Shown here: piece after piece, positions 1-64,000 of the stretch
Layout: every line of letters starts with the position of its first letter
Numbering within the stretch: position 1 is the stretch's first letter
Assembly (NCBI GenBank): GCA_902806355.1
Contig: CADCWI010000092.1
Coordinates: 62,001-126,000 of the forward strand
Direction: 5' to 3'
Length of the DNA stretch: 64,000 nucleotides
Source of the DNA: an uncultured Thermomicrobiales bacterium
Lineage (GTDB): Bacteria; Chloroflexota; Chloroflexia; Thermomicrobiales; UBA6265
The notes under the pieces: generated by a model
The model's database searches: none
The model's input: the letters and a program-made list of their open reading frames with translations, nothing else
Told to the model about the DNA's origin: nothing
Translations under genes and position numbers: made by a program

Positions 1-283
1 GGTCGCGTCAACGGCCAATGCCCTGCCGGATCGGGATACTCGCACACGAAGCTGGCGCTGATCCATGTATCGTCGATGCTCGAACCGTTCAGGTGGCTGG
101 ACTTGGCGGCCTTTCAATAGAGTCGTCGATAGAAGCACGGGCTTGGTGTGATTACCTGTGACATGGTACACTGCGCTGCGCCCGAAACCTCGGGAAGCGA
201 GGTCTGCGCGGCTTCGCAATTCATGAACCTTTCCTGATGATCTTTCGTACTATGGCCTCCACACGATAAGGACCATGCACATT
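1..283. other. Window edge and rplS upstream region
   Basis: No complete gene is visible here. Frame 1 stays open from the edge to a TAG at 118-120 (39 codons); it could be the 3' end of an upstream plus-strand gene, but I do not recognise the residues. The rest is rplS leader with a possible promoter at 143-172. Confidence 0.3.
143..172 (+). promoter_or_regulatory. Possible sigma70 promoter for rplS-rnhB-yraN
   Basis: TTGGTG at 143-148 and TACACT at 167-172 are separated by 18 nt, about 110 nt upstream of the rplS start. The match is moderate and was found by eye only. Confidence 0.35.
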
Positions 284-661
284 ATGGTTGCGCAGCTGAT
301 CCGCTCGATCGAGACCGAGCAATTCAAGGACGTGCCGGAATTTGGGCCGGGTGACACCGTTCGCGTGCATGCGAAGGTCGTTGAAGGAACCCGGGAACGC
401 ATCCAGGTGTTCGAAGGTGTCGTCATCCGCCGCCGTGGCGGGGGAATCAACGAGAACTTCACTGTTCGCCGGATCGCATCTCATAGCGTCGGTGTCGAGC
501 GCACGTTCCTCCTTCATTCACCGCGGATCGACCGCATCGAAGTGACGCGGCACGGTCGCGTTCGCAGGGCCAAGCTCTATTATCTTCGGGGACTGACGGG
601 GCGGGCCGCCCGGATCCCCGAGCGCCGCCGCGACCTTAACCGTAATTCGGCCGCCAAGTAG
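284..661 (+). CDS. rplS: 50S ribosomal protein L19
   Basis: Structural protein of the large ribosomal subunit, near the 30S-50S interface. The product of about 125 aa has the typical L19 order: an N-terminal segment with [11 protein letters not shown], the core [17 protein letters not shown], then ENFTVRRI and the basic C-terminal [15 protein letters not shown] choose the ATG at 284 because AAGGA at 268-272 lies 11 nt upstream. The ATG at 275 in the same frame has that Shine-Dalgarno only 2 nt away. It is followed by rnhB and yraN, a common bacterial arrangement (trmD-rplS-rnhB-yraN). Confidence 0.95.
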
Positions 662-737
662 GACATCGGGACAACATCGTCTATATCGGCCGGAAGCAGA
701 GGCTGCTTCCGGCCGTTTTTGCAACAGGGACGCCCAC

Positions 738-1394
738 ATGACGGACGCGGAAGGAAGCAGGCTCGCATACGAGCGGAACCTGTGGGATGCCGGATACCGG
801 TGCATTGCGGGCGTCGATGAGGTCGGTCGTGGAGCGCTTGCCGGTCCACTTGTCGCTGCCGCGGTCATCCTTCCCCCAGAGGCGCGTGGCCCGCTCCAAG
901 AATCGGCATTCTGGAACAGCGTCGAGGACTCCAAAAAGGTATCCCGAGAACAGCGGGCCTGGTTGTCCCGCAAGATTTTCGAGGAGGCACTGGCGGTCGG
1001 AATCGGCGTCGTCCCGGTCAGCGATCTCGACGCGATCGGAGTTGGACCCGCCAACCGGCTCGCGATGGAGTTTGCGGTCGCCAACCTGAATCCTGCACCA
1101 GACGTTTTGCTGATCGACGCGATGACCATCGACACCGGCCTCGTCCAAGTCGGCGTGATCGATGGTGATGCATTGAGCATGTCCATTGCAGCTGCCTCGA
1201 TCATCGCCAAGGTGTACCGCGATAATCTGATGGCGACGCTCGACCTGCCTGATGAGCGATACGGGTTCGCCCGGCACAAGGGCTACGGTGTTCCATCACA
1301 CCTCCGGGCGATCGCCGACCATGGTCTATGCGCTCACCATCGGACCAGTTTCGCGCCCGTGCGCCGCGCGCTGGAACGATGTCGTGAACAGTAG
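738..1394 (+). CDS. rnhB: Ribonuclease HII
   Basis: Cytoplasmic endonuclease that cleaves the RNA strand of RNA-DNA hybrids and initiates removal of single ribonucleotides from DNA. The 218 aa product carries GVDEVGRGALAGP (catalytic Asp-Glu) near residue 24, the VEDSKKVS block, and LLIDAMTID with a further catalytic Asp near residue 124. Length is normal for the family. Its 3' end overlaps the likely GTG start of yraN by 11 nt, which suggests translational coupling. Confidence 0.95.
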   Translation: MTDAEGSRLAYERNLWDAGYRCIAGVDEVGRGALAGPLVAAAVILPPEARGPLQESAFWNSVEDSKKVSREQRAWLSRKIFEEALAVGIGVVPVSDLDAIGVGPANRLAMEFAVANLNPAPDVLLIDAMTIDTGLVQVGVIDGDALSMSIAAASIIAKVYRDNLMATLDLPDERYGFARHKGYGVPSHLRAIADHGLCAHHRTSFAPVRRALERCREQ

Positions 1395-1764
1395 ACCAGA
1401 ATCGGCCCGGCTGGGGCAGACCGGCGAGCGGCTGGCTCAGGCGTTCCTCGAGGATCTCGGATACCGCTTCGTCGGCCGCAACTGGCACTGCACACAGGGA
1501 GAGCTCGACTTAATCATGCTCGACGGCGACGAACTCGTCTTCGTTGAGGTCAAGACCAGGCGCGGTGAAGGGTCAGGCAGAGCCGGAGAAAGTGTCTCGT
1601 CGAAGAAGACCGCGAGACTCCTTGGTTCCGCCGAGTGGTACATCGCACAGCACACCGAGCACCAGGAACGTGTCTGGCGCTGCGATCTTGTCGCCATCAC
1701 GATGTCCGGGTCGACTCAACAGCCAAAGATCCTCCATGTCGTCAACGCGATCGTGACAGGATAG
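1384..1764 (+). CDS. yraN: YraN/UPF0102 family endonuclease-like protein
   Basis: The 126 aa protein has the UPF0102 signature of a PD-(D/E)XK nuclease fold: GELDLIMLDGDELVFVEVKTR. The family role is not settled, with links to recombination or DNA repair suggested. The frame is open much further upstream, but that extension lies inside rnhB. The GTG at 1384 gives a normal N-terminus (VNSRPESARLGQTGERLA) and overlaps the rnhB stop by 11 nt. Position directly after rnhB is typical. Confidence 0.85.
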   Translation: MNSRPESARLGQTGERLAQAFLEDLGYRFVGRNWHCTQGELDLIMLDGDELVFVEVKTRRGEGSGRAGESVSSKKTARLLGSAEWYIAQHTEHQERVWRCDLVAITMSGSTQQPKILHVVNAIVTG

Positions 1765-1806
1765 TCACCGCCCGGGCGCTCTCTCATCATCGGATACGAA
1801 AGGATT

Positions 1807-2334
1807 ATGACGAATACAGGACTTCTCACGCCGCGTCAATTGTCACCGGATCCGATTGCGGAAGGTGATGCCCTGGCCCGCGACGGCCAGTGGCAAGCAG
1901 CCGTCGCCCATTGGGTGGACGGATATGCAGGCCTGTCTCCGGTAGAGAAGTCCGCGCGGGAACAGCGAGTGCGGTGGGTGATCAGCGCGTCAGGCACATC
2001 GGCGGGACAGCAGGATCGCGACCGGTACCAGCGCCGCGTCGCCTACCGCATCCTCCTGCTGGGTATAGTATTCGGCGGCATTGCCACCGCACTTGTCATC
2101 GCCGGGAGCTCCACGGCCACCGGCACATCGCCCATTCTCGCCATTGGTGGGTGGATCGGAATCACCGCTTCGATCATATGTGCGATCGTTTACGCCTTTC
2201 GGCTCTCCAGTGCCAGCAATCGTCCGCTGAACCTGCCATTGAGCGACGTCGAGATCGCCATGGCGAGAGCGATCGCCGAAACGCTCGATCGCCAATCCGC
2301 CGATCATCACGCCAACGGTGACAAAGTCGGCTGA
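1807..2334 (+). CDS. Small membrane protein of unknown function
   Basis: 175 aa. I do not recognise the family. Residues 1-75 are hydrophilic and look soluble (a helical region with DALARDGQWQAAVAHW resembles a TPR-like helix). Two hydrophobic segments follow at about 80-99 and 108-131, then a polar C-terminus. AAAGG lies only 3 nt before the ATG, a short spacing. It sits between yraN and moaB on the same strand, so co-transcription is plausible. No function can be inferred. Confidence 0.7.
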   Translation: MTNTGLLTPRQLSPDPIAEGDALARDGQWQAAVAHWVDGYAGLSPVEKSAREQRVRWVISASGTSAGQQDRDRYQRRVAYRILLLGIVFGGIATALVIAGSSTATGTSPILAIGGWIGITASIICAIVYAFRLSSASNRPLNLPLSDVEIAMARAIAETLDRQSADHHANGDKVG

Positions 2335-2404
2335 CTCATGCGACGATCGTTCTCAACATCTCAAGGAGACGACCGTTCTCCGCTACGCGCACCGGAGGTA
2401 GGCG

Positions 2405-2965
2405 ATGACGTTCCTGTTCGACGAGCCAGGTCCCAACACCGCATCGTCTCCTTCTGTCGAGGAACATCGGCGGGAGTCGCCGGCGGCTGTTGCCTGCGCC
2501 GTCCTCACGATCAGCGACACGCGCACCAAAGACACTGATCACAGCGGGGAGCTCATTCGCCAGAATCTGTTATGGCGTGGTCATCAGGTGGTCGCCTATG
2601 AGATCGTGCCGGACGACCCGGCCGCGATCACGCACATCCTCCAAAGCTGGATCGAACGCGAGGGGATCCAGGCGGTGATCACGAATGGGGGTACTGGCAT
2701 CTCCGCGCGCGACACCACCTACGAGACCATCGAGTCACTCCTGGCAAAGCAGTTGCCCGGCTTCGGAGAGATCTTCCGGATGCTTTCGTATGCGGAGATC
2801 GGGGCTGCCGCGATGCTGTCACGAGCAGTGGCGGGAATCGCCAATCAGACCGTGATCTTCAGCACCCCTGGTTCGAGTAATGCGGTCAAGCTGGCGATGG
2901 AGAAGTTGATCGGACCAGAGCTCGGCCATGTCGTCCATGAGCTGACCAAATCGCAAAGTGTTTAA
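2405..2965 (+). CDS. moaB: MoaB/MogA family molybdenum cofactor protein
   Basis: Molybdopterin-binding domain protein of the MoaB/MogA family, which in MogA adenylylates molybdopterin before metal insertion. The 186 aa product has a 27-residue N-terminal extension, then VLTISDTRTKDTDHSG, the loop TNGGTGISARDTTYE and FSTPGSSNAVKLAM. GGAGG at 2394-2398 supports the ATG at 2405. It may serve the molybdenum-type coxM/coxS enzyme and work with moaA, both encoded in this window but not adjacent. MoaB and MogA cannot be separated by eye. Confidence 0.88.
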   Translation: MTFLFDEPGPNTASSPSVEEHRRESPAAVACAVLTISDTRTKDTDHSGELIRQNLLWRGHQVVAYEIVPDDPAAITHILQSWIEREGIQAVITNGGTGISARDTTYETIESLLAKQLPGFGEIFRMLSYAEIGAAAMLSRAVAGIANQTVIFSTPGSSNAVKLAMEKLIGPELGHVVHELTKSQSV

Positions 2966-2997
2966 CTGTCATACGTCGAAGTTTGGAGAACATTTCA

Positions 2998-4320
2998 TTG
3001 AATTCACGAAAACCTCAGATCCTCAAGGGATTCCGGGACTATACGTCCGACCAGATGCTCCTCCGCCAAGAGGTGATCTCCCGCTTTCGCCAGGTGTTCG
3101 AGCGCCACGGATACGAGCCGGTCGATACTCCGGCCATCGAGTATATGGAGACCCTTACCGGCAAGGCGGGCGAGAATGAAAAGCTGATGTACCGTTTTCT
3201 GGACCATGGGGAGCGGGAGGTCGGGCTTCGCTACGATCTGACGGTGCCCCTTGCCCGCTACGTCACCATGCACCAAAACGACATTGTCTTGCCATTCAAG
3301 CGCTATCACATCGGACCGGTCTGGCGGGCCGAAAAGCCGCAGCGAGGGCGCTTCCGCGAGTTCTGGCAGTGTGACGCCGACATCATCGGTTCGTCCTCGA
3401 TGCTCGCCGATGCGGAGTCGATCAGCGTCCTTGTCGATGCGCTGCACGCGGTCAATCTCCGCTCGGCCGTGGTCGCAATCAACCACCGCAAGTTGCTGGA
3501 AGCCCTTGGACGCCTCGCCGGCGTCCCGGACGACCAGGCGCCAACAATCTTTCGCGCGATAGACAAGCTCGGAAAGATCGGTCCTGACGGTGTTCGTCGC
3601 GAGCTGGTCAGTGTGGGGATCGGGGAGGAGCCGGCGTCCCAGGTGCTCGAGCTGGTGACCATGCAGGGCACGCCCGACGAGCTGCTGGACGAAGCGGAGC
3701 GCCGTCTTGAAGGTGTTGAGGGTGGCGCGGCGGTCCAGGAGCTTCGCGAATTGGTCGATTACATCGAGAGTCTGGGCGTGGTACGCAGTGCCTGGAAGAT
3801 CGATCTGTCCTTGGCTCGGGGCATAGACTACTACACCGGTCCCGTATACGAAGCGATAGTCGAGGAGCCAAAGGTCGGTTCGGTGGCGGGAGCGGGGCGC
3901 TACGACGGTCTGATTGGTCAGTTCCTCGGGCGCGACATTCCGGCCACCGGCATGTCATTGGGCTTCGAACGGATCATCGAGGTCGTCGGCGAGTTCGACC
4001 TTCTTGCCACCCGTTCGTCGGTCCCCGATGTCTTCCTTGTCGGGTTTCCCGATACGCTTGCCGACACGGCCCACATCGCCCGGCAATTGCGCGCGGAAGG
4101 CGTCAATGTCGACCAATCGATGCTGCAGAATCGTCACGTCGGCGAGCAGCTGAAGTACGCTACCCGCCGCAATATCCCCCTGGCTGTCGTCATCGGGACC
4201 TCGGAGATCGAACGCCAGGTCGCCACCGTGAGAGACCTGCGTTCCGGCGACCAGCGGGAAGTCAACCTCACCCTTCTTGGCGAGACGATCCTTCATGCCA
4301 TGACGGAACGAACTTCGTGA
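2998..4320 (+). CDS. hisS: Histidyl-tRNA synthetase
   Basis: Class II aminoacyl-tRNA synthetase that charges tRNA-His. The product of about 440 aa has motif 1 around GFRDYTSDQMLLRQEV, the ATP-binding RYDLTVPLARY, motif 2 in RYHIGPVWRAEKPQRGRFRE, the histidine-specific RGIDYYTGPVYEA, motif 3 GAGRYDGLIGQF, and a C-terminal anticodon-binding domain. I choose the TTG at 2998 because GGAG at 2985-2988 is 9 nt upstream; the alternative TTG at 2983 has no ribosome binding site. No T-box was seen in the 32 nt gap after moaB. Confidence 0.96.
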   Translation: MNSRKPQILKGFRDYTSDQMLLRQEVISRFRQVFERHGYEPVDTPAIEYMETLTGKAGENEKLMYRFLDHGEREVGLRYDLTVPLARYVTMHQNDIVLPFKRYHIGPVWRAEKPQRGRFREFWQCDADIIGSSSMLADAESISVLVDALHAVNLRSAVVAINHRKLLEALGRLAGVPDDQAPTIFRAIDKLGKIGPDGVRRELVSVGIGEEPASQVLELVTMQGTPDELLDEAERRLEGVEGGAAVQELRELVDYIESLGVVRSAWKIDLSLARGIDYYTGPVYEAIVEEPKVGSVAGAGRYDGLIGQFLGRDIPATGMSLGFERIIEVVGEFDLLATRSSVPDVFLVGFPDTLADTAHIARQLRAEGVNVDQSMLQNRHVGEQLKYATRRNIPLAVVIGTSEIERQVATVRDLRSGDQREVNLTLLGETILHAMTERTS

Positions 4321-4381
4321 CTCACGCTAGAACCGTCCACGGCTCCATGGGGCCGCTCGCAACCACCAATCGGGGAGAGAT

Positions 4382-5089
4382 ATGTCGGAATCCGCATCGG
4401 GAGTGGAGTACCAAACGTACATGTGGGTCGTCGCCCATCCTGACGACGCCGAGTTCTCGTCCGCCGGCACCATCAGGAAATTCGCGAATGAGGGCAAGCA
4501 CGTCGTAATCATCCAGGTGACCTCCGGAGATCGTGGGTCGACCGATCGCGACACGACACCCGAAGCGACGGCCGCGACCCGTGAAGCGGAGGAGCGCGAG
4601 GCGAGCAAGCGGCTTGGTGTGGCCGAACTCGTGTTTCTCCGCGAGCCGGACGGATCCGTGGTGCCGGATCTTCGTCTGCGCGAGACGATCACTCGCATGA
4701 TCCGCACGCATCGCCCGGATGTGATCATCACCCACGATCCGTTCCGACCGTATGCCCTTCATCCCGATCATCGCGCAGTCGGAATGGCCACCCACGACGC
4801 CGTCTACCCCACGGCGCGTGATCACCTCTACTTTCCGGAGCATCTGGCTTCTGGCCTGGAACCACACAAGACCGCCGAGATCTGGTATTTCGGCTCAGAG
4901 GTTCCGGACAGATACATTGACATCAGCGAGACGTTCGAGAACAAGATCGACGCGCTCAAGGCGCACAAAAGCCAGGTCGGCGAGGCGGAAGAGCTGGCCG
5001 ATCGCCTCCGTGAACGGGCGGCGGAACTGGCCAAGGATCAGCCGTTCGAGATGGCGGAAAGCTTCAAGACGATCCAGATGCGTCGGTGA
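4382..5089 (+). CDS. PIG-L (LmbE-like) deacetylase
   Basis: Zinc-dependent N-acetylglucosaminyl-type deacetylase of the family that includes MshB, BshB and PIG-L. The 235 aa protein has the AHPDDAEF zinc/catalytic motif at about residue 18, ITHDPFRPYALHPDHRAVG around 123-141 (second zinc His), and a long helical C-terminus. GGGGAGA just before the ATG supports the start. The substrate is not evident: thiol-cofactor precursors and glycan or lipid amides are both possible. It lies between hisS and a GHMP kinase. Confidence 0.85.
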   Translation: MSESASGVEYQTYMWVVAHPDDAEFSSAGTIRKFANEGKHVVIIQVTSGDRGSTDRDTTPEATAATREAEEREASKRLGVAELVFLREPDGSVVPDLRLRETITRMIRTHRPDVIITHDPFRPYALHPDHRAVGMATHDAVYPTARDHLYFPEHLASGLEPHKTAEIWYFGSEVPDRYIDISETFENKIDALKAHKSQVGEAEELADRLRERAAELAKDQPFEMAESFKTIQMRR

Positions 5090-5124
5090 TGCCGGGGGCG
5101 TGCCGAGCAGAGGAGTGACTCGCC

Positions 5125-6336
5125 ATGACGGATGTCGCCGATATCGATCAGGATCTCCAGCTCCGGATTCTCGATCGGGGTCATGCCGCGTTTGGACCGG
5201 ACTGGCTGCCGCGGCGGTGGTCGAGCGCGCCCGGGCGTCTTGAGCTTCTTGGCAACCATGTCGATTACAACGGTGGGCTCGTTCTCGCGGGCGCAGTAAA
5301 CCGTGTGGTTGCGATCGGTATCGGTCAGGGGGCAGAGGTCCACGGGTTATCGATCGTCGCGGGAGATGTGTCGCCCACTCCATTCGAGATCGATCCCGTG
5401 CTTGCGAGGGGTTGGCACAACACTGGATCGGAGTCCGGCCCGCGAGAGTACGCTCTCGGCATTCTTGCCGCTTTGGACCAACGGAGCGTGCCTTCGATCA
5501 CCAGCGGTCAGCTCTCGATCGCCGGTAACGTCCCGCTGGGGTTCGGGATGAGCTCGTCCGCCGCACTGTGCGTCGCTCTCACGCTCACGCTTGCGGAGTC
5601 GGACTTGAGCGAAGCAGACATCGTCGCGATCGCCCAGGATGCCGAGCACCGGGCAGGATCCCCAGTCGGCGCCATGGACCAATCAGCTTCGGTTGCCGGT
5701 GGCGTGATCCTCTTCGATGGGAGCGACACGTCATTTCGTCGACTCGATCCCGAACTCGGGGATTACGCGTTCGCGGTCGCCGACTCGGGGATCCACCATG
5801 CAATCCGGACCTCTGCCTACCCGGTACGCGTCAAAGAATCCCAGCGCGCCCTGAAACTCCTTCAGGAGAACGTCCATCCAGGTCTCAAGAACCTCGGAGC
5901 ACTCTCTCCCGAGGAGTGGAAGATGATCGAGAACGACCATCCGGACCTTCTCGATGATGTCTTGACCCGTCGAGTAGAGCATGTCGTCTCGGAAGTGGAG
6001 CGCGTTCGAGTGGGCATCGGAGCGCTGGAAAGTGAAGATTGGGAGCGGTTCGGGGCGTTGATGACAGCATCCGGGCGCTCTTCCGCAACGGATTACGACA
6101 TCAGCCATTCACGCGTGGAAGAACTCGTTGGCGATCTTCGCGCGCTGCCCGGCGTCCTGGGAGCGAGGATGATGGGAGGGGGAGAGGGGGGACCAGCCCT
6201 CGCGCTGCTCCGCCGGGATGCCGTGGATGATGTCGCCACGGCGCTCGGCAAGGGCTATTTCAGCCGGTACGCGTCGGACTCCGTGGCGGATCGATTCCAG
6301 GTCTGTGTGTTCGGCGTGGGCGCGCGAAAACGCTAA
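5125..6336 (+). CDS. galK: Galactokinase-type GHMP kinase
   Basis: GHMP-superfamily sugar kinase, expected to phosphorylate galactose or a related sugar at C1 with ATP. The 403 aa product has the galactokinase signature APGRLELLGNHVDYNGG (about 32-48), the ATP loop PLGFGMSSSAALCVAL (about 134-149), the GAMDQSASVAGG block, and the C-terminal GHMP motif MMGGGEGGPALALL. GAGGAG at 5109-5114 precedes the ATG. 'NH' replaces the common 'EH' in the signature, so the exact sugar is uncertain. The rest of the Leloir pathway is not in this window. Confidence 0.82.
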   Translation: MTDVADIDQDLQLRILDRGHAAFGPDWLPRRWSSAPGRLELLGNHVDYNGGLVLAGAVNRVVAIGIGQGAEVHGLSIVAGDVSPTPFEIDPVLARGWHNTGSESGPREYALGILAALDQRSVPSITSGQLSIAGNVPLGFGMSSSAALCVALTLTLAESDLSEADIVAIAQDAEHRAGSPVGAMDQSASVAGGVILFDGSDTSFRRLDPELGDYAFAVADSGIHHAIRTSAYPVRVKESQRALKLLQENVHPGLKNLGALSPEEWKMIENDHPDLLDDVLTRRVEHVVSEVERVRVGIGALESEDWERFGALMTASGRSSATDYDISHSRVEELVGDLRALPGVLGARMMGGGEGGPALALLRRDAVDDVATALGKGYFSRYASDSVADRFQVCVFGVGARKR

Positions 6337-6436
6337 TCGATCCATCGAGTTCGGCTGGTCCTACGGAGCGAATACCGGTGCGTTGCCATGGCGGTCCATG
6401 GCCGATCGGGTGCAGCCCATTACAGGCCCCCGAGGA

Positions 6437-7417
6437 TTAGTAACCGCGCTCCTGGTCGACGACGTTTCGAAGCTCCTCCCCCGCGATGTAGCGCCGCAGG
6501 TTATCCGTAAAGAGCTCGAACAGGCGCTCCTGGAATCTCGGCGTCGCTCCGGACGTGTGGGCGGTGATGATGACGTTCGGCGCCTTCCAGAGTGGATCTT
6601 CCCGCGGGAGTGGTTCCGGATCGGTGACATCGAGACCGGCTCCGGAGAGCTTCCCCGACTCCAGGGCCACGATCAGATCCGGCTGAACGACGCTCGTTCC
6701 CCTTCCCATGTTGTAGAAGCGGGCACCATGCTTGAATCGCTGGAAGAGTTCGGCATCGAACATCCCGACGGTCTCCGGGGTATGCGGCACGCTAGTAATT
6801 ACATGATCGGCCCGGCCTACCATCTGAGGCAGATCGGTGAAGCTCCCAACTTCAGCCACGTGCTCCGAAGGTTCGCCGGCGGACCGACGCACCCCGAGCA
6901 CCGTCATGTCAAAGGCGGACAATCTGCGGGCGATCTGACGTCCGATTTCGCCTAGCCCGACCAGCAGCACTGTCTGCCCACCCAACTCGGTCACGCTCGT
7001 GGTATCGACGTCATCCTTCCACCGCTGGTTCAGTTGCGCTCGATACAAGTCAGGGAAGCGTCGAGCCAGGGACAGCATCATCCCGATGGCGTGCTCGGCC
7101 ATGTTTGGGGCCATAATGCCGCTTCCGTTGGTGAGAATCAGCTTTCTAGCACGGAACTCATCGGTGACGACCCGCTCGACTCCTGCCCCGACATTCTGGA
7201 CCCATGCAAGGTCGTCAGCGTTGGCCAGGATGTCATCCATGCGGGACCAACCGAGGAGCACCTGAGCGCCCGGTATCACGTCCCCGACATGTTCCGATCT
7301 CGTGAAAATGAACTCGATGTCGGCAAACTCCGAGCGGAGCGATTCCTTCCGCGCGTCATCGGCGTCGACGGCAATGACGACACGGCTGACCGATGGGCGA
7401 CTGGTTCCCAATGTCAT
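6437..7417 (-). CDS. D-2-hydroxyacid dehydrogenase
   Basis: NAD(P)-dependent dehydrogenase of the D-isomer 2-hydroxyacid family, interconverting 2-oxoacids and D-2-hydroxyacids. The 326 aa protein has the Rossmann motif VLLVGLGEIGRQIA, the substrate Arg region MGRGTSVVQPDL, a Glu in DPEPLPREDPLW and the catalytic His region ITAHTSG. The frame is open to 7636, but the ATG at 7417 has GGAGAGAGGA directly upstream and removes a non-homologous 73-residue extension. It is downstream of moaA on the same strand. Substrate unknown. Confidence 0.88.
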   Translation of the reverse strand: MTLGTSRPSVSRVVIAVDADDARKESLRSEFADIEFIFTRSEHVGDVIPGAQVLLGWSRMDDILANADDLAWVQNVGAGVERVVTDEFRARKLILTNGSGIMAPNMAEHAIGMMLSLARRFPDLYRAQLNQRWKDDVDTTSVTELGGQTVLLVGLGEIGRQIARRLSAFDMTVLGVRRSAGEPSEHVAEVGSFTDLPQMVGRADHVITSVPHTPETVGMFDAELFQRFKHGARFYNMGRGTSVVQPDLIVALESGKLSGAGLDVTDPEPLPREDPLWKAPNVIITAHTSGATPRFQERLFELFTDNLRRYIAGEELRNVVDQERGY

Positions 7418-7508
7418 TCCTCTCTCCGGACCGCTCGGGACGAGCGACAGACGTGAAGGAGCCTCGCGCCCGCTTGGCGGTGCGCGGCTTCCGGAACAGG
7501 ATACCGGG

Positions 7509-8534
7509 TCAGCCGCCGATCTGGGACATCCCGCGAATGGTGTTGCGCTCACCTTCAGCAACCCGGTGTCCCCACGGCTTGCGCCAGACACCGGAACGAA
7601 CACGCTGCAGCATCTCGTCGTCCGTGGCGCCGTCACGCATCATGTCGCGCAGGTTGACCTCGTCGGGACGCAAAAGGCAAAGCCGCAGGTTGCCGTCAGC
7701 GGTCAACCGAACCCGGTTGCACGATTCACAGAAGGGGGCAGAGATCGGCGAGATGAACCCGATCGTTCCACGAGCGCCGGGTATGCGCCAGGTTCGCGCC
7801 GGGTCTGATGGATCGGCGGACACGGGTTCGAGCTCGCCGAACTCCGCCTCCAGCCTCGCCTTTGTCTCGTCCGACGTCACGAGGCCCGCATCGTAGACAA
7901 CTCCAACGCCTTCCATCGGCATGATCTCAAGGAATCGGACCTGCCAGTCACGCTCGATCGTCAGCCGTGCCATCTCCGCGACCTCGGCGTCATTCTGATC
8001 CCGGACGACAACGGTGTTCAGCTTGATCGGCGTCATGCCGACGGCCTCCGCCGCTTCGATGCCCTGCCAGACCAGGTCGAAACGTCCCCCGCGAGTCATC
8101 ATCTTGAACTTCACCGGATCCAGGGTGTCGATGCTGATGTTCACCCGGTCCAAACCGGCGTTCTTCAGGTCTCCCGCGATGCGACCGAGCAGCAAGGCAT
8201 TGGTGGTCATCGAGAGCTCTTCGATACCGGGGAATGCCTTCATCTCGCGGACGATGTCGACCAGGTGCGGCCGGATTGTTGGCTCCCCACCGGTGAGGCG
8301 CAGCTTGGTGAATCCCAACTGCGCACAGAGACCGACGACCCGGATCAACTCGTCGTCCGTGAGCATCTCGTCCCGAGGCTGGAACTTCATCCCGATCGCC
8401 GGCATGCAGTAGAGACATCGGAAGTTGCACCGATCGGTGAGGGAGATACGGAGGTAATTCATCCGACGGCCGAACGCATCACGAGGTCCGGTGCCCGTGT
8501 TCGATTGTGGGAGGATGCTGACTGGGGCGACCAC
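7509..8534 (-). CDS. moaA: GTP 3',8-cyclase MoaA
   Basis: Radical SAM enzyme that, with MoaC, turns GTP into cyclic pyranopterin monophosphate, the first step of molybdenum cofactor synthesis. The 341 aa product has the N-terminal cluster motif CNFRCLYCMP, the SAM-binding TGGEPTIRPHL, and the C-terminal second-cluster cysteines FCESCNRVRLTADGNLRLCLL. The C-terminus is IGG rather than the usual terminal GG alone. It starts with GTG. A short inverted repeat (8585-8603) lies upstream. moaC is not in this window; moaB is 5 kb away. Confidence 0.94.
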   Translation of the reverse strand: MVAPVSILPQSNTGTGPRDAFGRRMNYLRISLTDRCNFRCLYCMPAIGMKFQPRDEMLTDDELIRVVGLCAQLGFTKLRLTGGEPTIRPHLVDIVREMKAFPGIEELSMTTNALLLGRIAGDLKNAGLDRVNISIDTLDPVKFKMMTRGGRFDLVWQGIEAAEAVGMTPIKLNTVVVRDQNDAEVAEMARLTIERDWQVRFLEIMPMEGVGVVYDAGLVTSDETKARLEAEFGELEPVSADPSDPARTWRIPGARGTIGFISPISAPFCESCNRVRLTADGNLRLCLLRPDEVNLRDMMRDGATDDEMLQRVRSGVWRKPWGHRVAEGERNTIRGMSQIGG

Positions 8535-8584
8535 GGCTATCCCGCTTTCGTCTGGATCGAGAAACCGTCAAGACGGACGGTGGA

Positions 8585-8603
8585 ATAGTCAACTATTGAC
8601 TAT
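8585..8603. promoter_or_regulatory. Inverted repeat upstream of moaA
   Basis: ATAGTCAA-cta-TTGACTAT forms an 8-bp inverted repeat about 50 nt upstream of the moaA start. It could be an operator or a small hairpin. No cognate regulator is identifiable here. Confidence 0.35.
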
Positions 8604-8683
8604 GGCATACCACAACCCTACCGTACGTCATCTGCACCGTCAATGGAGCCAACTTGACCGGTTACATCACGTTGGGCGGTTCA

Positions 8684-10330
8684 TCAGGAAAGTGACTTAC
8701 CAATAGTGTCGAGCCGGGGAATGATCGTGTCGTAGTCCTCGATGCACATGATGGCGACCACATCACCCGGCGAGGCCATGCCCAGCGCCTGTTCGAATCC
8801 CGCCAGTTCGGATTCCGCAGTGAGATGACCGCTGTTGGACGTCCCCTGGAGCCCCGATGCAATAAGGGCCAGGATTTCGCCCGATGCCCTGCCCCGGAGA
8901 TACTTGACGGTATCCTTGGCGATCACCAGATCCGAGCTCGTTCCGGCGATCCTGCCCAACGCGACGAGCACGTCGTCACCGCGATCGCCGGCGGTGCCAA
9001 TAACCGAGATCAACCGTCCGTCGCCTTGCACGAAACTGCGGCCAAACTGAAGGAGATGCTTCAAGCCAAGTTCGTTGTGCGCAAAATCCACGATCACGAC
9101 CGTGCCGTCCACATCATAGACGTTGAGACGGCCACGATTCTGGTCGGACTTGTTCCGGAAGGCGGCCAGTCCGGCACGGAGCTTGTCGACATCCAGGCCG
9201 ATTGCCAGGCAGGCGGCGGCGGCGCAAAGCGCATTCTCGACCATGTGGGTTGCCCGGCCACCGAACGTGATCGGGATGTCGCTGAGCACGATCAGGACAC
9301 CCTCGACTCCGTCATGGCTCCATTTCACCTGACCGTCATGGACCCGGAGCGCCCAGCCCCCATGGGTCACGTGTCTCTGGACCTCGGGATGATCGAATCT
9401 CCGTGTCACGAGAAAGGGCTGTGCAACGATGTGCTCGCTCATCGCGAGCACCAGCGGATCATCCGCGTTGAGGACCGCGAATCCGCTCTTTCTGGTCACT
9501 GCCGGCACCACCCGTTTGACCTCGGCCAGGCCATCGACCGTGTGCACGCCATGGAGGCCAAGATGGTCAGGAGAGATGTTGGTCACCACGCTGACGTCGT
9601 TGCTCTCGTACCCGAGGCCGCGCAGCAGGATGCCTCCCCGCGCGGTCTCGAGGACAGCCACATCGACACCAGGATCCTCGAGCACCCGCGCGGCCCCGGC
9701 GGGCCCGGTGTAGTCCCCTTCGAGCACGCGATCCTTCTGGATGTACACACCTGATGAGGACGTCCAACCGACCTTTTGCCCCGCTTCCATCAGGATCGAG
9801 GCGATCAGGCGAGTCGTCGTTGTCTTGCCATTGGTCCCCGTGATACCGATGACCGGCATCGATCGATTATCGTCCCGATGCATTGCCGGAGCGTCGTCGG
9901 GCTGAGGGACACTTTCGTGGATGCTCTTGAGGTCACGCAGGCAAACGGCGACATCGACAGAATCGGCAGTCAGGATTTCGAAGGCCGCCTGCGCGACCGC
10001 CCTGCCAAGCCGCCGGTGCGACCAGGAAAAGGCGACCGCGATGTGGTGCTCCTCTTCCATAGGGCGAATGATGACTTCCGGGCGGACCGCGCCCACCCGA
10101 TCGTGCAGCACATGGATCACTTCCACAAACAGGGTAGAGAGCCGTTCCAGGCTTATCGGAGCGAGAGAGTCCGCACCCGGAGAGTTGTGGTCGGCGCCGA
10201 CATTGACATCCATCGCCCGGTGCTCATGGACCTGAACCCCTTCGCCTCCGGTGTCGATCTCGAGCTTGATCGCCGGACGCAACATGAACAGGTTCGGGCC
10301 ATCGAGATCGCGGATCTCAACGATCTTCAT
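8684..10330 (-). CDS. Cyanophycin-synthetase-like Mur ligase lacking the ATP-grasp domain
   Basis: 548 aa. Residues 1 to about 140 begin MKIVEIRDLDGPNLF and resemble the N-terminal domain of CphA. From about 158 a Mur-ligase domain follows, with the P-loop GITGTNGKTTTTRLI (162-176), the CphA-type block LETARGGILLRGLG, TNISPDHLG, and a C-terminal Mur domain with DFAHNELGLKHLL and GTAGDRGDD. Full CphA (about 870 aa) has an ATP-grasp domain of some 270 residues between these parts; it is absent here without any frame break. The protein probably ligates an amino acid to an acidic or peptide substrate with ATP, but substrates are unknown. Confidence 0.8.
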   Translation of the reverse strand: MKIVEIRDLDGPNLFMLRPAIKLEIDTGGEGVQVHEHRAMDVNVGADHNSPGADSLAPISLERLSTLFVEVIHVLHDRVGAVRPEVIIRPMEEEHHIAVAFSWSHRRLGRAVAQAAFEILTADSVDVAVCLRDLKSIHESVPQPDDAPAMHRDDNRSMPVIGITGTNGKTTTTRLIASILMEAGQKVGWTSSSGVYIQKDRVLEGDYTGPAGAARVLEDPGVDVAVLETARGGILLRGLGYESNDVSVVTNISPDHLGLHGVHTVDGLAEVKRVVPAVTRKSGFAVLNADDPLVLAMSEHIVAQPFLVTRRFDHPEVQRHVTHGGWALRVHDGQVKWSHDGVEGVLIVLSDIPITFGGRATHMVENALCAAAACLAIGLDVDKLRAGLAAFRNKSDQNRGRLNVYDVDGTVVIVDFAHNELGLKHLLQFGRSFVQGDGRLISVIGTAGDRGDDVLVALGRIAGTSSDLVIAKDTVKYLRGRASGEILALIASGLQGTSNSGHLTAESELAGFEQALGMASPGDVVAIMCIEDYDTIIPRLDTIGKSLS

Positions 10331-10419
10331 TGCGTGCCTCGCGTTCCTCGGGCCGGTTCAACAGTCTGGACGGTATGCCTGTAGATCTCATCGACTCGCA
10401 TGCCGTGACGGAATGACCG

Positions 10420-11361
10420 TCAACCCACGGCAATTTGGATCCCAACGGCAATCATGTTGTACACCGCATGCGTGATGATCGCGGCTGTCGTGCCATAGTA
10501 GCGGCGTTCCAGGCCAAGCATGATGCCTACACCGAACAGGCCAAGTAGGACGAACGATATGTCATATTGCACGTGCAGTGCCGTCCAGACCAGCGCCGCA
10601 AGCACAATGCCGTATCGCGGCTGAACCGCTCCCCGGAAAAGCACCTCTTCGCCAATGCCCGCGGACAGGCCGATGAACAGCGCACCGAGGGGATTCTGGA
10701 GCCCGCTGGTCAGCTGTTCCATCGTTTCTTCCAAATTGTTCACCAGGTCCGGCTGGAAGATCGTCGTCAGGATCGAGCCGATCGTGCTTGCCACAAAGCT
10801 TGGGATGACAAAGGCGAGACCGATGCCGGTCGTCTTCAGGTCCGGAATGCGGAGTCCGAGCCGCTCCGTCGCCTCGCGCCCCGTGCGGTGGATCCGGTAT
10901 CCCACCGCGGCATAGGCAACCAGGACGAAGGTCAATGCATTCAGCACGAGCCAGATGATATTGCCAGTCAATGCTGAGGTTTCGGTGTCGTCGGCCGGTC
11001 CAGTGAGCGTCGCCTGAATCACGAGGAACGCGACGACCGCGAGAATCATCGCCAATCCGGAGAGATCGATTGGCGACTCAGGATCCATGGGTGTGAACGA
11101 CGCGACCAGCTTTCGAAACGGCTTGATCAGTGGGAGCGCGAACGCGAGCCCGAGGGCCAGGATCAGCGGCCCGCCTTGCATGCCGTTGGTCGTCAGTGCG
11201 AGCCCGGCAACGGACAGCAAACCTCCCGGCAATCCAAAGAGGAGGTAGATACCGACGTTGGCGGACCGATCGGTCCGGGCGCGATTAGACCAAAATACGA
11301 GTCCATAGACGACCGCAACCAGGATTACGGAAGAGAGGACCGAAAGGATGGCGTCAAGCAT
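10420..11361 (-). CDS. CPBP-family intramembrane metalloprotease
   Basis: Membrane protein of the CAAX-protease/bacteriocin-processing (ABI) family. The 313 aa product has about eight hydrophobic segments, with the family motif SAGIGEEVLFRGAVQPRYG (Glu-Glu plus FRG) and later HVQYD and ITHAVYNM histidines expected to bind metal. The frame is open to 11841, overlapping parB; the ATG at 11361 begins a hydrophobic N-terminus (MLDAILSVLSSVILVAVVYG) and is the sensible start. It is divergent from parB. Role unknown. Confidence 0.82.
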   Translation of the reverse strand: MLDAILSVLSSVILVAVVYGLVFWSNRARTDRSANVGIYLLFGLPGGLLSVAGLALTTNGMQGGPLILALGLAFALPLIKPFRKLVASFTPMDPESPIDLSGLAMILAVVAFLVIQATLTGPADDTETSALTGNIIWLVLNALTFVLVAYAAVGYRIHRTGREATERLGLRIPDLKTTGIGLAFVIPSFVASTIGSILTTIFQPDLVNNLEETMEQLTSGLQNPLGALFIGLSAGIGEEVLFRGAVQPRYGIVLAALVWTALHVQYDISFVLLGLFGVGIMLGLERRYYGTTAAIITHAVYNMIAVGIQIAVG

Positions 11362-11662
11362 GTGCGCGTTGGTGCCTCGTGCGTCGTACGTCTGAAGTTG
11401 AGTCAACAGGGACGATCCCGGCACGTCGTCGGCGCCTGGAAGCGTCGCTTCCCGAGTCGAAGTATACGCAGTCACTCGTGCGATCAGGACGCGGGAAATG
11501 TCGATGCCGATGCTAGACTGTTGACGTTCTTCACGAAGTCGATCCTCCCCTCTCGATGACAGCCAGTTCCATACGGATGTTCCTGTGTGCAACGCCGCTG
11601 GATCGGTGACACACTCCGATCGACTGACAGTGGGCACCATGCTTTGCGGGAGTTGCAGCGAC

Positions 11663-12595
11663 GTGACGGATAGCGGATCCCGGCGACAACCCAAGGAGAC
11701 AGGGGCAGGCCGCGCCCGCCGCGGTGGCCTCGGTCGAGGCTTGGACTCCCTGATTCCAACGCGCCCGGATGAGACAGCGGCCTCCTCGCCCGGCGAAGGG
11801 TCAGCCCTGCTCGAGTTGTCGATCGACGATATCTCGCCCAATCCCTACCAGCCACGGACACACATGGACCGCCAGCGGCTCGAAGAGCTTGCCGACTCCA
11901 TTCGGCTTCACGGACTCGTCCAGCCGCTGCTCGTCGCCCGTGAGGGGGAGCGCTTCGTCCTGATCGCCGGCGAGCGGCGGTGGCGCGCCGCCAGAATGGC
12001 CGGTCTCTCGACGGTGCCCGCGATCGTCAAGGACGCGGCCCCACAGCAGATGCTCGAACTGGCCATCATCGAGAATGTCGTTCGGGCCGATCTCAGTCCG
12101 CTTGAAGAGGCGGTCGCATATCGCCAGCTGATCGAGGAATTCGGTCTGTCGCAGGCGGACGTGGCCGAGAGGGTCGGCCGATCCCGGGTGAGCGTGACCA
12201 ATACCCTTCGGCTCCTCAACGCTCCTGAACGGATCCGCGACGCCCTGGCGGCGAATCAGATAACGGAGGGGCACGCTCGAGCGCTGCTTGGTCTGGGATC
12301 GGCAGCCAACCAGATCGCGGTACTCGATCAGGTCCAGGAACGCGGTCTGAGCGTGCGCCAGACAGAAGAGCTCGTCCGCCGCTGGATGTCCGGGAGCTCG
12401 CAAACCAGGCGGCCAGAGGGACCGCGTGATCCCGAAGAGGTCCGCGTCGAGGACCGCCTTCGCAGCGCTCTGGGAACCCGCGTCGCTTTCCGCAAGTCTC
12501 CGCAGGGCACGGGAGGTTCACTGACGATCCAGTTCTTCTCGGACGAGCAACTCCAGGCGATCTATGACCGGCTCGTCGGCGAAGAGCTCTGGTGA
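11663..12595 (+). CDS. parB: Chromosome-partitioning protein ParB
   Basis: Centromere-binding CTPase-type protein that loads at parS and spreads. The 310 aa product has the ParA-interaction motif RGGLGRGLDSLIP near the N-terminus, the ParB/Srx core NPYQPR, the CTP-binding GERRWRAARMAG and ENVVRADLSPLEEA, and a helix-turn-helix (LSQADVAERVGRSRVSVTNTLRLL). The GTG at 11663 has GGGAG at 11648-11652; an upstream ATG at 11639 is also in frame. No parA follows or precedes it, which is unusual since parAB are normally adjacent. No parS was noticed. Confidence 0.92.
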   Translation: MTDSGSRRQPKETGAGRARRGGLGRGLDSLIPTRPDETAASSPGEGSALLELSIDDISPNPYQPRTHMDRQRLEELADSIRLHGLVQPLLVAREGERFVLIAGERRWRAARMAGLSTVPAIVKDAAPQQMLELAIIENVVRADLSPLEEAVAYRQLIEEFGLSQADVAERVGRSRVSVTNTLRLLNAPERIRDALAANQITEGHARALLGLGSAANQIAVLDQVQERGLSVRQTEELVRRWMSGSSQTRRPEGPRDPEEVRVEDRLRSALGTRVAFRKSPQGTGGSLTIQFFSDEQLQAIYDRLVGEELW

Positions 12596-12609
12596 CGGGC
12601 GCGAGGAAG

Positions 12610-12639
12610 TTCTGGAGCAGCGATACGGCAAGATATACT
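12610..12639 (+). promoter_or_regulatory. Possible promoter for prfB
   Basis: A good -10 (TATACT, 12634-12639) is preceded at 18 nt by a weak -35 (TTCTGG, 12610-12615), in the gap between parB and prfB. Confidence 0.4.
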
Positions 12640-12715
12640 CTTCGCAGCGGATCTGCTGTCGTCCATGCCGGAAGCGTATTCAGCCTCGGACCGCACTAAA
12701 GGAAAGGAAGCAACC

Positions 12716-13832
12716 ATGGCAACTCGTGAGGACATCACCCGGTCGCTTCAGAACATCAGCGAGCGTGTCGATCAACTCCGGGGGCGTCTTTGACCTCGCC
12801 AACGACGAGCGAGAAATCGAGGACCTCGAACGCCGCAGTGCCGAACCGAACTACTGGGATGACCAGGATACGGCCCAAAGGGAAATGCGGCGTCTTGGTG
12901 AACTGAAGACACGTTTGGACATGTGGAACGGCGTTGCAAAGTCCACCAGGGATCTTCAGGATCTGATCGAAATGGCTGCCGGTGAGCCGGAGATGATCGA
13001 GGAGATCGATGCGGAGCACGATGAGCTGAAGGCTCAGGTCGATGCGCTCGAGCTCCAATCAGCACTGAGCGGGCCGCACGATCGGTCCAACGCTATCCTG
13101 ATCATCCACTCTGGTGAAGGCGGGGTCGATGCGCAGGATTGGGCATCGATGCTCAGCCGGATGTACCTCCGATGGGGTGAACGCAAGGGTTTCAAGACCG
13201 ATCTCCTGGACTCCACTGACGGTGACGAGGCGGGGATCAAGAACGCCACGGTTGAGGTCAACGGCCCAAATGCCTATGGTTTGCTCCGGGGAGAGGGCGG
13301 CTCTCACCGGCTCGTTCGTCTGTCACCGTTTGACTCGGCGCATCGCCGGCACACTGCCTTCGCACTTGTCGAGGTCATCCCGGAGATCGAGTCCGACGCC
13401 GAGATCGATCTCAAGCCGGACGACGTGCGCGTCGATACGTACCGCTCTTCCGGTGCTGGTGGGCAGCACGTCAACAAGACGGATTCCGCTGTCCGCCTGA
13501 CGCATCTCGCGACGGGTATCGTCGTTACCTGCCAAAACGAACGGAGCCAGACCCAGAATCGTGAGACCGCGTTCAAGATCCTGCGATCACGACTGCTGGA
13601 TCTTCGGCTCAAGGAGGAGGCCGCCGAGCGATCGCGGCTGAAGGGCACGATGACGGCCGCCGGATTTGGCAGCCGGATCCGATCGTATGTCGTGCACCCG
13701 TATACGCAAGTCACCGATCACCGAACCGAAACGAGCGTTAGCGATGTGAACGGCGTGCTTGACGGTGGACTCGACCCTTTCATCAATGCGTATCTCCAGT
13801 ATCAGGTCACGCCCGAAGAGGCGACCGCGTGA
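12716..13832 (+). CDS. prfB: Peptide chain release factor 2 (programmed +1 frameshift)
   Basis: RF2 releases peptides at UGA and UAA. Translation starts at ATG 12716 behind AAAGGAAAGGAAG, runs 25 codons and meets an in-frame TGA at 12791-12793. It must slip +1 at CTT-TGA-C (12788-12794) to continue as DLANDEREIEDLERR to 13832, giving about 371 aa. GGGGG lies 3 nt before CTT, the internal Shine-Dalgarno geometry of E. coli prfB. RF2 identity is shown by LSPFDSAHRR (SPF anticodon-like tripeptide) and SSGAGGQHVNKTDS (GGQ catalytic loop). RF2 autoregulates by this mechanism: low RF2 increases frameshifting. Confidence 0.96.
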
Positions 13833-15004
13833 CCCGACAGCAAACGTATCGAGCGATTATGGTGCTGATGGCACTCGTGATCGCTCTCGCTGGATCGACT
13901 GGTTTCCGGGCGCCGGCGTCTCTCGCCCAGCCTTCCACGCCAGCCCCGGTTTCCACTTTCGCCGCCACGACGAGTGCGACCATTGATTTCCCCGAGGGAA
14001 TAATGGTTTCAGGGGTGCTGGATTTGGGGCACCTGACGGTCGCCGGCTCAGAGCCGATCGATCTGCTCTACCGAATTGGAAGCGACGACACCATCAACCT
14101 GGTGGCGACCTCAACTCCAGTAATTGCGGGGGAGCAAATTCGGATCGAGGCGATGGTCGACATGCAATCCAGCTTCGTTCCCGCTGGCGTTGAGCTGAGC
14201 GTGTTCTGGCGAGTGCCATTAGCGGATGGAAAATACGCAGAGTCTGCTGCAACTTCCGTATCCTGGTTCGATAACCGGTGGGAATGGCAGACGCTTGCCT
14301 CCGACCAGGTGACGTTGCGTTACGTCGACATCGATGCCACCTTCGCGCAGTCGATTCTGGATTCGGCCCAGTCAACGGTCACGGATCTCGAGCGCCGCTT
14401 TGCGCTCCAACGCAGCGAACCCATCACGATCTGGGCCTACTCATCCGCCGAGACATTCCGAGGCGCCCAGCAACCCAACTCGCGAGAGGCGGTCGCGGGA
14501 GCATCGTACCCCGGCTTTCAGCTGATCACGGCCATCATTCCGAACGGTGACAACCGGGAGGTCGGCCGTGTGATTCCGCACGAGATCAGCCATCAGATCC
14601 TCTACCAGGCGACTCACAATCCGTTCACGCTGCCGCCACTCTGGTTTGATGAAGGTCTCGCCACGCACTACCAGATCGGCGGCACGGACGGCTTTCTCGA
14701 GATGGTGATCCGGGCGTCCGAGCGGGGAGAGCTTTTCGAACTCGGCTCCCTTGACGCCAGCTTTCCATACCTTTCGGACAAGGCAACACTTGCGTACGCC
14801 ACGAGCTGGAGCGCGATTGCCTATATCCGCGATGTCCACGGAGACGCCGCGATCTCCGCCCTCATCAACGCCTTCGCCACCGGCGCGCCGTATGGGGATG
14901 CCATCGAGCAGGCTCTCGGCATGACGATGGACGACCTTGATCGGGAATGGCGAACGTGGGTTTCCAGCCAGGCATCGGCGACCGTTTTCGACTACGCGGC
15001 GTGA
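13829..15004 (+). CDS. Secreted peptidase MA-like metalloprotease
   Basis: 391 aa. An N-terminal signal peptide (hydrophobic stretch about 10-32, ending near SLAQ) indicates export. A beta-rich region of about 150 residues precedes a gluzincin-type catalytic domain with HEISH (about 251-255) and a downstream LWFDEGLATHY Glu, the arrangement of the peptidase MA family. The GTG start overlaps the prfB stop (GTGA), suggesting coupling. The substrate is unknown. Confidence 0.78.
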   Translation: MTRQQTYRAIMVLMALVIALAGSTGFRAPASLAQPSTPAPVSTFAATTSATIDFPEGIMVSGVLDLGHLTVAGSEPIDLLYRIGSDDTINLVATSTPVIAGEQIRIEAMVDMQSSFVPAGVELSVFWRVPLADGKYAESAATSVSWFDNRWEWQTLASDQVTLRYVDIDATFAQSILDSAQSTVTDLERRFALQRSEPITIWAYSSAETFRGAQQPNSREAVAGASYPGFQLITAIIPNGDNREVGRVIPHEISHQILYQATHNPFTLPPLWFDEGLATHYQIGGTDGFLEMVIRASERGELFELGSLDASFPYLSDKATLAYATSWSAIAYIRDVHGDAAISALINAFATGAPYGDAIEQALGMTMDDLDREWRTWVSSQASATVFDYAA

Positions 15005-15040
15005 CAAAGACGCCTATCGACGAAGGGTGCGACGGCTGAC

Positions 15041-15553
15041 ATGTACTGGACCAAGAAGCATGTGATGGTGTGCACGGCCGTCCACTGCAACCAGAAGGGG
15101 GCGATGGACGTTGCCGGCCGCCTTCGACTCGAGATCATCCGCAGGGGGCTCGACTCGGAGATCCTGGTCAACAACTGCGGGACGATTGATCTCTGCGACA
15201 TCGGACCCAACATCGTCGTCTATCCTGACAACATTATCTATCGCGGTGTGCAGGTAAAGGACATCAAGGAGATCGTCGAGCACCTCAAGGGAGGCCCAAT
15301 CGTCGAGCGCCTCCTCCTTTCGGAAGACTCCGACGAAGAACGAAACCGCCGTGCCTTCTACAGCGAAGCGATCCAGGGAACGGATCGGCACGAGCCCGAG
15401 CACCTTACGGCCCTGGCCGCCCGATTCACACTCGATGAATCCTGGATCGCGGAACAGATCAGGCGCGGTTTCATGGCTCGCAAACCGGATCCAGACACTG
15501 GTGACGACCGCATCCAGATCACGAAGAAAGCGCGCGTCCGGTACAGCGTGTAG
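15041..15553 (+). CDS. Thioredoxin-like [2Fe-2S] ferredoxin domain protein
   Basis: 170 aa. The first 85 residues match the thioredoxin-like 2Fe-2S ferredoxin fold: Cys at about 11 and 16 (MVCTAVHCNQKG) and at 46 and 52 (NNCGTIDLCDIGP), then VVYPDNIIYRGVQ and an amphipathic helix. Such domains carry electrons, often in NADH dehydrogenase NuoE-like or (2Fe-2S) shuttle proteins. The C-terminal 80 residues (HLTALAARFTLDESWIAEQI) are an additional helical domain I do not recognise. A single gene between unrelated neighbours. Confidence 0.75.
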   Translation: MYWTKKHVMVCTAVHCNQKGAMDVAGRLRLEIIRRGLDSEILVNNCGTIDLCDIGPNIVVYPDNIIYRGVQVKDIKEIVEHLKGGPIVERLLLSEDSDEERNRRAFYSEAIQGTDRHEPEHLTALAARFTLDESWIAEQIRRGFMARKPDPDTGDDRIQITKKARVRYSV

Positions 15554-15948
15554 GTCATTCCCGGCATTGTCCCACTGATCGGACTAAATGACCTGCAGAG
15601 TGGCACTCGCCACGGTACTCACACCGCGTACCGGTCGCTCCCGGCAGGATGTTGACGAAGGTCAGTGGCAGAGCCACGGATGCTTCGCCCTCGTTCGATC
15701 GCCTTGCTCGTGCTCAAGGGAGACCGCGAATCATCAGGAACCTCCTGTGATCGCGGCGGGCCCGGCTCGCGAATCGGACCGTTACGCGAATATGATCCAC
15801 CGCTTCCGGGATCGATCTGGCGGGCACGATCGCCAGGTGCACTTTCCCGCCAAACGGTTGTGCCGGGAACCTCGCGTATACTCTCGGATCATCGTCTCAA
15901 GTTCGGCCCAACGCGTGCCATTTCGGCGCCGAGGAGTACCGGTACCCC
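15554..15948. other. Intergenic region without visible gene
   Basis: 395 nt between the ferredoxin-like gene and the PAP2 gene. I see no convincing coding frame, RNA gene or strong hairpin. It probably holds the PAP2 gene promoter. Confidence 0.4.
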
Positions 15949-16971
15949 TTGTCCGACTTCGGTAATCCGGATCAACCAGAGTTCGATGGGTCCCCGTCGG
16001 CTGCGCCCGAGCGCACCGTTCGTATGTTGAGCCGCGAACGGTTGCTGACCAGGGACATGCTTGTTCGGGTCGGCATCGCGCTGGTTCTGGTCGTCGTCTC
16101 AGTGTTTACGAACCGGCAGTTCCTTGGCTGGGGGTTGTTCGCCGTACTCGGTGTCCTTGTGGTCCCGTATGGACGAGCGCGCTCGTTCCTCACCGCGTTC
16201 GTACCCTATGCACTTCTCTGGTTCCTCTTTTCCTCCCTTCGCTCCCTGGCGGATGAAACCCTGTGGGCGCAGATCGTCAATACGCGAGTGGCTGAGCTGG
16301 AGCGTTGGCTCTTCAATGGTGAGCTCCCGACAATCCGGTTGCAGGCGGAGTTCTACGATGCTGGGCGTCTGAACTGGTGGGACTTCTACTTCACGTTCGT
16401 CCACTGGTCGTACTTCCTGGTTCCCCATACGGCCGCAGTCTGGGTATGGTGGAGGAATCCAGCAAAGTTCCGGGTGCTCTTGAGCGCGATGACCCTGGTC
16501 CTGACGATCGGTCTGGGACTGTATTTCCTCCTCCCGAGCAACCCCCCGTGGATGGCGCCAGAGGCGGTCAACAGTCCCGGTGCCCCCACCGTCCTGCGGA
16601 TCATGCAACCCATCGGTGAACAGCTTGGTGGCGGGCTCTATCAGGCGGGCTACAACATCGTGGGCGAGTCGAACCCGATCGCCGCGATGCCTTCGATCCA
16701 CTTCGCGATCACGTTCCTGCTGGTCTGCATCGCCCACGATCAGGCGCGTGTCTGGCGGATTCTGGCCTGGATCTACGCGCTTTCAATGGGACTGGCGCTT
16801 GTTTACCTGGGAGAGCACTACATCGTCGATGTCATCGCTGGCGGCGCCATCACGGCATACAGCTGGCACGCCGCCGGAAGCTGGCTGACAAGACTTGGAA
16901 CCAGGCTCATTGGCCGCGGAACGGCAAGTGCCACGCCCGCCCCGCGACCTCGTCAATCTGTCACTGCGTGA
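15949..16971 (+). CDS. PAP2-superfamily membrane phosphatase/transferase
   Basis: 340 aa integral membrane protein with about six hydrophobic segments. The C-terminal half has the PAP2 signature: AAMPSIHFAIT (His 251) and YLGEHYIVDVIAG (His 290, Asp 294). The large N-terminal part and the WWDFYFTFVHWSYFLVPH segment are reminiscent of PAP2 proteins related to inositol-phosphoceramide synthases, so a lipid head-group phosphatase or transferase is possible. The TTG at 15949 has GAGGAG at 15931-15936; an ATG at 16024 is an alternative start. Confidence 0.8.
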   Translation: MSDFGNPDQPEFDGSPSAAPERTVRMLSRERLLTRDMLVRVGIALVLVVVSVFTNRQFLGWGLFAVLGVLVVPYGRARSFLTAFVPYALLWFLFSSLRSLADETLWAQIVNTRVAELERWLFNGELPTIRLQAEFYDAGRLNWWDFYFTFVHWSYFLVPHTAAVWVWWRNPAKFRVLLSAMTLVLTIGLGLYFLLPSNPPWMAPEAVNSPGAPTVLRIMQPIGEQLGGGLYQAGYNIVGESNPIAAMPSIHFAITFLLVCIAHDQARVWRILAWIYALSMGLALVYLGEHYIVDVIAGGAITAYSWHAAGSWLTRLGTRLIGRGTASATPAPRPRQSVTA

Positions 16972-17763
16972 TCAACCTCGATGCTGCGCCAACCAGCGAG
17001 CGAACCCAGGATTGAGCTTGTCGTAGATCGGCAGGAACTCGGGAAGATCCAGGATCGCGCGAAGCTCCAGACTGTGCCGAATGTCCGCTGGCAGATCGAC
17101 ATCCAGCTCCGCGCCTGGTTCGAACCATCCGGTGAGGACGCGTTTCCAACAGGCGCTCATTCGCGCGATCATGCCTTCGAGTCGCGGCTGGCCCAGGTCC
17201 AGTGTGGCTGATGGTGGCCAATCGCCCAACCGTTCCGGGGGCCACTGCTCGGGGTCGAACCCGGGATACTCGCCTACTCCTACCGGTTCCCCACTCCGCA
17301 CATCGATCACCACGACCCGCGGCGGAGCGTAGAGCCCCCGCCGACCGTCCTCGACCGCCAGCACCGGCATCGGAATCGCGACCGCATGCTGATACTGCGC
17401 GGAAGGCACGGGAAAGCGCGCGAGCGTTCCTGGATGGTGAGGCGGATTCGCCGCGGAGAATGTGGACGCCGTTTTCATCAGCGACTCGAGATAGCCCGTC
17501 GTGTCTTCCATACGGGATTGGACTTCCCCAACGAGAAAGTCATCATCGTCCGACGCAACGAAGGCGATCGTCGTCAAATCCCCAGAGGACATCCTGACTG
17601 AAACGACCTCCATGTCCCGGCCGTCAGCGGCGATGGCAAGCCGTTGGTCGATCACGCTCCATTGCTCCGGTCCTCCGAGATGGGCGAGCAGATAGGCATA
17701 CTGCTCTTCCGCAGAATCGATCCGCACCGGAGACAGCTCACCGCCCGTGCCAGAATCAGGCAT
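16972..17763 (-). CDS. Uncharacterised protein
   Basis: 263 aa, soluble. No family recognised. The ATG at 17763 overlaps the stop of the upstream minus gene by 8 nt, so the pair is probably translationally coupled. The frame stays open to 18159, but that is across the upstream gene. Features are an acidic patch (ASDDDDFLVGEVQ), a proline-rich WPPERLGDWPPS segment and several Trp residues. No catalytic motif seen. Confidence 0.65.
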   Translation of the reverse strand: MPDSGTGGELSPVRIDSAEEQYAYLLAHLGGPEQWSVIDQRLAIAADGRDMEVVSVRMSSGDLTTIAFVASDDDDFLVGEVQSRMEDTTGYLESLMKTASTFSAANPPHHPGTLARFPVPSAQYQHAVAIPMPVLAVEDGRRGLYAPPRVVVIDVRSGEPVGVGEYPGFDPEQWPPERLGDWPPSATLDLGQPRLEGMIARMSACWKRVLTGWFEPGAELDVDLPADIRHSLELRAILDLPEFLPIYDKLNPGFARWLAQHRG

Positions 17764-18379
17764 GATGATCGTCTCGCGTGTCCAGAACTCTCGTTCCCGG
17801 CTGGTGCTGTACTTCCCGGTTCTGGTCGCCGAGCCGGCTGAGCCATTCGATCTGGGCAACAAAGGCCTCCGCATCCGGCAGATCCTTCCGTGTTCCCATC
17901 GGTCGTGTCGCCCGGACGTACCCGCCTTCAGGGGAGTATTCGATCTGGATCCATTCGTCACGTGCTCCCATGCGCGCGAAAAGGTCAGGGGTTCCAAGCA
18001 AAGACAGGCTAGATTCAAGTTCTCCGTTCTCTGATTGGAACTCGTGCGTTCGCGGCGTGCCATCCTTCTTCGGCGCCAGTGACACATATACCCACCCCGT
18101 TCCGCCAGCACTGTCGATGACATCGATCTGAAAGACGCGCACGGGCCCGCCCTCGGCATGCGTCATCCGTCCGGTCACGAGCTTCCGGTCATATCGCCCA
18201 CTGACCTGAGCGTTCTCAAGATCGACGCTGCCCTCGATCGGCTCGGCGAGCGCATCCAGCGCTGCCTGCAGATCAGCCTTCGCTCGCCGGTTGAAATACA
18301 CGGCCAGGTACGCGGTCAGTGCCAGGGAAACGAAGAGCACTGCGCACATCGCGAGACCGGCAGAAACGTAGGGATTCAC
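17756..18379 (-). CDS. Uncharacterised single-pass membrane protein
   Basis: 207 aa. An N-terminal hydrophobic segment (about 6-28: AGLAMCAVLFVSLALTAYL) anchors the protein; the rest is soluble and beta-rich. The GTG at 18379 has AAGGG 6 nt upstream and is preferred over the TTG at 18385. It forms a two-gene unit with the downstream gene (8-nt overlap). No family recognised. Confidence 0.65.
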   Translation of the reverse strand: MNPYVSAGLAMCAVLFVSLALTAYLAVYFNRRAKADLQAALDALAEPIEGSVDLENAQVSGRYDRKLVTGRMTHAEGGPVRVFQIDVIDSAGGTGWVYVSLAPKKDGTPRTHEFQSENGELESSLSLLGTPDLFARMGARDEWIQIEYSPEGGYVRATRPMGTRKDLPDAEAFVAQIEWLSRLGDQNREVQHQPGTRVLDTRDDHHA

Positions 18380-18649
18380 GGACAACCCTTGCTGGACCTT
18401 GATTTCAGTGGCCGTGGCTCCCCTCGGCCGGACGCACGAAATCTAACAGACCGAGCCCGCTCAGGTTTTTGCTGGACTGCCCGGGAATGAAACGAACAGG
18501 GAACGCCTACAATGGTATTCGCTGGCTGCTCATCCTCCCGGACGCAGTCCCCCCTACATGCCTCGCTCGCCGGAAGTACGATCCGGCCCCATCTGACGAC
18601 GCGGCATCGATCCGGCATGGAACCCGGATCGTTCGCCGGAGGAACAATC

Positions 18650-19846
18650 ATGCGCCCCCAATGGCACTTCGGACTTGGACGAGAGCTCGGCTATGCATTC
18701 TGGGCACTGACGTTCTTCGAAGCGGTGTTCGGCGCCTATATCTCGATCTGGCCGCTCTGGATCGAGCGGCTCGGCGCGCCGATCGCGGTTGTCGGTCTTG
18801 TGCTTGGTTCGGCGGGGCTGATCCGGCCGCTGGTGATCGGCCCTGGGTCATGGTTGGTGGATCGGTTCGATACGCGACGACTGCTGTTCATCGCCCGCGC
18901 CATGAGTGTGGCCGGCCTTCTGATCGCCGCGTTCGCCGATGCATGGCCCTTGCTGTTTCTGACTGTTATTACCGGCGCCATCGGCGAGCTGGTGTTTCCG
19001 GCAATCCAGACGTATGTCGCGGACCATGCCGGCGAGAACCCGGTGCGTGCCTTCACCATGGTGATCTCGGTCGGTCCGAGTGTCGCGCTGGTCGTGACAC
19101 CACTTGTCTCCGGTCTGCTGATTTCCATTGCCGGCATTCCGGCTGCCTTCATACTTGCGGCAACGATGACCGTAGCAGGCATGCTCTTCGTCAGCCGGAT
19201 GTCCTTCGCGAGGGTAGAGCACGATGATGATGCCGGGCATTCCGCATCGTATCGAAGAGCTTGGCAGACGCCAGCGATCCGCAAGATCGTGCTTTTCCAC
19301 GGATGCACCATCATCTCGCTGGCCATCGGCTCATCGCTGATTCCGAACTTTCTCGCCGTCGAACGTGAATACGATCCTGCCCTCGTCTCCATTCTGAGCG
19401 CCGCCGCCGCAGTCGGTACGATCGGCTACGGTGTCATTGCCGCGCGCAACAAGCGACTCCGCCGGGCGCCAATCCTGGCGGCAGTCGTTGCCGCGACGTG
19501 CACGGCGGTAGGGTACCTGCTATTCGCCACCCAGTCCCTCGTGGCGGTCGTTGCTGTCGCCTTCCTGCTCCGAGGCGGTCTCTTCTCCGCATGGACCTTC
19601 TACCTGGCGGCTATAGGAAACGCGGCCCCTCGATATCTTCGTCCCCGGGCGTTCGCGATCGTGGAAATCGTCGGTGGCAGCGCGATTTCGTTCGGGCCGA
19701 TCATCGCCGCTCAGTTGTGGCTCATCGATCCGCACGCACCGTTCTTCGTCGCGTCGGCGCTCACCGGTATCACCATACTCTGGGTTCTCCGATCGAACGC
19801 TGAGACCGTACCGACGACGGTATCATCACCGGTCCCAAATGACTGA
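18650..19846 (+). CDS. Major facilitator superfamily transporter
   Basis: 398 aa with about 12 hydrophobic segments. After TM2 the MFS loop motif appears in the form VDRFDTRRLLFIARAM. The drug/metabolite-exporter type of MFS is likely but the substrate cannot be read. GGAGG at 18638-18642 supports the ATG at 18650; the frame opens earlier but without a start signal. Gene stands alone before gcvPB. Confidence 0.85.
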   Translation: MRPQWHFGLGRELGYAFWALTFFEAVFGAYISIWPLWIERLGAPIAVVGLVLGSAGLIRPLVIGPGSWLVDRFDTRRLLFIARAMSVAGLLIAAFADAWPLLFLTVITGAIGELVFPAIQTYVADHAGENPVRAFTMVISVGPSVALVVTPLVSGLLISIAGIPAAFILAATMTVAGMLFVSRMSFARVEHDDDAGHSASYRRAWQTPAIRKIVLFHGCTIISLAIGSSLIPNFLAVEREYDPALVSILSAAAAVGTIGYGVIAARNKRLRRAPILAAVVAATCTAVGYLLFATQSLVAVVAVAFLLRGGLFSAWTFYLAAIGNAAPRYLRPRAFAIVEIVGGSAISFGPIIAAQLWLIDPHAPFFVASALTGITILWVLRSNAETVPTTVSSPVPND

Positions 19847-20043
19847 ATGCCGGGAGGTGATTCTCCATTCAGGACTGGGCAGGACAGGCAGGGAAGGCGG
19901 TCACTATGCCCCCGCGTGATGGGACGGCGACGTGCTACCATCGCTTTGGAATCGGCGTCGCAACGCCCCACATGCCGTGCTCGATCACTCCCACATTCCA
20001 ACCTCATAGAATCACGTCAACTTTCAGGTACGGAGATGGCTCA

Positions 20044-21528
20044 ATGGCGGTAGAACCCTTGATCTTCGAACTCAGCAAGCCCGGCCGGCGGGCCGTCCGC
20101 TTCCCGACGCCGGACGTTCCGGAAACACCCCTCCCCGACGAGATGCGGCGGGATTCGCTGGACTGGCCTGAGGTCAGCGAGATCGATGTGATTCGACACT
20201 TCACGCGGGTGAGCCAGAAGAACCACGCGATCGACATCAACACTTACCCGCTCGGGTCATGCACGATGAAGTACAACCCGAAGATCAACGAAGCCGTGGC
20301 CCGGTATCCAGGCTTTGCCCGGCTGCATCCATACCAGCCAGAGCGCACGGTCCAGGGCGCACTCGAGCTCATGTATGAGCTACAGGTGATGCTGGCCGAG
20401 ATCTCGGGGTTCCACTCGGTCACGCTGCAGCCGGCGGCCGGTGCCCACGGTGAGCTGACGGGGTGCCTGATCATCCGCGCCTACCACCTCGAGCGTGGCG
20501 ACCCCCAGCGCACCAAGATGCTGATCCCCGATTCGGCGCACGGAACGAACCCGGCGACCGCGCGCATGGCCGGGTTCGATGTGGTGACCGTGCCTTCCGA
20601 CACGCGCGGCAACGCGGACCTGGAGAAGCTTCGAGAACTCGTCGGCCCGGATACGGCCGGGTTGATGATCACCAACCCGAACACGCTCGGCCTGTGGGAC
20701 GAGCATGTCCACGAGATCGTCGATGTGGTGCATGAAGCCGGCGGGCTCGTCTACAACGACGGGGCGAACTTCAACGCGATTCTAGGGATCGCCCGGCCCG
20801 GCGACCTCGAGATCGATATCATGCATTACAACCTCCACAAGACATTCTCGACTCCGCACGGCGGCGGCGGTCCGGGATCGGGTCCGGTTGGTGTCACGGA
20901 GCAGCTCGCCAGGTTCCTGCCGGGCCCCCGCGTGCGTCGCGATAACGAAGCGGCCGAGCCGCGCTATGAATGGTTCGAGCCCGAAAACAGCATCGGCCAG
21001 CTTCATTCGTTCCACGGCAACTTCGGTATGCATGTGCGCGCCTATACCTACATCCGCATGCACGGCGCGGCGGGACTCCGGCAGATCAGCGAGGATGCCG
21101 TCCTCAACGCGAATTACCTCCTGGCGAAGCTGCGTGACCGCTTCGATCTCGCCTACGATCGGACCTGCATGCACGAGTTCGTGCTCTCCGGTAACCGGCA
21201 GAAGCGTCAGGGAGCGAGAACGCTCGACATTGCAAAGCGGCTGCTCGATTTCGGCGTGCATCCGCCCACGACCTACTTCCCGCTGATCGTGCCGGAAGCG
21301 CTTATGATCGAGCCGACGGAGACGGAATCAAAAGAGTCGCTCGACTTTTTCGCCGACGCAATGCTGCAGATAGCCGACGAGATCGAGAACGACCTCGAAC
21401 GCGTGACGGCTGCTCCGCACACGACGGAGTACAAGCGTCTCGACGAAGTTGGAGCGAATCGTACCCTGGACGTGCGCTGGATCCCGGAGAAGGTCGCGGA
21501 GCGAGAGCTGGCCGCTGTCGCCGACTGA
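20044..21528 (+). CDS. gcvPB: Glycine dehydrogenase (decarboxylating) subunit 2
   Basis: C-terminal-half subunit of the split P-protein of the glycine cleavage system, which decarboxylates glycine with PLP. The 494 aa product has [45 protein letters not shown], the PLP-lysine motif [16 protein letters not shown], and a C-terminal domain. GGAG at 20032-20035 supports the ATG at 20044. gcvPA, gcvT and gcvH are not next to it, so the partner genes must be elsewhere. No glycine riboswitch was found in the 200 nt upstream. Confidence 0.95.
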
Positions 21529-21601
21529 CATTGCGTGATGACCTCGACCACCGTGTTCTGAGGTCCCCGAGCACGTCATTCGAGTCATCCCGAATGTACT
21601 G

Positions 21602-21641
21602 AAAGAGCGATATCCACGGTCGACCGTGGATATCGCTCTTT
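21602..21641. terminator. Strong hairpin terminator after gcvPB
   Basis: A perfect 40-bp palindrome: AAAGAGCGATATCCACGG, loop TCGA, then the exact complement, followed on + by TTTTCTTT. It lies 73 nt after the gcvPB stop and can terminate transcription in either direction. Confidence 0.88.
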
Positions 21642-22049
21642 TCTTTCGTCACTGGCAAGCACCCCGGTTGCCCTACCGTTCGGTCTGCCAGCTACAACAA
21701 CATGCGCGTGAGCATCCTCGAACACGTCCGGCCCTGTGACCTTGCCGGTACTAGCCATGACGTGTCCACGCAACGCCGTCCTTCCTGCCAACCTTGCACG
21801 GTACCGACACCAGCAACAGACTCGTCGCCGTCCGGATGTGCAGGGTGCGAGTCATGGCCAGTGAGCGGATGAATGATTTCGAGCGCAGAACTCCCAAGGG
21901 AGATCGGGCGCAGCTCGGTGCTCCAATCTATAGAGCTTTGCGACTCGGGTCGTACATCATGCCAATTCCCAGGCAAGGGATCCGTTGGACTGGCTAATGA
22001 CGCTGAGAACCCAAGGTGTGCATGTCTCCCTCTCCCGGGAGGTCCACCC
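21642..22049. other. Intergenic region without visible gene
   Basis: About 400 nt between the terminator and the 3' end of the GH38-like gene. Frames here are open only briefly and resemble nothing known to me. Confidence 0.4.
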
Positions 22050-24698
22050 TCACGTTTGCCGAAGTTGCATTCGCAGCGTAGCCAGCGCGCGGGGGCCCAT
22101 CGGGATGGCCACCGCACCGTCCTCTACAGTCAGGTCCGCCGGTGAGGCTCCAAGAATGTCGCAGCTGGCGGCATTCTCCAACCGCAAGGCAGAGGACCCC
22201 ACAGTTGCGGTAGTGTGTTCATCCGATGCGTTCAGGAGCCGGAGAAAGACCGCATCACCTTCGGACCAGATGTGAAGCGTGAGCACGGGGGCTTCGGGGA
22301 GTGCCAAGAGGGACCCGGTGGGCGGCAACGGCGTTCCCTCAACTGGCGGCTCGAACAAGTGATGAACGAGCGTCGGTGAAGCGGCGTCCAAACCGACGCG
22401 ATGGGCTGCGGCCTCGTTGAATCCACCGGCATGTGGCAGAAGGCGATACCGCGCTCCAACCATTCCTGGCTGGTGGGCTCGGAAGTTGGTCTCCCAATAG
22501 TTGTTCGTCACCCAACCAAGCAACATCGCTCTCGGCAGATCGATCGTTTCCAGATCAGCACCGAAGGTGAAGTCACCGAGTTGAACCAACGGCGCATCCG
22601 GGCAGGCTACCGTGACCCCGAAATCGCTGTTCGAGAGATCGACCCAGCCCTGCACCGTGTAGAAGTCCCGACACGATCGGGGCAGTTGATCGAGATCCGC
22701 TCGCATGGCTTGGCCTCCAAGATCGAGACGGGCGACTGCACCAGGCACTGCCAGGGGAAATGCGATGTACGTCGCCTCCGGTGCTGATTCGAGCCCCATT
22801 TCCCAAATTGAAGTGCACTCGATCCAGTCGGCAAACGCGGGAAGATAGGTGCGCTGGTGCAGCTCCGATCCGTTCGGAAGCTCGAGCCGCTGCAACACGT
22901 CAACGCCATCTGCCCTGTGCTCCACCCGGTGCGCGAGCAGCCGTACCGGTCCCTGCCGCTGTGCGGGCCATCCGGGTCGCCATCCCCGTTTCAATCCGAG
23001 CCGCCGTTCCACCGGAGCCCACATCGCTCGTCGTGGATTCTCCTCCTCCGTAGCCTCCGGAACTGGGCGTTCATGCACCCATCCTCCGAGCGGCCAGCCC
23101 GCCCCCGGATCCACGAGTTCCCGGTCCAACGCCTTGCAGTACCAGCCCGAGATTCCTCCGGACTCCCGATCGAATGTGATGCGGTGATCGGACGTTTCGA
23201 CGATCGCGTCGTCAGAGACATCCGCTGTCGGAGGAGCGGTCGTTCCCCGTCTGATTACGGTGTAGCCGAAGGCAGGCACTGTCACGGGCACCATATTGGT
23301 GCGAGCAGCGTCGATCTGGTCATTTCCGAACGCGACGGCCCGGACCGCCGGCATCCTGTCCATCGAATGCCGGGCAGCCGTTGAATCATCCGGCCTGCCT
23401 CTCATTTCCTGTTCAACATGCTCGCCAACCGGAACTGTCACGGTCCGGGGAAACGGCAAGGCATTGAAAACAAGCAGTGCATCGTCGGGCGATCGCTCGA
23501 CGCGCCGCGCCACCTCTGCCACAGCGTCCCGGGCGAGCAAGGTGGAGAGACTTCGCGCCGTATAAGCGTAGTTGGCCTTGTGGTTCCACTGACTGACCGT
23601 GTCCTCATCGTGTGGTCGCCGGACGCTGTTGTCTGCACCCCAGGTGTGCTCATCGAAAAGGTGCAGCGCGTCCCATGCACGGGCACGGGTTCCGGACGCC
23701 GCCTGCCTCGCGGGCTCCGCGTCACCGCACAACGTGTCCAGCGCGATCGCGGCCGCATCAGCGGCGCGAAGACGATGCCGGCTGGCCCTGTTGATCGTCA
23801 CCTCTCGGGCGCTGGAACCGCAACCGAAGTTCCAGTAATCCGTCCAGTCACCCCGGTAGACGGGAAGGCGATCGGCATGCGGTTCGACCGCTGACCACCA
23901 GTCACTCGGAAGCGCAACCCGGAGTCGCGGAGTGCCCACCTGGTCGTTCCACTCCCGTACAAACGAAGAAAGTGTCGGGCAGGCCGGCCCATTGTCGCCG
24001 AAAGCATCGTAGATCTGAAGCATGAGAACCGGCAGATCATACTGGCGTTCGCGCAGCCAGGAGTCGATCCGCGGCCACCAGGTGTCGCGAAAGTCTTCGA
24101 TTCGCTCGCCGATTCCCGCCTCCCGCGCGAAGGCATAATCCCATCCATTCCAGGCTAGGATCGACCGGCCACTTGGCCCTTCCCAATGAAAGGCATTGGG
24201 CCAGGCGAGCGGGGAGCCACCAAAGTGGATATTGGTCGCCATCGAGAATCCGGAAATTCCCGCGTCGATCAAGACATCCACCAAGGGCCAGTTCTGGCCA
24301 TTGACGTCACTGTTCACCGCGTGGCGAATGGGAATCCCGAGCGACTCCCGGAGATATCGCACCGGAGCCAGAGTCTCGATGACCTGGCTCGTATCGGCGA
24401 GAGGCGTCATGTTCAGATACATGCCCGTGACCTCGATCCGACCAGCGTGGACCAGTTCGACGAACCGGTCTACCCGCGGCTCAGGCGCTGACTCCAGCCA
24501 GTGCATGAGCATCGCGGTCGTCTCCACGGTCCACCGGAACGCATCGTCGGACTCGCTGTCCGCATCGCGCTCGCACTGATCGAGCGCGGTATCGATGAAG
24601 CGACGATGAAGGTCCCAGACAATCGGTTGGTCATGCGTGTATCCGATGTCGGTATGGCTGTGGTGGATCAGGTAGATGGTCTCAATCCCGGAGTACAT
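22050..24698 (-). CDS. Glycoside hydrolase family 38-like protein
   Basis: 882 aa. The N-terminal part matches the GH38 (alpha-mannosidase-type) fold: HHSHTDIGYTHD near residue 13 with the His-x-Asp metal ligands, NSDVNGQNWPLVD where the nucleophile Asp is expected, and LQIYDAFGDNG. A long beta-rich C-terminal region follows, as in that family. The product is expected to hydrolyse alpha-mannosidic or related bonds, but the substrate is uncertain. AAGGGG 6 nt upstream supports the ATG at 24698. No signal peptide, so cytoplasmic. No transporter or regulator for a glycan is adjacent. Confidence 0.75.
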   Translation of the reverse strand: MYSGIETIYLIHHSHTDIGYTHDQPIVWDLHRRFIDTALDQCERDADSESDDAFRWTVETTAMLMHWLESAPEPRVDRFVELVHAGRIEVTGMYLNMTPLADTSQVIETLAPVRYLRESLGIPIRHAVNSDVNGQNWPLVDVLIDAGISGFSMATNIHFGGSPLAWPNAFHWEGPSGRSILAWNGWDYAFAREAGIGERIEDFRDTWWPRIDSWLRERQYDLPVLMLQIYDAFGDNGPACPTLSSFVREWNDQVGTPRLRVALPSDWWSAVEPHADRLPVYRGDWTDYWNFGCGSSAREVTINRASRHRLRAADAAAIALDTLCGDAEPARQAASGTRARAWDALHLFDEHTWGADNSVRRPHDEDTVSQWNHKANYAYTARSLSTLLARDAVAEVARRVERSPDDALLVFNALPFPRTVTVPVGEHVEQEMRGRPDDSTAARHSMDRMPAVRAVAFGNDQIDAARTNMVPVTVPAFGYTVIRRGTTAPPTADVSDDAIVETSDHRITFDRESGGISGWYCKALDRELVDPGAGWPLGGWVHERPVPEATEEENPRRAMWAPVERRLGLKRGWRPGWPAQRQGPVRLLAHRVEHRADGVDVLQRLELPNGSELHQRTYLPAFADWIECTSIWEMGLESAPEATYIAFPLAVPGAVARLDLGGQAMRADLDQLPRSCRDFYTVQGWVDLSNSDFGVTVACPDAPLVQLGDFTFGADLETIDLPRAMLLGWVTNNYWETNFRAHQPGMVGARYRLLPHAGGFNEAAAHRVGLDAASPTLVHHLFEPPVEGTPLPPTGSLLALPEAPVLTLHIWSEGDAVFLRLLNASDEHTTATVGSSALRLENAASCDILGASPADLTVEDGAVAIPMGPRALATLRMQLRQT

Positions 24699-25068
24699 GC
24701 ATGACCCCTTCTCGCTGTCCAAGGATGACCGTCATTCACAGCGGAACGTTGGGCTGATTCCTCCGCCGCCGAAGGCGAAGTCATCGGGCGACAGCGGCTC
24801 ATCGATCGCCTCACGATCGCCCGTAGTGAATTGCGGCAGCTGCGTCGCGCAAAGCGCATCCGACGCTGCCAGAACCTGACGTCACGCGTAGAAGGCCGGA
24901 GTAGCCCTTTCCTCGACAGGCAATTACGTAGGGATCGGGCGGGTGCGGTCGGTCGTATTGCTCGGAATGACAACGATACGGGAACACCGTTCGAGGTCAG
25001 GACAGTCGATACGCCAGTAAGATGTCCGATCCCACCTCGCTTCTACTTTCTTATGACGACGTTCACGG
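24699..25068. other. Intergenic region without visible gene
   Basis: 370 nt between the leuS 3' end and the GH38-like gene. No gene or clear terminator hairpin seen; it presumably carries the GH38 gene promoter on the minus strand. Confidence 0.4.
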
Positions 25069-27585
25069 TTACTTGGCGACGAAGTTGACCATTCGACCCG
25101 GCACGAACACCTCGCGGACGACCGTTTTCCCTTCCAGGTGCTCAGCGACCCGCTGGCTCGCCTTTGCCATCGTCAGCACCTCGGATTCGGTGGCGTCGGC
25201 GTCGACAGTCAGCTTGTCACGAACCTTGCCGTTGACCTGCACCGGAATCTCGACCGTCCGCACCGCCGCCAGTGACGCAATCCAGACAGGCCAGCTCTGC
25301 TGGTGCACCGAGTAAGGCTTCCCGAGGCGACTCCACATCTCCTCCGCCGCGTATGGCGTGCTCGGGGCCATCAGCAGCGTCAGCGTTTCCATCGCTTCTC
25401 GCCATGCCGGCGTCCGGGTCAGCAGTCCGTCCTTCTGCTTCATGAGCTCGTTCGTGAACTCAATCAGGGCAGCGATCATCGTGTTGAACTGAAAACCGTC
25501 CAGATCATCCGTCACCCGCTTGATGGTGCGATGCGTTAGCGAACGCAGCCCATCAACGCCCTCGACCTTCTCGTCGTCAGCCGGGACAGAGGTTCCTGTT
25601 TCGGAGACCAGCTGGAAAGCCCGCCGAATGAACCGCTGCATTCCCGTGATTCCGCGATCGTTCCACGGCCCGCCCTGCTCCCACGGTCCCAGGAACATCA
25701 GGTGCAGCCGCAAGGCATCCGCGCCGTACTCCTCAACCAGTTCATCAGGGCCGATCTGCGTGCCGCGGCTCTTGCTCATCTTCGTGCCTTCGATCGACAG
25801 AATCATCCCCTGATTCCTGAGACGCGTGAACGGCTCACTGTGATCGACCAGCCCGATATCCCGCAGGACCCGGGTGAAGAAGCGCGCATACAGGAGGTGC
25901 AGGATAGCGTGCTCGATGCCGCCGCAATACAGGTCGACGGGGGTCCACTGCTTTACCCGCTCGACATCGAAGGGCGCGCCTGCTTCTTCTGGGCTGGTGT
26001 AGCGATACCAGTACCAGGACGAATCGACGAACGTATCCATCGTGTCCGTTTCCCGGCGCGCGTCACCGCCACAGGTTGGGCAGGTCGTGTGCAGAAACGC
26101 CTCATGGCTGACGAGCGGGCTCTGGCCGGTTGGAGCGAACTCGGCATCCAGCGGGAGCGTCACCGGCAGCTGGTCCTCGGGTACCGGTACGATCCCGCAA
26201 GAATCGCAGTAGACGATCGGAATCGGCGTTCCCCAATACCGTTGCCGAGAGATCAGCCAGTCGCGCAGGCGGTAGCTAACTTCCGCCGAGCCTTTTCCCT
26301 GCTCGTCCAGCCACGAGATTACCGTTGAGACACTCTCCGGTACGGGCGTCCCATCGAATGGACCGGAATTGACCATCTTGCCGGGGCCGACGTACGCATG
26401 GGACATGGTTGCCGGATCGAGAGCGACATCGCCCTCCGGCTGTATGACTACCCGGATCGGCAGGTCGAACGCCCGCGCGAAGGCGAAGTCCCGCTCGTCA
26501 TGAGCCGGTACCGCCATGATCGCGCCTGTGCCGTAGCCCATCAGGACGTAATCGGCGATCCAGATCGGGATTCGCTCGTCATTGACCGGGTTGACGGCAT
26601 AGGCTCCGGTGAACACGCCTGTCTTCGGATGCGCTTCGTCCGTCGACTGCCGCTCGATTTCCGTCTCTCTTCTCGTCCGGTCGATGTACGCCTCGACAGC
26701 GTCCCGCTGCTCGTTCGTGGTTATCTGCGACACGAGCGGATGTTCCGGCGCCATCACCATGAACGTCGCGCCGAAGACGGTGTCCGGTCGCGTCGTGAAG
26801 ACCTCCAGCGCCTCGCCGGTGTCGAGCGAGAACCGCAGACGCGCACCTTCGGAGCGCCCGATCCAGTTGCGCTGCATCACCTTGACACGGCTTGGCCAGT
26901 CGAGATCATCCAGGCCGGTCAGCAGTTGTTCGGCGTATTCGGTGATCCGAAAATACCACTGCTCAAGATCACGTTTGTAGACTTCCGCTCCACAACGCTC
27001 GCAGATGTTGCCTTCGAGCACCTGTTCGTTGGCCAGCACTGTCTGATCGTTCGGGCACCACCAGACCGGTCCCGCCGCCCGATATGCCAGGCCCCGTTTC
27101 AACATCTGCAGGAAGATCCACTGGTTCCAGTGGTAGAACTCCGGCATGCAGCTCGCGATCTCCCGGGACCAGTCGATCATCGTGCCCATCACGTCGTACT
27201 GGCGGCGCATCTGCCGGATGTTGTCGAGTGTCCACGTCGCCGGGTGGATGTTGTTCCGGATCGCAGCGTTTTCCGCTGGCAGACCGAACGCGTCGAACCC
27301 CATCGGGAAAAGGACGTTATGTCCACGCATGCGTTGTAGCCGGGCGAAGGTGTCCGGAATCGCGAACGCGTACCAGTGACCGACGTGAAGGATCCCTGAC
27401 GGGTACGGGTACATCGTCAGCGAGAACCACTTCGGCTCCGGCCGATCATCTTCGACCCTGTACAGATCGGATTCCTGCCACGCCGCGCGCCATTTCGGCT
27501 CAACCACTGTTGAGTCATAGACGTGTGCGTCATCGAAGCCCGCGCTCGATGGATGTTGCGAAGTCGTAGTGGCTGTCGACGCCAT
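25069..27585 (-). CDS. leuS: Leucyl-tRNA synthetase
   Basis: Class I synthetase charging tRNA-Leu. The 838 aa product has the HIGH-type motif YPSGILHVGHWYAF, the CP1 editing domain (FTTRPDTVFGATF, YGTGAIMAVPAHDERD), the CRWYWGTP-like RQRYWGTPIPI segment, KMSKS (EGTKMSKSRG) and a C-terminal domain with VQVNGKVRDKL. A CxxC pair (ICERCGAE) replaces the usual CWRS segment. Regulation is by the T-box leader upstream (27640-28063): uncharged tRNA-Leu should favour antitermination. Confidence 0.97.
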   Translation of the reverse strand: MASTATTTSQHPSSAGFDDAHVYDSTVVEPKWRAAWQESDLYRVEDDRPEPKWFSLTMYPYPSGILHVGHWYAFAIPDTFARLQRMRGHNVLFPMGFDAFGLPAENAAIRNNIHPATWTLDNIRQMRRQYDVMGTMIDWSREIASCMPEFYHWNQWIFLQMLKRGLAYRAAGPVWWCPNDQTVLANEQVLEGNICERCGAEVYKRDLEQWYFRITEYAEQLLTGLDDLDWPSRVKVMQRNWIGRSEGARLRFSLDTGEALEVFTTRPDTVFGATFMVMAPEHPLVSQITTNEQRDAVEAYIDRTRRETEIERQSTDEAHPKTGVFTGAYAVNPVNDERIPIWIADYVLMGYGTGAIMAVPAHDERDFAFARAFDLPIRVVIQPEGDVALDPATMSHAYVGPGKMVNSGPFDGTPVPESVSTVISWLDEQGKGSAEVSYRLRDWLISRQRYWGTPIPIVYCDSCGIVPVPEDQLPVTLPLDAEFAPTGQSPLVSHEAFLHTTCPTCGGDARRETDTMDTFVDSSWYWYRYTSPEEAGAPFDVERVKQWTPVDLYCGGIEHAILHLLYARFFTRVLRDIGLVDHSEPFTRLRNQGMILSIEGTKMSKSRGTQIGPDELVEEYGADALRLHLMFLGPWEQGGPWNDRGITGMQRFIRRAFQLVSETGTSVPADDEKVEGVDGLRSLTHRTIKRVTDDLDGFQFNTMIAALIEFTNELMKQKDGLLTRTPAWREAMETLTLLMAPSTPYAAEEMWSRLGKPYSVHQQSWPVWIASLAAVRTVEIPVQVNGKVRDKLTVDADATESEVLTMAKASQRVAEHLEGKTVVREVFVPGRMVNFVAK

Positions 27586-27641
27586 GGAGTTCCCTGTCTT
27601 CCTTGCCGGGTCAACCGCAAGACCCGCAGTGCGTTAAATGC

Positions 27642-27683
27642 AAAAACACCTCCGTCCCGGTCAGGGACGAAGGCGTTCGTGAC
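27642..27683 (-). terminator. T-box attenuator terminator of leuS
   Basis: On the minus strand a 13-bp stem (ACGCCTTCGTCCC with GGGACGGAGGTGT, loop TGACC) is followed by TTTTT. Its 5' arm competes with the antiterminator formed with the T-box sequence at 27692-27706. Confidence 0.9.
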
Positions 27684-27745
27684 GATCGCTTCCGCGGTAC
27701 CACCCTGGTTGATCAACGCGACGGCCGCTTCGACACGTTCCTGAG

Positions 27746-27818
27746 TGGAGCTGAGGGGGCTCGAACCCCTGACCTCAACACTGCCAGTGTTGCGCTCTCC
27801 CAGCTGAGCTACAGCCCC
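27746..27818 (-). tRNA. tRNA-Ala (anticodon GGC)
   Basis: 73 nt that fold as a full cloverleaf: acceptor GGGGCTG/CAGCTCC with one G-T pair, D-arm TAGCTCAGCTGGGAGAGC, anticodon stem CAACA/TGTTG with loop CTGGCAG (anticodon GGC), variable AGGTC, T-arm AGGGG-TTCGAGC-CCCCT, discriminator A. CCA is not encoded. It lies inside the leuS T-box leader, between Stem I/II and the antiterminator, on the same strand. Confidence 0.95.
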
Positions 27819-28069
27819 AGGAGCGTCGGTGTCGGACAACGACCGAGCGGTGATCCGCTCAGAACCCGATAACGGAGGCACCCGTCTTCAGCTCGCGTAT
27901 GCTCACCGGAGAGGCTCACGGGCGAGTTCGACTCGTGACTGGCATCTTCCACCGCCCGATGCCTCGCTGAACTTGAGTCTACTACTCCCGATCGACGCCT
28001 GACCATCCTGTGCGATGGTCTCTTGCCGTTGCGAGATCCCGGCTTTGCGGGACCTCTCACGACGCCCAG

Positions 28070-28099
28070 AGTATAGAGTGCGTCGAAGAGGAGTGTCAA
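28070..28099 (-). promoter_or_regulatory. sigma70 promoter of the leuS leader
   Basis: On the minus strand TTGACA (28099-28094) and TATACT (28075-28070) are 18 nt apart, a near-consensus pair. The start site should be near 28063, upstream of all T-box elements and of the tRNA. Confidence 0.88.
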
Positions 28100-28146
28100 T
28101 TCAATGAGTCAGTTGCCATTCCGCGTTCGTGAAGGAAGGATCCGCA

Positions 28147-28830
28147 ATGTCTGACAGGCATCTCGCCAATTCTCCTACGCCTGTGGACTCGTCGGATGGG
28201 CGGGAACACAACGACTCCACCGTCGAGCGGATCATGAGCCGACTTGACGAGATGCATACCGCCCGAGAGCAGGCAATCCGCGAGGGCCGTGACATCATCC
28301 GGAACTCGGCGAACGCGATTCGTGCGCTCCATCGCGGAGACGTGGCGGTCGCAACCGCACTGATCGACGAGACCGCCATGAAGATCCAGGCGGTCAGGAC
28401 CGCGACGGCGGCACATCCCAGCATCTACTGGGCCGGATATGTGCAGGACGCGATGAAGGAATATGCGGAGGCAGCCATCACGTCCGCGATTCTGCAGAAC
28501 GCCCCCGTTCCGTCACCCGAAACGCTGGGCGTTGAGGACGCCGCTTATCTGAATGGTCTTGCTGAGGCGGCAAGCGAACTTCGCCGGGACTGCCTTGATG
28601 CGTTGCGAGCCGCCGATACGGAGCGGGCTATTCATCTTCTCGACCACATGGACACTATTTACACCGAGCTAGTCATCGTCGATTTTCCGGATGCGATGAC
28701 TGGAGGGCTCCGCCGAACAACCGATCAGTTACGGGCCGTGCTCGAGCGCACTCGTGGAGACGTCACCCTTTCGGTGCGCCAGGAGCGTCTCGAGAAAGCA
28801 CTTCGTGCGAGAGAAGACCATCTGCGCTAG
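28147..28830 (+). CDS. Translin/TRAX-family protein
   Basis: 227 aa, all-helical. After a polar N-terminus, residues 40-60 (REQAIREGRDIIRNSANAIR) and 61-110 match the translin fold. KEYAEA at 104-109 aligns with the QEYVEA of human TRAX, preserving the two Glu of the E-x-x-E pair (105, 108). The C-terminus has DFPDAMTGGLRR and LERTRGDVTLSVRQERLEKAL, typical of translins. Translin-TRAX octamers (C3PO) are RNA-binding RNases. AAGGAAGGA at 28131-28139 supports the ATG at 28147. Its 3' end overlaps the convergent DUF192 gene by 68 bp. Confidence 0.82.
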   Translation: MSDRHLANSPTPVDSSDGREHNDSTVERIMSRLDEMHTAREQAIREGRDIIRNSANAIRALHRGDVAVATALIDETAMKIQAVRTATAAHPSIYWAGYVQDAMKEYAEAAITSAILQNAPVPSPETLGVEDAAYLNGLAEAASELRRDCLDALRAADTERAIHLLDHMDTIYTELVIVDFPDAMTGGLRRTTDQLRAVLERTRGDVTLSVRQERLEKALRAREDHLR

Positions 28831-29332
28831 CGAGATCCTCCGGAATGCGAACCTCGGTCCCTTCACCGTATCCGTTGCCCGCCAGCCACCCCGCCGGCAC
28901 CTCCAGGACCAATGAAACCGGTTGCCCAGACGAAAACCGCTCGCGATCTACATCTTCAGTTCCTGGCGGGTCCGGGCAGACAGATTCCGCCGCGCCGGTG
29001 ATCCTTCCCGCCTCGATCCAGACGATATCCAGGCAGAACCGCATTCCTCTCATCCAGAACGTGCGGGGCTCTGCCGTCGGGAACACGAAGAGCATGCCCG
29101 TTCCCGGCGCTAGCCCGTTCCGGTAGCCGAGCCCCAGGGACTGCTCGTCCTGCTCGAGAGCCAGGTCGACAGTCAGGGGGGTATCGCCCACGGTGACGTC
29201 CGCGGTCTGTCGCGCCTCCGGAAACGCCGTTCGCCATGGGGGAACGGCGTCACCCTGAGCCGCCCCGGGGGCGGCACCGGTCATGACGGTCAACATGAGA
29301 AGCGCGACGGTGACAAGCTTTCGGCGCTTCAT
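28763..29332 (-). CDS. Secreted DUF192 family protein
   Basis: 189 aa with an N-terminal signal peptide (KRRKLVTVALLMLTVMTGAAPGAAQG, cleavage likely near AAQG). The DUF192 core follows: LALEQDEQSLGLGYRNGLAPGTGMLF, TFWMRGMRFCLDIVWIEAGRI, and LEVPAGWLAGNGYGEGTEV. Family function is not established. The ATG directly follows the otsB stop, so the two are likely co-transcribed. Confidence 0.85.
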   Translation of the reverse strand: MKRRKLVTVALLMLTVMTGAAPGAAQGDAVPPWRTAFPEARQTADVTVGDTPLTVDLALEQDEQSLGLGYRNGLAPGTGMLFVFPTAEPRTFWMRGMRFCLDIVWIEAGRITGAAESVCPDPPGTEDVDRERFSSGQPVSLVLEVPAGWLAGNGYGEGTEVRIPEDLASADGLLSHEVLSRDAPGAPKG

Positions 29333-30199
29333 TCAGGACACCTCACGCTCTATGCGGGCTTGTGGATGCCGCCCGCTGGATTGCAGATGATGGTTCAAGC
29401 TCTCAAGCGTGGCGACCACGCCATCGACTCCATCAAGGAGCAGATCACTGGACTCGACGACGCTTGGGGCAGTGTCGGCGGTCAAGACGCCGATGGCACA
29501 TGCCATCTTCCCACTTTGCCCGGCGATGCGGTGCAAGGCATGAAAGCCATCCACGTCCGTGACGTCATCCCCGAAGAACACCACCGCGTCGAGCCCGTGC
29601 AGGGTGACCAGGGCTTCGATCGCGGTGCCCTTGTTGACCGCCGCGAGCGGCCTCAGCTCGAATACCAGCTTGCCACCGGACAACCGCAATCCAAAATCGG
29701 CCGCGACGTCAGACGCAATCGTTGACAGCGCATTGCCGACAGCGAGCGGATCTTCGCTCAACCGGTAGTGAACGGACCCGGAGAAACGCTTGTTCTCGAA
29801 GATCACTCCGGTGAGCGATTCGATCGCTTGAAGCCGTATCCGGATTTCGGACAGCGCCGCCTCCAGCACGCGCTCCGCCTCGAGCCCAGCTGGGTGGACG
29901 GTGTGTTCGCCACGATGCGTATATTCAAGCCCATGGTTGCCAACATAAAGGAGATCAGGAATGCCAACCCGCTCCCGCGCGTCATCGGCAGCGCGACCCG
30001 TTACGATGCCAACGACTTCGACCCGCGTCGCCAACTCTCGCAATGCTAGCGCTGCCGCCGGTTCGATCCGTGCGGCATCCGGTGTCGGCGCAAGGGGACT
30101 CAGCGTTCCATCGAAATCCGTGAACAGCCCTGTTCGTCCGCTCGCTACCAGCTTGAGAAGCCTGTCAACGACCTGTTCGACAGGAGTCACATTCGGCAA
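29333..30199 (-). CDS. otsB: Trehalose-6-phosphate phosphatase
   Basis: HAD-superfamily phosphatase converting trehalose 6-phosphate to trehalose. The 288 aa protein has the nucleophile motif FTDFDGTLSPLAPTP (about 26-40), GIVTGRAADDA, YVGNHGLEY, the lysine region KLVFELRPLAAVNKG and the acidic FFGDDVTDVDGF. The TTG start at 30199 has AGGGG upstream. The synthase otsA is not in this window. It is probably in one transcript with DUF192. Confidence 0.9.
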   Translation of the reverse strand: MPNVTPVEQVVDRLLKLVASGRTGLFTDFDGTLSPLAPTPDAARIEPAAALALRELATRVEVVGIVTGRAADDARERVGIPDLLYVGNHGLEYTHRGEHTVHPAGLEAERVLEAALSEIRIRLQAIESLTGVIFENKRFSGSVHYRLSEDPLAVGNALSTIASDVAADFGLRLSGGKLVFELRPLAAVNKGTAIEALVTLHGLDAVVFFGDDVTDVDGFHALHRIAGQSGKMACAIGVLTADTAPSVVESSDLLLDGVDGVVATLESLNHHLQSSGRHPQARIEREVS

Positions 30200-30245
30200 T
30201 CCGGTTCCCCTTTTCTTTTACGCGAACGCTTTCTCGTCGTGGAGT

Positions 30246-30923
30246 TCAGGTTTCCATCTCGTATCGATAGGGCGTCCCATCCCTTGCGGCGATCCAGAGG
30301 TCTATGACTTCACCACGTTCCAGGACCGATACATGGTAATAAATGTCACCGACCGGGGCAGCTGGCGGCCCGAACGGTAAGGCTTCTGTGCTTTGGCGAA
30401 TCGTCACCCCACCGGCAGCCCCCAGCAGTGAATCCTCGGCGTACCCGGCACGAACCAGCGAATGATACACAGACAGAATCGAAAGTCCTCTTGTTTCCAG
30501 CGTCGGTATCGTCTCCGGATCGTCCTCCGCAGCTTGGACCTCGGCCGTATCGGTTCCATAGAACGCCTGTGCCGATTTCGAGAAATACGTCGCTTCCCAC
30601 TGATATCCGGTTTCCAGCAATGGACACCCAAGACGAAGGGCAACGAGGCGAGCATCCTCTTCCCACTCCTTCGCCAATTGGGTAACCCGATCGATCCCCG
30701 GTTTCAGGGTCGCATCTGCGGCTTCGAGATCGCGGACCCGCAATCGACCATCGAAGCATGGCTGACTCGTATCGGTCTCCCCCGGCAACGTCTCCGGCGT
30801 GCCAGAGTCCTGCGCCGATGTGGTCGTAACCAGACTCATCGTCATCAGCGCGACGATCACACGACTCAGGCGATATCGTGACGTGTATCGTGATGCATGA
30901 ATGCGGCTGTTGCTGTCTTTCAA
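30246..30923 (-). CDS. Secreted protein of unknown function
   Basis: About 225 aa from a TTG at 30923, or 204 aa from a GTG at 30860; neither start has a strong ribosome binding site. The hydrophobic stretch VIVALMTMSLVTTTSAQ is a signal peptide with likely cleavage after SAQ. The mature part has two Cys (PCFDGR, GCPLLETG) that could pair. No family recognised. The frame is open up to 31259 but overlaps the divergent cysS start. Confidence 0.55.
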   Translation of the reverse strand: MKDSNSRIHASRYTSRYRLSRVIVALMTMSLVTTTSAQDSGTPETLPGETDTSQPCFDGRLRVRDLEAADATLKPGIDRVTQLAKEWEEDARLVALRLGCPLLETGYQWEATYFSKSAQAFYGTDTAEVQAAEDDPETIPTLETRGLSILSVYHSLVRAGYAEDSLLGAAGGVTIRQSTEALPFGPPAAPVGDIYYHVSVLERGEVIDLWIAARDGTPYRYEMET

Positions 30924-31206
30924 GGGTCTACCCCGGAATTGGAAAGCTGGCTGACAACCGGTCAGAGACGGTGTGTCACCGGGTCTGGTGTACGAGTGTG
31001 CCAACGGTGCGCTTCCCGCCTGATCCGCAGAATGAGCAGCGTGGAGCAGTCCTGGCACTGGGATATACTTTAGTGCATATACACAGCCTGACTCAGGTTG
31101 CGCGGGCGGGATTGGCTTTCGATCCGATTGGTAGAAAACCAATCCTTGCTCGCGCCCTCCTTCGTCCACCTTTCGTCCAGCACTCGCGATCCGGAGCCAC
31201 TCACGC

Positions 31207-32409
31207 ATGCGGTTATTCAATACGCAATCGCAGTCGATCGAACAGTTCGAGGTCATCAATGGACGCGTCGGAATCTATACATGTGGCATCACCCCCTATG
31301 ACACCACACATGCCGGCCATGCGTTCCTCTTTCTCACATTCGATGTACTCGTCCGATACCTGCGGGACCGTGGTCATGATGTGACGTACGTCCAGAACGT
31401 GACCGACATCGACGACGATATCCTGCGCAAGGCCGCTGAACTTGGCGTGCCATGGGATGACCTCGGTCGACGGGAGACGGCCAAGTACCGCACGGACATG
31501 CGGAACCTCAACGCACTCGATCCGGACCACTATGTCGCGGTGACAGCGCATATCAACGAGATCGTGGCCCTGATCTCCCAACTTGTGGACAGGGGAGTTG
31601 CCTACGAAGTCAACGGCAGCGTCTATTACGCGGTCGACAAGGACCCTGACTTCGGTAAGCTAAGCCACATCCCGAGGGGCGGCATGCTGGCGGTCGCGAA
31701 CGAGCGTGGCAACAAGCCGGACGATCCCAACAAGCGGGATCCCCTTGACTTCGTGCTGTGGCAGGCCGGTGCTCCCGGGGAACCAACCTGGGATTCACCG
31801 TGGAGCAAGGGCCGGCCAGGGTGGCACATCGAGTGCAGCGCGATGTCCATGGCCTACCTTGGAAACACCGTGGACATCCATGGCGGGGGTTACGATCTCA
31901 TCTTCCCGCACCATGAATGCGAGATCGCGCAGTCCGAGATCGCGACCGGAGTCAAACCATTCGCCCGATACTGGATGCATGTTGCCATGGTCAAGTATCA
32001 GGGCGAGAAGATGAGCAAATCACTCGGCAACCTGGTGCTGGTCAGTGACGTCCTCAAGGATTCGAGCGCCGATGCGTTTCGGCTCTACCTGCTTTCCAAT
32101 CACTACCGCACCGAATGGGAATACGAGGATGACACGATTGACCAGTGGGCGTCGGTAGCGAACGATCTCCGCGAAGCTGCCGAGTTCCCAGCGTACGGTG
32201 TCGAGGACATCCTGGACATGTCGCGCCAGCGACAACGGTTCTATGATGCGCTCGACAACGATCTGGATACGCCTCAGGCGATCACGGTGCTGCACGAGAT
32301 CGCTCAGGCAATCCTTGAAGCTCCTGAGGAAGACGATATCCGCCAGGCACAGGACACCTTGCGTGCCCTCAGTGACGTGCTCGGTCTCGATCTCCAGGGA
32401 TCCCGTTAG
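31207..32409 (+). CDS. cysS: Cysteinyl-tRNA synthetase (MshC-like motif)
   Basis: Class I ligase activating cysteine. 400 aa: YTCGITPYDTTHAGHA (25-40; Cys26 is a zinc ligand, THAGHA the HIGH-type signature), NVTDIDDDIL, WHIECSAMS (Cys210), FPHHECEIAQSE (His235 and Glu239, zinc ligands as in CysRS) and EKMSKSLGN (267-275). The CGITPYD form is typical of MshC, while HHExEIAQSE is CysRS-like. The C-terminus is about 60 residues shorter than E. coli CysRS, truncating the anticodon-binding part. I favour CysRS. TATACT at 31064-31069 may be its -10 box. Confidence 0.85.
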   Translation: MRLFNTQSQSIEQFEVINGRVGIYTCGITPYDTTHAGHAFLFLTFDVLVRYLRDRGHDVTYVQNVTDIDDDILRKAAELGVPWDDLGRRETAKYRTDMRNLNALDPDHYVAVTAHINEIVALISQLVDRGVAYEVNGSVYYAVDKDPDFGKLSHIPRGGMLAVANERGNKPDDPNKRDPLDFVLWQAGAPGEPTWDSPWSKGRPGWHIECSAMSMAYLGNTVDIHGGGYDLIFPHHECEIAQSEIATGVKPFARYWMHVAMVKYQGEKMSKSLGNLVLVSDVLKDSSADAFRLYLLSNHYRTEWEYEDDTIDQWASVANDLREAAEFPAYGVEDILDMSRQRQRFYDALDNDLDTPQAITVLHEIAQAILEAPEEDDIRQAQDTLRALSDVLGLDLQGSR

Positions 32410-32443
32410 GCACCCGATCGAACCTGTTCCGCAGTCGAGGTGT

Positions 32444-32590
32444 TATACTTCCGCGATGCCCGAAATTTCGGGCTATCTTCATGTAATTACGATGTCGAAG
32501 GCAGCAAAAGCCTTCGTCCTTTCTCCTCCGGGGTGCCGGCATACGCTGCCCGCGACATCCGGGGGAAACCCGAAGGAAGGGGTTCAATCT
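32444..32590 (+). promoter_or_regulatory. rpsF promoter and leader
   Basis: An extended -10 (TGT-TATACT, -10 hexamer at 32444-32449) lies 142 nt before rpsF. Immediately after the probable start site is the perfect palindrome CCCGAAATTTCGGG (32459-32472), then a hairpin CGAAGGC/GCCTTCG near 32489-32511. A leader of this length fits an autoregulated ribosomal-protein mRNA such as the S6:S18 type, but I could not confirm that motif. Confidence 0.5.
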
Positions 32591-33421
32591 TTGGTTACAA
32601 CTGCACGTGAGCCACGAGCTTACGAGATCATGGCGGTGTTCCTGCCTGAACTGGCGGATGAAGACCTCACCGCCCAGCTCGATCGCGCCAGCGGTTACAT
32701 CACGAGTGTCGGCGGCACGATCAAGGAAGTGCTGACCGATTCCCCATGGGGCCGGCGCCGTCTCGCCTACCCGATCCGGTTCAACAGCCAGGACTTCCGG
32801 GACGGCTTCTACGCCGTCTATCACTTCGATCTCGAGCCGTCGGCCATGGTTGACATCGAGCGGGAGCTGAAGCTCGACACCAGGGTCATGCGCTATCTCG
32901 TCGTACACGATGATCCAAAGGCGGGTGAGCGCAACACGGGCAGACCGGCGGAGGATGTCGGCGCCGACAATGCGGCTGTAGCGGACGCTCCCCACGGCGA
33001 ACCACCCGCCGCACCCACCGACAGTATGACCGATGAGGCTGCAGCGGACGCTCCCTCCGGCGAAGCACCCGCCGCGGCCACGACAGTGCCCACCGACAGT
33101 ACGACCGATGCGGCGCCAGAGGAGCTCGCGCTGGCAACATCCGTTCCCGCCAGTGCACAGGTTGGCGCGGAGGAAGCAGCCCCGGACGCCATGTCCGCAC
33201 CGATGGAGTCGACACAAGCAACGACTGCTGGTGATGTGGCGGCGAACGCGTCTCCTGGGTCGGTGTCAGACATGTCGGCGGAAGCCTCGACGCCTCAGGA
33301 AGCTTCGCTCGATGCAGCAGCTCCTTCTCCAGACAACGCATCCGAAGCGGCTCCAGCCGACGCCGAAGCGGAGGTACCAGCCGCTGACAATTCCGCGACT
33401 GATTCCGAGCAGGAGGACTAG
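32591..33421 (+). CDS. rpsF: 30S ribosomal protein S6 with long acidic tail
   Basis: Binds S18 and 16S rRNA in the 30S subunit. The S6 core is residues 1 to about 108: AYEIMAVFLPELADEDL, GGTIKEVLTDSPWGRRRLAYPI, GFYAVYHFDLEPSAM, LDTRVMRYLVV. About 168 more residues of Ala/Pro/Thr/Ser with Asp/Glu follow, far beyond the usual S6 length (about 95-135). The TTG start has GGAAGGGG at 32575-32582. The tail includes a degenerate direct repeat (32972-33112). The stop is immediately followed by the ssb start codon. Confidence 0.92.
   Translation: MVTTAREPRAYEIMAVFLPELADEDLTAQLDRASGYITSVGGTIKEVLTDSPWGRRRLAYPIRFNSQDFRDGFYAVYHFDLEPSAMVDIERELKLDTRVMRYLVVHDDPKAGERNTGRPAEDVGADNAAVADAPHGEPPAAPTDSMTDEAAADAPSGEAPAAATTVPTDSTTDAAPEELALATSVPASAQVGAEEAAPDAMSAPMESTQATTAGDVAANASPGSVSDMSAEASTPQEASLDAAAPSPDNASEAAPADAEAEVPAADNSATDSEQED
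32972..33112 (+). repeat. Degenerate tandem repeat in the rpsF tail
   Basis: Two imperfect units (about 32972-33037 and 33038-33112) encode related peptides built on ADAPxGExPAA and PTDSxTD. The repeat explains part of the unusual C-terminal extension. Confidence 0.6.
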
Positions 33422-33955
33422 ATGGCAAGCTTCGCGAAAGTAGCCCTGGTTGGCAACCTCGGGGCTGACCCCGAAACGAAGTACACCCCGAGTGGCACCA
33501 TGGTTGTTGAGCTCCGCGTGGCGGTAAATCCGCGGCAGCGGGGTCAACAGGGACAGCAACAAGGCCAGGGCCAGGACGATGCAAAACCGACCTGGTACCG
33601 GGTTTCGGCATGGGATCGTCTCGCGGACCGGATCGATCGATTGACGCAACAGGGGTACCTGGCGAAAGGCCGGCAACTTTACGTCGAAGGTCGACTCGAA
33701 CCGCGTGAGTTCACTGGCAACGACGGACAGGTTCGCACGTCGTTCGATGTCACCATGACGGACTTTCAGTTCGTCGGCGAGCGACGCGATAGCGACCAGG
33801 CGGCTGGCGACGGGACCGGTGGCGGGTATGGAACTGCCTCTGGTGGCGGAAACTTCGGAAACACCAGCGATGCAGGCGGCGGTCAGGGTAGTGGCAATCG
33901 ACGCCAGAACTTCAACGACTCACCCGCCAGCGACATGGATGACATCCCGTTCTGA
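33422..33955 (+). CDS. ssb: Single-stranded DNA-binding protein
   Basis: Coats ssDNA in replication and repair. 177 aa: an OB-fold (FAKVALVGNLGADPETKYTPSG, TWYRVSAWDRLADRI, GRQLYVEGRLEPREF), a glycine-rich flexible linker (about 130-165) and the acidic tip DMDDIPF that recruits partner proteins. A Gln/Gly-rich insertion (RGQQGQQQGQGQ) sits in the L23-type loop. Part of the rpsF-ssb-rpsR unit; directly abuts rpsF. Confidence 0.95.
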   Translation: MASFAKVALVGNLGADPETKYTPSGTMVVELRVAVNPRQRGQQGQQQGQGQDDAKPTWYRVSAWDRLADRIDRLTQQGYLAKGRQLYVEGRLEPREFTGNDGQVRTSFDVTMTDFQFVGERRDSDQAAGDGTGGGYGTASGGGNFGNTSDAGGGQGSGNRRQNFNDSPASDMDDIPF

Positions 33956-34009
33956 CGCGCAGGTTCAACCTGATTGCGAGAGCCGAAGGAAACCAGGAAA
34001 GCGAATAAT

Positions 34010-34444
34010 ATGGCAGACAACCAGAATAGAGACAGCAGAGAGAGCCGTGGCCCAAGCGCCGGGCCTGCCCAGGAAGGTCGCCCGCAAGGCTCCCGCTTCG
34101 GTGGACCCCAGGGCCAGCGAGGCGAACGTGACGGTGATGGTGATCGCCGGCGGCCAGGTGGTCCCGCCGGTGCCGGAGGTCCTGGTGGCGCTGGCGGACG
34201 CCGTTCCGGCGGCGGCCGTTATTCGCCGCGACGGAAGGTTTGTGCCTTCTGTGTCGACAATATCGGGCACGTGGACTACAAGGACATCGCGCGGCTCCGG
34301 CGACACGTTGGCGAACGTGGCAAGATCGAGCCGCGACGGAAGCTTGGTACGTGCGCCCGTCACCAGCGGTCGCTGACGGTCGCGATCAAGCGCGCGCGCT
34401 ATATCGGTCTCATTCCTTTCACCAGCTCCACCGGGCGCAACTAG
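34010..34444 (+). CDS. rpsR: 30S ribosomal protein S18 with Gly/Arg-rich extension
   Basis: Partner of S6 in the 30S platform. 144 aa: residues 1 to about 68 are a Gly/Arg/Pro-rich extension, then the S18 core [17 protein letters not shown] through [29 protein letters not shown]. The CxxC plus CxxH residues make this the probable zinc-binding (C+) form. The ATG at 34010 has an AGGA upstream. Third gene of rpsF-ssb-rpsR; rplI is not next. Confidence 0.93.
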
Positions 34445-34496
34445 TATCACTCCGTCTGCAAGTGCGTCTGACGACGTTTCGATTGTCAGCAGAACC

Positions 34497-34532
34497 GGCG
34501 CGCCAGTATCCAGGAATCTGGATTGGCGCGCC
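34497..34532. terminator. Hairpin after rpsR
   Basis: GGCGCGCCA-(gt)-ATCCAG pairs with CTGGAT-TGGCGCGCC around a GAAT loop: 15 bp with a 2-nt bulge. There is no T-tract, so it may be an I-shaped terminator or an RNA end-stabiliser. Confidence 0.6.
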
Positions 34533-34612
34533 GTATTCGTTCCAGGCGGTCCTGCCAGTGTGGCGGCCACCTGGTGCCGGCTTCCTGAGATGGAATGGGG
34601 TTGTCATCCAGA

Positions 34613-36133
34613 ATGAATACCGGACCTGATCGGATCTCCCGTGTCACGGGTAACTTGCGACGTCGGACGGCTCGACCATCCACACCCCAGCGACGCCGGA
34701 GCCGGCGAGAGCAGGAATCGCGCTATCAGCGGATCTTCCTGTTGTCGATGATCGCCGCGGCAGCGCTCATCGTGCTGATCCTGGGCAGCGGTATCGTGTA
34801 TGAGTATGTGATCAAGCCCAACGCGGTCCTCGCCGAAGTCAACGGTCACGAGATACGCCGCAAGGACTACTGGAAGTATCAATCGGTCGTGCTCTATAAC
34901 CAGGCGCGTCAGTACGAGGCGTTCGCGGCGCAGACGGCCGGACAGCAACAGCAACAGTTCCTCCAATTCGCGGCGACGTTCGATCAGCAGCGCGAGGACA
35001 TCTGGGGGAGCACCGAAGTCAGTGACACGACAGTCCGGCAGATGATCGATGACCGCTTGTACGTCGATGGCGCGGCCGAGATGGGAATCACCGTCAGTGA
35101 CGAAGAGGCCGATCTCTTTGCGCTGAATGCATTCGCGTCTGAGGACGCGCCCCTGATCACTCCGCTTCCTTCACCAACGCCGATTCCGGAACGTATAGTG
35201 GCGGCCACGCAGACGGCGGAAGCCCGTGCGACCGAGGAATCCATCTCTCTCGGCACGCCTGCCGCTCCTGCCCAGGCAATTCCGGTGTCGGGCAGTCCTG
35301 TTCCGGGCTCCCCGGTGCCCGCCACTCCCTCCGCAGTGGTGGCTCCGGAGAATGCAACGCCGCCCGCGGCCCAGGCGACACCCGACCCTGTCACCGCCCG
35401 GGACAACGCAGAGGCACAATTCAACGCCTTTCAAGAGGACGTGTTCGATCAGGGCCACCTCTCGATGGAGGATTTCAAGCGGCTCTATATCATTCCGCAG
35501 GTCGTACGTACGCAGGTAGACCACGAGATTACCTCATCAGTGCCCCAGCGAGCAGATCAGGTCCGCGCCGCGCATATTCTGGTCGGCACGGAAGAGCTTG
35601 CGAACCAGCTTTACGAACAGGCGACGGGAGGGGCCGACTTCGGGCAGCTCGCCCGCACCAACTCGACGGATACGGCCACGGCGGCTACGGGTGGCCAACT
35701 CGGCTGGTTCACGCAACAGGAGCTGCCTGCACCGCTTGCTGAAGCCGCTTTCGACCTGCAGCCAGGCGAGACCAGCAAGCCGGTCCAGACCGAATTCGGC
35801 TGGCACATCATCAAGACACTAGAGCGCGAGAATGAACGCCCGTTGACGGCGGCGCAGTATCAGCTCGCGAAGGACAAGGCTGTCGAAGCCTGGCTTGAAC
35901 AACAGCGGACTGGGGCGAGCATATCGACGGAAGCAGAGGTAGAACCGTCGCCGACGCCGGCCCAGTTTGCCCCGCCGGCCGACGCACCGACTCCAGAGCC
36001 GCCTACGCCAGAAGGCAAACCGGAAGCTTCACCGGTGGCGAGCCCTGCACCGGCTCCGGGTGCAACGCCGGTCATCTCTCCCGGTCCTCGGGCAACGCCC
36101 GGCACCACACCGATCGCTACCCCGGCAGGCTGA
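34613..36133 (+). CDS. Membrane-anchored parvulin-type peptidyl-prolyl isomerase
   Basis: About 506 aa. One TM segment (about 42-64: IFLLSMIAAAALIVLILGSG) places the rest outside the cytoplasm. A SurA/PrsA-like N-region (EVNGHEIRRKDYWKYQ) is followed by a Pro/Ala/Thr-rich linker, a chaperone-like helical part, and the parvulin domain VRAAHILVGTEELANQLYEQ...GGQLGWFTQQELP...FGWHIIKTLERE. The C-terminal 80 residues are again Pro/Ala/Thr-rich. Probably folds exported proteins. ATG 34595 is an alternative start; neither has a clear ribosome binding site. Confidence 0.82.
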   Translation: MNTGPDRISRVTGNLRRRTARPSTPQRRRSRREQESRYQRIFLLSMIAAAALIVLILGSGIVYEYVIKPNAVLAEVNGHEIRRKDYWKYQSVVLYNQARQYEAFAAQTAGQQQQQFLQFAATFDQQREDIWGSTEVSDTTVRQMIDDRLYVDGAAEMGITVSDEEADLFALNAFASEDAPLITPLPSPTPIPERIVAATQTAEARATEESISLGTPAAPAQAIPVSGSPVPGSPVPATPSAVVAPENATPPAAQATPDPVTARDNAEAQFNAFQEDVFDQGHLSMEDFKRLYIIPQVVRTQVDHEITSSVPQRADQVRAAHILVGTEELANQLYEQATGGADFGQLARTNSTDTATAATGGQLGWFTQQELPAPLAEAAFDLQPGETSKPVQTEFGWHIIKTLERENERPLTAAQYQLAKDKAVEAWLEQQRTGASISTEAEVEPSPTPAQFAPPADAPTPEPPTPEGKPEASPVASPAPAPGATPVISPGPRATPGTTPIATPAG

Positions 36134-36149
36134 CCGTGGGGCATTTCGC

Positions 36150-36184
36150 GGGAGTGCAGGTCACCTGAGATGACCTGCACTCCC
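36150..36184. terminator. Hairpin after the PPIase gene
   Basis: GGGAGTGCAGGTCA (36150-36163), loop CCTGAGA, then the perfect complement (36171-36184): 14 bp, 16 nt after the stop. No T-tract follows. Confidence 0.7.
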
Positions 36185-36430
36185 GGACACAGCGTCCATC
36201 ACGGGTGATTTCACGAACAACGCCTGTCAGGTCAGTCGCTTGCCGATCCACGCGAGACCAGCCATCCGGGCCCTTGTGGTATTCTCAACTCCAACGAAAA
36301 GATTTCTGCCTGGCTCTTCACGACTCTAGAGCACGTGTCATCACCAAAGACACCGAAGGCACGCTCCAGCGGTGTTTCTGGGTCATCGTGCCGACTACGT
36401 GTCCAGACGCCGCTGCAGGAGACCTGCTCC
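36185..36430. other. Intergenic leader without visible gene
   Basis: About 245 nt between the hairpin and the next start. A frame continuing from a GTG at 36335 is open but has no ribosome binding site; the downstream GTG at 36431 is better. Confidence 0.35.
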
Positions 36431-37372
36431 GTGTCCTCCCGCGACCGCACAAACCGCCTGGAAAACACCCCCTCTCACTCGCGTTCGAGTGCTTCCCCCG
36501 ACCGAAATAGTGCGGACGATCCTGACCAGGATTTCTGGGACATCGACGAGGAAGATCTCGACGGATATGTCGACGATGAACCAGATCAAGCGCCTCCGCA
36601 GCCTATGGCTCGCCGCGAGCGGTCACGCTCGCAGTCACCCTCAGGCACCGCTCAACAGATTGATCGTCTTCGGAACAACCTGAGACAGGGTGGGAGCAGC
36701 GAGCGACCACAACGGCAATCACTTGGCCGGAATTACCTCGCGCGTTCACCACGCGAACCTGATCCGGTCGATGAGGATGATAGCCTGAACGTTGAGGGAC
36801 GTGATTGGCCTCAATCCAGCGCGCCTCGACGGACCAGAGCGGCGAGTAACACGGCCTCGCCCCAGAATCGGTCGCGTGTCACCGAGACGTGGGTTGACGA
36901 CGACGACCGCTATTACGACGATGATGATGACTTCGGCGAGTACGATGCCCCGCCGCGACGCACACCGCTCACGCAGGCTCCCTCGATCCGCCGGTTGTCG
37001 CGGCCGAACGTTACTCGCCCCAGCATGCCTTCTGTCATCTCTCAGGCGGACCTTGTCAACGATGCTCCAGCGCTCGCGATGATCGGGCTGGGCCTGATCA
37101 GCCTCGCTGGCATGGCAATCCTGGTCGCCAACCGCGTTGACACCTTGGCGCCTTCGTTCGCCACCCATGTCAGCGCATCGGGAGTTCTCGAAGATATCCG
37201 TGGCTCAGATGCACTCTGGCGACTCCCGCTCCTGGCCACAATGCTGACGCTGATAAACGTCGGCGCGGCATGGTTCATCTCCCCGATCGATCGGTTCGCA
37301 AGCCGGTTTCTGATCGCAGCGGCGATCATCGTGCAGTTCGTTGCCTGGGTGGCCTTGATCCGGATTCTGTAG
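36431..37372 (+). CDS. Disordered acidic protein with C-terminal membrane segments
   Basis: 313 aa. About 200 N-terminal residues are low-complexity: Arg/Ser/Pro with acidic blocks (DPDQDFWDIDEEDLDGYVDDE, DDDDRYYDDDDDFGEY). The C-terminus has three hydrophobic segments (ALAMIGLGLISLAGMAILVA, LPLLATMLTLINVGAAWF, FLIAAAIIVQFVAWVALI). GGAG at 36418-36421 supports the GTG at 36431. No family recognised. The cytoplasmic tail could bind basic proteins, but that is speculation. Confidence 0.65.
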   Translation: MSSRDRTNRLENTPSHSRSSASPDRNSADDPDQDFWDIDEEDLDGYVDDEPDQAPPQPMARRERSRSQSPSGTAQQIDRLRNNLRQGGSSERPQRQSLGRNYLARSPREPDPVDEDDSLNVEGRDWPQSSAPRRTRAASNTASPQNRSRVTETWVDDDDRYYDDDDDFGEYDAPPRRTPLTQAPSIRRLSRPNVTRPSMPSVISQADLVNDAPALAMIGLGLISLAGMAILVANRVDTLAPSFATHVSASGVLEDIRGSDALWRLPLLATMLTLINVGAAWFISPIDRFASRFLIAAAIIVQFVAWVALIRIL

Positions 37373-37404
37373 CCATCCTGTAAAGTCAACGCTCGTGATA
37401 AGGC

Positions 37405-37444
37405 AAACAGGAAAGCCCGGACCTGCGTCCGGGCTTTCCTGTTT
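37405..37444. terminator. Bidirectional terminator between convergent genes
   Basis: AAACAGGAAAGCCCGGAC, loop CTGC, then the perfect complement (18 bp). It lies 32 nt after the plus gene and 60 nt from the coxM stop on the minus strand; the A/T-rich ends give T-runs on both strands. Confidence 0.85.
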
Positions 37445-37503
37445 CTGTGACGATGAGGATTCCTTGCGAGCCGGTTGTCTGCGATCGGTATGCCCGCGGA
37501 CCA

Positions 37504-38370
37504 TCAACTCTCCGGATTTCCCCGAGCCATTGCGCGCTCGAGTGCTTTCCGCGTCAGCACACGCACCAGGTGCGCGCGGTATGCCTCGGAGGCATAATGG
37601 TCGCCGTTGATCTCAAGCCCGTCAGCAGCTACCGCAGCCGCGGCCGCTATTGCCTCGGCTGACAGTGGCTGCCCGAGCAACGACGCTTCGGCCGCGCTGG
37701 CATGGGTCGCCTTCGATGTGGCACCCGTCACGCATATGTTAGCCGCCGATACGTTCGATCCGTCTGTTGTCACCGCGACAGCGATTCCGACAACCGCATA
37801 CCCACTTGCCGGATGCGCGTGCTTCTCGTACGCCATCACCGTGTTCGGTTGCGGAGCGGGAAGCTGGACGGATGTGATCAGCTCGTCGGCCTCCAGTGAC
37901 GTCGTCCACAAGTCGATGAACAGCTCCTCCGCGGGGATCGTCCGTTCTCCGTTGGGACCAGCCACCACGACCGCCCCGCCCAGTGCCAGGAAGACCGCGG
38001 TTAAGTCGGCGGCTGGATCGGCATGAGCCAGCGTTCCACCGATCGTGCCGTGTGCCCGGACCTGCTGATCACCAATCCGGCGAACGGCATCAGGGATCAT
38101 CGGGTACCGCTCGGCGACGCCCTCGGCGTCACGGATGTCGTTGTAGGACGCGAGTGCTCCAAACATCGCTCCGTTCGAAAGATCGACGCCTTTCAGCTCA
38201 TCGAGACGGCCGATATCGACGAGCATGGCAGGCACTGCAAGTCGCAGCTTCATGGCCGGGATCAGCGAATGACCGCCAGCCAGGATCTTGGCGTCGGGGT
38301 TGACGACCAAGACCGCGATTGCATCGGCAACGCTCGCCGCCCGATGGTAGGAAAATGCAGCAGGGAACAC
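37504..38370 (-). CDS. coxM: CO-dehydrogenase-type FAD-binding subunit (medium)
   Basis: FAD subunit of a molybdenum hydroxylase of the xanthine-oxidase/CO-dehydrogenase family; passes electrons from Fe-S clusters to acceptors. The 288 aa product has the FAD motifs AGGHSLIPAMKLRLA (about 32-46) and GTIGGTLAHADPAADL (about 110-125). The GTG at 38370 has AAGGAG 8 nt upstream and is better than the TTG at 38376. coxS is immediately upstream on the same strand, but no large molybdenum subunit is encoded here. Confidence 0.88.
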   Translation of the reverse strand: MFPAAFSYHRAASVADAIAVLVVNPDAKILAGGHSLIPAMKLRLAVPAMLVDIGRLDELKGVDLSNGAMFGALASYNDIRDAEGVAERYPMIPDAVRRIGDQQVRAHGTIGGTLAHADPAADLTAVFLALGGAVVVAGPNGERTIPAEELFIDLWTTSLEADELITSVQLPAPQPNTVMAYEKHAHPASGYAVVGIAVAVTTDGSNVSAANICVTGATSKATHASAAEASLLGQPLSAEAIAAAAAVAADGLEINGDHYASEAYRAHLVRVLTRKALERAMARGNPES

Positions 38371-38397
38371 CGTCAAATCTCCTTGACTCTGCGCTGG

Positions 38398-38904
38398 TCA
38401 GTCAGCGGCGTTCGACTTCATCTTGTCGGCCGCGTACTGGACCGCGCGGACGATGTTCTGATATCCGGTGCAGCGGCAGAAGTTACCTTCCAGCTCGTGC
38501 CGGATCTCGTCTTCGCTGGGACTCGGATTGCGCTCCAGCAGGGCCACCGACGACATGATCATCCCGGGAGTGCAATACCCACACTGGAGTCCGTGCATTT
38601 CCCAGAATCCTTCCTGGACAGGGTGGTATGCCCCTCCGACAGCGAGGCCCTCGATCGTCTCGACCTGCGATCCATCGACCTGAACGGCGAATGCGGTGCA
38701 GGACTTGGTGGTTACCCCGTCGACCGTGACGACGCAGGCGCCGCACTGACTCGTGTCACAACCAACATGAGTGCCGGTGAGACCGAGTTCGTCGCGAAGG
38801 AAATGCACCAGCAAGGTCCGTGGTTCGACAGTAGCCGAGCGCGTCTCCCTGTTGACCGTCATCGTCACCTGAACCGTGCCAGCGTTCGTATCCGGATCCG
38901 CCAT
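38398..38904 (-). CDS. coxS: CO-dehydrogenase-type [2Fe-2S] subunit (small)
   Basis: Iron-sulfur subunit with two [2Fe-2S] clusters. 168 aa: the plant-type site [11 protein letters not shown]...SCTAF and the helical-domain site [13 protein letters not shown]...[12 protein letters not shown] are complete. GAGAGG upstream supports the ATG at 38904. The gap to coxM is 27 nt, so the two are one transcription unit in the order S-M. It needs Moco, in line with moaA and moaB elsewhere in the window, but coxL is absent. Confidence 0.92.
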
Positions 38905-39212
38905 CGCGGTGCCCCTCTCCTGACCAATCGTGTAGCGAATGTGCTGTCTCATGCATGTCACGTCCGCGCCGCCTTCCAGGTTCAACCGGTGGAAAGCGGA
39001 GACAAGACGAAACGCCCGTTGTCTCGAAGCGGTGAGCTGGAGTCTTCAACGATGCGAGTATACCTTCATGCCTCTTGCGTGTCTGTACCGTCCGAGCTCC
39101 GGACGGATCCATCAATCCCTTACGCGGATCCTGCATGAACCTGGGGTCGAGAACGTCCGCTGGGAGACACGCCATGAACACTGCCAACTGCCCGAATGTG
39201 CCCTGCCCCCGC

Positions 39213-40442
39213 TCAGGCCAGGGCGGATTTCCGCTGGCTCTCGACCGGGGGTTGCGCTGCGATCAGCTCTTCGATCACCTGCAGAGTGTAGGCGGCGACG
39301 TCAGGAGCAAGCGATCGGGAGTAGAGCCGAAGTTGCCGGACCAGAGCATCGATATCATCTACCGGCGGAGGGATCAGCCCGAACCTTTCTCGAATTCGGG
39401 ATCGCATCCAGGCTCCCGCCATCCGACGCACCTTGTTGGTCGATGGCGGCACGACTCCAGCCGCCAGCGCCTGCTGTTCAATCTGTTGCCGAAGGATTTT
39501 CCCTGGAATCGGAAAGCCGGTGGCCTGGTCGATCGCGAGGCGCTGCTGTCGTATCTCCTCCGCGATGTCATTCCATCGGAGCACGAGGTTCCATGCCCCG
39601 AAGGCATGCCTGCCGATTCGCTCGGCTTCCGCCTCCACCTCGCTGAGGTCAATCGATGGCACCTCGCCTGATTCCAGAAATAGGCGAGTTTGATCGATAC
39701 GGAACCCGACGGCGGCGCGGGCCAGCCGAAAATAATAAAGCGTCAGAAGGAGGCTCGAGCGATAGTCCATCTCGAGGTCGTCCCGAGCCGCGAGCAAGTC
39801 GATCAGGCGCTCATGACCGATTGGCGCCATGAATTCCGACACCGTGACCGGCAACATGCAGATCTCCCGGCTCGGGACCGCGATCCGTCGCAACCCTTGC
39901 CGCCCACGAAGTAGGTGCCGCGTCAACGAGTAATTCGGGCAAAGGAAGATGCCATCCGAAAGGACCACGTCTTCCCCAACTTCCGGAATCGCGTCACGAA
40001 CCGCCTGATCGGAATCGAGCAGCGCCCTCACGACACCTGCGCTTACCTGCCGGGATTTCGCCGTCTCAACCGAGAACTTGGCGTCCGCGGCCCGGATAGT
40101 CTGTCGATGATTGCCGCCGCTTCCGACTAGAAGGAAGTCCGGGTTTTGGAGGTGTGCTCGGGAGGCGACGCGTGCGATCTCCGGCACATCGTCCAGCCGG
40201 ACGACGGCGTCGTGGGTGATCCATGCACTATCTGGGTCCAACGGTGCAATTAAGTCTGGATGTTCGGTAAGCGCAGCTGCGCAGAGATCCGCCCAGCGGT
40301 CGCCGATGATTCCGCTCGCTCCTCCACGGTCGGAATACTGCATGAGCGTTCGGTCGTAGATGGCGTTGAGGAGTGATCTGCCCGGAAAGGCTGTAGATGT
40401 CAGGGTGACGTCGACGTCTTCTGAACCATGCTCCAAGGTCAA
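39213..40442 (-). CDS. Uncharacterised protein with PD-(D/E)XK-like signature
   Basis: 409 aa, no membrane segment. Residues 101-134 read PDFLLVGSGG then RAADAKFSVETAKSRQVS: P101-D102 followed by D120-A-K122 is the arrangement of PD-(D/E)XK nucleases. The rest is helical, with two FRL/LYYFRLARAAVGFR blocks and a basic C-terminus. The TTG start at 40442 has AGGA 7 nt upstream. It stands alone between coxS and an unrelated gene, with no methylase or specificity partner. Function unknown; a nuclease role is inference. Confidence 0.65.
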   Translation of the reverse strand: MTLEHGSEDVDVTLTSTAFPGRSLLNAIYDRTLMQYSDRGGASGIIGDRWADLCAAALTEHPDLIAPLDPDSAWITHDAVVRLDDVPEIARVASRAHLQNPDFLLVGSGGNHRQTIRAADAKFSVETAKSRQVSAGVVRALLDSDQAVRDAIPEVGEDVVLSDGIFLCPNYSLTRHLLRGRQGLRRIAVPSREICMLPVTVSEFMAPIGHERLIDLLAARDDLEMDYRSSLLLTLYYFRLARAAVGFRIDQTRLFLESGEVPSIDLSEVEAEAERIGRHAFGAWNLVLRWNDIAEEIRQQRLAIDQATGFPIPGKILRQQIEQQALAAGVVPPSTNKVRRMAGAWMRSRIRERFGLIPPPVDDIDALVRQLRLYSRSLAPDVAAYTLQVIEELIAAQPPVESQRKSALA

Positions 40443-40821
40443 TGTGTCATCCTGAACCGCTTGTCCATCATGTTCCGTCCGCTAGGGTGAAGCGATGGGC
40501 CGCATTCGCACATAGGCGATCACGAAGTGACTGAGCAGGAGTGGTCCACCAATGACTGCGCCCATTGCCCAGGAGCAGCGGACATTGTGCCTCAACACCG
40601 CTTGAGTCCAACGCCGTCAGAGCAGTTCTTCGGTCGCTACGCTTGCGCCGAATGACGGCGGGCAATGCCGCGGGATATGGATGGGCAAGCCCTTGAAACT
40701 CGAGACGCTTCGGCGGGAGTTTTCGGCCAACATTCCAGATCCGCACCCCTTTAACCTCGTACGATCATGTGGAAACTGTAGAATGACCGCAACGTCACGT
40801 CTCATTTATCAGGGTACGACC
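40443..40821. other. Intergenic region without visible gene
   Basis: 379 nt between two divergent genes. Frames leading into the downstream small ORF are open, but no strong start signal lies in them. No RNA gene seen. Confidence 0.35.
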
Positions 40822-41121
40822 ATGCACCCATCACCGCCAAGTCCCTCTCCTCTTGACGAGGGACTCCAACTGCTCTTGCGTCATGTTCGCGGCCTCGAAT
40901 CGGGATTCAGCCCGGGACGACTATCCCGCGAGGCAGCGGAAACCCTGGACATTCCCGAGGCGTTCGTGGAAGCCCTCTTCACCAGTGCGCGCACACGTGG
41001 TCTGCTGAAGCCGATTCCCTTCGGTCGCGGCAGTTTACGCTGGACCATCTCCGCGACGGGCGAGCGTTTTCTCGAGGGTCACACTCCGGCCGTCAGCGAC
41101 CCGAGTTTTTCCGAACGCTGA
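40822..41121 (+). CDS. Small uncharacterised protein
   Basis: 99 aa from the ATG at 40822 (AGGG 7 nt upstream); an in-frame ATG at 40783 is an alternative. The sequence LDEGLQLLLRHVRGLESGF...LDIPEAFVEALFTSARTRGLLKP followed by SLRWTISATGERFLEGHTP resembles a winged-helix fold, so a DNA-binding role is possible. It overlaps the convergent minus gene by 29 nt. Confidence 0.55.
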   Translation: MHPSPPSPSPLDEGLQLLLRHVRGLESGFSPGRLSREAAETLDIPEAFVEALFTSARTRGLLKPIPFGRGSLRWTISATGERFLEGHTPAVSDPSFSER

Positions 41122-43234
41122 AGCGTGCACTTGGTCGCCCGCTCCAGAGATATCTCAGCGACATCGCTAGCAGCACCCCAAGCACGACCGCCAGACGCGC
41201 TGCCCAATCAATCGCGGTCGTTGCGTAACGCAGCTCCAGCGTCGCCGTTTCCGGAGGAACGACAACCCGCATATACCCATTGTCGGTCCTTGCGACGTTC
41301 ACCCGTTCCCCATCAGCGAACGCTTCCCAGCGCGGAAACCAGTTCCTGCGGACATCGATCGTTCCTGATACTCCCTCGAACCTGGCTAGCAGACGCTGGT
41401 TCTCGATGATGAGGTCGGTTGCCGCGGCGTCCACACTCGAGATGATGGGCACCGGGTCGATGACCGCATAGATATCCCACCTGCCCTCGGCTCCCATCTG
41501 TTCGAGCAAGGGGGAGCGTTCCGCCGCGAAGCGAGGATCGGTCGCGCCGGCCGGGACGCTCATGTTAGTCACCACCACGGCACCGATACCGTGTGCCCCG
41601 AGATACCGAGGCGTGAGCGTCTCCCCCGGATCTCGGTACGAGTGTCCCTGGAGATAGTTGTAGGGACCCTCGTGATCGGTGTGCCAGTACCAAAGCCAAT
41701 CATCGTAGAAGAACGGCACATCCGACTCGGAAGGACCCCAGAGCTGTTCGTGCCACCATCGTCGTTCCTGAAATTCCCGATCGCCGATCACGAGAATGGC
41801 TGTTCCTTCGGGGAGGGAGCCATCCGCGACCTGCACGGCGGTCTGGAAAGCCATGAACTCCGACTCAGGAGTTGCACCGGGCGCACGGACGAAGGTTCCG
41901 TCCGCCGTTGTATCCGGCTCGCGTGCCTGATACTCCCTGGGCGGGGTCCAGGCCGATCCCCACATCAGGACGAGGAGGACGACCGTGATCGCTCCGGTAC
42001 TCATGCTTGTCGCCAATACTGGTCGCCCGATCCTGAAGAAGCGAACCAGCGCCTGGATCGCCTGAGTGACGGCGAAGGCCGCGAGATAGATCATTACGAG
42101 CCGCTGAAAAGGCATCAGTCTCGGCGGTTCCAGCTGCTCGATCACCCCCGTATTCGCTGACAATGCCGCGGTGAGCACTACATACCCGATCAATGCCAGG
42201 GCGAACGCGCGAGCGATCGGGAATCGCCGCATTCCTGTCGCCAGTGCCACGCCGCCTCCCCCCATGAGCACGACCGGCAATGAGACGGACGTCACCGTAT
42301 TGGCCCAATACTCGCGAAGTGACGCATAACTCTCGTAATGGACGAAGAAATACAGGTCTCTGTACCGGATCAGGGGAACGAGGACCGGCGCCGCGATCAA
42401 CATGCTGGCGCCGCCCACCAATGCGATGCGCCGTGCAACGAGGAACGGCGACTGGGATGGACCGCTACCACGAAACAGCATGGCGCTTACAGCGATCGCT
42501 CCAGCGGCGATCGCGATCGCGAGCGCCGAGCGGGGGTTCGTATATACCGACGCAGCAATCGCGACCGTGGCAGCGACACTCGACCGTGCCTGCCCATGAA
42601 TTACCGCGCGCGCGAGCGCGGCGGAGGCGATCAGCGCCAGCACAGCCCCCGCGACATTCGTGACCAGGCCCCACTGGACGAGCTCTTCATAGCCTCCGTG
42701 AGTCCACAGCCCCGGAATCGACACATGAATCGCCGTCGCGAGCACCGGCAACCAAGGGTTGAGCCGGTCACCACGTGCCATGATCCAAAAGCCCAGCGCC
42801 GGTAGGACAAAGATCAACAGGACCACGAGCTTGTGGATGGCGAGAATCGGGAGGGTTCCCAAGAACACCCCCCAAAGCACAGCCTCGAACCACGCGACGC
42901 CGAGAGGATAGAACTCGGCCGGATATCCACCCTGGTGATTCGCTACCCAGCGTAGAGGCTCGCCCTGCCGCAGGCTATCGAGCAACGTCGCGGCCCGTGT
43001 TGCATGAAAGGGATGGTCGATCGAGGCAAAGGTGTCGACAATCGATTCCCGGCGCCCGTCGTACGATACGGTCTTGAAGAGATCGACGCCGCCGAAATGC
43101 CAGATCACCCATGCACACAGCGCCAGGAGAACGAACGCAGCTACCGCGGTTTGACGGGATATTCGGGTGAATCCACTATGGGGCTGTGTAGAGGCAGTAG
43201 CAGGCTTCTCGGATTCCTGGAGCACGTCACGCAT
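41093..43234 (-). CDS. Large polytopic membrane protein (GT-C-like)
   Basis: 713 aa. About 11-12 hydrophobic segments occupy residues 25-420, a periplasmic or extracellular domain (about 430-665) follows, and a last TM segment lies near the C-terminus. The early acidic/aromatic loop and the layout resemble GT-C glycosyltransferase-type envelope proteins (YfhO-like), but no family motif is certain. The ATG at 43234 overlaps the upstream stop (ATGA), so it is coupled to the small membrane gene. The neighbours (UGM-like, GtrA) suggest surface glycan assembly. Confidence 0.7.
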   Translation of the reverse strand: MRDVLQESEKPATASTQPHSGFTRISRQTAVAAFVLLALCAWVIWHFGGVDLFKTVSYDGRRESIVDTFASIDHPFHATRAATLLDSLRQGEPLRWVANHQGGYPAEFYPLGVAWFEAVLWGVFLGTLPILAIHKLVVLLIFVLPALGFWIMARGDRLNPWLPVLATAIHVSIPGLWTHGGYEELVQWGLVTNVAGAVLALIASAALARAVIHGQARSSVAATVAIAASVYTNPRSALAIAIAAGAIAVSAMLFRGSGPSQSPFLVARRIALVGGASMLIAAPVLVPLIRYRDLYFFVHYESYASLREYWANTVTSVSLPVVLMGGGGVALATGMRRFPIARAFALALIGYVVLTAALSANTGVIEQLEPPRLMPFQRLVMIYLAAFAVTQAIQALVRFFRIGRPVLATSMSTGAITVVLLVLMWGSAWTPPREYQAREPDTTADGTFVRAPGATPESEFMAFQTAVQVADGSLPEGTAILVIGDREFQERRWWHEQLWGPSESDVPFFYDDWLWYWHTDHEGPYNYLQGHSYRDPGETLTPRYLGAHGIGAVVVTNMSVPAGATDPRFAAERSPLLEQMGAEGRWDIYAVIDPVPIISSVDAAATDLIIENQRLLARFEGVSGTIDVRRNWFPRWEAFADGERVNVARTDNGYMRVVVPPETATLELRYATTAIDWAARLAVVLGVLLAMSLRYLWSGRPSARFSVRKNSGR

Positions 43235-43668
43235 CAGGTGGACGTTGTCCCCGCACCGGGAGAGGAAGAAGGAGCAGGATCCGGAACTGAGATCCCTTCG
43301 TCTCCAGCCTGGAGTAGAAGCCAGAGTCCGGCGATCGCGCCGAGCAGGAAGAGCAGCAGTGCTCCATAGAAGACGCCTTCCACGAGCCACTGTTGGGAAA
43401 CCTGAGGCAGGTTGCCCGCTTCGATCCTCCAGGTACCGAGGACGGATTTGAACTCCTGGTGTTTGCGGTTGAAGCGCCAGATGTAGGCCGGCGTGGATCC
43501 GAACGCCACATACGCCAGCAACCCGATCGATGTGAGCGCCCACAGGATGACCGTCAGCGTTCTTGTGTGAGACGGCCGCTGTTTCACATCATCGTTCGCG
43601 GACGACTGGGCACCTCCGCTTCCGGATTGGACGGTGTCTTCAGTCCTCGAGCGTTCGTCGTCAGTCAT
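43234..43668 (-). CDS. Small membrane protein of unknown function
   Basis: 144 aa with two hydrophobic segments (about 39-58 and 96-117) and polar ends. It overlaps the downstream large membrane protein start by 4 nt (ATGA), so the two are likely made together. GGGGTGGG precedes the ATG. No family recognised. Confidence 0.65.
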   Translation of the reverse strand: MTDDERSRTEDTVQSGSGGAQSSANDDVKQRPSHTRTLTVILWALTSIGLLAYVAFGSTPAYIWRFNRKHQEFKSVLGTWRIEAGNLPQVSQQWLVEGVFYGALLLFLLGAIAGLWLLLQAGDEGISVPDPAPSSSPGAGTTST

Positions 43669-43734
43669 CCCACCCCGCTCCGGAACAGCACGATCAGGGC
43701 ACCAGTGTGCCCCGATCAGGACGCGTCGATCAGG

Positions 43735-45228
43735 TTAAACGACGGTGGACTGTGCTTCCGTTCGCTTGATTTCGTGATACTCCTCATCGGCATTGACGCG
43801 CTCAAGGTCATGCGCCTCGCCGAGGAGGTTCTTGGCGGCGAGCATTCCGGTCTCGATCGAATGGTCGGTGTTGTTGTACCGGAACGATCCACCTCGACCG
43901 ATGTACTGGAGGTTCTCGATACTCTGGATGTAATTCTTCATCTTGAGCAGCGGTTCCTGATAGTCGAGGTCATACACGGGATAGGCCTTGGTTGCCCGTA
44001 GCGTGAACCCGCCGATGACCTCTTCCGGCTTGACGAAACCGAGATCGTCAACCAGGTGCTTGACCGACTGATTGACCAGTTGCTCGTCCGACATGTTCCA
44101 GATATGGTCACCCTTCGTGCAGAAGTACTCGATGACGAGCGAGGTGTACTCATCGCTGGGTACCATCGCCGGGCTCCAGTTCTTTGGCTCGTGGAACCGG
44201 CCGAACAGAATGTTCCGGTCGTGCACGTACAACCAGGTATCCGGAGTCACCTGGCGCTTCTTGATCATCAGGTTGACCGTGATGATGTCACGGAACGTCA
44301 GGGAGTCCGCGGCGGAGATCACATCCGCGGGAGCTGCGGGTTCCATGATCTTGACGAGGACCGTGAACGGGATAGAAGAGATGAAGTTGTCACCCTCGAT
44401 CATCTCGGTCCCGTTTTGGGTCCGCACGCGGATTCCCTTCACCCGATTACCATCGAGCACGATCTTTTCGACCGCGTTCTTGAGCCGGATCTCGTTGCCG
44501 GATGCCGTGATCGCATCCGCCATCCGTTCGGAGAAGCGACCGAAGCCGTCACGCGGATACATGAACTGGTCGATCAGGCTGACCACCTCACCCTTGGACG
44601 GGATGATCGCATCCTTGATCGCCGTCACGAGTGACATCCCCTTGGTGCGCTGGCTTACCCAGTCACCGGAGAGCTGGTCGCATTTCAGGCCCCACACCTT
44701 TTCGGAGTACGCCTGGAAGAACAATTTGTACAGCGTGTTGCCGTACTGATTAATGTACGCGTCTTCCATCGAGTTGATCTCGGTGGGACGGAAGCGTTGC
44801 TTGAGCCGAACGCGACCATAGTCCAACACCGCTCGAACCGCCGTCACGGGCCCTACCGCCTTGAGTGCACTGGCGATCTTCAAGGGGTAATCGACGTACT
44901 TGCCATCGAAGTAGATCCGGCTTACCCGGTTCACCCAGAGCAATTCGTCGGCAACGACCTCGCGGAAGAGGTCATTGAGATCTTCGTTCTTGGTGAACCA
45001 GCGATGTCCACCGATATCGAACTTGAACTCGCCTTCCTCGGTATCGCGGCGAATCGTTCGTGCAAGACCTCCGACGAAGGGAGCGGCCTCGACCACGGTC
45101 GCATGCGCACCTGCCTTGCTGAGCACATACGCGGAGCACAATCCCGCTGGTCCCGCGCCCATGACCACGGTTTGCGATCCGGAGCGGGATTGCTCACCTG
45201 CTCCATTCGGATGGTGGCCGTTCTGCAT
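43735..45228 (-). CDS. FAD-dependent UDP-galactopyranose mutase-like oxidoreductase
   Basis: 497 aa. The FAD motif VVMGAGPAGLCSAYVLSKAGAHATVVEAAPFVGG is at about residues 21-54; FDIGGHRWFTK, YVDYPLK and the C-terminal YIGRGGSFRYNNTDHSIETGMLAAKNLL match a group of flavoproteins close to UDP-galactopyranose mutase and amine-oxidase types, often found in glycan clusters. AAGGA 9 nt upstream supports the ATG. Exact reaction is unknown; sugar-nucleotide isomerisation is a plausible guess. Confidence 0.78.
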   Translation of the reverse strand: MQNGHHPNGAGEQSRSGSQTVVMGAGPAGLCSAYVLSKAGAHATVVEAAPFVGGLARTIRRDTEEGEFKFDIGGHRWFTKNEDLNDLFREVVADELLWVNRVSRIYFDGKYVDYPLKIASALKAVGPVTAVRAVLDYGRVRLKQRFRPTEINSMEDAYINQYGNTLYKLFFQAYSEKVWGLKCDQLSGDWVSQRTKGMSLVTAIKDAIIPSKGEVVSLIDQFMYPRDGFGRFSERMADAITASGNEIRLKNAVEKIVLDGNRVKGIRVRTQNGTEMIEGDNFISSIPFTVLVKIMEPAAPADVISAADSLTFRDIITVNLMIKKRQVTPDTWLYVHDRNILFGRFHEPKNWSPAMVPSDEYTSLVIEYFCTKGDHIWNMSDEQLVNQSVKHLVDDLGFVKPEEVIGGFTLRATKAYPVYDLDYQEPLLKMKNYIQSIENLQYIGRGGSFRYNNTDHSIETGMLAAKNLLGEAHDLERVNADEEYHEIKRTEAQSTVV

Positions 45229-45476
45229 CGTCGGAGAATCCTTCCTGGGCCTTCTGCTCGCCCGGTTGATCGATGAGCGGTTCAGTGACTGCTCTGTCTG
45301 CTACTCATGATTGCGCGCATGCTGACAAACCCCATTGTGCGGGCCCGCGATGATGCCCAAGTGTATACCACGGTCGCGTCCTCACACTGGCAGTTCAGGC
45401 GTGGAGACACGCTCGTAGCACCGTGCACTCGCATCCAGCGCTCATCACTCGTCGAGCGCTTTGCCCACGCGCCGCC
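45229..45476. other. Intergenic region without visible gene
   Basis: 248 nt between the flavoprotein gene and gtrA-like gene, both on the minus strand. No RNA or repeat seen. Confidence 0.3.
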
Positions 45477-45902
45477 CTATGCTCGCCAGGTGATCGCATT
45501 GTTGAGAACGAAGTTCCATATGGCCGCAACACCAGCACCGAACAGGTTCGCGAGCAGATAATGCATGCCGAACGCATCGTGGAGATACGTCAGGATCGAC
45601 CAGTTGATGAGCAGGCCGCCGATATTGATGGGAATGTAGGACATCGCTCGATGGATAATGCGTCCGCTTCCTCGATCGTGCCAGGTCCACATCTCATTGA
45701 GGAAGAAAGTGACGGCCATCGACGCCAGGATCGCCAGGGGTGACGCGGTCTTGACCTGCAGGTTGACTGCATCGTGGAGAAAGATCAGGCCGATCTGGTT
45801 CACCGCCAGACCAATCGCACCGACTACGATGAATTTCTGGAACCGCTGGGTGAGCGTCCAGAGCCTTACCGCCGATCGTGGCCATGACTCGACTGAGATC
45901 AT
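45477..45902 (-). CDS. GtrA family membrane protein
   Basis: 141 aa with four hydrophobic segments. Typical GtrA features: FIVVGAIGLAVNQIGLIFLHD, FFLNEMWTWHDRG and AAIWNFVLNNAITWRA. GtrA proteins are proposed to flip polyprenyl-phosphate-linked sugars for surface glycan decoration. It fits the group of envelope genes upstream. Confidence 0.88.
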   Translation of the reverse strand: MISVESWPRSAVRLWTLTQRFQKFIVVGAIGLAVNQIGLIFLHDAVNLQVKTASPLAILASMAVTFFLNEMWTWHDRGSGRIIHRAMSYIPINIGGLLINWSILTYLHDAFGMHYLLANLFGAGVAAIWNFVLNNAITWRA

Positions 45903-46052
45903 CCGCCCCTGACTCTCCTCGCTCTGGACCTATCCCAAGACAGCCCGTGTCTTCGACATCCTCCGGCTAACCGGCCAATATCGATCTCACACGCACCGCC
46001 TAAGTCTCGCCAGAACAATACCACGGTGGCGGTCAGCGGCCTTGAGTTATCC

Positions 46053-46093
46053 ACATGGTGTCTGGCCAAGTCGGTATTGGCCAGACACCATGT
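46053..46093. terminator. Perfect hairpin after the S41 peptidase gene
   Basis: ACATGGTGTCTGGCCAA (46053-46069), loop GTCGGTA, then the perfect 17-bp complement (46077-46093). It is 10 nt past the minus-strand gene end. No T-tract on either strand. Confidence 0.75.
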
Positions 46094-46102
46094 GTCCGAG
46101 AA

Positions 46103-47443
46103 TCAGGTTCCAGCCGCTTCAACGGCCTCTCGAACCTCCGTATACGCCGCCGTCAGCTGGTTGTCCGGCAACGTCGAGAAGATGTTTTCGGGCACCACAT
46201 TATCGGAGTACGTGTAGGGGTAGGCCACTTCTCCCTCTGGATCCAACTCCACCTCGATGGTTGGATCTACTCCCTTTTTCCAGATCTCCTCGCCATCTGC
46301 GGTGAGCCAGAGCTCTGTGCCAATGACCGCCAGCGACCCATCGTCCAGATCGAAAGGTAGCAGGACCGTGCCAGTGCCGAAGGTGGTGATGCCGACCACT
46401 TCACCCCGTTCATTATCGCGAATCGAGGAGGATACGATTTCAGCCGCCGACGCCGAGTTGTCGTTCACGAGAACGGTCAAAGGACCTTCCTGCCACTCGC
46501 CGTTGGACCCGATCGTCTGAACATCCTTGGTATTTCCCTCTGCGTCCTGCTCCTGATAGAGAATCGAACCATCGGGCAGGAACTGCGAGCCGACCCCGAT
46601 CGCCTCGAAGACGAGGCCTCCGGGATTCGCTCGCAGATCGAGAATGACACCCCTCGCGCCCTGCGCCTTGCCCTGGCGGAGGGCTTCCTGAACTCCCTCG
46701 GTGGCGCCGCTCGAAAACTCCGAGAGCCGAACCCAGAGGATATCCTCCGGCAACATCGCCCAGGATACCGGTTGGACGTCGATCCGGGCCCGGGTGATCG
46801 TCACCTCATAGGTCGTTTGCTCGTCTTCGTGACGGAGCTCAAGGGTCACGTCGGTCCCCTCGTCGCCACGGATCAGGTTGCCAATGTCCTCAGGCCTATC
46901 GACTTCGGTCGTGTCGACACCATCGACGGTGAGAATCTCGTCCCCTGGCTGGATGCCGGCCTCGAACGCGGGAGAGTCCTGGATTGGCAGGATGACCACG
47001 GGCGGCGACACCTCGGTATCGATCTGGATGCCAATTCCGATTAACTCACCACGAGACGACGCCTCGAATACTTCCGCCTCTTCGGGATCCAGGAATGTCG
47101 AATGCCCCTCGTCTCCGAGGGCATCGATCATGCCCCTGCTGGCACCGTAGATAAGTTGCTCATCAGTGATCTCGTCGGATTCGACGTAGTTTTCCCGGAT
47201 CAGCTCATAGGTGTCATCGAGGATTCCGAACTCCTCGACATTGGGCAGCGCCTCCTGGTCGGATTGCGCGCCGGCAGGGGAGTACTCGAGCAGGTACCGG
47301 TCGATTCCCATTCCCGTCCCGACGGCGAGGAGCAGCATGGTTGCGGTCACGAGCGCTCGCAGGTGCAATGATGCTGTCCGGACCAGCCGGCGGCCGCGGC
47401 GAGGAGTTGATGAGCGAGATTCTGGTGCCGATTGCTGATCCAT
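46103..47443 (-). CDS. S41-family C-terminal-processing peptidase, unusual active site
   Basis: 446 aa. A hydrophobic N-terminal segment (about 30-48) exports or anchors it; a PDZ domain (about 134-210: GIGIQIDTEVSPPVV, GIQPGDEILTVDG) precedes the S41 core with ILDLRANPGGLV and NDNSASAAEI. Ser332 fits the catalytic Ser, but 25 residues later, where CtpA/CtpB have Lys in FGKGTVQ, this protein has FGTGTVL (Thr357, Leu361). AAGGAG 6 nt upstream supports the ATG at 47443. The hairpin at 46053-46093 follows. Confidence 0.88.
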   Translation of the reverse strand: MDQQSAPESRSSTPRRGRRLVRTASLHLRALVTATMLLLAVGTGMGIDRYLLEYSPAGAQSDQEALPNVEEFGILDDTYELIRENYVESDEITDEQLIYGASRGMIDALGDEGHSTFLDPEEAEVFEASSRGELIGIGIQIDTEVSPPVVILPIQDSPAFEAGIQPGDEILTVDGVDTTEVDRPEDIGNLIRGDEGTDVTLELRHEDEQTTYEVTITRARIDVQPVSWAMLPEDILWVRLSEFSSGATEGVQEALRQGKAQGARGVILDLRANPGGLVFEAIGVGSQFLPDGSILYQEQDAEGNTKDVQTIGSNGEWQEGPLTVLVNDNSASAAEIVSSSIRDNERGEVVGITTFGTGTVLLPFDLDDGSLAVIGTELWLTADGEEIWKKGVDPTIEVELDPEGEVAYPYTYSDNVVPENIFSTLPDNQLTAAYTEVREAVEAAGT

Positions 47444-47612
47444 AGTGTCTCCTTGCGACCAATGACGCGAACTGGTGTCCGATGGGGATCGATGCTTCCT
47501 GCGCGTGGTGTCGTGGACGATCCGAACGTTTCCGTGGTTCCATGCCGCAGGGAAATGCGTTGGAAACGAGTACCAGGGCCCTCGATGCCTGCGTTGAAGG
47601 AGTAGCAGACCA

Positions 47613-48359
47613 ATGGCCGTGAGCCGCCCCGACGACCCTGTGACAATCCGGTTCCTCATCGAAGGCGAGACATACGCCGCGACGGTCCGCCGGGGGCAGA
47701 TTATCCACGAGGCGTTCCATCTCGCGCTGCCTGAAAAGTATACGGTGGGATGCCGGCTAAGGTTCGCATCAGCGGCAGGTGAACCGATCTTTGCGGACAA
47801 TTTCGCCGGGCAGATCGAGGATCACTTCCCTTCGACCGACATCATCACGAGCGCCACTTCGATCGCGGGCGCATCCGGAAGCTGGCAGAACGTCGGCTTC
47901 GATCACCTGGCCATCTCCGTTTCCGATCGCGCCGACGCCACATCGTTCTTTACAGATGTCGTGAAGATGCAAGTCATGCGCGACGATCCGCATCTGACGG
48001 TCCTGGCAACGGGCTCCACCGCGCTTTTCCTGTTCGATGCAGGCAGCGACGAGCCACTTTCCCCAGATCGCCCCTCGTCCTGGCATCACATCGGCTTTGT
48101 GGTCGACAACCTGGAATATGCCTACGCGCATCTGCAGGAGCACAAAAACCGGTTGCGCAGCGATTTGACGTTGCTCGAACGGGACGAACGGTGGAGTCTC
48201 TACTTCTTCTACGAGAACGGACCGGTCACGTTCATGATCCAGTTCTCGGAGATAAAGCCCGAGAGTCGAGGGTTTACCACACCCGAGAGCAAGGGATTCG
48301 CCGGCGTCCTGTACGACTACACGAGCCGGCCGTATGGCGTGCAGTTCCAGAACGAGTGA
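47613..48359 (+). CDS. VOC (glyoxalase-fold) domain protein
   Basis: 248 aa. The first 85 residues are a beta-rich region of unknown type. From residue 92, VGFDHLAISVSDRADATSFFTDVVKMQV and SSWHHIGFVVDNLEYAYAHLQE with WSLYFFYENGPVTFMIQF give a VOC domain with His and Glu where metal is usually bound (FDHLA, YFFYENGP). Substrate unknown. AAGGAG at 47597-47602 supports the ATG. It is divergent from the S41 peptidase. Confidence 0.78.
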   Translation: MAVSRPDDPVTIRFLIEGETYAATVRRGQIIHEAFHLALPEKYTVGCRLRFASAAGEPIFADNFAGQIEDHFPSTDIITSATSIAGASGSWQNVGFDHLAISVSDRADATSFFTDVVKMQVMRDDPHLTVLATGSTALFLFDAGSDEPLSPDRPSSWHHIGFVVDNLEYAYAHLQEHKNRLRSDLTLLERDERWSLYFFYENGPVTFMIQFSEIKPESRGFTTPESKGFAGVLYDYTSRPYGVQFQNE

Positions 48360-48394
48360 CGAACCTCCAGCGGTGGTACGTGTGGCGCCGAAAG

Positions 48395-48427
48395 CGGCTG
48401 CACGGAGCCTGGGCAGCCGTTCCTTTT
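48395..48427 (+). terminator. Terminator after the VOC gene
   Basis: CGGCTGC (48395-48401) and GCAGCCG (48413-48419) form a hairpin followed by TTCCTTTT. It lies at the 3' end of the convergent ilvE gene. Confidence 0.7.
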
Positions 48428-49382
48428 AGACCCCGGTGGAAACGGTTGCCCGGAGCCTCACCGGGGTCCGCCATGCGCTGTAGCGATCCTCCGTGCCCCG
48501 CATGATCCCGAGCAGCAGGCGGCCGAGCTCCGCGGTGACCGGCCCGATCTCACCGCTCCCAACGGCATACCGATCGACCGAGAGGACCGGCGTGATCTCT
48601 GCTGCGGTTCCACACGTGAACACTTCGTCCGCGAGATACAGCTCCGTGCGATCGACTTGCCGCTCGATGACTTCGATCTGAAGGACTTCGCGGGCCAGGG
48701 TCAGGATCGCGTCGCGAGTGATGCTTTCGAGAATGCCGCTCGTGACATCGGGCGTGACGAGCTTGCCATCCTTGATGAACGCAACACAGGCTCCGGGCGC
48801 CTCGGCGACCTTGCCCTGGGGGTTGAGCATGATGGCGACATCGTAACCGTCCAGCCGCACCTCATGCGTTGCCAATTGACCGTTGCGATAGTTGGCGATG
48901 TTCTTCACCCTCGGAGGCATCACGGTGTCCGAGATCCGCGTCCAGGTGCTCACTCGTGCGTGCTGAGAATGATCCGAACCGAGGTGCGTGGGCATCGGGT
49001 TGGTTCGGATCACCATTTCGCTCTCGAGTTTCGAGGGATCGAACCGTGCCGATCCGGCGTTGGCGCCGTATACCAGCGGAAAGATGTAGGTATCCTCCCG
49101 GCAGTCGTTCTCTTTCAACAACCGAAGGATGATATCCCTCAACTCGGCGTTGTTCTGGGGTAGCGGCAGCCGGACCAGCCTGGTCGAGCCCTGCAATCGC
49201 GAGAGGTGCTCCTCCAGCCGGAACACGTAGAGCTCCTGCTGATCCTCGTTCCAGTAACCGCGGATGCCTTCGAAAACCGCGCCGAGGCTGGACCACGCGA
49301 GGTCGGTGACATGGACCGTCGCGTCTTCCCAGCGAACCAGGTCGTTCTTCCACCAGACATACGTTGGATGCGCGGCCGCCAC
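48426..49382 (-). CDS. ilvE: Branched-chain amino acid aminotransferase
   Basis: PLP-dependent class IV aminotransferase for Leu, Ile and Val. 318 aa: DATVHVTDLAWSSLGAVFEGIRGYW, PRVKNIANYRNGQLA (PLP lysine), EAPGACVAFIKDGKLVTP, and ADEVFTCGTAAEITPVLSVD. GTG start with AAAGGA upstream. The last step of leucine synthesis fits with leuS only in theme; no physical link. It is followed by a VOC gene on the opposite strand. Confidence 0.94.
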   Translation of the reverse strand: MAAAHPTYVWWKNDLVRWEDATVHVTDLAWSSLGAVFEGIRGYWNEDQQELYVFRLEEHLSRLQGSTRLVRLPLPQNNAELRDIILRLLKENDCREDTYIFPLVYGANAGSARFDPSKLESEMVIRTNPMPTHLGSDHSQHARVSTWTRISDTVMPPRVKNIANYRNGQLATHEVRLDGYDVAIMLNPQGKVAEAPGACVAFIKDGKLVTPDVTSGILESITRDAILTLAREVLQIEVIERQVDRTELYLADEVFTCGTAAEITPVLSVDRYAVGSGEIGPVTAELGRLLLGIMRGTEDRYSAWRTPVRLRATVSTGV

Positions 49383-49480
49383 GGCGATGGTCCTTTCCCT
49401 CGAATGAGCTGTGAAAATGCGCCTTTGCCCTGCTCCTCCGAGTATCGCACAGGGCTCAGGCAGGAGGTTCGCTACTCACC

Positions 49481-50455
49481 TCAGCCCGCGGCGACCCGTT
49501 CGAGACCCGTTCGCTGTGCCAGGGCAGCGGCACCGTAAATCCCGGTGTCCTTGCCGAGGGATGAGTAGGTCACCTTGACATCGGCACGCATATCGACGAA
49601 CGAATGTGCCCGCATCGTTTCCCGCGCTGGACCAAGGAGATGCTCGCCCAATGCGGCGACGCCGCCGCCGATCACGATCATCTCGGGATTGAAGATGTTG
49701 GTGAACGTACCCATCGCCGCACCAAGCGCGCGTCCCGCCCGGTCGAGAATCATCCGGGCGGCGGGATCGCCCTGCTCCGCGGCGTCCTTGACGATGCCCG
49801 CGTGCAACTCTCCTTCCCCAGCGATACGGCGCAGGAGATCGCCATCGGCGGTCGTCGCGACAGCCTCCGCCTCGCGCTTGATCGCCCACCCGCTGACGAA
49901 CGCTTCAAGGCAGCCAATGCTTCCGCAGGTGCAACGAGGACCATCCATCGCGACGGTCACATGCCCGACCTCGGCACCCAATCCGCGAACACCATCGACG
50001 AGCACTCCGCCCGAGACGACGCCACCCCCCACACCTGTACCGAGCGCCAGGTAGACCAAATCGGCCACACCCTGTGCGCTGCCGTACCGCATCTCGCCAA
50101 GAGCGGCGCAGTTCCCGTCGTTGGCCAAAAGTACCGGCCTCAGCACCCCGGCTTCGAGCATCGGCACCAGTGGGACATCACGCCAGCCGGGGAGGTTGGG
50201 TGTGTACAGGACAGTTCCGGTTCGGGGGTTGAGAGGTCCAGGCGAGGCGACTCCCACCGGGATAGCCTCGCTAACGCCAGCGCTCTCGGCCGTCTGGTTG
50301 ATCAGCTCCGCCATGCGCGCGATCACATCCTCATGGCCTGCCTCGGCGGAGGTTGGGATCGCCCGCCGGTGCGACAGCACACCGGCGTCATCGACGACCG
50401 CGGCGCGGATGTGCGTCCCGCCCAGGTCAACCGCAACAACGAGTTCTCTGCTCAC
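49481..50455 (-). CDS. ROK family sugar kinase (glucokinase-like)
   Basis: 324 aa. The ATP motif VAVDLGGTHIRAAVVDD is at about residues 7-23, GTGVGGGVVSGG at about 144-155, the ROK zinc motif CTCGSIGCLEAF (CxCGxxGCxE) at about 180-191, and the C-terminal GIYGAAALAQ. Glucokinase is likely, but other hexoses are possible. GTG start with a weak ribosome binding site. No sugar transporter or regulator is adjacent. Confidence 0.88.
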   Translation of the reverse strand: MSRELVVAVDLGGTHIRAAVVDDAGVLSHRRAIPTSAEAGHEDVIARMAELINQTAESAGVSEAIPVGVASPGPLNPRTGTVLYTPNLPGWRDVPLVPMLEAGVLRPVLLANDGNCAALGEMRYGSAQGVADLVYLALGTGVGGGVVSGGVLVDGVRGLGAEVGHVTVAMDGPRCTCGSIGCLEAFVSGWAIKREAEAVATTADGDLLRRIAGEGELHAGIVKDAAEQGDPAARMILDRAGRALGAAMGTFTNIFNPEMIVIGGGVAALGEHLLGPARETMRAHSFVDMRADVKVTYSSLGKDTGIYGAAALAQRTGLERVAAG

Positions 50456-50565
50456 GATCGTTCGGGTCTCTTTCGCTGGTCAGTCACGATTCTGATAGGA
50501 GCCGGACGGCTGGTGTGCGTCGCTCAAGAAACGTCACAACTCATTGTGCTGGTCCCCAGAAAGCC

Positions 50566-52056
50566 CTACAGGATGAAGTTGCTCAGCTCGTCGTCGTCGG
50601 CTATCTCGCCAACCCGCTCCGTCACGAACGCCTCGTCGATTTCGATGTGCTTCTCATCCATGTCGGGCGCCTCGAACGAAATTTCCTCGAGCACTCGCTC
50701 CAGGATCGTCTGGAGCCGCCGCGCACCGATGTCCTCCGTCCGGCTGTTGACAAGGGTGGCCAGCTTCGCGACCTCACGCAAACCGGCATTGGAGAAGGTT
50801 ACCGACAGGCCTTCGGTAGCGAGAAGCGCCTCGTATTGTTTCGTCAGGGCATTCTGGGGCTCCGTCAGGATTGCGAAGAGATCGTCCTCGCTGAGAGCTT
50901 GAAGCTCTACCCGGATCGGGAAACGTCCCTGCAGCTCGGGAATTAGGTCCGATGGACGAGCATGGTGAAAGGCGCCGGCGGCGATGAACAGGATGTGATC
51001 GGTGTTGACCGGACCGTACCGGGTCATCACCGCTGAACCCTCGACGATCGGGAGGAGATCCCGTTGCACACCCTCGCCTGACACGTCGGGGCCTCCATCC
51101 CCTTCGCCGGAAACCGTCTTGTCGAGCTCGTCGATGAAGACGACCGCGGCATCCTCGACGCGCCTGATCGCCGCTTCGACTACCGCATCGAAATCGACCA
51201 TCCGGTTGGCTTCCTGCTGGGCGAGGATGCTCCGCGCTTCGCGAACCGAGACCCGCCTTCGTATCCTCCGTCTCGGCAAGAGCCCATCGAGAAACTCGTA
51301 AAAGGTGTCCTGAAGCTCTTCCGGGTTGACGCCGCCGATAATCTCATACGAGGGCATCTCCTCGCCGTCGTCTTCCGGCTCCAGCTCGATCTCGACCGTC
51401 TCGTCCTCCATCGCCTCCTGATCGAGTAGCTCGCGCACGCGCTTCTGCTGACGACGACGACGGCGTTCGGCGGCGACGGCTTCCCGCTCCGCGGCGTCGT
51501 GATCGTCCACCTGGCCATTGCTTGGCTTCCGCGACGAACGGCGGGGACTCCGGCTCAGCTCCTGCTCGGACAGGATCTCGGTCAGGCGGTCGACGGCGAG
51601 ATGCGACGCCTCTTCCTTGACCAGTTCAAGGCGCTCACCGTGCAGCATGGAGATGGCGATCTCGACGAGGTCACGGACGATCGATTCGACATCGCGACCG
51701 ACGTAGCCCACTTCGGTGAACTTCGTCGCTTCGACCTTGATGAACGGCGCATCGACGATCCTCGCGACCCGGCGTGCGATCTCCGTCTTGCCGACGCCTG
51801 TTGATCCGATCATGAGGATGTTCTTGGGCTGAACCTCCCGCCGCATTTCTTCCGGTAGCTGCTGCCGGCGATATCGATTGCGGAGCGCGACCGCAACGGC
51901 ACGCTTGGCATCCTCCTGGCCGACGATGTAGCGGTCGAGCTCGGCAACGATCTCCTTCGGGGTCAGGCTGTCAGCCTCCCGGGGTTGCTCCGGCAGCTCG
52001 CCGGTGGGACGGATGAAAGAATCCTTGCTGGTAGACCGGCGAACGGCATCAACCAT
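50566..52056 (-). CDS. hslU: ATP-dependent protease ATPase subunit HslU
   Basis: AAA+ unfoldase of the HslUV (ClpYQ) protease. 496 aa: YIVGQEDAKRAVAVALRNR, Walker A IGSTGVGKTEIARR, pore motif TEVGYVGRD, a charged intermediate domain (about 155-240), Walker B VFIDELDKT, and C-terminal sensor-2 region with DIGARRLQTILERVLEE and a terminal FIL. The ATG overlaps the hslV stop (ATGA). A stretch of about 25 residues before LTPKEIV is longer than in E. coli. Confidence 0.96.
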   Translation of the reverse strand: MVDAVRRSTSKDSFIRPTGELPEQPREADSLTPKEIVAELDRYIVGQEDAKRAVAVALRNRYRRQQLPEEMRREVQPKNILMIGSTGVGKTEIARRVARIVDAPFIKVEATKFTEVGYVGRDVESIVRDLVEIAISMLHGERLELVKEEASHLAVDRLTEILSEQELSRSPRRSSRKPSNGQVDDHDAAEREAVAAERRRRRQQKRVRELLDQEAMEDETVEIELEPEDDGEEMPSYEIIGGVNPEELQDTFYEFLDGLLPRRRIRRRVSVREARSILAQQEANRMVDFDAVVEAAIRRVEDAAVVFIDELDKTVSGEGDGGPDVSGEGVQRDLLPIVEGSAVMTRYGPVNTDHILFIAAGAFHHARPSDLIPELQGRFPIRVELQALSEDDLFAILTEPQNALTKQYEALLATEGLSVTFSNAGLREVAKLATLVNSRTEDIGARRLQTILERVLEEISFEAPDMDEKHIEIDEAFVTERVGEIADDDELSNFIL

Positions 52057-52664
52057 CAGCCCACCTCCTCCTCGGACGCGGCGTCAGCGCCGTCCTCGCG
52101 TGCCTCGGTCGACGAGTCGACGACCTCGACGGTGATCCGATCGTTGGTGAAGATGCAAATTTCGGCCGTTACGTTCATGCTCGCGCGGACAATCTCTTCC
52201 GCGGAGAGCTCGGTATGCCGAATGAGAGCCTTCGCGGCGGCGGTCGCGAACGGAGCTCCGGAACCTATCGCCAGGACGCCGTCATCCGGCTCGATCACGT
52301 CGCCGTCGCCGGACAGGAGCAGGATCGAATCGGCATCGGCAACGATCAGCTGGGCCTCGAGACGGCGAAGGTATCGATCGCTGCGCCATTCCTTCGTCAG
52401 CTCGACGGCGGCCTTGCGCAGGTTCCCATCCCAGGATTGGAGCTGTTGCTCGAACTTGGCGAAGAGGGTCAGCGCGTCCGCCACGGCTCCGGCGAACCCC
52501 GCGACCACGGTTCCGTCGTAGAGGGTGCGCAGTTTGCGCGCATTGTGCTTGAGCACGACATCACCGACCGTGACTTGGCCGTCTCCCGCCAATGCCACGC
52601 TGGCATCGCGCTTGACGCCAACGATCGTCGTCGCGTGTGGCCTGACCGAGGCCGCGGTATTCAT
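52056..52664 (-). CDS. hslV: ATP-dependent protease subunit HslV
   Basis: Proteasome-like peptidase of HslUV. 202 aa. After MNTAASVRPHA the sequence reads TTIVGVKRD, so the catalytic Thr is expected at residue 12 after removal of an 11-residue propeptide. The HslV blocks AGDGQVTVGDVVLKHNARKLR, GFAGAVADALTLFAKFEQQL and AIGSGAPFATAAAKALI are present. AAGGGTG upstream supports ATG 52664. The C-terminus is acidic (EDGADAASEEEVG), longer than usual. In the dprA-topA-hslV-hslU unit. Confidence 0.95.
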   Translation of the reverse strand: MNTAASVRPHATTIVGVKRDASVALAGDGQVTVGDVVLKHNARKLRTLYDGTVVAGFAGAVADALTLFAKFEQQLQSWDGNLRKAAVELTKEWRSDRYLRRLEAQLIVADADSILLLSGDGDVIEPDDGVLAIGSGAPFATAAAKALIRHTELSAEEIVRASMNVTAEICIFTNDRITVEVVDSSTEAREDGADAASEEEVG

Positions 52665-52863
52665 GTGCGTGTTCACCCTTAGGTACCATTCCGGAAGTCG
52701 CAGTTGACTGTAGCGCGGGTCTTTTCCCTGCCATCGGGCATCGTCTTGTATCAACGGTGCAGGTTCCCGGACCTTGCGTCAAGGATGCAAACGGCGCCGG
52801 GCGGAACCCCGGCGCCCCAAGCAATCACCTGTCCAGGATCACACCCTCGACACGGCGCGGGAC

Positions 52864-55131
52864 CTAGTCACCCACCTTGGCGAGCTGGCGCTCCGCACCC
52901 GTACCGCTGCACGAAGAGCACTTGATCTGATTACCACGACCAACCTGAACCATGTATGCACCACAGTACGGACACGTTTCATTGACGGGCTTGTTCCATG
53001 AGACGAAATCGCATTCGGGATAGCGCTCGCAGCCGTAGAATTTCCGGCCCTTCTTCGAGCGGCGCTCAACGACCTCGCCCTGGTGGCATGTCGGGCACTC
53101 CACGCCAATCCGGGTCAGGAGCGGTCGGGCATTGCGGCAATCTGGAAACCCGCTGCATGCCATGAACTTGCCGAACCGGCCGAGCTTGATGACCATCGGT
53201 TTGCCACACTGCTCGCACACCTCATCGGTTGGCTCATCCCTGATCTGGATGCGTTCCATCGTCTGCTCGGCATTCTTGAGCGTGGTCGTGAACGGGCCGT
53301 AGAACTGCCTGAGCGTCGGAACCCATTCGCGTTCCCCTGAAGCGATCTCATCAAGCTCACCCTCAAGCTGTGAGGTGAACCCCACATCGAAGATGCTCGG
53401 GAAGTGCTCGACCAGGAGATCGCTGACGATGAAGCCGAGCTCCGTCGGAATCAGCTTGCGCTCCTCGATAGAGACGTAGTTCCGCGCCTGGAGCGTCGCG
53501 ATCGTAGGCGCATACGTGCTTGGCCGTCCGATCCCCGCTTCTTCAAGCGCCTTCACGAGTGTGGCCTCGGTAAATCGAGGCGGTGGCTGCGTGAAATGCT
53601 GCTCCGGCACAAGCGTCTCGAGGGTCAACGGCTCGTCCGGCGCAAGCTCCGGCAACGCACCACGGTCGAGCTCGTCGGTCTCGCCCTCGTCGCGACCTTG
53701 CTGGTACACCGCCATCCAGCCGTTGAACTTGACGATCGAACCGGTCGCGCGGAAGACGTACGGAGCCCTGCCGGCTTGAATGTCGGCCTCTGGACCCGCA
53801 CCTACATCCACGCGCGTGTTATCGAGCACGGCCGCCGCCATCTGGCTCGCCATGAAGCGTTGCCAGATCAATTGGTAGAGCCGGAACTGCGGATTGGACA
53901 GTTGCTTTTTGACACCGAGCGGATCCCGCTGGGGTGCCGTCGGCCGGATTGCCTCGTGAGCCTCCTGTGCGCCCTTGCTCTTCTTGGTGTAGATCGGAGG
54001 ACGCTCCGGCACGTACTCAACGCCGAAGCGTGTGCTGATCACGGCTCGTGCCGCCTGCTGCGCGGTGCCGGAAACATTCGTCGAATCCGTCCGCATGTAC
54101 GTGATCAATCCCTGGGTGCCTTCGCCGCCGAGATCGATCCCCTCGTACAACTCCTGGGCAATCTGCATCGTCCGCCGCACCGAGAAGCCAAGCTTGCGGG
54201 ACGCCTCCTGCTGGAGCGTGCTCGTGGTGAACGGCGCCTGCGGCCGCCGGCGGGTTTCGCGACGTACGACATCCGCGATTCGCCACGACGCTCCATCGAG
54301 GGCGGCAACGATCTCGTGCGTCTGCTCGCCTGTGCTGAGTTCCGCCTTCTTGCCATGGATCTGATGCAGGCTCGCCCGGAACCGATCCCGGTCGGTGACC
54401 TCGCGACCGGTGATCTTGGCGAGGTTGGCATCGAGCGACCAGTACTCGACAGGGACGAACTGTTCGACTTCGCGCTCGCGTTCGACCACGATCCGCAGCG
54501 CAGCGGTCTGTACGCGTCCGGCGGAGAGCCCTCGCTTGACCTTTTTCCAAAGCAGGGGGCTGATCCCGTACCCGACGAGACGGTCCAGGATGCGCCGCGC
54601 CTGCTGGGCATCGACGAGGTCCATGTCGATCTCGCGAGGATGTTCCATCGCCTCCGTGACCGCGGCGTGCGTGATCTCGTGGAAAACCACCCGATGAAGT
54701 GGCTTGGACTCAGCTTCGGTGGCATGAATCAGGTGCCAGGCAATGGCTTCACCTTCGCGGTCGGGATCGGTCGCGAGATAGATCTCCTTTGCCCCCAGAA
54801 CGCTGTCCTTGAGCTCCTTGACGACCTTGGACTTGTCGCGGGGGATCAGGTACTTCGGCGTGAAATCATCCTCGACATCGACCCCCAGCGTGCTCTTGGG
54901 AAGATCGCGAATGTGCCCCATCGACGCCTTGACGGTATATCCGGAGCCCAGGTAGCGCCCGATTGTTCTCGCCTTGGCGGGTGACTCGACGATCACGAGC
55001 TTGCCGCGAGCGGTGGTCTTTCGCGGCTTGGCTGTGGTCGAACGTTTCCTTGTTGACGTCTTCTTTGCGGTCGTGCCGGTGGTGGTTGATCTTGATCGGG
55101 TCGTCTTCGTCCCGGTCCCGGTGTCTGCCAT
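52864..55131 (-). CDS. topA: DNA topoisomerase I
   Basis: Type IA topoisomerase relaxing negative supercoils. 755 aa: a basic Thr/Lys/Arg-rich N-terminal extension (about 1-43) precedes LVIVESPAKARTIGRYLG (TOPRIM), ATDPDREGEAIAWHL, and the active-site Tyr in GLITYMRTDS. Three C4 zinc ribbons end the protein: CEQCGKP...CSGFPDC, CPTCHQG...CERYPEC and CPYCGAY...CSSC. Lies downstream of dprA as in many Gram-positives; xerC, often next in such clusters, is absent. Confidence 0.96.
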   Translation of the reverse strand: MADTGTGTKTTRSRSTTTGTTAKKTSTRKRSTTAKPRKTTARGKLVIVESPAKARTIGRYLGSGYTVKASMGHIRDLPKSTLGVDVEDDFTPKYLIPRDKSKVVKELKDSVLGAKEIYLATDPDREGEAIAWHLIHATEAESKPLHRVVFHEITHAAVTEAMEHPREIDMDLVDAQQARRILDRLVGYGISPLLWKKVKRGLSAGRVQTAALRIVVEREREVEQFVPVEYWSLDANLAKITGREVTDRDRFRASLHQIHGKKAELSTGEQTHEIVAALDGASWRIADVVRRETRRRPQAPFTTSTLQQEASRKLGFSVRRTMQIAQELYEGIDLGGEGTQGLITYMRTDSTNVSGTAQQAARAVISTRFGVEYVPERPPIYTKKSKGAQEAHEAIRPTAPQRDPLGVKKQLSNPQFRLYQLIWQRFMASQMAAAVLDNTRVDVGAGPEADIQAGRAPYVFRATGSIVKFNGWMAVYQQGRDEGETDELDRGALPELAPDEPLTLETLVPEQHFTQPPPRFTEATLVKALEEAGIGRPSTYAPTIATLQARNYVSIEERKLIPTELGFIVSDLLVEHFPSIFDVGFTSQLEGELDEIASGEREWVPTLRQFYGPFTTTLKNAEQTMERIQIRDEPTDEVCEQCGKPMVIKLGRFGKFMACSGFPDCRNARPLLTRIGVECPTCHQGEVVERRSKKGRKFYGCERYPECDFVSWNKPVNETCPYCGAYMVQVGRGNQIKCSSCSGTGAERQLAKVGD

Positions 55132-55382
55132 GAATTCTCTAGCCTTGGTGAAAGATGTTCGGGTGGATTGCCGCTGGCTCCCGAGCCGCGACTCCCACGT
55201 GTGGACGATGTGCTGAGTTCAATAGAACATGGTCTAAACGATACGTGTTTTCAAGAGGGTCGTAATCACCAGCCCCATTTCCAGCGTACGGGTGATGTCA
55301 AGGACGACCAAACGCCTCGTCAGCGCAGAGAACGCAAGAGGTACGCCCGCGGCCCAGATCGCTAGTCATTCCCGCACTGGCA

Positions 55383-56495
55383 TCATGTGCGCGTGTAATG
55401 CTGGGCTCCAACGTTTCGCACCAGCCCCTGAAGTTCGAGCGTCAACAGTTGCGCGGACACCAGCGGCAATGGCATTCCACACTGAGCCACGATGTCATCG
55501 ATATGCTGAGGCTCGCCGGTCAGAACCGCCAATAGTCGCCTGTCCTCCTCGTTGAGCAGCAACGACTGTTGCACCGGTTCCTCGCGTTCCGCCCGCCGAA
55601 TCTGCAGGTCCTCGAGCACGTCATCGGCCGACCGGACAAGCCTCGCGCCGTCCCTGATGAGCCGATTCGTGCCCATGCTGTTCGCCGCCGTGACGTTTCC
55701 GGCGACGGCGAACACGTCTCTGCCCTGGTCCGCCGCGAAGTCGACGGTGATCAGAGCTCCGCTTCGATCAGGTGCCTCGACAACGACCACGCCCAGCGAC
55801 AATCCCGAAATGATCCGGTTGCGAGCGGGGAAGTTTGGCGCATCCGACTTGCGGTCCGGCGCATACTCCGACATCACCGCCCCCTGCTCGGCGATGCGCC
55901 TGGCCAACCCTCGGTGCTCATGGGGATAGATCCGGTTTACGCCGCCGCCCAGGACGGCAATCGTCCGCCCGCCAGCGTCGAGGGCCGCCTGGTGGGCGAT
56001 CCCGTCCACGCCCAGAGCGAGCCCGGAAACGACGGTGACCCCGGCCGCGGCGAGCCCAGCCCCGATCTGCTTCGCGACTTCGCGCCCATACGCGGAAACA
56101 CGCCGGGTGCCAACGATCGCAACCGCGGTCGAATCCGTCTCGATGATCTGGCCACGGTAGAAGAGCACGGGTGGTGGCCCACCGGCTTCCCGCAGGATGG
56201 CGGGATAATCGTCATCGACGAGGGTAACCGTCGAGATACCGTCCCGCTCCAGGTGCGATCGGAGAGTCAGGACATCGATCTCGGTTCGGGTCTTGATCAG
56301 GGCCGCGTGAGAGCGATCATCGAGGATAGCGCGAAGCCGGATCGCGTCGGCGGACCAGGCGCGCTCAAGCGACCCGAAGTGCTCTTCCAGTCGTCGCATT
56401 CGCGAGGGGCCGATGAACGGGACGAAGTGGAAGGCGACCCAATAGTCCCGCTCGCCTTGCACGAGAACCGCGTCCGCCCCGGCACCTGCGTTCAC
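55383..56495 (-). CDS. dprA: DNA-processing protein DprA
   Basis: ssDNA-binding protein that loads RecA on incoming DNA in transformation. 370 aa: an N-terminal SAM-like helical part (FVPFIGPSRMRRLEEHFGSLERAWSA), the Rossmann-like core VAIVGTRRVSAYGREVAKQIGAGLA...VSGLALGVDGIAHQAALDAGG, EAPDRSGALITVDFAADQGRDVFAVAGN, and a C-terminal winged helix (VLTGEPQHIDDIVAQCGMPLPLVSAQLLTLELQGLV). GTG start with GGAG 6 nt upstream. Confidence 0.94.
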   Translation of the reverse strand: MNAGAGADAVLVQGERDYWVAFHFVPFIGPSRMRRLEEHFGSLERAWSADAIRLRAILDDRSHAALIKTRTEIDVLTLRSHLERDGISTVTLVDDDYPAILREAGGPPPVLFYRGQIIETDSTAVAIVGTRRVSAYGREVAKQIGAGLAAAGVTVVSGLALGVDGIAHQAALDAGGRTIAVLGGGVNRIYPHEHRGLARRIAEQGAVMSEYAPDRKSDAPNFPARNRIISGLSLGVVVVEAPDRSGALITVDFAADQGRDVFAVAGNVTAANSMGTNRLIRDGARLVRSADDVLEDLQIRRAEREEPVQQSLLLNEEDRRLLAVLTGEPQHIDDIVAQCGMPLPLVSAQLLTLELQGLVRNVGAQHYTRT

Positions 56496-56738
56496 CCGTG
56501 TCTCCTTATTCTACCACCCGGCGAGGATCGATCGCGAGTGCTGCGTAACGGGGATTGCGCGCTGGAATCCCTGGCCCAACAATGCTGTCAGCCGCATGCC
56601 CGACGACCCGATTGGTCCGGTCCGGTGCCGGGCTGATCGGTGAGGATGACAGGCGAGGGTCTGGTTCACCACCGTGCCCATTCCGGCATCCCAGCAGTAT
56701 CGTGGCGTGTACTACACATGAAGGTAAGGGAGCAGTCG

Positions 56739-57506
56739 ATGCAATTCAATAACCCGGTCAAGGAAAAGCTCGCCAATGGCGAGGTCGTGCTGGGGTGTTT
56801 CATCCCGCCGCCTTCCGGTTTCACCGTCGAGATCCTTGCGCTTGCCGGGTTTGATTTCGTCATCCTCGATGGCGAGCACGGTCCGATCTCCCCGGAGTCC
56901 GCCTACGAGATGATCCTGGCGGCCGAATCTCGCGGTATACCGGCGTTCGCCCGGATTGGGCAGAATGACAAGCAGGTGATCCTAAAATACCTCGACCTCG
57001 GTATCGCGGGCGTGATGGTGCCGCAGATCGGCGATGCCGGGCAGGCGGAGAACGCGATCGCCGCAACGAAATTCTGGCCTCGTGGAACCCGGGGACTCGC
57101 CGGTGGCCGCACCTTCAACTACGGGTTGAAGGAAGCCGCGCCAGAGCTCGTGCCCGTGCTCGATGATCGGGTGCAAACGATCATCCAGTTCGAGCATATC
57201 GACACGTTGCCCCACCTCGACTCGATTCTGGACGTGCCGGATCTCGACGTCCTGTTCATCGGCCCGAATGATCTGGCTCAATCCATGGGTTTCCCCGGTC
57301 AACCAGGCCATCCGGAGGTGACCAGAGTCGCCGATGATGTCGTTCGCCGGGTCAAGGCGCGTGGGATCACGCTGGGAACGGTTGCGCCGGATGCGGCAGG
57401 CGCCAAGGTAGCAATCGAGCGTGGGTTCGACATGATCGTCGCCAACTCACCCGGGTTGCTCGCCTCCGCCGCCAAGGCATATATCATGGAAACCCGATCC
57501 GGCTAA
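56739..57506 (+). CDS. HpcH/HpaI-type aldolase
   Basis: Class II 2-keto-3-deoxy-aldarate-type aldolase. 255 aa: FVILDGEHGPISPE (metal Glu/Asp and His), FARIGQNDKQVILKYLDLGIAGVMVPQI, LAGGRTFNYGL, QFEHIDTLPHLDSILDVPDLDVLFIGPNDLAQSMG. AAGGGAG at 56723-56729, 9 nt upstream, selects the ATG at 56739 over 56718. Substrate is a 2-keto-3-deoxy or 2,4-dihydroxy acid, not resolved. Possibly co-transcribed with nothing; the downstream gap is 360 nt. Confidence 0.88.
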   Translation: MQFNNPVKEKLANGEVVLGCFIPPPSGFTVEILALAGFDFVILDGEHGPISPESAYEMILAAESRGIPAFARIGQNDKQVILKYLDLGIAGVMVPQIGDAGQAENAIAATKFWPRGTRGLAGGRTFNYGLKEAAPELVPVLDDRVQTIIQFEHIDTLPHLDSILDVPDLDVLFIGPNDLAQSMGFPGQPGHPEVTRVADDVVRRVKARGITLGTVAPDAAGAKVAIERGFDMIVANSPGLLASAAKAYIMETRSG

Positions 57507-57866
57507 TGGACTTTTGATCCGCGTCCCGCCCACGTCCGAGGCTTGCAGGTGGTGCAAGAAGCACAACTGCGGACGAAGATTGTGTATGGGCGGCGGGAGA
57601 GGGAGACCGTTCAAGGGGTGTCACACCGCCCGATGACGGTCCGTCGAATTGTCGCGGGCATAGGGCTGTGTTATCTTGCAATTCCAGTGGATCAACACAG
57701 GCTGGGATGTTGGCATACCATGCCGGACAACACCCGCTACCAGCGCTAACTCAACGTACAGTAGGTCGTCCTCCCGTCGGATCTGGGCGAACCCTTACGG
57801 GATCGTCGAAACCGGAACATCATCCTTCTATCGAGTACGACTGGCGACAGGGCGAGGGGATTACGG
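57507..57866. other. Intergenic region upstream of oppD
   Basis: 360 nt without a convincing gene. A possible TTGTCG element near 57649 could be part of a promoter for the oppD-oppF unit, but the -10 is weak. Confidence 0.35.
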
Positions 57867-59030
57867 ATGGCGATTCAGCCACAAACGACCACTTCCGCAC
57901 AAACGGGCAGGACGACTGCCGGCGGGCAACAGCCGCTCCTCGAAGTGAAGAATTTGAAAACGCAGTTCTTCACTCAGGACGGCGTCGTCAAAGCCGTCGA
58001 TGACGTCTCGTTCTATGTAATGCCGGGAGAGACGCTTGGGGTCGTCGGTGAGTCTGGATCCGGCAAGAGCATGACGGGCCTCTCGATCATGCGGTTGATT
58101 CCCAACCCTCCCGGCAAGATCGTCAACGGCGAGGTCCAGTTCAACGGGCGTGACATCCTGAAGATGTCCGAGGAACAGGTCCGCTCGATCCGCGGCAACG
58201 ACATCGCCATGATCTTCCAGGATCCAATGACCTCGCTGAATCCGGTGCTGACGATCAATCGCCAGATCAGCGAAGCCTTGCAGCTGCACATGGGCATGAA
58301 CAAGTCCCAGGCGCGCGCTCGGGCCGTTGAGCTGCTCAACATGGTCGGGATTCCCAACTCCGAAGAGCGTGTGGACCAGTATCCTCATCAGTTCTCGGGT
58401 GGCATGCGCCAGCGCGTGATGATCGCGATGGCGTTGTCCTGCAATCCCAAGCTCCTGATTGCCGACGAGCCGACGACGGCGCTGGACGTGACGATCCAGG
58501 CGCAAATCCTCGACCTGATGCGAACGCTCCAGTCGGAGACCGGGACGGGCGTGCTGATGATCACCCACTCCATGGGCGTGGTCGCTGGCATGGCTGATCG
58601 CGTACAGGTCATGTACGCCGGTCATATCGTGGAGACGGCCAGCACTGAAGAGATCTTCGCCAATCCGCGACATCCGTATACCGTTGGCCTGATGAAGTCG
58701 ATTCCACGCCTGGATGCCAAGAGCAAGGAGAAGCTTCATCCGATCCGGGGCCTTCCGCCTGACCTCATCGATCTCCCGGACATGTGCCCGTTCGTCCCGC
58801 GCTGCAACTACGCCAGCGAGAAGTGTGAACAAAAGAACCCGCCCCTGATCGAGGTCGGAACCGGGCACTATTCGGCCTGCTGGTTCTGGGAGGACGTCCA
58901 TCGGGAGGATGACCAGGACGCCGTTGCCCGAGCTCGTGGCAATCCCGAACCATCAGTCGCCGCCAATGACTACATCCCCAACAATGCGGTAGACCTTGGT
59001 GTCTCGCCGAACCAGATCAGCACCGAATAA
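57867..59030 (+). CDS. oppD: Oligopeptide/dipeptide ABC transporter ATP-binding protein (OppD-like)
   Basis: 387 aa. ABC ATPase: Walker [16 protein letters not shown]-loop [11 protein letters not shown], signature [13 protein letters not shown], Walker [15 protein letters not shown], and the OppD-type C-terminal [21 protein letters not shown]ys motif (possible Fe-S site). GAGGGG 8 nt upstream supports the ATG. Works with OppF as a pair driving a peptide importer. Permeases and binding protein are not here, so oppD-oppF is split from oppABC. Confidence 0.92.
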
Positions 59031-59048
59031 CACTTGGAGGACAAAGGT

Positions 59049-60149
<1,101 letters not shown>

Positions 60150-60221
60150 AACTCCCTGTACGAGAGGCGGATAATCAATAGTTGAGTCCTGCCTCTCTCC
60201 GCGCTGGACTGAGCACCGAAC

Positions 60222-60896
60222 GTGAACCTCTCCCCGAACTTCCGCGAACCCGACCAGATCATCGCCTTTCTCCTGTCGTTCGTTATCGCGACGACGATCC
60301 ACGAGTTCATGCACGCGTATGTTGCGCATCGGCTCGGCGATAACACCGCTCGCGATCTCGGCAGGATCACGCTCAACCCCGTGGAGCACTTCGATCCGAT
60401 CGGCTTCTTCGGCATGGTGATGATCTCGATCGGGTTCCCGTTCATCGGCTGGGGCAAACCCGTACCGGTGAATCCGTCGCGGTTCAGTCACCGGTTCGCG
60501 GGCGATCGTCAGCGGGGGATGGCGATCGTGGCCGCCGCCGGGCCGCTCTCCAATGTCGCTCAGGCATTGATCGCCGCGATTCCCTACCAGATAGTGATCC
60601 GGAACGGAATCGACATCGGGCGCGGGTTCGACCTGCTGACGACGTTCATCCTGGTGAATGCACTGCTGGCTTCCTTCAACATGATTCCGATTCCCCCGCT
60701 CGATGGACACAAGATCCTGATGGGAATCCTGCCCCGTTTCTGGACGCCGCTCTTTGCCCCGCTCGAGCGATACGGTTTCCTCGTGTTGATGCTGCTCTTC
60801 TTCGTTGGCGGCCAGCTCGGAAGAGAGATCGTCGGCGGGATCCTGAGCCCGGTCCAGGAGGCCATCTTCCGGATGGTCAACGTCGGCCTCACCTGA
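60222..60896 (+). CDS. Site-2 protease-family M50 metalloprotease
   Basis: 224 aa membrane protein with about five TM segments. TTIHEFMHAYVAHRLGD carries the zinc HExxH, and NMIPIPPLDGHKIL is the second zinc motif (LDG Asp). Many M50-like proteins of this short type have unknown substrates. It starts with GTG without a strong ribosome binding site. It lies just downstream of oppF. Confidence 0.85.
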   Translation: MNLSPNFREPDQIIAFLLSFVIATTIHEFMHAYVAHRLGDNTARDLGRITLNPVEHFDPIGFFGMVMISIGFPFIGWGKPVPVNPSRFSHRFAGDRQRGMAIVAAAGPLSNVAQALIAAIPYQIVIRNGIDIGRGFDLLTTFILVNALLASFNMIPIPPLDGHKILMGILPRFWTPLFAPLERYGFLVLMLLFFVGGQLGREIVGGILSPVQEAIFRMVNVGLT

Positions 60897-60919
60897 CGGC
60901 GAGCGATACTGTCCACAAG

Positions 60920-61468
60920 ATGGTCTCTTTCCAGATCCGGGTACGTCAGACCTTGTTCCACCTCCGGTACGGCTTGACAGGAACGCGTGGAGCGCCCGGG
61001 ATCCCGGATGAACTCGCGATCCGGTTGCTCCCCGAAACGGAAGCGCTCTTTCGTGGTCTCTCTTCCGCCGACCAGGCCCACTCGATCGCGATCGCATTGG
61101 AGCTGCTCGACCATGACGCATCGGATGCGCTCGTCATGGCTGGACTGCTGCACGATATCGGCAAGCTCTCGAAGCCGCACCGGATCACGGTCCTGCATCG
61201 GATTGCTTGCGTCGTGATGCGCAGGGTTGCTCCTTCCTCTATCGAATGGCTTCGGAATCTCACCAGGCCGCCCCGCGGCTTGATGGGCGTGTGGACGCTC
61301 GCCGTTCACGACATCACGGGCGCACGGATTGTCGGCAATATCGGTTATGACGAGCGGGTACAGTGGCTCGTACGTCATCATCAAGCGCGCGATGTCGATG
61401 ACCCCGAGCTCGAATTCCTCCAGGCCCTGGATGACCGTGCTCCAGAGCTATCCGCCCGCTACACTTAG
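60920..61468 (+). CDS. HD-domain hydrolase-like protein
   Basis: 182 aa. MAGLLHDIGKLSKPH gives the HD metal motif (His-Asp) with other conserved His/Asp in HDASDALV upstream and VRHHQARDVDDPEL at the end. HD proteins hydrolyse phosphate bonds of nucleotides or signals. Start ATG has no strong ribosome binding site. Between an M50 protease and scpA; no link to either is obvious. Confidence 0.78.
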   Translation: MVSFQIRVRQTLFHLRYGLTGTRGAPGIPDELAIRLLPETEALFRGLSSADQAHSIAIALELLDHDASDALVMAGLLHDIGKLSKPHRITVLHRIACVVMRRVAPSSIEWLRNLTRPPRGLMGVWTLAVHDITGARIVGNIGYDERVQWLVRHHQARDVDDPELEFLQALDDRAPELSARYT

Positions 61469-61474
61469 CGGCCT

Positions 61475-62293
61475 ATGAACGCGATCTCGCCCAATGGGCC
61501 ACCCTCCCTGTCCGAATACCAGCTCCGCCTCCCGGCGTACGAAGGTCCGCTCGATGTCCTGCTGCGCCTGATCGAGCGTTCGCAGCTGGCGATCGAGGAC
61601 GTTTCGCTGGTAGCCGTGACGCGGCAGTTCCTCGCATTCGTCGAGAGCCTCGTCGAGGCATCTCCCGATGTCGTGGCGGAGTTCACGGCAGTGGGCGCGA
61701 GGCTGACGGTGCTGAAGAGTCGCTCCTTGCTTCCCCGGCCGACTACGCCGGAGGAGAACGTTCCGGAGAGCGACCTCGCGGACCAGCTTCGCGAATACAA
61801 ACGGATCAAGGCGCTGGCCGCACACCTTGAGGAGGCTTACGCGTCAGGAATCACTTCGTATCCAGGTGCACGCGGAGGCGCGGTCGAGCGCCCAAACGGA
61901 GTGACGAGCGTCAAGCTTGCACACCAGGATACGTCCAGCCTGCTGCGCTCGTTGCGACGCCGGTTGTCGGTGGTTCCGCGTCCGCCAACGATCGTCCGGC
62001 AGCGACCAGTGCTGAGCCTGCGCGAGCTCGTCGACCATGTCAGCGACTGCGTCGACCGCCTGACCCAGGTGCGATTCTCGACGGTAGTGCGGGAGTACCG
62101 CAGTCGGACAGAAGTCGCGACCGCCTTCCTGGCGGTGCTGGTTCTTGTCCGTCGCCAATCCATTGCCGCGTCCCAGCCAGATGTGTTCAGCGAGATCAGG
62201 CTCAGCCAGCGGACCGAACCAATCTCGCTGGGAGCCCCTCTCGATCAGGACGATGAACGGTTGTTCGCCTACCGCAGCGACCTCGATGCTTGA
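61475..62293 (+). CDS. scpA: Segregation and condensation protein A
   Basis: Kleisin subunit of the SMC-ScpAB complex. 272 aa: LPAYEGPLDVLLRLIERSQLAIEDV at the N-terminus binds the SMC neck; the C-terminal winged helix (LVDHVSDCVDRLTQVRFSTVVRE...VTAFLAVLVLVRRQSI) binds the other head. Linked with scpB directly downstream. Six nt after the HD gene. Confidence 0.92.
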   Translation: MNAISPNGPPSLSEYQLRLPAYEGPLDVLLRLIERSQLAIEDVSLVAVTRQFLAFVESLVEASPDVVAEFTAVGARLTVLKSRSLLPRPTTPEENVPESDLADQLREYKRIKALAAHLEEAYASGITSYPGARGGAVERPNGVTSVKLAHQDTSSLLRSLRRRLSVVPRPPTIVRQRPVLSLRELVDHVSDCVDRLTQVRFSTVVREYRSRTEVATAFLAVLVLVRRQSIAASQPDVFSEIRLSQRTEPISLGAPLDQDDERLFAYRSDLDA

Positions 62294-62354
62294 TCCAGCG
62301 GGCACAATGCTGGCCAGACCAAATGTAGGACGCGATCAAACGAGGATTCTGAGG

Positions 62355-63062
62355 ATGAGCCCCATCTCCAACACTGACTCCACGGAGGTGACTCAACTCG
62401 ATTTCGCTGCCGATGTTGGGCCAGGCCTGCCGCAGGAGGAACTGGCGGCGTTGATCGAAGCGTTTTTGCTCGTTGCGGCAGAGCCACCGACAGTTGCGGA
62501 GCTCGCGGCCGGCGCCGGCACACGCTTGGAGAATATTGAAGCGGCCCTTGTCCATATGGCGGACCAAACCGACCGCGGCTGGCTTGTGCAGCGACATGGG
62601 GACCGCGTCCAGCTCGCCACCGCACCTCGCTTCGCTCACTACCTGCGGGCGTTTCTTGGTCTCGACCGTGAAGCCCGGCTCTCGTCCGCCGCACTGGAAA
62701 CCCTGGCGATCATTGCCTACCAGCAACCCGCCACGCGATCCGAAATCGAAGCAGTCCGGGGTGTCGATTGCTCGGGTGTGCTCGCGACACTCCACGCACG
62801 CGGGCTGATCGAACCGATCTCACGGCGTCCTACCGTCGGAAACCCAATTCAGTACGGTACGTCCGCTGATTTCCTCAATCATTTCGGGCTGAGCTCGCTC
62901 GCCGACCTGCCACCAATCGGGCTCATCGATGGTATCGAGGGGCGGAAGGTGCTCGAAAATGCAAGCAAGACAGGTTCTTCGGATCGTTCGCTGGAGGAGG
63001 ACAAGACGTCCGACCACCAGGTGAGTCGTGAAGAGGCACTGAAGAACGGTGGCGCATCGTGA
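62355..63062 (+). CDS. scpB: Segregation and condensation protein B
   Basis: Dimeric winged-helix regulator of SMC-ScpA. 235 aa: LIEAFLLVAAEPPTVAELAAGAG (first winged helix), RHGDRVQLATAPRFAHYLRAFLG, LSSAALETLAIIAYQQPATRSEIEAVRGVD and the GLIEPISRRPTVGNPIQYGTSADFLNHFGLSSLADLPP block typical of ScpB. GAGG just upstream of the ATG at 62355. The C-terminal 40 residues are polar and variable. scpA precedes it. Confidence 0.93.
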   Translation: MSPISNTDSTEVTQLDFAADVGPGLPQEELAALIEAFLLVAAEPPTVAELAAGAGTRLENIEAALVHMADQTDRGWLVQRHGDRVQLATAPRFAHYLRAFLGLDREARLSSAALETLAIIAYQQPATRSEIEAVRGVDCSGVLATLHARGLIEPISRRPTVGNPIQYGTSADFLNHFGLSSLADLPPIGLIDGIEGRKVLENASKTGSSDRSLEEDKTSDHQVSREEALKNGGAS

Positions 63063-63109
63063 TCCTTCCCCCCTCGAATCGCCCCGAGATCACATGCCGG
63101 AGACTCCCG

Positions 63110-64000
63110 TAGTTCGCATGACGAACGGCCATGGTGAGCTGCGGCAACGGAAAGGCTCACGCATTTGCCGCTATTGCTCGACTCGTGATGCCCGCGAAAG
63201 AACTTCAGGAACCTGTCCGAATCGCCGGCACTGCGCTTTTACCTCGTGCTGTTCACGGCATCCGCCACGGCTGGCGACGTGGTGTTTGAGCTCAGGGCGC
63301 CGTCCCCGGAGTTCCGTTCGGAGATCGAAGCGCTGGCCCAGGCGCATGGCGAGGGAATGGTCCAACTGATCGATGCCGATCATTCCGCTAGAGCGAATCC
63401 AGCCAGGGACGATGCTTCCCAACATCGAGATGCCGGACCTCGAATCGACTGCAATGTGCGCGCAAATCGCGAAGCGATTCTGCGGATCCCCAACCGCTGC
63501 GAACATTTTCACGCCCTGCGCGACTGGTTCCGAGCGTTGTTCAATCACCCCAGGCTCTACCCAGCCGATACGTCTCCGATTCCGGTGTACCTGATCAAGC
63601 GCGCAATCACGGATGCTGGCAACCTCCTGAGCGAGCCACGAGACGAAGTGCTCCTCCACGGTGACATCCACCACGAGATCATCCTCTGGGGAAGCGGGCA
63701 GGGATGGGTCACGTTCGGTCCAAAGAGGGCTGATCGGTGAACGTGGCTACGACGTCGCTACCTGGATGCTGAATCCGTAGGACATCGGCGAGCGGCTCGG
63801 CCTGGAGGAGATCATGTCGTCCCGACTCAATCTCTTCTCGCCGGATCTTTCGATCGGCCGCAGGCGGTTCACCGAGTGGGCGTTCATGCACTCGGTCCTG
63901 TCATGTGCTGGACGCTTGAGAACGACGGCTTCCAGGATCTCATAGACTCCCTGCAATGCGCTGCCACCGTCACTGGCTTCCAGGACGGGAGAGAAGTCTA
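63110..64000 (+). pseudogene. Aminoglycoside phosphotransferase (APH(6)-like) pseudogene
   Basis: Remains of a streptomycin 6-kinase-type gene spread over frames. One frame gives FELRAPSPEFRSEIEALAQ (about 63285-63345), another LERIQPGTMLPNIEMPD (about 63382-63435), the first again LLHGDIHHEIILWGSGQG (63650-63706), and a third GLIGERGYDVATWMLNP then an in-frame TAG (63778-63780) and further recognisable text. At least three shifts and one stop separate parts that would be one protein. The end runs off the window. Confidence 0.75.

Follow-up and report, generated by a model that had tools for sequence, protein, structure and literature searches.

A leucine-specific T-box leader holding an intact tRNA-Ala(GGC) gene in its Stem III loop recurs across bacterial phyla

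The leader of the leucyl-tRNA synthetase gene (leuS) in an uncultured Thermomicrobiales bacterium raises the question of whether a T-box riboswitch can hold an intact tRNA gene within its own core, and of what such an arrangement would mean for the two RNAs. A sequence-only reading of the window (the whole stretch of DNA analysed here, 64,000 nucleotides long) had placed a tRNA-Ala(GGC) gene inside a leuS T-box leader, both on one strand. Covariance models for the T-box (RF00230) and tRNA (RF00005) and an ARAGORN search agree with this placement and put both RNAs on the minus strand. The leader parts named in that reading, from promoter to terminator, were all found, likewise on the minus strand:

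28070..28099, minus strand: sigma-70-like promoter of the leader, TTGACA-18-TATACT (consensus scan, 11/12 matches)
27913..28004, minus strand: T-box Stem I (RF00230 alignment and sequence)
27986-27983, minus strand: AGTA of Stem I (sequence, RF00230 alignment)
27953-27947, minus strand: apical GGTGGAA of Stem I (sequence, RF00230 alignment)
27924..27926, minus strand: specifier codon CUC, leucine (sequence GAACTCGCC)
27870..27875, minus strand: F-box CCGTTA, Stem IIA/B region (RF00230 alignment)
27856..27860, minus strand: purine string RRRxG (GAGCG) ahead of Stem III
27851..27855, minus strand: Stem III 5' strand GATCA (RF00230 alignment; covariation in relatives)
27746..27818, minus strand: tRNA-Ala(GGC) gene in the Stem III loop (ARAGORN, RF00005)
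27785-27783, minus strand: anticodon GGC of the nested tRNA-Ala
27711..27715, minus strand: Stem III 3' strand TGATC (RF00230 alignment; covariation in relatives)
27710-27709, minus strand: AA after the Stem III 3' strand
27692..27706, minus strand: antiterminator 5' strand AGGGTGGTACCGCGG (sequence, RF00230 alignment)
27702-27699, minus strand: T-box bulge UGGU within the antiterminator 5' strand
27663..27671, minus strand: antiterminator 3' strand TTCGTCCCT, overlapping the terminator (RF00230 alignment, consensus scan)
27644..27678, minus strand: intrinsic terminator-like hairpin (consensus scan: 15 pairs, T-rich tail)
25069..27585, minus strand: leuS, leucyl-tRNA synthetase, 838 aa (TIGR00396)

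The window leader is a complete leucine-specific T-box with a full tRNA-Ala(GGC) inside. The RF00230 alignment extends over 28004-27660 on the minus strand and covers the whole model (1-219 of 219) with 76.4 bits and an E value of 8.4e-17 for the 601 bases searched in the window. The RF00005 match at 27818-27746 scores 64.4 bits (gathering 29), and ARAGORN calls a tRNA-Ala with anticodon GGC at the same position; the covariance search proposed in the sequence-only reading thereby returned both RNAs. The T-box score lies under the Rfam gathering score of 93, so a default Rfam scan of the window lists the tRNA only. A model score below threshold had been named beforehand as an argument against the nesting, and this formally applies to the T-box and not to the tRNA. 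The alignment puts 131 nt of the leader into the Stem III loop, and we take this insert as the cause of the low score, since 5 of 15 nested relatives exceed 93 bits. The Stem I specifier CUC matches the amino acid of the gene downstream, which was identified as leuS in the family search (TIGR00396, 1007.1 bits against a cut-off of 548.4), and the UGGN bulge and antiterminator are mutually exclusive with an intrinsic terminator (sequence, consensus scan). The tRNA has a cloverleaf, the GGC anticodon, G3:U70, and A73, and does not encode CCA. The window holds a single instance of a tRNA T-arm followed after 29-89 nt by a T-box bulge, a pattern absent from all 100 shuffles. Single-sequence energy folding gives the window leader no stability beyond that of shuffles (z 0.11). 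Adjoining the leader is a divergent gene (28129-28830, plus strand) that is weakly translin-like (PF01997, just below cut-off). Another gene (31207-32409, plus strand) encodes a short cysteinyl-tRNA-synthetase-like protein, which scores above the cysS cut-off (TIGR00435) and higher still for the mycothiol ligase MshC (TIGR03447), but below the cut-off of the latter.

The order read in the window is GAGCG / GATCA ... tRNA ... TGATC / AA / CC / AGGGTGGTACCGCGG. A 2020 review (PMC7583486) describes an RRRxG-Stem III-AA motif on either side of Stem III, which it counts among the elements of the discriminator sensing aminoacylation. The window sequence GAGCG-GATCA...TGATC-AA fits this motif, and the tRNA therefore occupies the Stem III loop, with the strands of the basal helix on either side. 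The earlier placement of the tRNA between Stem I/II and the antiterminator is correct in its order and can be made more exact as within the Stem III loop. The accompanying statement that processing of the tRNA would part Stem I from the antiterminator raises a real concern but needs amending: strands of the Stem III helix lie to either side of the tRNA and could keep the two pieces joined.

A genome scan for a tRNA T-arm followed by a T-box bulge, using one genome per species, identified at least 119 matching loci (given below by L numbers). Of the 119 matches listed, 86 coincide with a tRNA according to ARAGORN, 82 of them tRNA-Ala(GGC), which gives at least 82 loci with this gene directly ahead of a T-box antiterminator. 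The other four (L025, L065, L072, and L082) were considered as different nested tRNAs and rejected as a tRNA plus a likely chance match, with no T-box features by eye; no tRNA besides tRNA-Ala(GGC) was seen nested among the matches listed. The remaining 33 comprise L011, where a nested tRNA-Ala runs off the end of the locus, and 32 matches with no tRNA at that position. By their record titles, the 82 listed loci are distributed over Chloroflexota/Thermomicrobiota (including Thermomicrobiales), Bacillota (Syntrophomonas, Thermosyntropha, Pelotomaculum, Thermaerobacter, and Orenia), and Armatimonadota (Armatimonadetes); a single title reads Actinomycetes, and no phylum is given in a few. In all 15 nested loci tested with Rfam the RF00230 alignment extends across the tRNA, scoring above the gathering score in 5 (94.6 to 117.2 bits) and below it in 10 (87.6 to 35.1 bits), while T-box identity in the other 67 rests on motifs.

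Prevalence was estimated with a similar exact pattern in whole genomes, in sets that overlap with the 82 listed loci, and the figures are lower bounds for the genomes sampled because the pattern is exact. In the phylum of L115, 18 of 251 genomes sampled match, 10 of them nested by ARAGORN. In that of Syntrophomonas palmitatica, 38 of 299 match, with 28 nested by ARAGORN, 1 masked (L178), 7 judged from the matched letters (3 of these being the genomes of L003, L011, and L051), and 2 not nested. The phylum of L033 yielded 12 matches in 43 genomes, 9 nested by ARAGORN, L265 nested with a repeat, and 2 not nested. In L265 (1223-1525), the 3' part of the nested tRNA is directly repeated ~230 nt on, with an inverted copy between, before the antiterminator. 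The search for the same nesting in related genomes, which the sequence-only reading had suggested, was thus successful in many species of several phyla. These scans indicate that the nesting is neither unique nor recent and that it recurs in many distantly related bacteria; a recent or chance insertion of the tRNA is rejected in view of this recurrence.

Both RNAs are well preserved in the 82 listed nested loci and the window (83 loci). When the acceptor start may shift by 1 base, all 83 nested tRNAs have 7/7 acceptor pairs, A73, and the G3:U70 pair of alanine identity. The anticodon stem is fully paired in 83/83, from 21 distinct arms, and the T-stem in 81/83; CCA is encoded by 49/83. On the T-box side, a G(A)ACTC-type specifier motif is found in 75/83 loci, the other 8 being 2 incomplete loci, 5 that read AACTC or GCTC by eye, and L077. 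The CGTTA core of the F-box is present in 73/81 loci with at least 120 nt upstream, and an equivalent of the antiterminator 3' strand in 79/79 loci with enough sequence, followed by a T-run in 71/79. The specifier position of L077 reads GAA-TTT-ATC and holds no leucine codon, though leuS follows.

The covariation test of Stem III was anchored by the purine motif alone, and 78 of the 83 loci were usable, the 5 left out having no motif within 60 nt or being incomplete. Of 56 distinct strand combinations, 45 form the full set of four basal pairs, compared with a mean of 11.4 and a maximum of 19 in 2000 shuffles that ignore kinship, and 197 of 224 basal pairs form against a shuffle maximum of 158 (2000 shuffles, kinship likewise ignored). 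When strands were exchanged between loci, 5 pairs were reached in 231/1633 cases. These counts indicate that Stem III covaries around the nested tRNA. The AA after Stem III is kept in 76/83 loci and absent in 7/83, and by the rule of the script 19/83 loci have no Stem III helix of at least 5 pairs. Among 71 loci chosen for having at least 4 pairs, Stem III is 4 to 11 pairs long. A longer "staple" Stem III in nested loci was considered and set aside: the median is 7 pairs in these 71 loci and 5 in 21 plain loci, an unfair comparison, as the plain loci were not preselected on pairs and some were misread. The predicted fold keeps Stem III in 65/71, the acceptor stem in 52/71, and both in 47/71 of these loci, which were chosen for having Stem III. 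In 11/71 loci at most 3 nt lie between Stem III and the tRNA 5' end, so that Stem III partly pairs the tRNA 5' leader. Consensus folding of 26 compact relatives recovered the tRNA and not Stem III, on an alignment that is wrong past the second Stem III pair. In the consensus fold, GGUGG from the T-box sequence is the partner of the Stem III 3' strand (alignment A1, columns 115-130), a possible alternative pairing that would rival the antiterminator.

The distribution of promoter-like sites bears on whether leader and tRNA form one transcript. A consensus scan found such a site ahead of Stem I in 68/77 listed loci and between the specifier and the tRNA in 2/77; the upstream stretch scanned is roughly double the length of the other. 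From specifier to tRNA the median distance is 92 nt. In the window the same scan gave no such site in the interval from Stem I to the tRNA, where the sequence-only reading had allowed that a separate promoter might emerge. In 20 of the 82 listed nested loci (including L005, L021, and L045) a tRNA-Ala(CGC) lies ahead of Stem I, and the leader order is tRNA-Ala(CGC), Stem I, Stem II, Stem III[tRNA-Ala(GGC)], antiterminator. A promoter-like site occurs 41-74 nt ahead of the tRNA-Ala(CGC) in 19/20 of these loci and between the two tRNAs in 0/20. A promoter belonging to the nested tRNA itself is disfavoured by these counts and by the window. The T-box of these 20 loci is sandwiched by two alanine tRNAs.

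Downstream, a leuS match (tblastn) starts within 1.5 kb in 63 of the 82 listed nested loci; in nine of the remaining 19 the sequence ends no more than 509 nt past the bulge, and ten have another gene first. Read from their translations, the ten intervening genes are six ilvE-like aminotransferases and four acyl-CoA-ligase-like genes; those of L005 and L033 are ilvE (TIGR01122, above cut-off), and that of L067 is an AMP-binding acyl-CoA ligase (PF00501). A branched-chain aminotransferase-like gene was noted after the nested T-box in L005, L033, L040, L043, L045, L059, L091, and L117. It precedes leuS in those loci where the contig reaches leuS, which suggests a leucine-controlled ilvE-leuS operon in the aminotransferase-bearing loci. 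The presence of ilvE after the nested T-box also fits leucine specificity.

A tRNA-Ala(GGC) pattern matches in 50/50 nested genomes, exactly once in 49 and twice in G310 (L054); 24 of the 50 were counted with a stricter pattern (once each) and the others with a looser one. The matches checked, 48 single ones and one of the G310 pair, fall in the nested tRNA in 49/49 cases; the remaining single match, that of L011, lies at its nested site by coordinates. The nested copy is therefore nearly always the sole tRNA-Ala(GGC) gene found in these relatives, although many nested genomes are metagenome bins, whose assemblies may lack a second copy. Single-copy status for the window species is inferred from the genomes of relatives. 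GCC and GCT together make up 104 of the 241 alanine codons in four genes of the window. Fifteen genomes mostly without nesting gave a similar count, with exactly one tRNA-Ala(GGC) in 14 and none by pattern in one.

Relatives also display other arrangements. Among the best 30 LeuS loci from 61 genomes searched in the class of L115, 14 are nested (including L223-L227, found only further upstream), six (L207-L212) carry tRNA-Ala(GGC) just upstream of the T-box, eight were classed as having a T-box without the tRNA, one (L204) has the tRNA without a T-box, and one has neither. In 30 loci from the class of L045, five are nested or nested-looking (L234, L237, L242, L243, and L248), the tRNA is upstream in L233, L240, L250, and L253, and the rest are not judgeable from the stretch covered. 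L203, a near relative of the window, has a 116-bit T-box with a plain Stem III hairpin (GATCGG-loop-CCGATC) whose basal sequence is identical to that of nested L022, and its single tRNA-Ala(GGC) match lies on the same contig ~8 kb away. T-boxes are thus found both with the tRNA and lacking it, and the tRNA has shifted into or out of Stem III. The sequence-only reading had regarded relatives with an outside tRNA and a working T-box as a sign of recent insertion; relatives that keep the T-box with the tRNA outside exist in some lineages, as one of several states, and provide no proof of a recent insertion here. L204 keeps tRNA-Ala(GGC) about 193-118 nt upstream of leuS with no recognisable T-box, and a hairpin with a T-rich tail is seen by eye after the tRNA.

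A LeuS tree was reconstructed by a quick method. Of 204 loci with LeuS, 136 gave at least 600 aa; removal of 9 duplicate or odd rows, 7 of unknown state, and then 10 near-identical ones left 110 rows, with 10 states set by hand. Nesting requires 22 changes on this tree, 12 of them forced by well-supported branches, compared with a shuffled mean of 35.7. It occurs in both large clusters, in 24/42 rows of one (mostly Bacillota) and 36/62 of the other (mostly Chloroflexota/Thermomicrobiota). State "O" (none) is unreliable because the T-box ahead of ilvE lies outside the stretch covered in some loci. The LeuS tree does not settle gains versus losses of nesting.

Collectively, we consider it highly probable that the locus encodes a conserved, dual-output leader: a transcriptional T-box specific for leucine, with a functional tRNA-Ala(GGC) gene forming the loop of its Stem III. 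Leader and tRNA would be transcribed as one unit from a start ahead of Stem I. Stem I with its CUC specifier would read tRNA-Leu, and the basal Stem III helix with its purine flanks would complete the discriminator together with the antiterminator, the tRNA being extruded from the loop. RNase P and 3' nucleases would free the tRNA-Ala, and uncharged tRNA-Leu would turn on leuS, or ilvE-leuS. With the tRNA placed before the terminator, every leader transcript could supply tRNA-Ala, both when it ends there and when it continues into leuS. Most likely, the T-box decision falls within transcription and precedes excision of the tRNA; if the cut came early, Stem III would most likely join the two leader pieces.

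Why the tRNA is nested is a separate matter. It may be a neutral passenger, landed in a Stem III loop that tolerates inserts, with nesting doing no more than sharing a promoter; this view is compatible with a dual output, and we regard it as finely balanced, leaning slightly against. Stem III stem and loop are described as variable in T-boxes in excerpts of PMC7583486, L203 combines an ordinary hairpin and a high-scoring T-box with a distant tRNA, and L207-L212 carry the tRNA just upstream, all of which a passenger would allow. Against it, one and the same combination of tRNA, loop, and leuS operon is seen in different phyla, usually with no tRNA-Ala(GGC) gene found besides the nested copy. 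Recurrence and usual sole-copy status indicate that the nested tRNA is kept, and a regulatory role of nesting is not thereby proven. Alternatively, the tRNA domain might contribute to control, with the antiterminator decision gated by how the tRNA folds, by its cleavage by RNase P, or by the state of its 3' end. The tRNA sits in the discriminator, and excerpts of PMC7583486 hold that Stem III and its purine flanks are needed for aminoacylation sensing. The short gap between Stem III and tRNA in the 11 loci noted above, with the 5' leader partly paired, points the same way. As an analogy and no more, PMC9433436 reports that base-pairing between the 5' leader and the 3' RCCA hinders assembly of the active RNase P complex; in the nested loci the leader pairs with the trailer instead. 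Relatives with T-boxes and no nested tRNA (L203, L207-L212) argue against such a role, which we consider rather unlikely.

Two further readings concern the order of events and the unity of the locus. RNase P might excise the tRNA and leave the T-box to act as a two-piece RNA, held by Stem III and bound tRNA-Leu, or the excision rate might set the decision window; this seems doubtful, and, if true, would tie leuS control to tRNA-processing capacity. That two separate units overlap by chance, the tRNA with its own promoter and the T-box a relic, is scarcely credible. The sub-threshold score of the window T-box and the tRNA of L204, kept with no recognisable T-box, could be read in this way. Promoter-like sites between specifier and tRNA in 2/77 loci only, their position ahead of tRNA-Ala(CGC) in 19/20 loci and between the two tRNAs in 0/20, and antiterminator strands kept in 79/79 loci all speak against it. 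The dual-output leader accordingly remains our preferred reading: a real, recurrent composite RNA in which a T-box leader holds an intact tRNA gene.

The placement is unexpected. The Stem III insert is an intact tRNA gene and is recurrent across phyla. If the proposed reading is correct, a tRNA has as its sole source a leader whose terminated form is usually deemed waste, and an RNase P substrate lies inside the sensing domain of a riboswitch. Nested leaders would then offer a handle on the speed of the T-box decision relative to RNA processing and on the tolerance of the discriminator. Default annotation can miss such T-boxes, as the window and 10/15 nested relatives score under the Rfam threshold. 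The sequence-only reading knew of no T-box with a tRNA so placed; no description of a T-box with a tRNA gene inside was found in the open-licence literature searched, though an earlier mention may exist, and no tRNA-bearing T-box appears in excerpts of PMC7583486, PMC7778990, PMC2494555, and PMC3766115.

Among known systems, the window leader shares with the class I transcriptional T-box (RF00230) of the leuS type Stem I, the CUC specifier, the F-box, the purine-flanked Stem III, the UGGU bulge, the antiterminator/terminator, and an aminoacyl-tRNA synthetase gene downstream. It differs in its Stem III loop, which is a complete tRNA-Ala(GGC), whereas several relatives have a plain short hairpin. 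Spacer tRNAs of rRNA operons are cut from a longer precursor, in which flanking strands pair across the processed region. Like tRNAs cotranscribed with rRNA or mRNA, the nested tRNA would come from a longer precursor, but here the flanks belong to the sensing domain of a riboswitch. Tandem T-boxes and arrays of a T-box with a ppGpp riboswitch are composite leaders in series, as described in excerpts of PMC7583486; the present leader is likewise composite, but with one RNA gene within the core of the other. A further comparison is with the tRNA-upstream relatives, which have the same tRNA-Ala(GGC), T-box, and leuS with the tRNA outside Stem I (L207-L212, L250, and L253), or a tRNA-Ala(CGC) as well (L233, L240, and L149), and in L207, L208, and L210-L212 Stem III reads as an ordinary hairpin.
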